DNA from: a virus
IMG/VR virus record: IMGVR_UViG_3300043543_000667
Coordinates: 1-31,719 of that record
Reading direction: 5' to 3' (one strand)
DNA length: 31,719 nt
The translations under genes and the position numbers were made by a program. Positions 1 through 31,719 of the stretch are shown one piece after another. How positions within the stretch are numbered: the first letter of the stretch is position 1; every line of letters begins with the position of its first letter. The notes under the pieces were generated by a model, which ran no database searches, had not been told where the DNA came from, and worked only from the letters and a program-made list of their open reading frames with translations.

Positions 1-127
1 TCGGGAGCGAGACATTCGCTGAGCTACTCGTCCAGCTCCCGGGTGTACCGACACGGAGCGTCAGTGTCGTACCGTTGTACGAGAGGAGCAACGTCCTGGG
101 TACCGTGCTCGGCCGTGTAACGCTCAC
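1..127. repeat. Terminal direct repeat, left copy (circular closure)
   Basis: These 127 bases are identical to the last 127 bases of the window. A repeat of exactly 127 bases lying inside a protein-coding gene is what a de Bruijn assembler leaves when a circular or circularly permuted genome closes at k=127. It is therefore more likely an assembly overlap than a biological terminal repeat. Removing one copy gives a 31,592 bp circle and restores an uninterrupted tail gene. Confidence 0.9.
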
Positions 128-3100
128 AAGCGTTGATCCTCCACGACGTACCTCGATTGTGCTCGAGCCGAACCAGAACTCTAGTGGGTTCCCGCTCACG
201 AGCGGTATCTCACCGAACTTCCCGTTCACGGTGTCATGCCGCCAGACCGCACGGAGGGCAACTGCCCACTGCGCAGAGGAGCGATGCCAGGCGATGCTGA
301 GTGATGACGCGCCAGTAGGTAGATTAGTTAGTGTCCGTAAAGTACCGACTGATGTCCCGAGCGAGAGGTCTCGGAAATATGCACAGACATTGATGCTGCT
401 TGTCGTCGTGTTCTTAACGATAGTGAGCTTGAGCTGGCACCAACCGTCACTGTTCGGCACGAATGTATACGTGCCGCTCGCTGTACCGGCGATGTCGACC
501 GTCCCTCCAGGATAGATCAGCTGGCGCGTGACCGTGTACCCAGACGGGATCACGCCATCGAGCGATGACGTGAATGCATATACTTGCCCAGCGACAACGA
601 AGTATGCAGGGTTCGTTGTCTGCGAATATGTGCCATTTGGCTCGCTCGCTGTAACTTGCAGAGCGATAGCAGGCGGAGGCGAGGCACAGGATCCTACCGA
701 TGAGGGAAAGACATATATCTGGTAGACGTTCCAGCCGAAGAGACGTGTCCCCGCTTGCGGGTACGCAGGCTGTACCCAGTACCACTGGTCACGATAGAAC
801 AACTGCCGTCCGAGGAGACTGGGAAAGCCCTGGCTCGTCCAGAGGACGTTCGTATAGACACGGGCGCCGGATGTCCCCGTGAGGGCGATGACCACATGGG
901 TCGTCGACGCTGATAGCGTGAGGCTGATTGTCCTCGTCGTATACTCACCGCCTGTGAGTGAGACGTTGAGTGAGGTCGAACCTCCACTTCCTGCACCCTC
1001 GAGGGAGATCGTGGCCGACACGCTCGATGTCTGGGGATTATGGAGGAACACGACCGCGGAGACTGTGCGACCACTCGCGAGCGGTGTGGTACTGTAGTCT
1101 CCCTCGTGATAATAGGCAATTGGCTGCTTTGTCGATGAGAGATTAACCGCGACGAGTGGGACGCCGATATCCGGGTACTGGATCCGGAGGGGAGATGCCG
1201 TCGTCGACCCACGGATGAACCCGCTCCCCTGCCAATCTGTCGCGAGCACTGCCTGTGGAGGGCTCGAGAACGACGCGAGGCGTAGCATGAGCCATGGTGT
1301 ACTATACGAGTGTGTTACAGTGATATTTGCCGCCGCCGCTGCTCCCTCAGTTACTTGGACGACCTGTCTCCCCTCATCTCGAATACTCTCCAGCAGCAAG
1401 CTCCGGAGTGTATATGCTCCTGCAACTGCGACACGTGGCCTCGGGAGTGCCCAGAGCCGCAGCAGGCTCGGCTCCTCTTTTTCGACAGTCACTGTGTACG
1501 AGCGACCCGGATGGAGCGAGAACCGCCCGACCGGGACGAGTCTCCTCCCACCACTAACGTAGGCAGCAGAGCGCACCTGGCGTGGGTACTGCACACCGGC
1601 CGGCGTCAGTGCCACGGAGACTGTCCGCCGTATCCCTGCACTCGTGACGTTTGGGAGGCTCTCGGCTGTCCCCTGGGCCATGAGCGTGACAGCGGGAGGA
1701 CTCGCGCTCGTCGAGTACCACTGTGAGGTTCCCACGCGCTGGAGGAATACCTTCTGTGTGACGCCGGGATCCCGTGAGTCGAACTCGACCCTCAGCGAGT
1801 ATCCTGAGGCGACCTGTGCAAACTGCTCGTAGTGCACAAGTGCAACCGGCGTCGTTCCTCGATACGAGGCGACAGTGATGCGGTACATGCCAGGAATAAG
1901 TGTGCTCATGGCAGACGAAGGGATTGCCATAACGATGAACTCATACTCTACCCAGGCGCTAGCCCACGCGAAGTTCTCTGGCATATTACCAAGCGACGCT
2001 AAATAGCTCACTGTGAGTGTCGATGATGTCCCGACCCACTCAGCGAGATACTCATTCTCATACCGAAGGACATAGCCAGTTGGTGTTGCCCCACTAACTG
2101 CCGCCTGCTCTTGATAGTCATAGGACACAATCTTGAGGGTATTATTGTTCGTGTCCTGTGCATACATAATGTACCCGGCTGTCGCCTTGCCAAGCAAGAG
2201 GTATGCCTGTCCGCTCGGTAGAACAGGAAGGTTCACTGTCAGTGAGACCGATATTGACCGCGAGTCTGGGAACGTCGTGACAGTCTGGCGGGCATAGTCA
2301 CGGATCACCCGGAGCAGCGTCGGCCCACGGAGTCCAACCACAAGCATGCTCGGTGGGAGGTTCACGGTCGTTGCCGAACTGGCTAACTGCCGTGCCTGGA
2401 GTATTCCTGAGATATGCTGCCAGCCAGCTTCGAGCTTGTTCGACCGGACGACGAAGATATCTCCTGTCTGCCAGGAGCCAGTTAGTGTCGCAGGAGGAGC
2501 AGTGAGCGCCACAAGCCTTGTGTATGGCGGGAGTGGTGTAACCCTCGTGATGGCTAGGGCCGGACCGGCCGGTTCATCGATGACCTCGGCATAGATATCG
2601 ACGTCAGAGGATATCGCTGTATACTGGCCAGTGAACGTATAGATCCCTCCATGGAGAGTCCCCCTATCAAGCTGGATAACGAGGTCACTTATGTTATACT
2701 CACCGTCCATTACATATGCCTCGATCGCAGGTGGAAGAGGCTCATCATGTGGTGCAACACGGAGACCGAGCACGGCCGGGCCTTCAGGATCCACGACGAC
2801 TGGCTGACCGGTCTCAGTGACAAACTGCTCGAGAAGCGTTCTTGCGGTAGATGAGACCGACTCGGCGTCGCACCGCAGCACAAGCGTCACTCGTGCGTAC
2901 CCGGATGGCCAGAGATCGAGTCGTTCGGGCAGCTCCTGCAGTTGTGCGTCACGGATCGAGTACGACACGACGTCGACACTGTCGTTAATAAGGAGTGACC
3001 CACCCCCGCGATCGATCGCGCGCACGAGCGATCGCAGACTACGCACGGCGGTCGCGAGCGCAGTCGGTGCACCTTTCGCTGCGAGCGTAACCACAAAACG

Positions 3101-3211
3101 TAGCTCCTCATCACCGTACTCGACTCGCAGCCCGCGCTCGGGCACAAACCATGGGTCACTCGCAAACCAGATCGTCTGTGTGCCGTGACTCAGGCCGAGG
3201 CGCACACTCAT
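1..3211 (-). CDS. Large distal tail protein, N-terminal 1070 codons (gene crosses the sequence ends)
   Basis: I translated this frame from ATG at 3211 down to base 1 and found no stop. It continues in phase at 31592..31237, giving one protein of 1188 residues. The start overlaps the tape-measure stop (ATGA at 3211-3208). The N-terminal part (about residues 1-230) looks like the N-terminal domain of siphovirus distal tail or tail-tip proteins. The rest is Ser/Thr/Val-rich and beta-sheet-like, with no transmembrane segment. Position after the tape measure and before another tail protein fits a tail tip or receptor-binding component outside the cell. Base composition is less G+C rich than the head genes (48-55% on some sampled lines), which often marks exchanged host-range genes. 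Role in adsorption is inferred from position and character, not from a diagnostic motif. Confidence 0.8.
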   Translation of the reverse strand, partial: MSVRLGLSHGTQTIWFASDPWFVPERGLRVEYGDEELRFVVTLAAKGAPTALATAVRSLRSLVRAIDRGGGSLLINDSVDVVSYSIRDAQLQELPERLDLWPSGYARVTLVLRCDAESVSSTARTLLEQFVTETGQPVVVDPEGPAVLGLRVAPHDEPLPPAIEAYVMDGEYNISDLVIQLDRGTLHGGIYTFTGQYTAISSDVDIYAEVIDEPAGPALAITRVTPLPPYTRLVALTAPPATLTGSWQTGDIFVVRSNKLEAGWQHISGILQARQLASSATTVNLPPSMLVVGLRGPTLLRVIRDYARQTVTTFPDSRSISVSLTVNLPVLPSGQAYLLLGKATAGYIMYAQDTNNNTLKIVSYDYQEQAAVSGATPTGYVLRYENEYLAEWVGTSSTLTVSYLASLGNMPENFAWASAWVEYEFIVMAIPSSAMSTLIPGMYRITVASYRGTTPVALVHYEQFAQVASGYSLRVEFDSRDPGVTQKVFLQRVGTSQWYSTSASPPAVTLMAQGTAESLPNVTSAGIRRTVSVALTPAGVQYPRQVRSAAYVSGGRRLVPVGRFSLHPGRSYTVTVEKEEPSLLRLWALPRPRVAVAGAYTLRSLLLESIRDEGRQVVQVTEGAAAAANITVTHSYSTPWLMLRLASFSSPPQAVLATDWQGSGFIRGSTTASPLRIQYPDIGVPLVAVNLSSTKQPIAYYHEGDYSTTPLASGRTVSAVVFLHNPQTSSVSATISLEGAGSGGSTSLNVSLTGGEYTTRTISLTLSASTTHVVIALTGTSGARVYTNVLWTSQGFPSLLGRQLFYRDQWYWVQPAYPQAGTRLFGWNVYQIYVFPSSVGSCASPPPAIALQVTASEPNGTYSQTTNPAYFVVAGQVYAFTSSLDGVIPSGYTVTRQLIYPGGTVDIAGTASGTYTFVPNSDGWCQLKLTIVKNTTTSSINVCAYFRDLSLGTSVGTLRTLTNLPTGASSLSIAWHRSSAQWAVALRAVWRHDTVNGKFGEIPLVSGNPLEFWFGSSTIEVRRGGSTLVSVTRPSTVPRTLLLSYNGTTLTLRVGTPGSWTSSSANVSLP

Positions 3212-6200
3212 TGTGTTAGCACCTCCATAATGACCTGCTTGATGAGCCCTTTGAGTTCACGCTCATCGAGATATACTCTGATGTCAATATTCACCGTCGG
3301 CGGCCGTGTTAGCGTTTCCGTCGTGGCTGCAGGTGCCTGTGCTGGTATGAGTACGGGGGTGACGATGCTCGAAGCCGCCTCGGCAACGGCTTTGCGCATA
3401 TCCTCGAGTATACGCACGATATCGCTCACTGTGCTTGCCGCGCGTCGTGCGTCGTCGAGCGCTACTTCAAGCTTAGTTGCCGCACTGGCCATAGCGCGGA
3501 CAACGCGGTCACTGAAAGCGACGAACCACTCGATGAGACCGTCTGCCGCCTGTATCTGCTCCGTCATGTTCGTGAACTGCGTGATCGTCTCAAGCGCATC
3601 ACTCATCGCCTTGATGACGCCGTGCACGACCTGGGCGACACGATTAACGCTCTCAAGTTTGTCCTGCCCGAACGATTGAGCGAGCGTAGAGAACATGTCC
3701 AGGGCGGTCTGCGCGATATCGTTAAACCATGACGCTGCTTCGTCCCATATGCGCCGTGCCTCAGCACCTGTCTCCGCCCAACGCAAGGCCATATCAAGCA
3801 CACTCGCAGCGAGCTCGATGACGTTCTTCGTCGTCTCTGTAACCGCACGTGCGCGCTCCAGCGCGTCTGTCCCGAGCACGCGCGCGACGGTATCGAGCGT
3901 CGTGACTACACTGCTCGCGAATGCCGAGAGCCAGTCGAACATAGGCTCGAACGTCACGCGTGGGAGGCCGCGGCGGAGTCGCTCGGAGAGATCGAGGAGT
4001 TCGTTCACGAGCTCGATGACCGAGCGCGCCACCTCGAGGGCAGATGATACCTGCTGGAGTGCTTCGGCACCTGCGTCACGTGCAACGCGCATCATCGTAC
4101 CGATCCCGCCACGCGCAAGCTGCTCGATAATGTCAAAGAGCATTCCCCAGTCGTGCCTGCCTGCGCGCTGAACTGCGCTCCAGCGCTCAGCGATCGCCAG
4201 ATACTGCTCGACTGCACTTGCCAAATCGCGCAGGAGATTTACCGCCGACCGCGCGCGCTCGAGCTCGCGTGTCACACCAGCGACCGTCGCCTCGCCGACA
4301 CTCGCTGCAGCCTCGCTCACAGCGTCACGGACATGCGCTAGCCCACGCACTAGCCCCTCACCGACATCGATACCGATGGAGAAGAATGCTTTAGAGGGCG
4401 ATTTGATGCCGAGTAACGTCTTCGCGCTATCGATCGCGCCCATCACGACGCCTGTGATTGCGTCAATCACGTGCTGCGCCTTGCTTTTAATTCCGTTGAT
4501 CAGCCCCTGAATAAGATCGCGCCCGGTCTCGACGAGCCAGTCTTTTGCTCCGCTGAGCGCACTCAGAATCTTATCTTTGATACTACTGACTGCACCCTTG
4601 ATATCCTCAATGGTGTTCACGATGATCTCTTTGAGCCCGTCCCAAGCACGTTGCGTTAACTCTTTGAGCTTGTCCCAGGCTGCGCTTGCGATATCGCGTA
4701 GCGCATCGAGGCCGATCGACAGACCGGCTTTGAGTCCATTCAGCACGTTCGTGACGATGGCTTTGATCCCGTCCCAGATCTCCGAGACGAGGCGCTTCAT
4801 GCCCTCCCAGGCCGCCCGCCAGTCACCGGCGATGATCGCGAGGACGATCGTGATGACGTTCTGGATCGTGTTAATGGCGAGCATGATGACCGATTTGATG
4901 ACGCCCCACACGCTCGAGATGATCGTGCGGATCTCGTCGCTGTGCTCGCGAACGAACGACGCGATCGCGTTGAGGGCTGGCCCGACTACCGACACGATCG
5001 TGGTCACGACGCTGATGACGGCATTTTTCACGTTATCCCACGCTTGAGCAGCGAGTGGGCCGACCTCTTCGGCCCAAGCGCGCCAGTCAGCGACGATCTC
5101 CTTACCGAACGAGATGACAGACTGGAGCGCCTCACCGGCCAGCGGGGCGACCGCATCCCAAATACGGGTGAATGCGTCTGCGACCGACTGGAGGATCGGC
5201 GTCGCCTCGTTCCACGCGTTGACCAGGCCACTCTTGATCCCGTCGATGACGGGCTGTGCTTGCGTCCAGAACTGGGTTAGGGTATCGCGCATCCCGAACC
5301 AGTTCTGGTTCCAGGCGAGATACCCGACTCCGAGCGCAGCGACGACGCCGAGGATCGCGGCGGTCACCGGCCCACCGAGGAGGCCGACGACCGTGCCGAT
5401 GATCGTCGTGACACTGGCGAATGCGCGGAGCGCGCCCACGATCCCGAGCAGCGGCCCGAGCGCAGCAGAGAGCCCTGCACCTGCGATCGAGAGACCAGCG
5501 AACGCAGCCGCGACACCGGCGATCACGGGCACGATCGTCGGCAGTCGCGTCGAGATCGCGTTCACGACCGGATCGATGCGCGTGCGCAACTCGTCCCATG
5601 CAGGAACGACGTCGTTTCTGATTGTGTTCGCAAGGGACGACAGTACTTCTTTCGCTTTCGGCAAGTTGGTCTCGATGACCGCGACCGTGTTGCGAACGCC
5701 TTCACCGAGCCGAGCGAGCAGGCTATCCCCGCCCGCGCCGCGAAAGCCAGAGAGAAACTCGTTCAGTGCGGCCCGTCCTGCCTGGAGGGCGGGGATGACG
5801 ATGGCACGGATCGTGAGCCCGAGCCAGCCGAGGACACGGTGAACCTCACGGATCTGGCCGGGCGCGTCCTGCCAGTTGCCAGCGAGTGCTTGAATGAGCG
5901 TGATCACCGCGTCACGCGCAGTCACGAACGCAGACGCGAGTCTCTCTCCCACGAAACCCGCGAACTGCTCGATCCGTGGCTGGTTTTGAGTCAGCCAGTC
6001 GGTCAGCCATGAGAGGGTGCCCGACAGTTGCTGGAAGAGAGCCTCCAGCGCAGTTGCTTTGACCTGCGAGAGGACGTCGACGAATGTCGACCAGCGCCCC
6101 TGGGCAGTCGAGGCCATGAGCCCCACAAGCTCAGTTGAGGCACCCATCTGCTCGAGTGTACGTCTCACGATCTCGAGCGCTGGGACGCCCTCTTCTTTCA

Positions 6201-6774
6201 GTTGGTTGATGTACTGGCGCGGAAGGTTGAACCGCTCGACGAGCGAGACGAAATCTCCTGACAGAGCCTCGCGTAGCGCGAACGCCGCGCCGACCAACCC
6301 TTGTTCGGGATTGAGCGCAGCCAGAACTTCAGCGGTCTTGATCAACTCGTCGAGTTGTTTGCCGGCAGCTTTCGCGCTGGGGACGAGCATCACTGCTGCG
6401 CGCGCCATGTCCTCGAACGCGAAGGGTGTTTTCGCAGCCTCCTCTCGAATAGCAGCGAAGATTTTTGCCGCCTCCTCGCCACTGCCCGTGAACGCCTGGA
6501 GCTGCGCCCGCACCATCTCGTACGAGGCGTTTGTCGCGAAGAGCGAGCGGGTCAGGCCCGACACGGCGTTCACGAGTGACTCGACGCCCATCGCGGCAAG
6601 GCCCAGCTGGCTGAACCCGCGCACCACGGCGCTGATTGCGCTCGAGATGCCGTCGAGAAGCCGGCCCATCCCGGAGACACGCTTGACGCCCTCTTCGACC
6701 GAACGGAGCCCCTTTTCGGCCCCCGCAACGTCAGCACTGACCAGAACCTGTAGCTCGGCAACGTTTACCGGCAT
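3208..6774 (-). CDS. Tape measure protein
   Basis: This 1188-residue protein is the length ruler and core of the tail tube, and is ejected at infection. The N-terminus (residues 1-200) has the usual tape-measure opening: a short strand segment, then amphipathic helices ending in a region with F-x-D-M-A-R-A-A and A-L-R-E-A-L-S-G-D. Hydrophobic stretches follow near residues 415-490. A long alternation of W-x-x-I-x-x-I/V helical repeats covers about 490-790, and helical coiled-coil-like segments run to the end. The gene follows the tail chaperone genes, the standard order. At about 0.15 nm per residue, a known relation for siphoviruses, the tail would be near 180 nm. I see no lysozyme or peptidase motif. 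The stop overlaps the next start (ATGA). Confidence 0.93.
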   Translation of the reverse strand: MPVNVAELQVLVSADVAGAEKGLRSVEEGVKRVSGMGRLLDGISSAISAVVRGFSQLGLAAMGVESLVNAVSGLTRSLFATNASYEMVRAQLQAFTGSGEEAAKIFAAIREEAAKTPFAFEDMARAAVMLVPSAKAAGKQLDELIKTAEVLAALNPEQGLVGAAFALREALSGDFVSLVERFNLPRQYINQLKEEGVPALEIVRRTLEQMGASTELVGLMASTAQGRWSTFVDVLSQVKATALEALFQQLSGTLSWLTDWLTQNQPRIEQFAGFVGERLASAFVTARDAVITLIQALAGNWQDAPGQIREVHRVLGWLGLTIRAIVIPALQAGRAALNEFLSGFRGAGGDSLLARLGEGVRNTVAVIETNLPKAKEVLSSLANTIRNDVVPAWDELRTRIDPVVNAISTRLPTIVPVIAGVAAAFAGLSIAGAGLSAALGPLLGIVGALRAFASVTTIIGTVVGLLGGPVTAAILGVVAALGVGYLAWNQNWFGMRDTLTQFWTQAQPVIDGIKSGLVNAWNEATPILQSVADAFTRIWDAVAPLAGEALQSVISFGKEIVADWRAWAEEVGPLAAQAWDNVKNAVISVVTTIVSVVGPALNAIASFVREHSDEIRTIISSVWGVIKSVIMLAINTIQNVITIVLAIIAGDWRAAWEGMKRLVSEIWDGIKAIVTNVLNGLKAGLSIGLDALRDIASAAWDKLKELTQRAWDGLKEIIVNTIEDIKGAVSSIKDKILSALSGAKDWLVETGRDLIQGLINGIKSKAQHVIDAITGVVMGAIDSAKTLLGIKSPSKAFFSIGIDVGEGLVRGLAHVRDAVSEAAASVGEATVAGVTRELERARSAVNLLRDLASAVEQYLAIAERWSAVQRAGRHDWGMLFDIIEQLARGGIGTMMRVARDAGAEALQQVSSALEVARSVIELVNELLDLSERLRRGLPRVTFEPMFDWLSAFASSVVTTLDTVARVLGTDALERARAVTETTKNVIELAASVLDMALRWAETGAEARRIWDEAASWFNDIAQTALDMFSTLAQSFGQDKLESVNRVAQVVHGVIKAMSDALETITQFTNMTEQIQAADGLIEWFVAFSDRVVRAMASAATKLEVALDDARRAASTVSDIVRILEDMRKAVAEAASSIVTPVLIPAQAPAATTETLTRPPTVNIDIRVYLDERELKGLIKQVIMEVLTQ

Positions 6775-6775
6775 C

Positions 6776-6991
6776 TCACTGAGCCCTCTTTCGCGCTTTC
6801 TTCACTGCTCGCTCCTCGAGCTCGCGGTCGAGTTGCTCGCAGAAAAGCGCCCACTCGACCCATTTCCCCTCTGCTTGCGCCAGTTCCCAGGGCGCGACAT
6901 TCAGATACCGTGCCGCGCGGATGAGGACGTACTCGGGGGCCAACCGCCCAGTCGCCCCCTTCGACAGCACCCACGCGCGGCACGCTCTCAT
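6776..6991 (-). CDS. Tail assembly chaperone, downstream (T-like) frame
   Basis: A 71-codon frame lying -1 relative to the preceding chaperone. Its ATG at 6991 overlaps the upstream stop (ATGA). It ends two bases before the tape-measure ATG. The protein is charged and helical with a very basic C-terminus (K-K-A-R-K-R-A-Q). In many siphoviruses this slot holds a second chaperone frame made as a fusion by a -1 ribosomal shift. Here the frame is open back past 7114, and the G-run codons GAG-GGG-GAA sit directly before the upstream stop. The only Shine-Dalgarno-like sequence ends one base before the ATG, too close for normal initiation, which favours frameshifting or reinitiation. Both readings are inference. 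Confidence 0.6.
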   Translation of the reverse strand: MRACRAWVLSKGATGRLAPEYVLIRAARYLNVAPWELAQAEGKWVEWALFCEQLDRELEERAVKKARKRAQ

Positions 6992-7311
6992 TCCCCCTCG
7001 CGCACGCCTCCCTGGATCGCGTTCGCGATGCGCGCGATCCAGTCGACCGGCAGAAGCAGGAGCGTCTCCCGTGAGACGGGCAGTACGTTCCCGTTGCCAT
7101 CGACGATGTCCCACTCTATGACGCGACTCGCGATCAGGTCGATAAGCGCGTCGAACGCTTGTGCGGGTTGCTCGTCCGACTGCTGGCCCAGGGCCAGCGC
7201 CCGGGCTACTTCTGCGCCGACCGGCGGGCGGTAGCGGAGCGTCAGCGTCCCCGCGGCACCGAAATCGAGCGTCGTTTCGTGAACCGGTAGTTCACCGAGA
7301 ACGATAGGCAT
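6988..7311 (-). CDS. Tail assembly chaperone (G-like)
   Basis: This 107-residue protein lies between the tail tube and the tape measure, the conserved position of the chaperone that coats the tape measure during tail assembly. It begins with a beta-rich part (residues 1-35, including L-R-Y-R-P-P-V-G) and continues with helices, typical of small tail chaperones. The start ATG at 7311 has AAGGGGGCCAC upstream. It lies 11 bases after the tail tube stop and overlaps the next frame by four bases. Function is assigned from position, size and fold character. Confidence 0.65.
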   Translation of the reverse strand: MPIVLGELPVHETTLDFGAAGTLTLRYRPPVGAEVARALALGQQSDEQPAQAFDALIDLIASRVIEWDIVDGNGNVLPVSRETLLLLPVDWIARIANAIQGGVREGE

Positions 7312-7322
7312 GTGGCCCCCTT

Positions 7323-8330
7323 TCAGAGCGTGGCGAGCGTCGTCACGAGTTCGATCTGTGCGAACCCGCCCAGCGCGCCGTCTTCGACGATCGCGCCGGA
7401 GAACTCGAATGTCCAGATGCCCTCATCGTCTCCAGCAAGCTCACTGACCTCCGACCACCGCACCGGGACGGTGATGGTCAGTGCATGCCGTACCGTCGTC
7501 GAGCCGGCCGAGTAGATGACCGGCCCTTGCGCGGTGACGCGCACGTACACGAGTTGCCCCGCGTCGTACTCCGAGAACCGAGCACGACCCTCCGCATCGG
7601 CGGCGAGGGTGAGCGAAAACTCGGTATCATCTGCAGTCGGCACAAGCGCGACCGAATCTGCACCGAGGAAGGGTACCGCCTGGACGAGCTCGCCGAACGA
7701 CAGCGACACTTCGCGGGCCCGGCCGAGCGGTGTCGCACTACCGAGCCCGGAAACCGTCGTTGCGGTACGGACATACACGAACCGCGGATCGATCGCGGCC
7801 CGGGCCAGGCGAGTCGGGTTGCTCGTCATCGACGTGTCAACCACTAGTGTGCGTCCAAGTACCGTGCCTGAGACGGTAGCCTCACTCGTCGAGATCGAGA
7901 TCTCCAGGCCAGTAACCTGACAGCCCGCTGCTCGCACGCTCGTGACGCCGCTCTGTCCGACCTCGAGCGTCAAGGTCTTTGGATTCGGCACGGCGTTTCC
8001 TGACACCGTCCACTGGTACCGGTACGCACCCGTCCCAGTCGAGCCGTCCATAATCTGCGTGCCGGTCACTTGGCCGAACGCGGCGCTCAGGACATACAGC
8101 AGGTCGGTGGTCGATATCGGCCCCTCCAGGTCGCCGCTGAACCACCGATACCCTCCTGTCACATCGACAGGTACGAGCGTGCCGAGTTGCCGCACTGTGT
8201 CGTAGCCCGTCCGTTCCTCACCGGGTGAGACCGAGAGGAGCGAGAACAGTTTATTGGCGGCAACCGGTGTGCCAGCCGTCGTCTCTACCCCGAACTGCGT
8301 GACCCTGAGGGCGCTTGCTGGAGTGCTCAT
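7323..8330 (-). CDS. Major tail tube protein
   Basis: This 335-residue protein is almost entirely beta-strand-like. It opens with S-A-L-R-V-T-Q-F-G-V-E-T-T-A-G-T-P-V-A-A-N-K, the characteristic N-terminal pattern of phage tail tube proteins. It would polymerise into the hollow tail tube around the tape measure. The repeated Thr/Val/Ser strands in the C-terminal half may form an additional Ig-like or outer domain, since siphovirus tube proteins are often shorter (about 150-250 residues). A GGAGGTGAACG ribosome site precedes the ATG. It lies between the tail terminator and the chaperones. No sheath gene accompanies it, which supports a non-contractile tail. Confidence 0.88.
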   Translation of the reverse strand: MSTPASALRVTQFGVETTAGTPVAANKLFSLLSVSPGEERTGYDTVRQLGTLVPVDVTGGYRWFSGDLEGPISTTDLLYVLSAAFGQVTGTQIMDGSTGTGAYRYQWTVSGNAVPNPKTLTLEVGQSGVTSVRAAGCQVTGLEISISTSEATVSGTVLGRTLVVDTSMTSNPTRLARAAIDPRFVYVRTATTVSGLGSATPLGRAREVSLSFGELVQAVPFLGADSVALVPTADDTEFSLTLAADAEGRARFSEYDAGQLVYVRVTAQGPVIYSAGSTTVRHALTITVPVRWSEVSELAGDDEGIWTFEFSGAIVEDGALGGFAQIELVTTLATL

Positions 8331-8346
8331 CGTTCACCTCCCATCG

Positions 8347-8748
8347 TTACGGTTTAACGAGCAAGAGCTCATGCTCTGCGGTATCGATTCGTTCGATCAG
8401 GCCATCGCCCAAGCGGGCATCTACTCGTTGTGCAGTCTTCCGGACGGCCACAAACTGCCCCGCCGCCCCCGACGCGAGTGACGAGAGGACGGCGTCGATG
8501 CGTTCCCGGATCTGGCTCATGCGTTCGAGATCGGCGTCAACGACACGCGTGACGACCACCGCTCTTTCGATGGGCTCGCCGTTCCCGAGGAACCGTACCG
8601 CGGATACTTGGGCTAACTCGACGACGACAAATGGGTACGCCGCCGACTCGGGTGCCGCGTCGGCATAGACACCGGTCACGAGCCCGGCCAGCCCAGGATC
8701 GTTGAGTAGCGCCTGCCGAACATCGGCGTACAACTCGAGCGTGGTCAT
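8347..8748 (-). CDS. Tail terminator / tail completion protein
   Basis: This 133-residue protein begins with M-T-T-L-E-L-Y-A-D-V-R-Q-A-L-L-N-D, then V-Y-A-D-A-A-P-E-S-A-A-Y-P-F-V-V. That is the helix followed by G-(V)-Y-x-x-x-A-P-x-x-x-x-Y-P-F pattern seen in tail-completion proteins of the DUF3168 / HK97 gp11 kind. Such proteins cap the finished tail tube and dock it to the head. The gene overlaps the upstream connector gene by ATGA and precedes the tail tube gene, the usual order. The assignment rests on motif and synteny. Confidence 0.7.
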   Translation of the reverse strand: MTTLELYADVRQALLNDPGLAGLVTGVYADAAPESAAYPFVVVELAQVSAVRFLGNGEPIERAVVVTRVVDADLERMSQIRERIDAVLSSLASGAAGQFVAVRKTAQRVDARLGDGLIERIDTAEHELLLVKP

Positions 8749-9155
8749 TGTGCCGCCCCCCGAATGGCCCTCATGACGTTCGTGCGTATCTGCTCGAAGA
8801 GTTCCTCAGCCTCTGGTTTGAGAAACGGTCGCGCCGCCATGCGACTCGTGCCCTTGAAAACCAGGTAGGCATAGATCGTTGCCGCCTGTACGGCGTATTT
8901 CAGATCGCTCAACCGCAATGTCCGGATCGAGTTCACCAACATACCGGTATCGATAGCCGGTGGCTCACCCGGTGCCGAGGCGACATGGACGACCGAACCC
9001 CGGCGGTACTGGCGCCCGTGTTTCGGTGCGGCCATATTCTCCTTCGTCCGGCGCTCGATATCGAGCGCGCCCCTTTGTAGCGCTTCGGACGCGGCCGGAG
9101 CGAACTCAGCCCTGATTTTCGGCAACCGGTTGAACTTGATCTCGATCCGGCTCAT
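8745..9155 (-). CDS. HK97 gp10-like head-tail connector / minor tail protein
   Basis: This 136-residue protein has the typical architecture of the gp10-like family: an N-terminal helix region (residues 1-45), a central G-x-L-x-x-S-I-like segment (D-T-G-M-L-V-N-S-I-R), and the late motif A-R-P-F-L-K-P-E-A-E, which matches the conserved R-P-F-x-x-P-A element. Members act at the neck between head completion and tail terminator. The start at 9155 has AGGAGAAAGACG before the ATG. The gene overlaps the holin gene by 50 bases. Confidence 0.78.
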   Translation of the reverse strand: MSRIEIKFNRLPKIRAEFAPAASEALQRGALDIERRTKENMAAPKHGRQYRRGSVVHVASAPGEPPAIDTGMLVNSIRTLRLSDLKYAVQAATIYAYLVFKGTSRMAARPFLKPEAEELFEQIRTNVMRAIRGAAQ

Positions 9156-9534
9156 CGTCTTTCTCCTGCATCGTGGCGAGTACGCGAGTCACGCGGTCAG
9201 GGATGGGCACGCCCAGCAGGGCGGACAACTCGACGATCGACACGAGTTCGGCGACGACGAAAAACACGGCGGCGTAGTTGCTCGCATCGAATTGCAGAAC
9301 CGGTTTGGCCGCAGCTAACGCGCCGAGGAGTAGCAGCGTCGCCATCTTTTTGGCCAAGCCCTTCCAGAGGACATTCGACGAGACCGACCTATGCGTAGCA
9401 GCCGCGATGACGCCGAGTGCGACGTCGATGCCCATGAGCACGAGCAGGATCTGAACGGGGTGGGGCAAACTCATGATCAACGCACCCAACAATCCCACAG
9501 CACTCATGCAATAGGCCCAGAACTTCCCGTTCAT
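9106..9534 (-). CDS. Holin (toxin-secretion/phage lysis holin type)
   Basis: This 142-residue membrane protein has about four hydrophobic segments (residues 7-25, 27-46, 65-80 and 86-107) and a charged hydrophilic C-tail ending after D-D-E-P-D-R-D. The stretch L-M-G-I-D-V-A-L-G-V-I-A-A, then S-S-N-V-L-W-K-G-L-A-K-K, matches the D-x-x-x-G-x-x-x-A ... S-S-x-x-x-x-x-G-x-x-K-K signature of the Phage_holin_4 family. Holins permeabilise the inner membrane and time endolysin release. The start is fixed by ATGA overlap with the upstream gene and GGAGG seven bases before the ATG. Its place inside the head-tail connector block, far from the endolysin, is unusual. Confidence 0.85.
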   Translation of the reverse strand: MNGKFWAYCMSAVGLLGALIMSLPHPVQILLVLMGIDVALGVIAAATHRSVSSNVLWKGLAKKMATLLLLGALAAAKPVLQFDASNYAAVFFVVAELVSIVELSALLGVPIPDRVTRVLATMQEKDDEPDRDQVQPVAENQG

Positions 9535-9887
9535 TCCATGGCCTCCGCGACCACTTTCAGGACGATCCCCAAGCTGACCGGTTCCGTGACCGAGGTGACG
9601 CGGAACTGTCGCCCGCCTACGGCCACGATGTCCCCCACCCGGACGTCGGCGTCGTGCGGAAAAACGAGTGTCACGTCCCCGGCCAGACGGATCTGCTCGG
9701 GAGTTTGGTCGTATCGAGTTTCCGCGGGCGCGACGCGACATGGGACGTCGGCCGCGACCGTGGTATACGCGTGGCGGGCCACACCATACCGGTCGATCGT
9801 TTCGGTGGGGCGGGACACAGTCGCCCGCTCGACCAGAACCCGCAAAGCGTCGCGTTCGAGAAGCCGACGTTCTTGCAACCCGAGCAT
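9531..9887 (-). CDS. Head closure / head-tail adaptor protein
   Basis: This 118-residue protein has an N-terminal helix rich in Leu/Arg/Glu, then a small beta-barrel-like region with V-R-V-G-D-I-V-A-V-G-G-R-Q-F-R-V-T-S-V. The phrase G-D-I-V-x-V-x-G-x-x-F-R-V is typical of phage head-closure (gp16/FII-like) and joining proteins. It would sit under the connector and seal the packaged head. The start at 9887 forms a TGATG overlap with the preceding gene, and the stop overlaps the holin start. Family assignment is from local pattern and gene order. Confidence 0.65.
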   Translation of the reverse strand: MLGLQERRLLERDALRVLVERATVSRPTETIDRYGVARHAYTTVAADVPCRVAPAETRYDQTPEQIRLAGDVTLVFPHDADVRVGDIVAVGGRQFRVTSVTEPVSLGIVLKVVAEAME

Positions 9888-10399
9888 CAGGCCTCCATCT
9901 CAATGTCCGAGCGGTAGGTCACGGCCGAAACGGGTCGGGCTAGCCGTCGGTAGGACTGGGCCAGTGCCATCAGCCGGTCGCCGACCTGCGACCGACGCAA
10001 CGTTTGGCCGTCGACCGTGACATCGTATGCCCACTTTTCACGGGCCGCCCATACTTCGAGCACGTCGGCGGCGGCCGCGTACAGGTCGTAGGTGTAGCCG
10101 GTGACGAAGAGCGGGCCCGCGGTTTCCGCGACCAGCTCCCAGACGCCCACTAGCGCATCTTCGGCAGCGACCTCACCCCCGGTCACCCGGGCGCCCTCTT
10201 CCCAAAACTGTTGCCGGGCGCGCCACAACTTCGTGGGCGGCGCCTCGGCCGGCACTAGTGGCGCGTGCACGACGAAGACGCGGCAGGTGTCGAGGAACTG
10301 CTCGAGTTCATCGTCACTGAACAGGCGCTCGTTCTCCGGCCCGTCGTCGCCGACCAGTCGCCTCAGTTGTCTGACGAGCGGTCGCATTGTCGGCCGCAT
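9887..10399 (-). CDS. Head-tail connector (adaptor) protein
   Basis: This 170-residue, mostly helical protein follows the capsid module, where phages place the gp15/gp6-like adaptor that binds the portal. It shows the F-S-D-D-E-L-E-Q-F-L-D opening found in many adaptors (residues about 27-38), a middle helix D-L-Y-A-A-A-A-D-V-L-E-V-W-A, then Q-V-G-D-R-L-M-A-L-A-Q-S-Y-R. I chose the ATG at 10399 because GGAGG lies six bases upstream; the longer frame from 10447 begins with a low-complexity Arg/Pro stretch. The gene overlaps the end of the 74-codon gene by 86 bases. Confidence 0.75.
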   Translation of the reverse strand: MRPTMRPLVRQLRRLVGDDGPENERLFSDDELEQFLDTCRVFVVHAPLVPAEAPPTKLWRARQQFWEEGARVTGGEVAAEDALVGVWELVAETAGPLFVTGYTYDLYAAAADVLEVWAAREKWAYDVTVDGQTLRRSQVGDRLMALAQSYRRLARPVSAVTYRSDIEMEA

Positions 10400-10538
10400 C
10401 GCGCGCCTCCATCGCCTCGGGCGCGGGTGCGGGCGCGGGCGGGGCAATCTCGATGCACCCGTTCACCCGCGCCAGTTCCGCCCACGTTCCCTCAGCCTCG
10501 AATTCCTGCCCGCTAACTGGGTGTCGGAACCACGGCAT
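10314..10538 (-). CDS. Small protein after capsid, unknown function
   Basis: This 74-residue reading frame has GAGGTAACTG before its ATG and starts nine bases after the capsid stop. The first 33 residues (M-P-W-F-R-H-P-V-S-G-Q-E-F-E-A) look like a small folded domain. The rest is a Pro/Ala linker (A-P-P-A-P-A-P-A-P) and a charged tail. Short proteins with a W-x-x-H-P-x-T/S-G start are common after phage capsid genes, where they may be minor head or decoration-related proteins, but I cannot assign a role. The C-terminal third overlaps the connector gene in another frame. Confidence 0.6.
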   Translation of the reverse strand: MPWFRHPVSGQEFEAEGTWAELARVNGCIEIAPPAPAPAPEAMEARDAADNATARQTTEATGRRRRAGERAPVQ

Positions 10539-10546
10539 CAGTTACC

Positions 10547-11431
10547 TCACGCGTAGCTACCCGGGTTGAACGTGCCCAGCGCCAAGAACTGGCCGCGCGG
10601 GAGCTTCGCGCCGTACACGTACAACGCCTTGACGCCGGTCGCGAAATCGTTCTGGAGACGCATGGTCTCGACCTTTTCGATAGCACTGGCGAACGTGATC
10701 ATCGGGTCGCCAGCGATGAGCTTGAACTTTTGGCCGCCTGTGTTCGGCACGTTCGGCGAGACATAGATCTGCATCCCCTCGAACGTCCCAATGAACCCGG
10801 GCCGCACGATGCCCTGCTGGACAGTTTGGTCGCCGAGTTGTGTGGCGCGCCCACCGAGCTCGAGTTGGAGCATCGTCGCGAACCAGGTGGGAACGACCAC
10901 GCGCGGGTTCGTCATCGGCGCGCGCGCGTTCACCAGAATCTCGCGCAGGCGAACGAGCGCGGTCGTCGGACGCACCTCGCCCGCCCCGAGTCCGACCGTG
11001 ATCGGGGCCGCGTCAGTGCCGTACTGGTTCGAAGCCGCGATTTCGACAAACTTCGATGCGACATACTGGTCGATCGCGTCGCCGATCGCCACGGCCATCC
11101 GTTGGCTCGCCTGCTCGATCAAATTCAGGACAGAGAACTGCGCCCGGACGTCGGGCACTTTCACCAAGATCTTCTTTTGTTGGTCGATCTGGATCGTGAC
11201 CTCGTTGTCCGACAGCAACTGCCAGTCGCTATCCGACCAGCCACCGGTGTAGTCACTGACGGAGACGTCACTCACCCAGAACGCCTTGACAGTGCCACCG
11301 GCACGCACTTCGCCTTCGTAGTTGCGGTTGGTCAAGGCGGCGACGTAGACGTACGTCTTGTCCAGGTTCGCGATGAGTCGCGCACTCCAGATCGTCGGTT
11401 CGCTCAAGAGCGGTGTTCCCGGGCCAGCCAT
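10547..11431 (-). CDS. Major capsid protein
   Basis: This 294-residue protein lies directly after the scaffold gene, the canonical position of the HK97-fold coat protein. It reads like P22-type/HK97-fold coats: an N-terminal arm (P-L-L-S-E-P-T-I-W-S-A-R-L-I-A-N-L), a beta segment (I-Q-I-D-Q-Q-K-K-I-L-V-K-V-P-D), a long spine helix (about residues 103-130), then a domain with P-T-T-A-L-V-R-L-R-E-I-L and R-V-V-V-P-T-W-F. The end Y-V-Y-G-A-K-L-P-R-G-Q-F-L-A-L is typical of coat C-termini. GAGGGGGTGAACG precedes the ATG. I see no N-terminal delta domain, consistent with a separate scaffold. Confidence 0.88.
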   Translation of the reverse strand: MAGPGTPLLSEPTIWSARLIANLDKTYVYVAALTNRNYEGEVRAGGTVKAFWVSDVSVSDYTGGWSDSDWQLLSDNEVTIQIDQQKKILVKVPDVRAQFSVLNLIEQASQRMAVAIGDAIDQYVASKFVEIAASNQYGTDAAPITVGLGAGEVRPTTALVRLREILVNARAPMTNPRVVVPTWFATMLQLELGGRATQLGDQTVQQGIVRPGFIGTFEGMQIYVSPNVPNTGGQKFKLIAGDPMITFASAIEKVETMRLQNDFATGVKALYVYGAKLPRGQFLALGTFNPGSYA

Positions 11432-11450
11432 CGTTCACCCCCTCAATGAC

Positions 11451-12053
11451 CTAACTTTGTTGCGTTGCCCGCAGGGCCGCCTCGAACGCCTGGTTGATTG
11501 CCCGGATGTCGCCGGATTTCAGTGCGTCCTCGAGCGAGATCGTCGTGCGGCTAGGGTTCGTCACCGACGCGGCCTGGCCCGCGAGATAGGGCCGCTTCCG
11601 CACGAGTTCGCGCAACAACTTCTCGATGTTCGTGGGCCGGCCCGACTCGTCGTACTCGACCCCGGAAAGATCCAGTAGCCGGTACGCCGCGTCGGGGTCG
11701 ATGATCCCCAGTTCACGTGCGCGGAGCATCGTCTCGTACCGCAGTGTGTGCTCGCGGAGCTCGAGTTCTCGTTGCGTGAGCTCCCTCTCCAACTCCGAAA
11801 GCCGTGTCCGCATACGCTCAGTCTCGGAGAGTTTCTCCTCGTCGCGCTTTCTCAACTCTCGCTCGAGTTCCCGCAACTTCCGGCGGTATTCCGCGGCCTC
11901 TGCGCGCAACTTCCGGACATATGCCGCGTCATACCGTTCCTCCTCCGCCTCCTGGGCGGGCTGAACGTCAGCCTCCGCGGCGAAAGGCTGTTCGTTTGCG
12001 ACCTCCTGGGTCACCTCGACGTTGGGCTCCAGGCCCACCTTTTCGTCCGCCAT
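11451..12053 (-). CDS. Scaffolding protein
   Basis: This 200-residue protein is highly charged and acidic at its N-terminus (residues 1-45, Glu/Ala/Val-rich). A long coiled coil follows at about residues 46-110 (repeated R-E-L-E-R-E-L heptads), then a C-terminal region with I-D-P-D-A-A-Y-R-L-L-D-L and D-A-L-K-S-G-D-I. This is the composition of Gp20-type phage scaffolds, which nucleate capsid assembly and leave or are degraded before packaging. It is immediately upstream of the major capsid gene. A GGAGG sequence lies nine bases before the ATG. Proteolysis by the nearby zincin-like proteins is an untested possibility. Confidence 0.85.
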   Translation of the reverse strand: MADEKVGLEPNVEVTQEVANEQPFAAEADVQPAQEAEEERYDAAYVRKLRAEAAEYRRKLRELERELRKRDEEKLSETERMRTRLSELERELTQRELELREHTLRYETMLRARELGIIDPDAAYRLLDLSGVEYDESGRPTNIEKLLRELVRKRPYLAGQAASVTNPSRTTISLEDALKSGDIRAINQAFEAALRATQQS

Positions 12054-12056
12054 CGA

Positions 12057-12431
12057 TCAGCCTCCTGCGATCTGTTTGAGCGATTCCGGTGGTTCCATCT
12101 CGAGTTCACGGTAGAGCCGCAGCAATTTACGGGCGGCACGACGCTTTTCCTCGGGCGGGGCGTCCACCCCGCCGCGGGCCCCGGCCAGCGCTGCCGCCGC
12201 CGCGATCACTGCGTTTCGGTTGAGTGCTCTTCCCATGCTTCGCGGTTCGTACACGGGTAGTTTGCATTTCGCCTTTACCCAGTCCTCTCGCGGCCCCTCA
12301 TTGAGATTGATCAGGCAGGCCTCGCAATAGTCCACTGCATCCTCATAGTCTACAGGTTTATCGATGTCCGACCATGGCCGCTCCGAGATTTTCACCACGC
12401 CACACCCCCTACATAGACGGCGGCCCATCAC
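12057..12431 (-). CDS. Zinc-finger protein in head operon, unknown function
   Basis: The reading frame starts with GTG-ATG (12431/12428) and gives 123-124 residues. The N-terminus carries C-R-G-C-G and later Y-C-E-A-C, a likely four-cysteine zinc site. The C-terminal half (from about residue 66) has A-A-A-A-A-L-A-G-A-R-G-G-V-D-A-P-P-E-E-K-R-R-A-A-R-K-L and E-P-P-E-S-L, a segment often seen near protease/capsid genes of tailed phages. No clear Shine-Dalgarno precedes the start, and the start codons lie in a large inverted repeat. The product may be a minor head protein or a regulator; function is unknown. Confidence 0.6.
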   Translation of the reverse strand: MMGRRLCRGCGVVKISERPWSDIDKPVDYEDAVDYCEACLINLNEGPREDWVKAKCKLPVYEPRSMGRALNRNAVIAAAAALAGARGGVDAPPEEKRRAARKLLRLYRELEMEPPESLKQIAGG

Positions 12432-12469
12432 CGGAACCGGTCGTCAGGCACCGGCGACGGGCCGCCGTC
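12416..12469 (-). promoter_or_regulatory. Inverted repeat over the start of the zinc-finger gene
   Basis: An 11-bp perfect inverted repeat (GACGGCGGCCC at 12416-12426, GGGCCGCCGTC at 12459-12469) encloses 32 bases that hold a second small hairpin (ACCGG-AA-CCGGT). On the minus-strand mRNA the structure spans the leader and the first codons. The start codons at 12431-12426 lie at the loop/stem edge. Such a fold could limit or regulate initiation. The repeat is seen directly; the regulatory role is inference. Confidence 0.55.
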
Positions 12470-12493
12470 GCGCAGATCGGGCTGTACACTCCT

Positions 12494-12522
12494 ATTTTAA
12501 CTGCGTGTTTTGCGTTCGTCCA
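12494..12522 (-). promoter_or_regulatory. Candidate sigma70-type promoter for the capsid-tail genes
   Basis: On the minus strand TGGACG (12522-12517) and TAAAAT (12499-12494) are separated by exactly 17 bp. Transcription would begin near 12487, upstream of the zinc-finger, scaffold and capsid genes. This is the largest gap in the head gene run. It would let the very highly needed scaffold and capsid be made above terminase level. Confidence 0.5.
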
Positions 12523-12691
12523 GTGTCCACAGCAACAAATAGAGCGGTTCGCACGCGGCCACCACCTGCCAATCATCGGGGTGCCTGTCCAAATAACGCT
12601 GTGCGGCCGCCAGGGCCCGTTCGATCGTCTCGACACTCGCGATCGTTAGTGCTCGGCGGACGAGTTCCAGAACCTGATCGCGCTCGCTCAT
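12497..12691 (-). CDS. Small helical protein, unknown function
   Basis: This frame gives 64 residues: M-S-E-R-D-Q-V-L-E-L-V-R-R-A-L, then two helices with D-R-H-P-D-D-W-Q and a Leu-rich end (L-Y-L-L-L-W-T-L-D). Its ATG overlaps the zincin stop (ATGA), so it is probably translated by coupling. Codon character agrees with its neighbours. I do not recognise a family. Confidence 0.55.
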   Translation of the reverse strand: MSERDQVLELVRRALTIASVETIERALAAAQRYLDRHPDDWQVVAACEPLYLLLWTLDERKTRS

Positions 12692-13383
12692 GGGGCCCTC
12701 CCAGCAAGTTGGTCGATCGTGAAAACATGGAACGCGATCCGGTCTTGGAGACGTTCCAGGTCGCGCACACGGGCGGCGCGCTCGACGCCACAGTAGAGCT
12801 GGCCGATCATGGTCGCGATCGTACGCCACCGTTCTGCGCCAGCGCTCAAAGCCAAGGGTCGGTAGAACGCGTCGGCGGACAGGCCGGTCAAGAACCGGAT
12901 CGCTTCCATCAAGTCGATCAAGCGCCGATAGGGGTGGAGTGCGAGCCGTTCGTCCAGTGCCGCCAGGTCCAGCCCCCGGAACGCGGCATGCTCAGCCCCG
13001 AGGCGCGCCACGATGAGACGGGCATAGGCCGCGGCCCACGCTTCCTCGGCCGCGTAGTCACGGTTCGTCATGAACATGGGCTGGGCCGCGGCGGCATGGA
13101 GGAGTTCGTGGACGAGCACGTAGGTTGCCAACGGTTCGTCCGGGTGCACTTTCGTGGGCGCGATCATGATCGACCTGGTTTTCGGATCGTAGGCCGCGAT
13201 GTAGGGGCCGTCCTCGAACACCACGTTACCCGACCAGCCGCGCGGCGACGGAGGCAGGTCACGCGGACGCAACGAAAGACCTATCGTCTGCTCGAGATAC
13301 GACGCGACCGCCGCCGCCCGGGCGTGCCAGACTTGCTCGGCCGATCGTTCCAATGCATGACCTGGCTCATGTCGTGTTTCCAT
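12688..13383 (-). CDS. Stand-alone HExxH zincin-like metalloprotease
   Basis: From the ATG at 13383 (TGATG overlap with the upstream stop) this gives 231 residues. It has H92-E93-L-L-H96 followed by E113/E114 in A-A-E-E-A-W-A-A-A-Y-A-R, the layout of a gluzincin active site (two His and a downstream Glu binding zinc, Glu in HExxH as base). It aligns by eye with the C-terminal part of the upstream MuF protein: P-Y-I-A-A-Y-D before the helix, V-H-E-L-L-H-A, E-E-A-W-A-x-A-Y-A-R, A-F-R-x-L-D, L-x-x-H-P-Y and D-x-F-Y-R-x-L-A after it. The two are therefore paralogues. It may cleave head proteins during maturation, as no serine-type prohead protease is visible, or it may be an injected effector. 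Neither is proven. Confidence 0.7.
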   Translation of the reverse strand: METRHEPGHALERSAEQVWHARAAAVASYLEQTIGLSLRPRDLPPSPRGWSGNVVFEDGPYIAAYDPKTRSIMIAPTKVHPDEPLATYVLVHELLHAAAAQPMFMTNRDYAAEEAWAAAYARLIVARLGAEHAAFRGLDLAALDERLALHPYRRLIDLMEAIRFLTGLSADAFYRPLALSAGAERWRTIATMIGQLYCGVERAARVRDLERLQDRIAFHVFTIDQLAGRAP

Positions 13384-15095
13384 CACGCGCCCCCGCTGAG
13401 GATCCCGATGATCTGGTATTCGAGTTTGAGTTGCTCCTTGAGTTTGTTGAGTTCGCGCAATTTCCGTTCCCGGTACTGCCCCCGGTATTTTTCGGATACC
13501 CAGTCCTCCAGGGCTCTCCACCGGTCCTGCCCCGGGATGGGGGCGAGTTTGCGGTAAAACTCGTCCGGATCCATCCCCACGACCTCGCGGGCCTCGTCGA
13601 GCACCCGCGCCAACCCATTGTAGGGATGCGCGAGCCACCGCATTTCGAGTTGGTCCATGTCCAGGTCACGGAACGCCGGGGCCTCGCGGACGAGACGCCG
13701 GACGATATGCCGGGCGTAGGCCTCGGCCCACGCCTCTTCGAACGGTATGTCGTCCAGCCAATAGCCGTGGATACCGGTACCAGAGCCAGCATGCAACAAC
13801 TCATGCACGAGCGTGTGTATCGCGTGTGGATTATTCGGGTCGAAGTGTTTCTTAGATATCCGTATCGCGAAGTACCGGCGGTCATATGCAGCGATGTAAG
13901 CTCCCTCGTCCCAAATGATTATCCCACCCCAGCCAAGCCCTTGCAGGCCCTCGCGGTTACGAACTACTGGCAACTTGATGGCGCGCTCGAGGTACCCGGC
14001 CAACGCGTCGGTCTGCTGGAGTATCGCTTTCCGTTCCGGTGGCAGCGCGTTCCGTTCCCGCGCCCATTTGACCAACTGCTTGACAGGTGTTGGCGTGGCG
14101 CTCTTGAGCTTCCATGGGACGACCATAGCGCCGAACGGGGTGAATTTCCGCCATGACAGCTGGTCATACGTGATCTCGCCCCGCCGGAGGGCCTCGTGCC
14201 AGGCCATGCCGAGCATTTTGTCGCGCACGTCGAACGGTTGGTTCCAGAACCAGAGCCAGGCGTCGGGTAGTGTGTCCTGCGGCGTGCCGATGACAGACTC
14301 ATCGGTCACGGGCACAACCACGCACCGGCCGTTGGGATGATCGTGTATGGTGATGTCGAGACCGATCACCCGGCCGTGCATACTGAGGCAGACGCCGCAT
14401 GTCCTCGGGGATAGCGCGGCTACCCACCGCCACTTCTTGACGGCACCTGATTGCCGGTAGATTTCGAGCGTTGCCATGCGGTAGGCGCGCAACATTTCCG
14501 TACGGGCGATCCGTTGTGCCCGATAGGCCGTCGTCGCAAGGGCTTCGCGCAACAAATTCTGTGCCACACGAGGATTCCAGCCGGCGGCAACGGCGGTCAG
14601 GAGCGCCCGCCGCGCGGCCTGGACGGCCCGCTCGGCCTCCTCCTCAGCAAACTGTTCACTCGCCCGTTTGCGCAACACTTCGATTACCGGGCTACGTGGG
14701 TCGAGTGACGCGACCATACTGATGAACGCTTCGGGGTGGTGCGGGTCGAACATGAGTTCGAGACCGGCGTCCTTCGCGTGTTGGGCGGCGAGCGACATAG
14801 CTGCTGGTAACCGCCCCTGGACGAGACCGTCGACCGCCCGGGCGTATTGGCCGATCGTTGTGCGGATCGTTTCGACGAGGCGTTGGTATTCGTCGAGCCG
14901 CACGAGTTCGGCCTGATCGACGGGTTGCCCGGCCTCTTCCAGTTCGTCGATACGGGCCCGGAGTCGTTCGTACTCGGCGACGATGATCGGCTCGACCTCG
15001 CGATAGGCAGCGAGGACGATGCGGAGCGTCTCCTTGTCCATGCGGCGGACGTCGTGATGGTAGTTCTGGCTCAGGATACCCGGGTTGACGCTCAT
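13383..15095 (-). CDS. MuF-like minor head protein fused to a C-terminal HExxH zincin domain
   Basis: The 570-residue protein has three parts. Residues 1-165 are helical. Residues about 190-265 match the Mu protein F domain: A-R-T-E-M-L-R-A-Y, W-R-W-V-A-A-L-S-P-R-T-C-G-V-C, then H-D-H-P-N-G-R-C. Residues about 380-545 form a zincin-like domain with H431-E-L-L-H435 and E453/E454. MuF proteins bind the portal or inner capsid and are present in few copies; C-terminal fusions to toxin or enzyme domains are known for the family. The gene follows the portal directly and overlaps the stand-alone zincin. Either a maturation protease tethered in the prohead or a protein delivered with DNA would fit. 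The usual MuF length is about 250-400 residues, so the extra domain is real. Confidence 0.82.
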   Translation of the reverse strand: MSVNPGILSQNYHHDVRRMDKETLRIVLAAYREVEPIIVAEYERLRARIDELEEAGQPVDQAELVRLDEYQRLVETIRTTIGQYARAVDGLVQGRLPAAMSLAAQHAKDAGLELMFDPHHPEAFISMVASLDPRSPVIEVLRKRASEQFAEEEAERAVQAARRALLTAVAAGWNPRVAQNLLREALATTAYRAQRIARTEMLRAYRMATLEIYRQSGAVKKWRWVAALSPRTCGVCLSMHGRVIGLDITIHDHPNGRCVVVPVTDESVIGTPQDTLPDAWLWFWNQPFDVRDKMLGMAWHEALRRGEITYDQLSWRKFTPFGAMVVPWKLKSATPTPVKQLVKWARERNALPPERKAILQQTDALAGYLERAIKLPVVRNREGLQGLGWGGIIIWDEGAYIAAYDRRYFAIRISKKHFDPNNPHAIHTLVHELLHAGSGTGIHGYWLDDIPFEEAWAEAYARHIVRRLVREAPAFRDLDMDQLEMRWLAHPYNGLARVLDEAREVVGMDPDEFYRKLAPIPGQDRWRALEDWVSEKYRGQYRERKLRELNKLKEQLKLEYQIIGILSGGA

Positions 15096-15105
15096 GCCCC
15101 ACTAC

Positions 15106-16434
15106 TCATTCTTCGCCCAGCAACGTGTCGATCGCGCGCATCGTCGCCTCGCCCGCGGACGTCTCGCGCTTTTCGCGCTCGATTTCCGGGTCGAGTCCGA
15201 GTCGGCGCAGGATCGTGTCTTGTGACACGCCGAGTTGTTGCCAGAGGACGAGCGTTTTGGCTTCGGCCTCCGGGTCGCCGGGGATGAGTTCGGGCCAGTG
15301 CAGCGCCGTCATGAGATCGTCGCCGAACCCGCCGATGGCGAGGAGTCTCCGGTTCGTCTCGACCAAAAGATCGCCGTACAACCGGCGTTTGGTTTCAGTC
15401 TTCTCGACGAGCGGCTGGTACAAGATCTGCAGGGCCACGCCCGAGAGTGACCCGACGCCCTCGACGCGGCCGGTCGCGATTTCGGGCACGCGGGCGATCT
15501 CATGGAAGGCTTCGCGGAGCCGGAGATACAGCTGGATCGACGAGCCGAGATCGGACTGCATTTCGAGATTCCGGAGTTCCGCATCGGGCGAGGGTAGGAC
15601 GATTGTCTCGTCGACCGAAATGTCGAGCTGTTCGGCGCGGAAACCGCGTCCCCAGGTTTTCGGGTGCGCGTGGTACCGGACGATCCGCACGAGGTTCGAG
15701 AGCAAGAAGTTGATCGCGTCGTTGAGGCGCAAGACGTCCTCTTCGAGGTCGCTGACGCCCCAATAGTCGTGTGGGTTCGGTAGGTTTTGGCAGTCGATGA
15801 CTGGAGCGAACTCGTAGGGCCAGACCGTTTCCGCAACAGTCTGCCACCGGTCGCCCGAGAATGCTTTCTCGTCGCGGATCACCCACCGCGTGCCGTCCGC
15901 AACGATCGTTTGCCGGAGCACAACTGGACGGCCAGTCTCCTGGTCGATGGTCGGGAACTGGATGCGGTAGGACAGGACGCGTTCGTGGTCGTCGGGTGCG
16001 ACGGTCACGACGACCGTGGCCGGATCGAGGACGACGAGGCGCGGGTAGGCCCGCCCGGGCTCGAGCACGATTTTCAGGAATGCGTGTCCGGCCACGGCGC
16101 CGGACAGTGCGAGTTTCTGCAGGAGCGTGAGTTTCCGGTTGGCCGCCCAACAGGCGTCCAGCCATTCCTCTGCCTCTGTCCGCTCGCCCTCGACCAACTC
16201 GAAACTCACGTCCTGGCCGAACAGGAAACTCACGCCCTTGTCGACGATCGCGCGGCACAAGTTCACGGTCACGTTGTCGTCGGGCTGGCCCTGGCGCACT
16301 TTGAGTTGTCGCGGGTGTTGCCCGAGATAGTACTCCCACCTGCGTTTGATCGCTGCTGCATGGGCGATCTCTTGTGCAATCAGTGCCTCGGCGAATCCCA
16401 GGTCGACGGGATGCGGATAGGGCCAGATTGCCAC
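15106..16434 (-). CDS. Portal protein (SPP1 gp6-like)
   Basis: This 442-residue protein forms the dodecameric ring at the unique head vertex through which DNA is packaged and ejected. Recognisable portal features include R-R-W-E-Y-Y-L-G-Q-H-P (residues about 31-41), N-L-C-R-A-I-V-D-K-G-V-S-F-L-F-G (about 58-73), and a stem/crown region with D-A-I-N-F-L-L-S-N and G-S-L-S-G-V-A-L-Q-I-L-Y-Q-P-L-V, the last being very typical of SPP1-type portals. It begins with GTG at 16434 after TAGGGGGTGAGCC. It sits between the endolysin and MuF genes. Confidence 0.9.
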   Translation of the reverse strand: MAIWPYPHPVDLGFAEALIAQEIAHAAAIKRRWEYYLGQHPRQLKVRQGQPDDNVTVNLCRAIVDKGVSFLFGQDVSFELVEGERTEAEEWLDACWAANRKLTLLQKLALSGAVAGHAFLKIVLEPGRAYPRLVVLDPATVVVTVAPDDHERVLSYRIQFPTIDQETGRPVVLRQTIVADGTRWVIRDEKAFSGDRWQTVAETVWPYEFAPVIDCQNLPNPHDYWGVSDLEEDVLRLNDAINFLLSNLVRIVRYHAHPKTWGRGFRAEQLDISVDETIVLPSPDAELRNLEMQSDLGSSIQLYLRLREAFHEIARVPEIATGRVEGVGSLSGVALQILYQPLVEKTETKRRLYGDLLVETNRRLLAIGGFGDDLMTALHWPELIPGDPEAEAKTLVLWQQLGVSQDTILRRLGLDPEIEREKRETSAGEATMRAIDTLLGEE

Positions 16435-16437
16435 GGC

Positions 16438-17733
16438 TCACCCCCTATCTGGCAGCAGTCCGCGCTGTCGCGCGCTCGCCCGCGCCTTGACTGCGTCCTC
16501 CCAAGGCGCGACGTGGACGTCCCACGGCACCGGTTCCGTGCGTACCCACTTCAGGACGGCCCGTTCGAACACTTGGTACACGGCGCCGTCGAGTTCGAAC
16601 TCGTCGGTCAACGGCCAACCCAGCGTTCGGAGTGGCAGCGTCGGGTCAGTCCGTTCGAGTTGCCGCCACAAAGCGAGGAACCCGTGCCCGACGTGCCGCC
16701 CGAACGGGCCGATCTGTTGGACGTCCTGCGTCACCGCGACACCCCCTTCGAGATAGCGCCGCACCCGTTCCCGGTACCCAACGAACCCCTGCGTAAGGAT
16801 GCGGCGTGGGCAGAACTTACCACTCCAATGTTGGTGCGGCACGACATGTTCGAGCGGGATGCTCAATGCCCTGCAGAGCGCCGCGACGAGCCGTGCGCCG
16901 TGATCCTGTGTCCGTTCCCAGTTACTGCCGGCATGGACACAGTGCTCGATCCCAACGGAAGCCCGGTTCCCGACTCCGTTCGGCCCGTCGCCGGCGTGCC
17001 AACCGTTCTCGACGAGCGGCAAGAGTTGAATGATTTCTTGATCGTCGACGACGTAGTGGAAACTCACCTGCCCCAGCCCGCCGCCCGCGTGCACGAACCG
17101 CCGGTGCATCTCGGCGTTCGCCCCTGGTGACTCGTTCGCGGTCTCGTGGATCGTGATCCAGGTCGGGCGCATCGGGTAGGCGGGGCGATTCGCATTCCCC
17201 TCTGGAATCCACGAGATGCGGTAGGCCACGCCCGGCACTTCCGGTTCGGCGCGCCCGTTCATGAACCGCACGACGGCGTCGATGTAGCTCGCCGGGTCGT
17301 TCCCGTCACCGGCCGGTGCCCAGATCGGGATGATCTGCGCGATCGTCCAGCATTTCCGTTGGCGATAGACAAACTGCGGGTCGGTGAGCCGCCGCGCGAG
17401 ATCCCGGAACCCCTCCACCCAGTTCGGGTAGCGCCAGAACTGGCCCCGCCCCGGCACCAGCACAGGCTCCCCCACGCCAGTGCGACTCGACCGCGTCGCC
17501 CCCGGGTTGCGGAGATCGTGCGACGCGACGACGCCGACTGTGCCGAACCTGCTTTCATGCCAGAAGACCGCCAACGCGAACAACGGGTCGACGCCCTCGG
17601 CAGCCACGGCCGCCCAACACTCGTTCGCTTCGCTCGACGCGGGCGAACCCGCGTCGCGCAAGGCATACGCGAAACTCTCCCGACTGATGCGGGGCAGCAC
17701 CCCGACGACAGGCGTCTCCTTCGTCACACTCAT
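16438..17733 (-). CDS. Modular endolysin: glucosaminidase-like domain plus amidase_2 domain
   Basis: The 431-residue protein starts at ATG 17733 (GGAGG seven bases upstream, ATGA overlap). Residues 40-160 resemble a lysozyme-like or glucosaminidase domain, with F-A-L-A-V-F-W-H-E60-S-R-F-G supplying a candidate catalytic Glu. Residues 185-320 are an N-acetylmuramoyl-L-alanine amidase (PGRP/amidase_2 fold): H196 in I-T-I-H-E-T, then H300, K306 and C308, spaced as in T7 lysozyme (His, +6 Lys, +8 Cys). Residues about 350-405 hold G-W-P-L-T-D-E-F and V-Y-Q-V-F-E-R-A, resembling LGFP-like cell-surface repeats. There is no signal peptide, so release needs the holin. Its place between the terminase and portal genes is unusual for a lysis gene; a virion-associated role is an alternative. 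Confidence 0.88.
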   Translation of the reverse strand: MSVTKETPVVGVLPRISRESFAYALRDAGSPASSEANECWAAVAAEGVDPLFALAVFWHESRFGTVGVVASHDLRNPGATRSSRTGVGEPVLVPGRGQFWRYPNWVEGFRDLARRLTDPQFVYRQRKCWTIAQIIPIWAPAGDGNDPASYIDAVVRFMNGRAEPEVPGVAYRISWIPEGNANRPAYPMRPTWITIHETANESPGANAEMHRRFVHAGGGLGQVSFHYVVDDQEIIQLLPLVENGWHAGDGPNGVGNRASVGIEHCVHAGSNWERTQDHGARLVAALCRALSIPLEHVVPHQHWSGKFCPRRILTQGFVGYRERVRRYLEGGVAVTQDVQQIGPFGRHVGHGFLALWRQLERTDPTLPLRTLGWPLTDEFELDGAVYQVFERAVLKWVRTEPVPWDVHVAPWEDAVKARASARQRGLLPDRG

Positions 17734-18059
17734 GGTCGTGCCTCCAATCTGCCCTCGAGATGGCACCAGCGGAGAAACAGCCACCAGTGGCCCGTCCGCC
17801 GGTCGATTTCCGGAACCCGCAACGGGTCGTAGTCCGGCGGCGGCGAGGCGCGCGGCAGGTGGCAGGCCAAGAGTTCGCCCAATTCTTCAGGGGCGGCCAG
17901 GGCCCGGCGACGCACCGTCTCGACGATATGCCCCGACGACAGGACGAGGCCGAGGATGCCGTCCTGTTCGTACCATGCGATCACCACGAAACCGTGTCGC
18001 GCCAACTGCGCGAACAGCGGTGCGAGTGTCTGAATCGTTGCCCGGCACGTGCCCTGCAT
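17730..18059 (-). CDS. Unknown protein between terminase and endolysin
   Basis: This 109-residue protein has an alpha/beta start (A-R-H-G-F-V-V-I-A-W-Y-E-Q-D-G-I-L-G-L), a Pro-rich middle (S-P-P-P-D-Y-D-P) and ends with G-H-W-W-L-F-L-R-W-C-H-L. It begins three bases after the large terminase stop, with TGGGGGTGACC before the ATG, and overlaps the endolysin start. I see no catalytic or metal motif and do not recognise a family. Tight packing in the operon supports that it is real. Confidence 0.6.
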   Translation of the reverse strand: MQGTCRATIQTLAPLFAQLARHGFVVIAWYEQDGILGLVLSSGHIVETVRRRALAAPEELGELLACHLPRASPPPDYDPLRVPEIDRRTGHWWLFLRWCHLEGRLEARP

Positions 18060-18062
18060 CGG

Positions 18063-19361
18063 TCACCCCCAGAGGCTCGGTGCCAACTCGACCGTTCGGC
18101 CGGCCCCGACCGCGGCAACGGCCAGGGCGAGCGCCATGACCGAGTCCGTGGTCAGCCGTTCGTCGTCCCAGGCATAGGCCGCGAGTTCGTCCACGAGTTG
18201 GCGCACGAACGGGAAGACCAGTTCGCGCTTCTCGAGGGCGAGCTGCAACCGAACGATGAGATCGCGCTTACTCCGTTGCGTCAGGACGAGCCCGCGTGCG
18301 ACGTCCGACACTTCGTCCAGTACTGCCGCGCCGACACCGGTCGCGTCGATCAGTGTTTCGTGGCAACCATACCGGCGGTGCAGTTCGCGGATCCGCTGGG
18401 CGACGACCGGATAGGGCGTCCGTTGGTATCGCTCGTAATGGACTAGCCGGTAGGGCACGCGCGTCGCGTCGAGGACGACGTGGACAGTCCAGTCGACGTC
18501 CCGCGCCAGGTCGACGCCCTGCACGTACCGCCGCCCGGCGACCGGTTGTTCGGGCAGGTCGTAGTCGGCCCGTTCGTAGGCGGCACGGATATCGTCCCAC
18601 CGGAACACGGCGGCGTCGTCGTCGACGTACTCGCCTTCGACCTCGCGTCGCCAGGCCGCCTCGGTCATCCGGTCACGGAGCCCCCGGATATAGTCGTGGT
18701 CGACGTTCGGGTTCTCCCACGTGGGGCCCTGCTGCGCATAGACAGTCGGGTCACCCGACAGGCCCCGTATCAATTCCCGATACACGAGCCCCCGCCGCGC
18801 GCGGGGGGTCGAGATCAGGACGAGCTGCCCACCCACGTCGGCGAGCGTCATACGGATCACCTCGTCGATGATCCGCTCGGGCAGGTAGTCGGCCTCGTCG
18901 ACGATCACCCGATGGAATTTATGGCCGCGCAGGTAAATGCCCTCGCGCGCTGTCGTCCGCACGGTAATTTCCGAGCCGGTTTTAAAACGAATGGTCGGGA
19001 ACGGCGTCATGCGGACGTCGCGGACGAGCGCACGGACGAGCGGTTCGCGCTCGGCCAGCATCGTCACGATGTCGAAAGACAGTCTCGCCTGGTCGAGCGT
19101 GACCGACACAATGCCCTGTCGCGTATTCGGTTCGGTGAGGGCGTACCAGAGTGCCTGGACCGCCGCCAACTCCGATTTCCCCCAGCGCCGCCCGGTGACC
19201 AATACCGCGGTCGGCCGCCGCGGAGCCGTGAGCCACCGGCGCTGCCCTTCGTGTGGCGCCCAACCGAGCCAACGTTCACAGAACGATAGCGGGTTCTGCG
19301 CGTCGCGCGCGGCGTCGGCCAGTATCGCGACCGTCTGTTCACGCAGCAACACCGCCGTCAT
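18063..19361 (-). CDS. Terminase large subunit (packaging ATPase and nuclease)
   Basis: The 432-residue protein has both domains of the packaging motor. The ATPase part shows Walker A G-R-R-W-G-K-S-E (residues 57-64), Walker B V-I-V-D-E-A-D-Y (152-159) and the coupling motif L-I-S-T-P-R (183-188). The RNase H-like nuclease shows G-V-D-L-A-R-D-V-D-W-T (D284), L-I-D-A-T-G-V-G (D339) and T-D-S-V-M-A-L-A-L-A near the end, supplying three acidic metal ligands. It powers DNA translocation through the portal and cuts the concatemer. It overlaps the small terminase by 23 bases. An assembly that closes as a circle fits headful packaging with permuted ends, but the ends are not directly visible. Confidence 0.95.
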   Translation of the reverse strand: MTAVLLREQTVAILADAARDAQNPLSFCERWLGWAPHEGQRRWLTAPRRPTAVLVTGRRWGKSELAAVQALWYALTEPNTRQGIVSVTLDQARLSFDIVTMLAEREPLVRALVRDVRMTPFPTIRFKTGSEITVRTTAREGIYLRGHKFHRVIVDEADYLPERIIDEVIRMTLADVGGQLVLISTPRARRGLVYRELIRGLSGDPTVYAQQGPTWENPNVDHDYIRGLRDRMTEAAWRREVEGEYVDDDAAVFRWDDIRAAYERADYDLPEQPVAGRRYVQGVDLARDVDWTVHVVLDATRVPYRLVHYERYQRTPYPVVAQRIRELHRRYGCHETLIDATGVGAAVLDEVSDVARGLVLTQRSKRDLIVRLQLALEKRELVFPFVRQLVDELAAYAWDDERLTTDSVMALALAVAAVGAGRTVELAPSLWG

Positions 19362-19767
19362 CCGATGCGGCCCTCCGTGCCAGATATCGCGCCAAGATTT
19401 CGCCGACGTCGATTTCGTGCCGCATGGTGTCGAGACCTAGGAGTTTCATCCGCGCTTGCATGAGGCCGCACAACCGGTCGATGGCCCAGCCTTTGCCTGC
19501 TGCGACGTGGGGCCAGATCGCCGCGATCGCCTCGTCGGTGCGGATGTAGTCGTCGAGTAGGCGCGACTCGTATGCGGTCAGCCGCCGCTGCGCCCATTCC
19601 TCGCGGATCGCCTTGACGTCGTTGTGTGCCGACGCGATGGAGATGCCAAACCGTTCGGCGATCTCGCGCAAACGGATGCGCGGCTGGGCAACTAACAGCT
19701 CGGCGATCTCGGCTCGCCGTCGTTCAACTCGTGGGTCTTTCTTGCGTCCCCTCCTGCCCATTTTCAC
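19339..19767 (-). CDS. Terminase small subunit
   Basis: This 142-residue, basic, helical protein is just upstream of the large terminase. The N-terminus is Arg/Lys-rich and contains a helix-turn-helix (residues about 18-50: L-R-E-I-A-E-R-F-G-I-S-I-A-S-A-H-N-D-V). A helical oligomerisation region follows (about 60-115), then a short acidic tail. It would bind the packaging site and load the large subunit. The GTG at 19767 has AAAGG upstream; an ATG two codons later is an alternative start. It overlaps the zinc-ribbon gene by 44 bases. Confidence 0.78.
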   Translation of the reverse strand: MKMGRRGRKKDPRVERRRAEIAELLVAQPRIRLREIAERFGISIASAHNDVKAIREEWAQRRLTAYESRLLDDYIRTDEAIAAIWPHVAAGKGWAIDRLCGLMQARMKLLGLDTMRHEIDVGEILARYLARRAASDDGGVAA

Positions 19768-19951
19768 GCCCTACCTTTCTGACCAATTCCCGTATCCGCT
19801 CCCCGTCCAGCACGGCACCGCATCGCCAGCACTGCAAAACCTGAATTCCGTTTGTCGTCGCCGCGATCAGTCGCCCGCGGTGACGGACGATGAGGTTGCC
19901 GCCCGCGTACTCACACAGTGTGGCGGAACACAGGGGGCATGCTAGCCTCAT
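19724..19951 (-). CDS. Com-like zinc-ribbon protein
   Basis: From the ATG at 19951 (AGGAG seven bases upstream) this encodes 75 residues. It has L-A-C-P-L-C near the start and L-Q-C-W-R-C-G-A-V-L about 30 residues later, a four-cysteine zinc ribbon separated by a short beta-rich segment (N-L-I-V-R-H-R-G-R-L-I). The layout resembles Com of phage Mu and its relatives, small proteins that bind RNA to control translation. A role in regulating the overlapping terminase gene is an inference only. Confidence 0.6.
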   Translation of the reverse strand: MRLACPLCSATLCEYAGGNLIVRHRGRLIAATTNGIQVLQCWRCGAVLDGERIRELVRKVGRENGQEGTQERPTS

Positions 19952-20011
19952 CGTCGCACTCCTGCTCCGACCGCCCACAGGCGGCACGGCGCCGATACCG
20001 GGCTCGTCTGG

Positions 20012-20040
20012 ATTGTATCCGATTTTCGCCCATACGCCGA
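20012..20040 (-). promoter_or_regulatory. Possible promoter for the terminase-head operon
   Basis: The 93-base gap before the zinc-ribbon gene contains a good minus-strand -10 box TACAAT (20017-20012). The element 17 bp upstream (TCGGCG) matches the -35 consensus at only three positions. Transcription would start near 20005 and run into the terminase genes. Confidence 0.35.
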
Positions 20041-20044
20041 CCGA

Positions 20045-20413
20045 TCACGGCCTGCCGCGCCCTAGGTCGCCCAAGATACGGCCCGTCAACCAGTCACTCG
20101 GCCGCCAGATCCGCGTTTCCACCGACTGGACCTTCGTGAACGCCTCAAGCCAGGCGTCCTGATAGTCGGTCGTGCGCCCGCGTTCGCGTTTCAGTTCCAC
20201 CACCAAGCAGTGCGGCGGCCGCACGAGGATGAGATCGGGAAAGCCGACGTCACCCATCACTGGAGTCTGCCATTGACCACGGCGGTTTTGGGCCGGCCGG
20301 TCGTGGTGCACGAGCCAACCGTACCGTTTGGCCGCCTCGACGACGAGTCGCAACAATTCCCCCTCGCTCATGGACCGGGCGAGTTCCTCGTTCGCATCGC
20401 GCACCCGAACCAT
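20045..20413 (-). CDS. VRR-NUC domain nuclease
   Basis: This 122-residue protein is a single PD-(D/E)XK domain of the VRR-NUC type. It has a first helix with E-G-E-L (E17/E19), then V-G-F-P-D-L-I-L (D60), V-V-E-L-K-R-E-R-G (E73, K75) and D-Y-Q (Q85). Phage VRR-NUC proteins are often encoded beside replication or terminase genes and are thought to resolve branched DNA, a job needed before packaging. The start at 20413 makes a TGATG overlap with the upstream gene. Confidence 0.88.
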   Translation of the reverse strand: MVRVRDANEELARSMSEGELLRLVVEAAKRYGWLVHHDRPAQNRRGQWQTPVMGDVGFPDLILVRPPHCLVVELKRERGRTTDYQDAWLEAFTKVQSVETRIWRPSDWLTGRILGDLGRGRP

Positions 20414-20817
20414 CAGACGGTCACTCCCCGTGACTGGGCGACGTACTGCCGCAATAGGTTCAGTTTCTCGCGGTCGCTCGCCAGGTACTGTGCGATCGCC
20501 CGTACTTCCCGTTGGGGGTCATAATGCCCGTCGGCATCGGTACACTCCGGACACGGGCTTGCTGGCGTGTACCCGCCGTCCGGAAACTCGTGCCGGACCA
20601 GGCGCGCTCCGCGACAGCGCGGACAGACGAGCCCGCGCCCCCGACAGGCACAGTCGGGGCCGCCGGTTGCCAGGCACCACGGACAGACGACGCGGATGAC
20701 CGGTTCCAGTCTTTCGTCGACCGGGAGGGCGAACCGCGCGGTCGAGTATGAGAACCGGCTCCGGCGCGTCTCGAGCGTCGCCACAAGTTCCCGTACCAGA
20801 TCACCGATCGACCGCAT
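20413..20817 (-). CDS. DnaJ-type zinc-finger protein in replication cluster
   Basis: This 134-residue protein has C-P-W-C, C-A-C, C-P-R-C and C-P-E-C motifs between residues about 44 and 88. They are spaced like the cysteine-rich central domain of DnaJ (two zinc ions). The flanks are helical: an N-terminal helix and a C-terminal helix with R-E-K-L-N-L-L-R-Q-Y. There is no J domain. It overlaps the initiator gene end by 17 bases and precedes VRR-NUC. It may bind single-stranded DNA or act as an initiator partner; this is a guess from context. Confidence 0.65.
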   Translation of the reverse strand: MRSIGDLVRELVATLETRRSRFSYSTARFALPVDERLEPVIRVVCPWCLATGGPDCACRGRGLVCPRCRGARLVRHEFPDGGYTPASPCPECTDADGHYDPQREVRAIAQYLASDREKLNLLRQYVAQSRGVTV

Positions 20818-21871
20818 CCGAACCCCCTTTCGTGTCCTGCTCGATGAGCCGTTCGGTCTCGGCCAACACCGCCCGGATGAACTCGTCTGGCGTCATCTGC
20901 CGACTCCGCGGCGGTTCGAACTGTGTCCAGTTCGCCACCAGGGCCGTCGGCGTTAGCGGAACGTTGGGCCAGCGCCGGCGGTATTCCTGGGCCCGACGAC
21001 GGATTTCCTCCGCTGTCACGCCGATCTCTGCCAACTCTTTGGCGGCCCGGTTGTACCGGCCGCGCTCACTGCGGGACAACTGGACAGTACCATACTCGCG
21101 GCCGGTACACTCTTCGACCAACGCGCGGAACAGGCTCCGCGCATGTCGCCGCTCGGGTGGCCCGATGCCAGGTACCGGCACCGCACCGGGCGCACACTCT
21201 AGTGTGTTAAACTCGTTTTCTAATCCTACGGGAGTATTAGTTATATTAATCACACTAGAGTGTGCGGGTTCGTCCCTTCGCCGGCGCCGCGGCCTGCTGC
21301 CCGTTTGGGTACGCACCTGGCCCACCAGATCTGGTGGTGCCGCCCCGTTCTCGGCCACCAGATCTGGCAATGGTGCGACGGTCACCTGTTGGTCTTGTGA
21401 CGGTCGCGTGACGGTCGCGTGATCGTCGCGTGACGGTCGCGTGACCGCCGCATGACCGTCACGCGCCGGGCCCGTGACACTCGCATGACCATCGGGGGGC
21501 GTACCGATGGTCGAGTCGGTCGCCTGGGCAGCGGTCCGCCGCCGGGCGCGTGCCCGGCGTGCCCGTTCCCGCATACCGAGAATGCGACGGGCGAGCCGGT
21601 CGAAATCGACGACGGCCAGCCGCCCTTCGCGCATCTCGATGAGGCCCGCGGTGACGAGGGTAGCAACGGTCTCTTCGGTCGTGTCGAGTACAGCCGCAAC
21701 GACCGCGGGCTCCAACTGGATCGTGCCGTCGGGTGCGGGAACGTCGAGCGCGAGACCGGCCAACATGGTGACCCAACCGACGACAGCGGCCCGGGGTACC
21801 CCGAGCCGCTGCGCCGCCACAATGACACGAGGGTCATGCCAATAGTCGGTGGGGACGGCTACCCAACTCAT
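20801..21871 (-). CDS. Replication initiator (DnaD-like replisome organiser) containing the origin
   Basis: This 356-residue protein starts with ATGA coupling to the regulator gene. Residues 1-95 look like a winged helix of the phage replisome organiser/DnaD N-terminal kind (W-V-A-V-P-T-D-Y-W-H-D-P-R-V). Residues about 95-235 form a linker rich in Arg, Thr, Asp and His with an 11-residue repeat (D-G-H-A-A-V-T-R-P-S-R and variants, about 126-158). Residues about 245-345 form a helical C-terminal domain with A-K-E-L-A-E-I-G-V-T-A-E-E-I and L-T-P-T-A-L-V-A-N-W. The linker DNA holds iterons and an AT-rich dyad, as the lambda O gene holds its origin. No polymerase or helicase gene is present, so the product presumably recruits host replication proteins. 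Confidence 0.75.
   Translation of the reverse strand: MSWVAVPTDYWHDPRVIVAAQRLGVPRAAVVGWVTMLAGLALDVPAPDGTIQLEPAVVAAVLDTTEETVATLVTAGLIEMREGRLAVVDFDRLARRILGMRERARRARARRRTAAQATDSTIGTPPDGHASVTGPARDGHAAVTRPSRDDHATVTRPSQDQQVTVAPLPDLVAENGAAPPDLVGQVRTQTGSRPRRRRRDEPAHSSVINITNTPVGLENEFNTLECAPGAVPVPGIGPPERRHARSLFRALVEECTGREYGTVQLSRSERGRYNRAAKELAEIGVTAEEIRRRAQEYRRRWPNVPLTPTALVANWTQFEPPRSRQMTPDEFIRAVLAETERLIEQDTKGGSDAVDR
21191..21266. other. AT-rich unwinding region within a perfect inverted repeat (putative origin, right part)
   Basis: CGCACACTCTAGTGTG (21191-21206) and its exact reverse complement (21251-21266) flank 44 bases that are about 73% A+T in an otherwise G+C-rich genome. Each arm is itself a dyad (CACACT-CT-AGTGTG). 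A 21-bp imperfect palindrome (21220-21240) lies near the centre. Nested dyads around an AT-rich core next to iterons are typical of replication origins. Function is inferred. Confidence 0.6.
21322..21337. repeat. 16-bp palindrome near the putative origin
   Basis: CCACCAGATCTGGTGG is a perfect palindrome. The 13-base core CCACCAGATCTGG recurs at 21355-21367, 33 bp away. Both lie between the AT-rich dyad and the iterons, so they may bind a dimeric protein. Confidence 0.5.
21397..21495. repeat. Nine-unit 11-bp iteron array in the initiator gene
   Basis: Units of GTGACGGTCGC begin at 21397, 21408, 21419, 21430, 21441, 21452, 21474 and 21485, all in 11-bp phase; the unit at 21463 is degenerate. 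The first, second and fourth are identical, and the others differ at one to five positions. Eleven bases is close to one helical turn, so binding sites would face one side of DNA. In protein the array reads as 11-residue repeats, so DNA and protein periodicity coincide every 33 bases. Typical iterons of phage or plasmid origins are the best explanation. Confidence 0.65.
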
Positions 21872-22101
21872 GAGTCGCTCCGCTGGTTTCCGCTAGCCGC
21901 GTCCAACAACCATTCGTATCGCGGGCGGAGCGAACCCTCGTTGCGCTCGAGGAGACTGCAGTAGAGCCGCAACGAGTCAATCACGAATTCGGTGAGTGTC
22001 CGGTACTCGAAGGTCTGCACGAGCCGCATCATGCGCTCGTACAGCTCGACCGGGACGCGCACCCCGATCGTGCAATGTGGCGAATGGGTCGGTCGTGGCA
22101 T
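21868..22101 (-). CDS. Ribbon-helix-helix transcriptional regulator
   Basis: This 77-residue protein has a strand C-T-I-G-V-R-V-P (residues 10-17) and two helices (V-E-L-Y-E-R-M-M-R-L-V-Q-T-F, then T-L-T-E-F-V-I-D-S-L-R-L-Y), the Arc/MetJ/CopG arrangement. Such proteins bind DNA as dimers through the strand pair. The start has GGAGG followed by a short spacer and ATG. It is first in the minus-strand operon and lies beside a divergent promoter pair. It is a natural candidate to control both directions, including itself and the DNA modification genes. Confidence 0.8.
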   Translation of the reverse strand: MPRPTHSPHCTIGVRVPVELYERMMRLVQTFEYRTLTEFVIDSLRLYCSLLERNEGSLRPRYEWLLDAASGNQRSDS

Positions 22102-22150
22102 CGAACTACCCTCCTATCTGGTCGAGTCCGTCCTACCCTCGTCGATTCCT

Positions 22151-22179
22151 ATTGTACGAACGCGGCTGGTAATAGTCAA
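22151..22179 (-). promoter_or_regulatory. Leftward promoter for the replication operon
   Basis: On the minus strand TTGACT (22179-22174), a 17-bp spacer and TACAAT (22156-22151) form a near-consensus sigma70-type promoter. It would start RNA near 22144 and drive the regulator, initiator and downstream genes. Confidence 0.75.
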
Positions 22180-22186
22180 GCCCGGC

Positions 22187-22215
22187 TGGACGCGTACGGA
22201 CGCGCGTGGTATGCT
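22187..22215 (+). promoter_or_regulatory. Rightward promoter for the DpdA-transporter genes
   Basis: TGGACG (22187-22192), 17 bp, TATGCT (22210-22215) matches the consensus at four of six positions in each box. It lies back-to-back with the leftward promoter. RNA would begin near 22222, 19 bases before the DpdA start, which is one reason to prefer the short form of that gene. Confidence 0.5.
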
Positions 22216-22240
22216 CGTCGGCAAGCGAGGGCCGTCGGCG

Positions 22241-23758
22241 ATGGACCTGGTGGTCATTTGTGAGGACGTAGACACGAGTGAGTTCCCGGTCGTCGGAGGC
22301 ACGCCATTTGCCCGCGCTGTCCGCGAGTATGTCCTGTCGCGCGGTGTCCCGAACTGCGGGATCGCGTTCTGGACGCGCGGTGCGCTCATCCCGCAATACA
22401 GTCGTACCGAGCCCAGGGCGGCACGCCTGGCTCAGGCACTCCAGCGCTTCGACCGGATCGTCGTCTGGGGTGACGACCAGGCGCGGGGGCAGCTCATGAC
22501 ACGGTTCCCTTTCGTCGCACACAAGATCGTCGGCGCTGACGGTGTCGGCACGATCGACCTGTTGCTGGCTCGGTACGGCGCGTACCCGCCAGGCTCGCGG
22601 CCGCTCGCGAGACGCGACCATCCCTTGGCATTCCTCGCTTGGGCGCCGGAGCTACGCTCCTCGGCGCTGACCGACCACGAACTCGACCAACGAGTGGCCG
22701 GATACGGCCTGCCAGACGTCGTCGCAGTCGGGGACGGGTTGCTCGTTGCCCTGGAACAGACTGCCGGGCCGGTGGTCTCGGTCGAAGAGTCGGTCTGGCG
22801 CGAGTTCTGCATGAAACCGCTCCGGGCGCACTATCCGTTCTTGGCCGACTGTTACGTCATCGGCGACAACGGCGCGGTCGGGGCCATGGACGAACCCGAA
22901 CCGTTGATCACTCCACGCGAACTCGCCTACGCGTACTGTGTTTTGGGTGTCGACGCCGCGTTCGCGCTCGACCACATTCCGCACCCACGCCTGCCCTACG
23001 AGGAGCGGGTTCGCCGGGTCGGTTTATCGCTCGAGCTGACCTATGAGTTTCTTACCGAGGCTCGCGCCTACCCGTACCGGTCGTTCGCCATTGCCCATGG
23101 GATGAGCCCGGCCGAGATCGGTCGCACACTCGAGCTCTATGCGACGGACGGCATACCGGGCGTTGCCATCGCGGTCAAGGCGATCCGTTCCGACAGGCAC
23201 TTCCTGGCCACGGTCGAGACATACCGCGCAGTGCTGCGGCGCTTCGAGTGGGTGCACTTTCTCGGTGTTCGCGCGCGGCGCCTCGCCAAACTGGGCGTGA
23301 CCGGTGCGTGCGACAGCTTCGACACGTCCGGCCCTCTCATGGGTACCATGACATCTGATGAGCTATTGATCGGTAAGGAGTTCTGTACATCGTTGTACAT
23401 TCCACCGATCACTGACCGGTACGTCGAGCGCGCCGCACTCGATGCTCTCCTCGCCTACGAGCGAGGCACACGAGACCTGGAAACCGTAGTGGGCGCGATC
23501 GAGCGCCACTGGCGCGTGGCGGTCGAAGAAAGGGGGGTCGCCGATCGATGGGATCGTCAAAGGGTCCGTCGCGTGCTGGAACGACGGTTTTGGGAAACTT
23601 GCCCCTGTCCGGTCTGCAGGAAGATCGGTATCGCGGTCGCGATCCACCGCACCGACAGCCATAAATACGCGCAGGCGGTGCACAATTACTGGACGGAACT
23701 CAACTATCTCCGAGCCCAGCCGGAAACCCAGAAACCGTCCCAGGTCTACCTATTGTGA
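22241..23758 (+). CDS. dpdA: DpdA-like 7-deazaguanine DNA transglycosylase with N-terminal UDG-like domain
   Basis: This 505-residue protein would exchange guanine in phage DNA for a 7-deazaguanine such as preQ0. The C-terminal part (about 190-490) is TGT-like: G-D-N-G-A-V-G-A-M-D-E-P (candidate D209), S-F-A-I-A-H-G, V-H-F-L-G-V-R-A-R-R-L-A-K, G-A-C-D-S-F-D (D358/D361), then the TGT zinc site C454-x-C456-x-x-C459 and H481-N-Y-W. Residues 1-110 read like a family-4 uracil-DNA-glycosylase fold (G-G-T-P-F-A-R-A-V, then R-I-V-V-W-G-D-D-Q-A) without certain catalytic residues. I chose ATG 22241 because GCGAGGG precedes it and the promoter would place longer starts upstream of the RNA; ATG 22211 is possible only if another promoter is used. 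The transporter follows 16 bases later and QueC is elsewhere in the genome. Confidence 0.85.
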   Translation: MDLVVICEDVDTSEFPVVGGTPFARAVREYVLSRGVPNCGIAFWTRGALIPQYSRTEPRAARLAQALQRFDRIVVWGDDQARGQLMTRFPFVAHKIVGADGVGTIDLLLARYGAYPPGSRPLARRDHPLAFLAWAPELRSSALTDHELDQRVAGYGLPDVVAVGDGLLVALEQTAGPVVSVEESVWREFCMKPLRAHYPFLADCYVIGDNGAVGAMDEPEPLITPRELAYAYCVLGVDAAFALDHIPHPRLPYEERVRRVGLSLELTYEFLTEARAYPYRSFAIAHGMSPAEIGRTLELYATDGIPGVAIAVKAIRSDRHFLATVETYRAVLRRFEWVHFLGVRARRLAKLGVTGACDSFDTSGPLMGTMTSDELLIGKEFCTSLYIPPITDRYVERAALDALLAYERGTRDLETVVGAIERHWRVAVEERGVADRWDRQRVRRVLERRFWETCPCPVCRKIGIAVAIHRTDSHKYAQAVHNYWTELNYLRAQPETQKPSQVYLL

Positions 23759-23774
23759 GCGGAAGGGGGCACAG

Positions 23775-24323
23775 ATGGGATACATACTGGTCGCGGCTTA
23801 CCTCATTATGATCGTGATCGCCAACTATGCGGTCACGTTCGCCCGCATGCTCGGCTGGAGCGAGGCACAGATGACCCTGCTGTTTATGACTCAGGGGTTC
23901 CTGTTCATCGGGGGCGATCTCGTCATCCGTGATGCACTCCATGAGCGGTGGACTCGGCATAAGGTCTGGAAACTCGGCGCACTCATCGTGACCGGCGGGC
24001 TCTTGTCGGCACTTCTCAATGCTGAGGCGATCCGGGTCGCGGTCGCCTCGAGTGTCGCGTTTATGGCCGCCGCCACCGCCGATGCGATCGTCTACCAGTT
24101 CGCCATGCGGTGGCCGCGCATCGTTCGGGTGAACACGAGTAATGTCGCCGGTGCGATCGTCGACTCGGTCGTCTTCCCGACGATCCTCTTCGGTGGGTTC
24201 GCGCCGATTGCGACGTTGGGCATGTCCCTGACGAAAATACTGGGCGGCGCCGCCTGGGGTGCGATCTTCGCCCTCACGATCTGGCGGGAGCGCCGCCCAG
24301 CGCCGGAGTCACTCTATCGTTAG
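23775..24323 (+). CDS. yhhQ: Queuosine-precursor transporter, YhhQ/VUT family
   Basis: This 182-residue protein has about six transmembrane segments (residues 4-24, 33-50, 66-84, 86-106, 127-149 and 150-172). Family motifs are clear: A-S-S-V-A-F-M-A-A-A-T-A-D-A-I-V-Y, then R-V-N-T-S-N-V-A-G-A-I-V-D-S and V-V-F-P-T-I-L-F-G. Members import preQ0/preQ1 through the inner membrane. It is slightly shorter than the bacterial protein (about 220). GGAAGGGGG precedes the ATG, and the gene follows dpdA in one operon, so it probably raises the precursor pool for DNA modification. Its last 15 bases overlap a convergent gene. Confidence 0.82.
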   Translation: MGYILVAAYLIMIVIANYAVTFARMLGWSEAQMTLLFMTQGFLFIGGDLVIRDALHERWTRHKVWKLGALIVTGGLLSALLNAEAIRVAVASSVAFMAAATADAIVYQFAMRWPRIVRVNTSNVAGAIVDSVVFPTILFGGFAPIATLGMSLTKILGGAAWGAIFALTIWRERRPAPESLYR

Positions 24324-24572
24324 GACGGCGACTCGGTCGCCGGCATAACGGACGGGGAACGGTGGGGTGAGTTCCCGCCACCGTTCCCCGTGTTCATCGA
24401 GCAGGACGATCCGCACCGCGCTCTCGACAACGAGTCTGGGAACGGCCACGAGTGGAGCGCGGTGCCAGACCGTCAGAAAGTAGTCGCGGCGCGCAAAGAG
24501 CGACCGGTCTTCCCAAGCCGCCGCAGGCACCTGGCTGAACGCATATTTTGCCAGAACGATCAGTTCTCCCAT
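24309..24572 (-). CDS. Small protein of divergent early pair, unknown function
   Basis: This frame gives 87 residues with an alpha/beta character: A-K-Y-A-F-S-Q-V-P, R-R-D-Y-F-L-T-V-W-H-R-A-P-L-V-A-V-P, and a C-terminal strand V-A-V-L-T-I-E. It overlaps the upstream 81-codon gene by 13 bases and converges with the transporter gene, overlapping its end. No clear ribosome site other than GGGATGAG. I do not recognise a family. Confidence 0.55.
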   Translation of the reverse strand: MGELIVLAKYAFSQVPAAAWEDRSLFARRDYFLTVWHRAPLVAVPRLVVESAVRIVLLDEHGERWRELTPPFPVRYAGDRVAVLTIE

Positions 24573-24805
24573 GGCTCATCCCACGGCTCACCGGCCTCGG
24601 CGACGCGCATCCGCTCCTGTTCCGCGCCAAGCTTCGCCAGGTCGTAATCGAAGCCGAGGCGGCGGAAGAGTTTCCGCGCATCCGCCTCGGGTATATACAA
24701 CGTCCGGCCGGAACGGAGCGTAATGTGGGCGCCGTCCGGCTCGACGACGACTACGTCGATCGCGTCGAGGTTTACGACGTACTCGTGGAGTAGGATCGCC
24801 CTCAC
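24560..24805 (-). CDS. Small protein, first gene of divergent pair, unknown function
   Basis: I place the start at GTG 24805 because GAAAGGAGGATAGTC lies just before it and a consensus promoter lies 50 bases upstream. The 81-residue product begins with strands (A-I-L-L-H-E-Y, D-A-I-D-V-V-V-V-E-P-D-G-A-H-I-T-L), reads R-T-L-Y-I-P-E-A-D-A-R-K-L-F like a small beta domain, and ends in an acidic helix and W-D-E-P-W. It may be an early host-takeover protein; there is no sequence proof. Confidence 0.65.
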   Translation of the reverse strand: MRAILLHEYVVNLDAIDVVVVEPDGAHITLRSGRTLYIPEADARKLFRRLGFDYDLAKLGAEQERMRVAEAGEPWDEPWEN

Positions 24806-24854
24806 GACTATCCTCCTTTCGTTTCCGACGGGCCCCGTGGCCGTTCCCGATACC

Positions 24855-24883
24855 ATTCTATCCCGCTTGACGCCGCGCGTCAA
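24855..24883 (-). promoter_or_regulatory. Leftward half of a symmetric divergent promoter
   Basis: On the minus strand TTGACG (24883-24878), 17 bp and TAGAAT (24860-24855) drive the two small minus genes. Its -35 box lies inside the spacer of the rightward promoter and forms one arm of an 11-bp perfect inverted repeat (CCCGCTTGACG / CGTCAAGCGGG, 5-bp centre). Confidence 0.75.
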
Positions 24884-24895
24884 GCGGGGTATATT
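24867..24895 (+). promoter_or_regulatory. Rightward half of a symmetric divergent promoter
   Basis: TTGACG (24867-24872), 17 bp and TATATT (24890-24895) drive the early plus-strand genes. A G+C-rich hairpin (GGGCGGC...GCCGCCC) and GAAAGGGGG follow before the ATG at 24952, the same arrangement as two other early promoters. Only one polymerase could occupy the two interlocked promoters at a time. Confidence 0.78.
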
Positions 24896-24951
24896 ATATG
24901 CCGGCGGGCGGCGCAGGGCCGCCCGAAGGCGGAACGAAAGGGGGCCAAGCA

Positions 24952-25170
24952 ATGGTTCGGGTACACGTTGCGCACGACGGAGTGCAAGATCTCGCCGCGT
25001 ATCTGGCCCGTTGTCTGCGGCGAGTCGACGAGCAGATGCTCACCGAGGTCGCGCAAGCCCTCATCGACGAGGGGTACGTCGCGGGCGAACCCGCGGGATA
25101 CCGGGTGCAGGACCTGCTCGAGCGCGCGTTCGGGTTGTTGGGTGAGTTCTTGGCGGAGGACGTGCTATGA
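24952..25170 (+). CDS. Small early protein, unknown function
   Basis: From the ATG at 24952, preceded by GAAAGGGGGCC, this encodes 72 residues. It is mostly helical: Q-D-L-A-A-Y-L-A-R-C-L-R-R-V, M-L-T-E-V-A-Q-A-L-I-D-E-G-Y, then a C-terminal helix L-L-E-R-A-F-G-L-L-G-E-F-L. It is the first gene behind a strong promoter and overlaps the next start (ATGA). I do not recognise a family. Confidence 0.65.
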   Translation: MVRVHVAHDGVQDLAAYLARCLRRVDEQMLTEVAQALIDEGYVAGEPAGYRVQDLLERAFGLLGEFLAEDVL

Positions 25171-25460
25171 CGCGTCTCGCCCGGCCCCTGCGACCGGTCA
25201 AGCTCTGGCGCGATCAATACGGTCGCGCCCGAGCCGATATCCCGCACATCGCCGTCCATTCCCCCACCGGCATCGAGTGGGGGTATCTCGGCTCGGGCCC
25301 GGCTGATCTCGCGATCAGCCTGGCCTGTTATTTCGTTGAGCGGCCGACTGGCGACCAGATCTGGCGGCTGAAGCGATTGGTCGCGAGCATCCCGGTCACC
25401 TGCCGTGAATACGTCATCATGCCCGAGCAGTTGGCGGCAGCGCTGACGGGCGAGTCTTGA
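25167..25460 (+). CDS. DUF6166-like small phage protein
   Basis: The 97-residue protein contains H-S-P-T-G-I-E-W-G-Y-L-G-S-G-P-A-D-L-A, which strongly resembles the S-P-T-G-F-E-W-G-Y-x-G-S-G-P-A-x-L-A signature of DUF6166 proteins. These small proteins are common in phages, plasmids and mobile elements, and their biochemical role is not known. It is translationally coupled to the previous gene. Its last codons overlap the -35 box of the next candidate promoter. Confidence 0.75.
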   Translation: MTRLARPLRPVKLWRDQYGRARADIPHIAVHSPTGIEWGYLGSGPADLAISLACYFVERPTGDQIWRLKRLVASIPVTCREYVIMPEQLAAALTGES

Positions 25461-25486
25461 CGGCGGGAACGGGGGTGTGCTACAAT
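25457..25486 (+). promoter_or_regulatory. Promoter of a short RNA unit
   Basis: TTGACG (25457-25462), 18 bp, TACAAT (25481-25486). A strong terminator lies only about 80 bases downstream and no convincing protein gene lies between them. Confidence 0.6.
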
Positions 25487-25492
25487 GGGCGT

Positions 25493-25571
25493 GGCGCCAT
25501 GGTATCCTCCTTTCACCCGTGCGCTGTCCTCCTTGCCCACCGACGGCCCCGTTTGGGGCCGTCGGTGTTTT
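25493..25571 (+). ncRNA. Putative 80-nt small RNA with two anti-Shine-Dalgarno stretches
   Basis: A candidate transcript runs from about 25493 to the terminator T-run at 25571. It contains TATCCTCCTTTC (25503-25514), an exact complement of the ribosome site before the 24805 gene, and TCCTCCTT (25527-25534). Both match the kind of sequence at the 3' end of 16S rRNA. It could pair with phage or host ribosome sites. The 12-base sequence is also what a minus-strand ribosome site looks like (followed by ATGGCGCC), so a decayed leftward gene start is the main alternative. The plus frame here overlaps promoter and terminator and is not a credible gene. Confidence 0.4.
25538..25571 (+). terminator. 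Intrinsic terminator
   Basis: A perfect 13-bp stem (CACCGACGGCCCC / GGGGCCGTCGGTG) with a GTTT loop is followed by TTTT. It ends the short RNA and probably also transcripts of the two genes upstream. Confidence 0.85.
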
Positions 25572-25597
25572 GGGGGTGGCTCGCCGTGGCGCGCCGC

Positions 25598-25626
25598 TTG
25601 ACACGGGCGGTGCCTTGCGGTATATT
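25598..25626 (+). promoter_or_regulatory. Strong early promoter, cassette copy 1
   Basis: TTGACA (25598-25603), 17 bp, TATATT (25621-25626). The leader contains a hairpin (CCCGGGG-GCGG-CCCCGGG) and GCGAAAGGGGGG before the ATG at 25675. The whole unit is nearly repeated at 27940-28020. Confidence 0.85.
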
Positions 25627-25674
25627 ATTATCGAAGCCCGGGGGCGGCCCCGGGGTGGGCGAAAGGGGGGCAGG

Positions 25675-26229
25675 ATGAAAGTGAGGGCTGACGTCTTGGT
25701 AAAGGACAACCGTGCTGAGATCCGGTTCAGCGACACGCCCGCCGCTGGCGTCCGCCAGTGGCTAAAGCACGACTGGGGGTTCCGTTATAACGGAACCAGC
25801 TGGACGCGCGACGACGTCAATTGGGGAGTCTTTCTCGATGAGGTGAAGCGGTTTTCCGGCGTGGAGTGGGCGTTCTATTTCGTTCGGGCTGACGGCTCTC
25901 TCCAGCCGGCGGTCGTCGACGAGGCGCCAGGGGTGCGGCGACCGAAGCTCATACCGGCTCCCGCCGCATCCACCGACGCGCAGGGCGGTGTCGGCCGGGG
26001 CGACACCGCGGCACCGGCCCCGGTCAAGCTCCGGACAATCCGCGCGTTTCGGTGTTTGCAGTGTGGCCGGTTGCGCCCGCTGGACGAGGGTGACGCTGAA
26101 GAACTGGCCCGCCGCGAGCGCGCCGCACTCGAGCGAGCCCTCGCGCAGAACGGAGCGGCCTGTTGGCCCGCTCCCGAGAACGTGACGGTCGTGGGAGTGA
26201 TTCTTTGCGAGGACGGAAAGGAGGGGTGA
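25675..26229 (+). CDS. Early protein with a cysteine motif, unknown function
   Basis: Start at ATG 25675, behind promoter copy 1. The 184-residue protein has an N-terminal domain with A-E-I-R-F-S-D-T-P, W-L-K-H-D-W-G-F-R-Y-N-G-T-S-W-T-R-D, a pattern seen in small phage domains of unknown role. A Pro/Ala linker follows (about 85-115), then a C-terminal part with F-R-C-L-Q-C-G and later Cys residues in A-A-C-W and I-L-C-E, possibly a zinc site. The next gene starts two bases after its stop, with the ribosome site AAGGAGG inside its last codons. No enzymatic motif is visible. Confidence 0.7.
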   Translation: MKVRADVLVKDNRAEIRFSDTPAAGVRQWLKHDWGFRYNGTSWTRDDVNWGVFLDEVKRFSGVEWAFYFVRADGSLQPAVVDEAPGVRRPKLIPAPAASTDAQGGVGRGDTAAPAPVKLRTIRAFRCLQCGRLRPLDEGDAEELARRERAALERALAQNGAACWPAPENVTVVGVILCEDGKEG

Positions 26230-26230
26230 T

Positions 26231-26584
26231 ATGCGGTTGATCAACTTGACGCCGCACCCAATATCGGTGTGCGGCATGACGGTCGAACCGTCGGGCGTGG
26301 TCGCCCGTGTTACCGAACAGGTGACACCGGTAGGCACGATCGTCGTCGAAGGTGTTGAGATACCACTCGTCGCCCGCGCGCTCGGTCAGGTCGAGAATTT
26401 GCCCGAGCCGCAGCCGGACACTCTGTACATCGTATCCAGCATGGTCGCGAGTGCGGCCTGGCAAATGGGGCGCATTGACGTCGCCGCGCCCGGCGATTTC
26501 ATCCGCGACGAAGCCGGGCGCATCGTCGGCGCGGCGAGTCTCATCGTCTCGCCGGACTATCGACGAAAACCGGGCGGGGCCTGA
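26231..26584 (+). CDS. Conserved phage protein of unknown function
   Basis: The 117-residue protein starts M-R-L-I-N-L-T-P-H-P-I-S-V, a beginning shared by many small phage proteins. It continues with P-S-G-V-V-A-R-V, L-P-E-P-Q-P-D-T-L-Y-I-V-S, A-P-G-D-F-I-R-D-E-A-G-R-I-V-G-A, and ends in a short basic tail. It is beta-rich and compact. Family members are widespread in phages of G+C-rich hosts, but I know no established function. It is co-transcribed with the gene before it. Confidence 0.7.
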   Translation: MRLINLTPHPISVCGMTVEPSGVVARVTEQVTPVGTIVVEGVEIPLVARALGQVENLPEPQPDTLYIVSSMVASAAWQMGRIDVAAPGDFIRDEAGRIVGAASLIVSPDYRRKPGGA

Positions 26585-26596
26585 CTCCCCGCCCGG
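26570..26596. terminator. Hairpin at the end of the conserved gene
   Basis: A perfect 10-bp stem CCGGGCGGGG / CCCCGCCCGG with a 7-base loop contains the stop codon. No T-run follows, so it may be a weak terminator, an RNA stabiliser or a pause site. Confidence 0.4.
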
Positions 26597-26629
26597 CGGG
26601 TACGGACTGGGCACGAAAGGAGGGTACCG

Positions 26630-27202
26630 ATGAGAATTCTCGTTCCTTGCTTCGACGTCCTGCCACCCTCGTGGGTGGAGACAGGCATCCGGGTATCGCC
26701 GGGGCGCGAGATCGTCCTCGGTGAACAGGGCCGGGGACGCAAAGAGACGCGCGTGCGCGTCCCGGGGGGGAGCGTGTTTTCGGAGGACGGGAAAGTTGTC
26801 CTCCAGATCCCTGTCTCCCATCCGGACGCGGCAGCCGTCATCTGTATCCGGGATTTCTCCGGATACAAGGGAACGTGGGATTTATTGTTGCCGATCCCTG
26901 ACGACCTGCTCCGGCTCTTTGACCAGACGGGGCAGTACGATGTCCTCCAGGGACGGCTACAAGAAACGACGCCGCCCCTGCTCATCGCGTACGGCCGGCG
27001 TGCCCAAGGGATGGCAGGGCGGGTCGGCCAAGGGGACGAACTGCTCTTCATCGCGAAAGCCGGTGACGAGTACGACATCTTCCGATGGGGGCGTATCTAC
27101 GGCGCTCCCCGGATCCTGCGGTTGCGCGTGGGGCAGGGCACAGTGACCGTCACCGACGTCCTCGCCGAGCTCCGTGCGCGAGATGCGGAGGCCCGTTGGT
27201 GA
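26630..27202 (+). CDS. Early protein, paralogue of the 28021 gene
   Basis: The 190-residue protein starts at ATG 26630 after GAAAGGAGGGTACCG. Its first 90 residues align by eye with the gene at 28021: L-V-P-C-F-D-V-L-P-P, G-I-R-V, V-R-V-P-G-G-S-V, and A-A-V-I-C-I-R-D-F-S-G. The C-terminal halves share length and D-I-F-R / D-I-V-R-L-N plus a final V-T-V-T-D-V-L-A-E-L-R-A-R-D-A segment. The protein appears beta-rich with a final helix. No known domain is recognised. A strong terminator follows. Confidence 0.7.
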   Translation: MRILVPCFDVLPPSWVETGIRVSPGREIVLGEQGRGRKETRVRVPGGSVFSEDGKVVLQIPVSHPDAAAVICIRDFSGYKGTWDLLLPIPDDLLRLFDQTGQYDVLQGRLQETTPPLLIAYGRRAQGMAGRVGQGDELLFIAKAGDEYDIFRWGRIYGAPRILRLRVGQGTVTVTDVLAELRARDAEARW

Positions 27203-27207
27203 CAGAC

Positions 27208-27237
27208 GAGGGGCGCCACACGGCGCCCCTCTTTTTT
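27208..27237 (+). terminator. Intrinsic terminator
   Basis: Perfect stem GAGGGGCGCC / GGCGCCCCTC with an ACAC loop, followed directly by six T. The next ribosome site (AAAGGAGG) begins eight bases beyond, so readthrough is probably needed for the next two genes, which show no promoter of their own. Confidence 0.92.
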
Positions 27238-27256
27238 GTAGAGAAAGGAGGAAACC

Positions 27257-27535
27257 ATGCGGATCGTCGTGTCGCGTCGTTGCTGGATCGACCCTGAAAC
27301 CGGCGAGGTAATCCAACAGTGGTTTGAACTCTTTCTCCACAAAGCGCGGTCGGCCTATCCCGAGGCCGATATCACCGTGCAGGAAACCGGTCGGTGCATC
27401 GCGGTGTATGCGGGCGGCAGTGAAGAAGAGTGGCGTGTCGAGCGGCACCTGACCCAACTGTCCGTCGACGCGCTCTTCGAGTGGGCACGGGAGTCAGAGG
27501 TGGACGTTGTGCCGGAAACGGGGGCGAACGCATGA
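27257..27535 (+). CDS. Small early protein, unknown function
   Basis: The 92-residue protein follows GAAAGGAGGAAACC and ATG. It has R-I-V-V-S-R-R-C-W-I-D-P-E-T-G-E-V-I, F-E-L-F-L-H-K-A-R-S-A-Y-P, then T-G-R-C-I-A-V-Y and a C-terminal amphipathic helix, overall an alpha/beta fold. It overlaps the next gene by four bases (ATGA). No family is recognised. Confidence 0.65.
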   Translation: MRIVVSRRCWIDPETGEVIQQWFELFLHKARSAYPEADITVQETGRCIAVYAGGSEEEWRVERHLTQLSVDALFEWARESEVDVVPETGANA

Positions 27536-27906
27536 TCATTCGTATACCCGCACTCATGCCGGTCGATCTCACGGTCTACGAGCGGCGTCGCCTGTCGATC
27601 TGCTTGCGCGACGCGCTAGTCGAACTCATCCCTGATGCCACGCCCGAATGGTCAAACAAGGACGAACTCGAATTCGGTTACACGGAGGAACAGGAACGGG
27701 AGTGGTTCGAACGTGCACTCCCGTTGGCGGTTAGCCGCGCACTCGCCCGATTTTACGAGTGGCAAGACCGGGTAAATCGCGCGGGCATGGACGATCTGGC
27801 GGGCGACGAGTATGTCAGGGCGTACTTGGGGGGCCGCCGTCGGCCGGCCGATGATCCGGTGACCGAACGGTTGAAACGGATCTACCGCAGGGCGGGGTTG
27901 CTATAG
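27532..27906 (+). CDS. Helical early protein, unknown function
   Basis: Starting at ATG 27532 this gives 124 residues. It is largely helical and charged: Y-E-R-R-R-L-S-I-C-L-R-D-A-L-V-E, E-E-Q-E-R-E-W-F-E-R-A-L, V-S-R-A-L-A-R-F-Y-E-W-Q-D-R-V, and a basic C-terminus T-E-R-L-K-R-I-Y-R-R-A. Translation is coupled to the previous gene. It could bind nucleic acid, but no motif proves that. Confidence 0.65.
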   Translation: MIIRIPALMPVDLTVYERRRLSICLRDALVELIPDATPEWSNKDELEFGYTEEQEREWFERALPLAVSRALARFYEWQDRVNRAGMDDLAGDEYVRAYLGGRRRPADDPVTERLKRIYRRAGLL

Positions 27907-27939
27907 GGCGTGCCCGCGTCCTCGCTCGTGCCACGGGGC

Positions 27940-27968
27940 TTGACACGGGCGGCGCCGTGTGGTATATT
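27940..27968 (+). promoter_or_regulatory. Strong early promoter, cassette copy 2
   Basis: TTGACA (27940-27945), 17 bp, TATATT (27963-27968). The sequence from the -35 box through the leader hairpin to the GAAAGGGGGG ribosome site is a near copy of 25598-25670. It drives the 28021 gene. Confidence 0.85.
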
Positions 27969-28020
27969 ATTATCGGAACCCGGGGAGCGGCCCCGGGGGC
28001 AGGTGAAAGGGGGGTTTACC

Positions 28021-28563
28021 ATGGTAGCGCGATTGGTGCCCGTCTTCGAAGTGCGCCCGCCGGCATACGTCCTGCCCGGCATCCGAGTGGACGCCGACCG
28101 CCGCGTCACCCTCGGGCGGCCTGGGCGCGAGCAGGTGCGGTTTCGGGTACCTGAGGGTGCGGTGATCCGCGACCGGCTCGTCACCCGGATGCCGGTCGAC
28201 GGCGACGACGTCGCGGCGGTCGTCGCCATCCGCGATTTCTCGGGGCTCGACCGCGGAACGTACGTCCTGGCCGAGCCCATCGACGAGGACGTCATCTGGG
28301 CCTACGTCATGACCGGCGACGTCGAAACCCTGTATCGGGCGATCACACCGGCCTCGCCACGAACCCTCGCCGCGGCCGCTGACCGGTATGGCGGCGAGTG
28401 GCTAGTCCTGGCCGGGCCCTGGGAGGCGTACGATATCGTGCGCCTCAACCGGCTCGGCAACGCGCCGGCCACGGTGTTGCGCCTCATCGTTACGGAGGAA
28501 CAAGTTGAGCTCGTGAACGTGATGGTGTATCTACGGCAGCGCGACGCATGGGTGCGGCAGTGA
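28021..28563 (+). CDS. Early protein, paralogue of the 26630 gene
   Basis: The start at ATG 28021 lies behind promoter copy 2 with GTGAAAGGGGGG upstream. The 180-residue product has L-V-P-V-F-E-V-R-P-P, G-I-R-V, F-R-V-P-E-G-A-V, then A-A-V-V-A-I-R-D-F-S-G, all matching the 26630 protein. Its C-terminal part shows Y-D-I-V-R-L-N-R-L and V-N-V-M-V-Y-L-R-Q-R-D-A-W. The pair arose by duplication, with different promoter arrangements. No function is recognised. Confidence 0.72.
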   Translation: MVARLVPVFEVRPPAYVLPGIRVDADRRVTLGRPGREQVRFRVPEGAVIRDRLVTRMPVDGDDVAAVVAIRDFSGLDRGTYVLAEPIDEDVIWAYVMTGDVETLYRAITPASPRTLAAAADRYGGEWLVLAGPWEAYDIVRLNRLGNAPATVLRLIVTEEQVELVNVMVYLRQRDAWVRQ

Positions 28564-28567
28564 CAGA

Positions 28568-28597
28568 GGAGGGGGCGGTTCCCGCCCCCTCCTTGTT
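28568..28597 (+). terminator. Intrinsic terminator
   Basis: Perfect 11-bp stem GGAGGGGGCGG / CCGCCCCCTCC with a three-base loop, followed by TTGTT. It closes the 28021 unit five bases after its stop codon. Confidence 0.88.
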
Positions 28598-28615
28598 ACG
28601 ATGGGAGGAGGGAGT

Positions 28616-28930
28616 ATGAACAAGAAGACGGTTCGCTGCGGGTACTGCGGACAGGTGGTGGCGTCTGACGACGCCTACGAGCATACCGTGCCGCACCTGG
28701 CCGAGGTCATACCGATCGTCGATGTCGCGAACTTCCGGGCCCGCCTCGCGCGGCACGTACCCGTGGGCCCAGGGCGAATCGAAGTGCAATACGCCGATCC
28801 GCAGCCACCGCAGCGTATGTTGGCGGCGGCCGTCCGCCGGGCCGGCGGCGCGCTAAATATTTCGGGGATATACCCGGTGAGCCCGGCGCTGGTGCGGTGG
28901 CTTGCGCGGCGGGCGCCGCAATGGAAGTAA
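28616..28930 (+). CDS. Small zinc-finger protein, unknown function
   Basis: The ATG at 28616 follows GGAGGAGGGAGT. The 104-residue protein has C-G-Y-C-G near its start and H-T-V-P-H about a dozen residues later, a C2H2-like zinc finger. A middle region has E-V-Q-Y-A-D-P-Q-P-P, and the end is a basic helix (L-V-R-W-L-A-R-R-A). It may bind nucleic acid. There is no promoter of its own, so expression likely comes from readthrough of the terminator upstream. Confidence 0.68.
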   Translation: MNKKTVRCGYCGQVVASDDAYEHTVPHLAEVIPIVDVANFRARLARHVPVGPGRIEVQYADPQPPQRMLAAAVRRAGGALNISGIYPVSPALVRWLARRAPQWK

Positions 28931-28941
28931 GGGGGGCAGCT

Positions 28942-29322
28942 ATGGTCGTGAAGACACCGTTCGTGTATATCCCACATGAGGCGCCGTTACTCGATTACGC
29001 CGCATGGGATCGGATCCGTGATATGCTCGAGAACGCGGGCGATGACCAGGCTGAACTCGTGGTTCTATTGCGCGACTACGCGGATCAAGCCGCGCTCTAC
29101 CTGTCGCGGCGCCTGATCCGGAATCCTCAGACAGCAACCAATCGCGAGTGGCTGAACGCGGTGACGTCAACAGTCGCGAGCATCGCCGCAGCTTCCAAAC
29201 TGGAGCCGCGAACTGTGGACGAGTACCGGTTCCGTGGTCAGGCGATCGAAACCGGTTATTTGCACTTGGCCGCACTGCTGCTCGCTTGGGCCGCCGTGAC
29301 TGAGCAACGGCATAACCAGTAG
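28942..29322 (+). CDS. Last early gene, helical protein of unknown function
   Basis: Starting at ATG 28942, behind AAGGGGGGCAGCT, this gives 126 residues. It is nearly all helical: W-D-R-I-R-D-M-L-E-N-A, A-E-L-V-V-L-L-R-D-Y-A-D-Q-A-A-L-Y-L, V-T-S-T-V-A-S-I-A-A-A-S-K-L, and a final A-A-L-L-L-A-W-A-A-V-T. There is no signal peptide and the helices are amphipathic rather than transmembrane. It ends just before a strong bidirectional terminator. Family unknown. Confidence 0.65.
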   Translation: MVVKTPFVYIPHEAPLLDYAAWDRIRDMLENAGDDQAELVVLLRDYADQAALYLSRRLIRNPQTATNREWLNAVTSTVASIAAASKLEPRTVDEYRFRGQAIETGYLHLAALLLAWAAVTEQRHNQ

Positions 29323-29342
29323 TCGGTGTAGCGAACGAGGGA

Positions 29343-29375
29343 GGCAGCGGGGCCGCCGGCCCCGCTGCCTGTTTA
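29343..29375. terminator. Bidirectional terminator between early genes and QueC
   Basis: A perfect 12-bp stem GGCAGCGGGGCC / GGCCCCGCTGCC with a GCC loop lies between two convergent genes. TGTTTAT follows in the plus direction. It would stop early transcripts from the left; in the minus direction the hairpin has no T-run and is weaker. Confidence 0.85.
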
Positions 29376-29388
29376 TCCTCATCCCTAC

Positions 29389-30081
29389 CTACCCTTGGCG
29401 TGCGGCGGCGAGGAGCGGATCGGAGATACCGACGGCGGCGAAGGCCTCGGCCCGTAGGCGGCACGAGTCGCACCGTCCACACGGGCGTTCCCCACCGCGG
29501 TAACACGACCACGTGTCCGCGTAGTCCACGCCCAACTTGAGCCCTAGCCTGATGATGGCCGACTTCGGGGTGTGGAGGAACGGCGCGACGACAGGTATGC
29601 GCTTCTTGGTCTCGATGTAGCGCTTCGAACCGAGATCGGCCGCTGCCTGGAACGCGTCGAGAAACTCGCCACGGCAATCCGGGTACCCGCTGTAGTCGAT
29701 CTGGCTCACCGCGATGGCGATCAGGTCGGCATCGATCGCCTCGGCATAGGCGCGAGCGACAGAGAGGAAAACGAGGTTACGCAGAGGGACGTAGGTCGAA
29801 GGGATGCCTGGCGTCGGTTCGGTCGGTATTTCGCCGTCCCCGACTAGCGACGAACCGCCCCACTGGGCGAGGTCGATCGTCACCAGCCGCCACGCCGCGA
29901 CATCGAGTTTTTCTGCGGTACGGCGGGCGGCCTCGATCTCGCGCTCGTGTCGCTGGCCGTACCGGAACGTCAGTGCACAGAGGTCGAAACCATACGCGTC
30001 GAGCAAATAGGCGAGCGTCGTACTGTCCAACCCGCCCGAGAGGAGTACGACTGCGCGGTGTGGCCGGTTCACGCTGGTCAT
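29389..30081 (-). CDS. queC: 7-cyano-7-deazaguanine (preQ0) synthase
   Basis: This 230-residue enzyme makes preQ0 from 7-carboxy-7-deazaguanine with ATP and ammonia. Diagnostic elements are the ATP-binding loop S-G-G-L-D-S (15-20), F-R-Y-G-Q-R-H (39-45), V-P-L-R-N (98-102), D-Y-S-G-Y-P-D-C-R and the zinc ligands C193, C201, C204 and C207 in C-Y-R-G-G-E-R-P-C-G-R-C-D-S-C. Length is that of cellular QueC. I chose ATG 30081 because GAAAGGAGGCAACG precedes it. It is not linked with dpdA and the transporter but has its own promoter at the end of the tail genes. QueD, QueE and FolE are absent, so the substrate must come from the host. Confidence 0.95.
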   Translation of the reverse strand: MTSVNRPHRAVVLLSGGLDSTTLAYLLDAYGFDLCALTFRYGQRHEREIEAARRTAEKLDVAAWRLVTIDLAQWGGSSLVGDGEIPTEPTPGIPSTYVPLRNLVFLSVARAYAEAIDADLIAIAVSQIDYSGYPDCRGEFLDAFQAAADLGSKRYIETKKRIPVVAPFLHTPKSAIIRLGLKLGVDYADTWSCYRGGERPCGRCDSCRLRAEAFAAVGISDPLLAAARQG

Positions 30082-30119
30082 CGTTGCCTCCTTTCGTGTC
30101 ACCCGCCTTCGCTAGCACG

Positions 30120-30149
30120 ATTCTAGCACTCGTGACGACGCTCTGTCTC
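30120..30149 (-). promoter_or_regulatory. Candidate promoter of queC
   Basis: On the minus strand GAGACA (30149-30144), 18 bp and TAGAAT (30125-30120), with TG one base before the -10 box (extended -10). The sequence GTGCTAG occurs twice with an 11-base period across the -10, so a regulator could bind there. The promoter overlaps the end of the tail gene. Confidence 0.5.
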
Positions 30150-31230
30150 ACCACCACGTATTCGGGTCACGCCCGAGCATCGCTGCTTCCGTAACTAGGC
30201 GTAGTTTCTGAAGAGCCTCGTCGGGCGTGGTAGGCCGGCCCGCCTCGATGCTGACTGTCGGCCCCGGGTAGCGGTGGACAACCCTTGTCACACGTACCGG
30301 CCCGCAGCCGGGCACGAGGACGTCGTCGCCAACTTGAATCGCGGTCGCGCTGGCGAGCGTGTTGTCCGAGCGCTCCCACTGGCCGATACCGCGCCAACTC
30401 ACGCTCGGCATCGGTGCATAGCGCTCGTAGAGCAGGCGATAGGCGATCGCGCTCGGATTCGCGACGTTTGCACGCGTGACATCGGCGATGACGCGGCGCG
30501 CGAACCCGAGATCAGCAGCGCGTGCGCTGTCGAGCGCGTTCACGGTACTGATCGAGGATCCGGATTTGTACCGCACAACGACCTGCGTCGCGAGCTCGTC
30601 GTAGCGCGGCCAGGTCACGGTCGCGTCCGGTGGGACGACGAGCGGTACGCTCTTCATCTCCTTCAACGGCTTCGTGCCCCAGGTCGTGACACGCAGAATT
30701 CCGCCCGGCTCGGCACGGATATCGACGAGCTGGCCGTCGTCGGTAGCCAGCCGACGCAGGAACTCGCAGGCATCGGCGACGGTAAACTCAGCTGACGTCG
30801 TCCCCTCGAGCGGTGGTGCGCCGGCGACGCGGAGGAACGGTGCCGTGTTGCCGACGACGGTTGGAAGCAGGTTCCCGTACGTGCCAGCGTAGCTGATCAC
30901 GTCGTGCGCGACCCGGTCGTAACCGACGGCGGTGAACCCGAGGAGCTGTCCGCCACGCCCCCATTCGAGTTCGGTGACGAACCCTTCCCAGACGTTCGCG
31001 CCGTCTACGAGGGCGACAACGTGCGACACCCAGCGTACCGGTGAATACCGCCAGGGAACATCGGTGTCGGCCCGTGCATCGGTTGGCACGAGAGCGACTC
31101 GGAGTGTATCGCAGCCACGCCGAGACCAGCTGATCTCGAGCGAGCGAATCTCGACCTCGAGCCCCCACTTCGCAATGGGTTCGAGAACATCGAGGCTCAG
31201 TCTAGCGGGTGGGTAGATGATGACCTGCAT
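30148..31230 (-). CDS. Tail tip / baseplate hub-like minor tail protein
   Basis: The 360-residue protein follows the large distal tail gene after six bases, in the usual place of the second tail-tip protein. It is beta-rich with W-G-L-E-V-E-I-R-S-L-E-I-S-W-S-R-R-G, V-A-L-V-D-G-A-N-V-W-E-G-F-V-T-E-L-E-W and V-G-Y-D-R-V-A-H-D-V. This resembles the hub-type proteins (Gp37-like in actinophages, gp27/D-like more broadly) that close the tail tube. The C-terminal segment V-L-V-P-G-C-G-P-V-R-V-T-R-V looks like a small OB-like or barrel part. No peptidase motif was found. It is the last structural gene before queC. Confidence 0.72.
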   Translation of the reverse strand: MQVIIYPPARLSLDVLEPIAKWGLEVEIRSLEISWSRRGCDTLRVALVPTDARADTDVPWRYSPVRWVSHVVALVDGANVWEGFVTELEWGRGGQLLGFTAVGYDRVAHDVISYAGTYGNLLPTVVGNTAPFLRVAGAPPLEGTTSAEFTVADACEFLRRLATDDGQLVDIRAEPGGILRVTTWGTKPLKEMKSVPLVVPPDATVTWPRYDELATQVVVRYKSGSSISTVNALDSARAADLGFARRVIADVTRANVANPSAIAYRLLYERYAPMPSVSWRGIGQWERSDNTLASATAIQVGDDVLVPGCGPVRVTRVVHRYPGPTVSIEAGRPTTPDEALQKLRLVTEAAMLGRDPNTWW

Positions 31231-31236
31231 CGGCTC

Positions 31237-31719
31237 TCACCACTTCGTGTAACTGAGGACATCGACGACGAACTGCCGATCGACGATCTCGCGCTCCTCT
31301 AGTGACTCGATAGGGAACACCACGAGCGTCGCCTTGCCATGTACCTCGAGGACTCCACGTTGTGCGCCGAGGACAACGTTACCCGGCCGGTAGACCAGAT
31401 ACGGTTCGTCGGCATACCAGTATGCGTAGGATGACTGGCCTAGCACTGCGGCATATGCCTGCTCATCTGACCCGAGCGCACTCAGTGTACCTGTGGCAAA
31501 TGCTGGTGAGGGTTCATTCACGAGCACGAGCCAGCGTATCCCGAACTCCCCACCCATGTTGTCTCCACTTAGCGTGACCATGCCGTTCACGTTCGGGAGC
31601 GAGACATTCGCTGAGCTACTCGTCCAGCTCCCGGGTGTACCGACACGGAGCGTCAGTGTCGTACCGTTGTACGAGAGGAGCAACGTCCTGGGTACCGTGC
31701 TCGGCCGTGTAACGCTCAC
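31237..31719 (-). CDS. Large distal tail protein, C-terminal part (continues from base 1)
   Basis: These codons are the in-phase end of the gene that starts at 3211; the first 42 codons repeat the other end of the window. The part at about residues 990-1090 reads like a LamG/concanavalin-type jelly roll (S-L-S-I-A-W-H, L-E-F-W-F-G-S-S-T-I-E-V-R, L-L-L-S-Y-N-G-T-T-L-T-L-R-V-G), a common sugar-binding module in tail proteins. The final segment L-E-E-R-E-I-V-D-R-Q-F-V-V-D-V-L-S-Y-T-K-W is a conserved-looking C-terminus. There is no real start here; a GTG at the very edge of the window is an artefact of the cut. Confidence 0.82.
   Translation of the reverse strand: MSVTRPSTVPRTLLLSYNGTTLTLRVGTPGSWTSSSANVSLPNVNGMVTLSGDNMGGEFGIRWLVLVNEPSPAFATGTLSALGSDEQAYAAVLGQSSYAYWYADEPYLVYRPGNVVLGAQRGVLEVHGKATLVVFPIESLEEREIVDRQFVVDVLSYTKW
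31593..31719. repeat. Terminal direct repeat, right copy
   Basis: Base-for-base copy of positions 1-127. It lies inside the 3' part of the large distal tail gene, and the reading frame is the same on both sides of the join. See the left copy for interpretation. Confidence 0.9.

Follow-up and report, generated by a model that had tools for sequence, protein, structure and literature searches.

The stretch of viral DNA analyzed here, hereafter the window (31,719 nucleotides, positions 1 to 31,719 of IMG/VR record IMGVR_UViG_3300043543_000667), carries the following genes and features:

1 to 127, no strand: direct terminal repeat, identical to 31593-31719.
22241 to 23758, plus strand: predicted DpdA-like DNA-guanine transglycosylase, 505 aa (NF041059, sequence match to 7ui4, predicted fold).
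22241 to 22561, plus strand: N-terminal extension of this enzyme, residues 1-107, a small alpha/beta element predicted with low confidence, no family match.
22862 to 22876, plus strand: GDNGA motif, residues 208-212, with G208, D209, G211 and A212 invariant in 54 sequences.
23315 to 23323, plus strand: SFD motif, residues 359-361, with S359 and D361 invariant in 54 sequences.
23591 to 23686, plus strand: zinc site W451..C454-x-C456-xx-C459 ... H481-N482, invariant in 54 sequences.
23775 to 24323, plus strand: predicted VUT/YhhQ-family 7-deazaguanine precursor transporter, 182 aa (Pfam Vut_1, phrog_4899, hydrophobic segments).
29389 to 30081, minus strand: queC, 7-cyano-7-deazaguanine synthase, 230 aa (PF06508, TIGR00364, motifs), with a strong Shine-Dalgarno sequence.

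Because the 127-bp segments 1-127 and 31593-31719 match exactly and the genes at the opposite window ends are neighbours in a syntenic sister contig (G002), the window is a complete, circularly closed phage genome of about 31,592 bp. The dpdA-like gene and the transporter gene, separated by exactly 16 bases, are the first genes of a rightward operon, and queC closes the leftward late/structural operon at its 3' end; a terminator-like hairpin lies near 29340-29370 between the two operons. The three genes are thus not one transcription unit. The codon-position G+C of all three resembles that of the terminase, portal and capsid genes of the phage, and neither a riboswitch nor any other RNA was detected in the window using Rfam. 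The start of the dpdA-like gene is provisional: its frame stays open upstream to 21992, and the opposite strand has a divergent frame (21868-22101), resembling a ribbon-helix-helix protein by eye, which begins at 22101. Elsewhere in the window, a lysin with an amidase domain (16438-17784, minus strand) occupies an unusual spot between the portal and terminase genes, and its central domain alone matches known phage amidases. Two neighbouring plus-strand genes, 26630-27202 and 27910-28563, match the same G002 gene (52% and 38%) and look like a duplication of an early gene without assigned function.

Comparison with G002 also established the status of the three genes. In this contig some 90 bp separate the homologs of 30148-31230 and 28601-28930, queC is missing from the gap, and neither dpdA nor VUT is present elsewhere in the contig. 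None of the seven terminase relatives, several of which are fragments, carries dpdA, VUT or queC. Since G002 is syntenic and lacks all three genes, the set is accessory, dispensable cargo. A 141-aa frame adjoining queC (28897-29322, plus strand), without Pfam match, is missing from G002 too and may belong to the same insertion.

The 505-aa enzyme matched the NCBIfam DpdA model NF041059 with an E-value of 4.8e-25 and 88.2 bits, under the curated equivalog cut-off of 200 bits, and for this reason we name it DpdA-like. It matched Pfam TGT weakly (E 0.0012), and its sole PDB match by sequence was 7ui4, a DNA-guanine transglycosylase (preQ0 insertase; E 2.6e-12). A structural model of the enzyme (mean pLDDT 72, mostly 80-98 from residue 200 on) gave a Z score of 31.9 to 7ui4 and of about 20 to tRNA TGTs, the model having been built with a DpdA alignment as input, which may incline the comparison toward DpdA. 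The closest solved fold to this predicted structure is that of DpdA and not that of a tRNA TGT. By sequence and predicted structure the protein, with a catalytic core at about residues 108-505, groups with DpdA and not with tRNA TGTs, and the opposite placement, among transglycosylases acting only on tRNA, which the sequence-only reading had named as contrary to its proposal, was not obtained.

An alignment of 54 DpdAs from bacteria and viruses contains 22 invariant columns, all retained in the phage enzyme, among them D209, D244-H245, D361, C454, C456, C459 and H481; by analogy with TGT, Asp209 would be the general base and Asp361 the nucleophile. The claim of a DpdA-like gene at 22241 with a TGT zinc site is thereby borne out, the four residues C454/C456/C459/H481 being located in an intact frame. 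The same alignment revealed extensive change at 35 of the 73 well-conserved positions (>=85%): GDCGAFxY has become GDNGAVGA (with Asn at residue 210, where Cys is usual), the AIGG pocket AIAV, and the RNRRRGFHN loop HKYAQAVHN. In a phylogenetic tree the enzyme fell on a saturated branch, so that its placement failed and we make no claim as to its origin. When NF041059 was run on known phage DpdAs, that of 9g scored 14 bits and those of PEAT2, Flyfo and the Rosebush type (TA17A) were not matched; nor did tblastn at E 1e-5 find sequence similarity between our enzyme and the classic phage types (9g, Rosebush, PEAT2). Because the bacterial DpdA model matches the phage enzyme but not the known phage DpdAs, the enzyme is a relative of the zinc-containing DpdA of bacterial dpd islands, extremely diverged in sequence. 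A single-sequence scan of 2.9 million viral contigs returned no relative, and tblastn against 50,697 phage records yielded nothing at E 1e-5 and, at the looser threshold of E 0.01, a single weak match.

Residues 1-107 matched no Pfam family, not even the DUF6884/YaaA-like domain that long bacterial DpdAs (~690 aa) carry at the same, N-terminal, end. By eye this region looked like a UDG/YaaA-like domain, but it had no Pfam match, its structural model was poor (pLDDT 55) and fold comparison gave nothing meaningful, so we assign it to no family. The dPreQ0-hydrolysing enzyme DpdC is assigned to the YaaA/DUF328 family (PMC12839542). Given the score below the cut-off, the changed pocket residues and this unmatched domain, the assignment to the DpdA family stands, but as a diverged bacterial-island type whose activity and product are not assured.

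The 182-aa transporter contains hydrophobic segments, passes Pfam Vut_1 (31.9 bits against a cut-off of 27.2, E 2e-7) and matches phrog_4899 (E 6e-29), in agreement with the earlier placement of a VUT/YhhQ protein 16 bases behind the enzyme. It does not reach the queuosine precursor transporter equivalog TIGR00697 (22.2 bits against 50.95). A VUT protein from a Chloroflexota genome, other than the one with a terminase relative described below, is 49% identical to it. YhhQ is a preQ0 transporter found in about 9% of dpd islands (PMC11888242).

The complete QueC previously read at 29389-30081 was fully confirmed: the 230-aa protein matches PF06508 (E 2e-67) and TIGR00364 (202 bits, cut-off 150) and contains all the motifs SGGxDS, YxQxHxxE, VPxRN, YPDC and C(x)7CxxCxxC, the spacing after the first zinc-motif Cys being 7 instead of the canonical 8. 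This full canonical set, judged against the QueC cluster signature of PMC13329287, argues for conversion of 7-carboxy-7-deazaguanine (CDG) to preQ0. Among the profiles that the sequence-only reading had put forward, QueC and Vut_1 hence cleared their cut-offs, and DpdA was recovered with a low E-value but below its equivalog threshold. IMG/VR counts of QueC matches (L026-L103) were discarded: many matches sit at the extreme edge of a prophage contig and probably represent boundary copies of queC that belong to the host, so viral QueC counts were not used. This pattern suggests that queC flanks a common prophage boundary, inflating the apparent number of "viral" QueC genes.

A Pfam scan of 23 phage ORFs detected no FolE, QueD, QueE, QueF or DpdB, and tblastn searches of the circularised genome with phage 9g, mycobacteriophage, Paenibacillus and Enterobacter queries detected no FolE, QueD, QueE or DpdB. 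As the genome is complete, the absence of FolE, QueD, QueE and DpdB is genuine, which strengthens the earlier description of a compact set lacking FolE, QueD and QueE. The dpd-island arrangement with dpdB beside dpdA is likewise absent, no DpdB match occurring anywhere in the circularised genome, and no restriction genes were recognised in it; DpdB is reported to be dispensable in some clusters (PMC12839542).

With neither QueD nor QueE encoded, QueC depends on an outside supply of CDG. A terminase search of 400 Chloroflexota genomes found one relative (TerL 73%), on a contig that is self-closing, its ends overlapping by 49 bases, and that probably comes from a phage and was binned along with the MAG; we therefore do not claim a Chloroflexota host. 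In this one MAG, of unstated completeness and linked to the phage by binning only, TGT and VUT were present and QueD and a canonical QueC were not found; a QueE query, run without positive control, was silent. The gene profile of the MAG is that of a salvager. With QueD and canonical QueC missing there, host-made CDG is not assured.

We consider it probable, short of confident, that the three genes together serve a DNA modification with 7-deazaguanine of the salvage type. In this scheme a 7-deazaguanine base would enter through the VUT transporter, QueC would convert CDG, host-made or salvaged, to preQ0, and the bacterial-type DpdA relative would replace guanine in the phage DNA by preQ0 or a closely related base, shielding the modified DNA from host nucleases. 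Since the phage encodes an importer and the last precursor enzyme without the earlier ones, the material would probably come from the host or the surroundings. A precedent exists in phage 9g, whose DpdA in E. coli inserts preQ0 from the host pathway (PMC6884629). The proposal, which predicts preQ0 in the phage DNA, draws on the closeness of the enzyme to DpdA in sequence and fold, the retention of all invariant residues, the canonical QueC and the Vut_1 protein encoded 16 bases behind; absence of the genes from G002 also fits an anti-restriction trait, which would be expected as dispensable cargo. Weighing against it are the 35 changes at 73 conserved positions, the saturated branch, the lack of DpdB, the two operons and the MAG without QueD or canonical QueC.

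Several of these observations bear on other explanations. It is unlikely, on balance, that this is a DpdA relative of changed specificity, inserting another 7-deazaguanine (CDG, ADG, preQ1 or a salvaged base) or working at particular sites, the N-terminal domain serving for recognition or modification. The change from GG to AV in the AIGG pocket, at a position that contacts the C7 substituent in TGTs, the loss of the Arg-rich loop and the unmatched 107-residue extension would all suit such an enzyme, whereas the catalytic Asp residues and the zinc site are unchanged. The DUF6884/YaaA-like domain at the same end of long bacterial DpdAs, from a family linked to DpdC (PMC12839542), points the same way, but the sequence of the phage domain does not match DUF6884, and the quality of its model is too low for comparison. 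We also regard as somewhat unlikely a new branch of DNA transglycosylases, kin to the dpd-island enzymes, that would combine a reshaped pocket and an N-terminal module of its own with independence of DpdB and use of a salvaged 7-deazaguanine other than preQ0.

It seems quite improbable that the set acts on host tRNA, the transporter and QueC feeding a TGT-like enzyme that raises queuosine during infection and aids translation. The TGT superfamily acts mainly on tRNA, the enzyme does match Pfam TGT at E 0.0012, and this role has been offered for phages with preQ0 genes but without DpdA (PMC6884629); however, the PDB sequence search found only the DNA transglycosylase, and the fold is closer to DpdA (Z 31.9) than to tRNA TGTs (about 20), in a model that leans toward DpdA through the alignment it was built on. 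We give very little weight to a QueC unrelated to DpdA, whose late consumption of CDG would starve host Cap9 (type IV CBASS) or QatC defences, in which deazaguanine is used for protein conjugation and QueC-family proteins catalyse deazaguanylation (PMC13329287, PMC13279940). The position of queC in the late operon, apart from dpdA, would agree with this, but in many bacterial and some viral loci QueC is found together with DpdA, for which base supply is the simpler reason. Decay of the gene set with an inactive enzyme is also most improbable: the long branch, the many conserved residues lost and the lack of a close relative among the 2.9 million viral contigs are what decay might leave, but the frames are intact, codon-position G+C is typical, and drift would not have spared 22 of 22 invariant columns.

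The pairing of DpdA and VUT is in principle already known from other phages and bacteria (PMC6884629, PMC11888242). Phages with DpdA and full preQ0 sets and phages with DpdA alone have been described, with YhhQ scattered among phages, and phages carrying such genes could use host or exogenous precursors (PMC6884629). A non-exhaustive literature search found no description of DpdA, VUT and QueC alone in a complete phage genome, and their combination in one phage appears new. Of chief interest are the divergence of this bacterial-type DpdA and the fact that the upstream pathway is genuinely missing; DNA modification is plausible. If salvage-type DNA modification does take place, a 31.6-kb genome with only an importer, the last precursor enzyme and an inserter would indicate how little DNA hypermodification needs, and the system would test phage use of host versus environmental 7-deazaguanines, a question left open in PMC6884629. 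A divergent DpdA that retains its catalytic residues without DpdB would also be a probe for the parts that set base choice and DNA recognition.

Compared with the DpdA of bacterial dpd islands (NF041059; 7ui4), the phage enzyme has the same predicted fold, catalytic Asp residues and zinc site, but differs in its score (88 bits against a cut-off of 200), in 35 of 73 conserved positions and in its extra unmatched N-terminal domain; unlike the islands, the phage has no DpdB found and no restriction genes recognised. Sets of the 9g and Rosebush type (PMC6884629) resemble the present one in combining phage-encoded DpdA and QueC, but their DpdA is short (317-346 aa) and they also carry FolE, QueD and QueE. 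Among viral sequences, a human faecal phage clone (MT835580.1, L107 2595-7862) has the order dpdB-dpdA-dpdB-queE-queC and, labelled phage, amounts to much of a bacterial dpd synthesis operon. Another viral locus (L196 2178-3951, and L195) encodes a divergent 336-aa zinc-site DpdA preceded by a 271-aa frame which is PP-loop/PAPS-reductase-type ATPase-like by eye and for which Pfam gave nothing clear. In PEAT2, Flyfo Tbat1_6, ECO111 5-P and AB3P2 a transporter of the same family adjoins a TGT-type enzyme, which belongs to a different TGT/DpdA subfamily of 243-262 aa (a comparison confined to the gene pair). In Paenibacillaceae dpd-like clusters (e.g. plasmid pART37, L108), VUT directly precedes a zinc-site DpdA with no DpdB nearby, as in seven loci of this family with VUT immediately before the long DpdA; there the DpdA is ~690 aa long with an N-terminal DUF6884/YaaA-like domain, and queC-queD-queE are present in several clusters. 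Six Paenibacillaceae loci (L113, L116, L117, L127, L130 and L150) encode two TGT-like proteins behind VUT and without DpdB: the long DpdA and an additional TGT of ~310 aa. That VUT recurs beside DpdAs of different types is the strongest evidence obtained here that the importer and the enzyme act in the same pathway.
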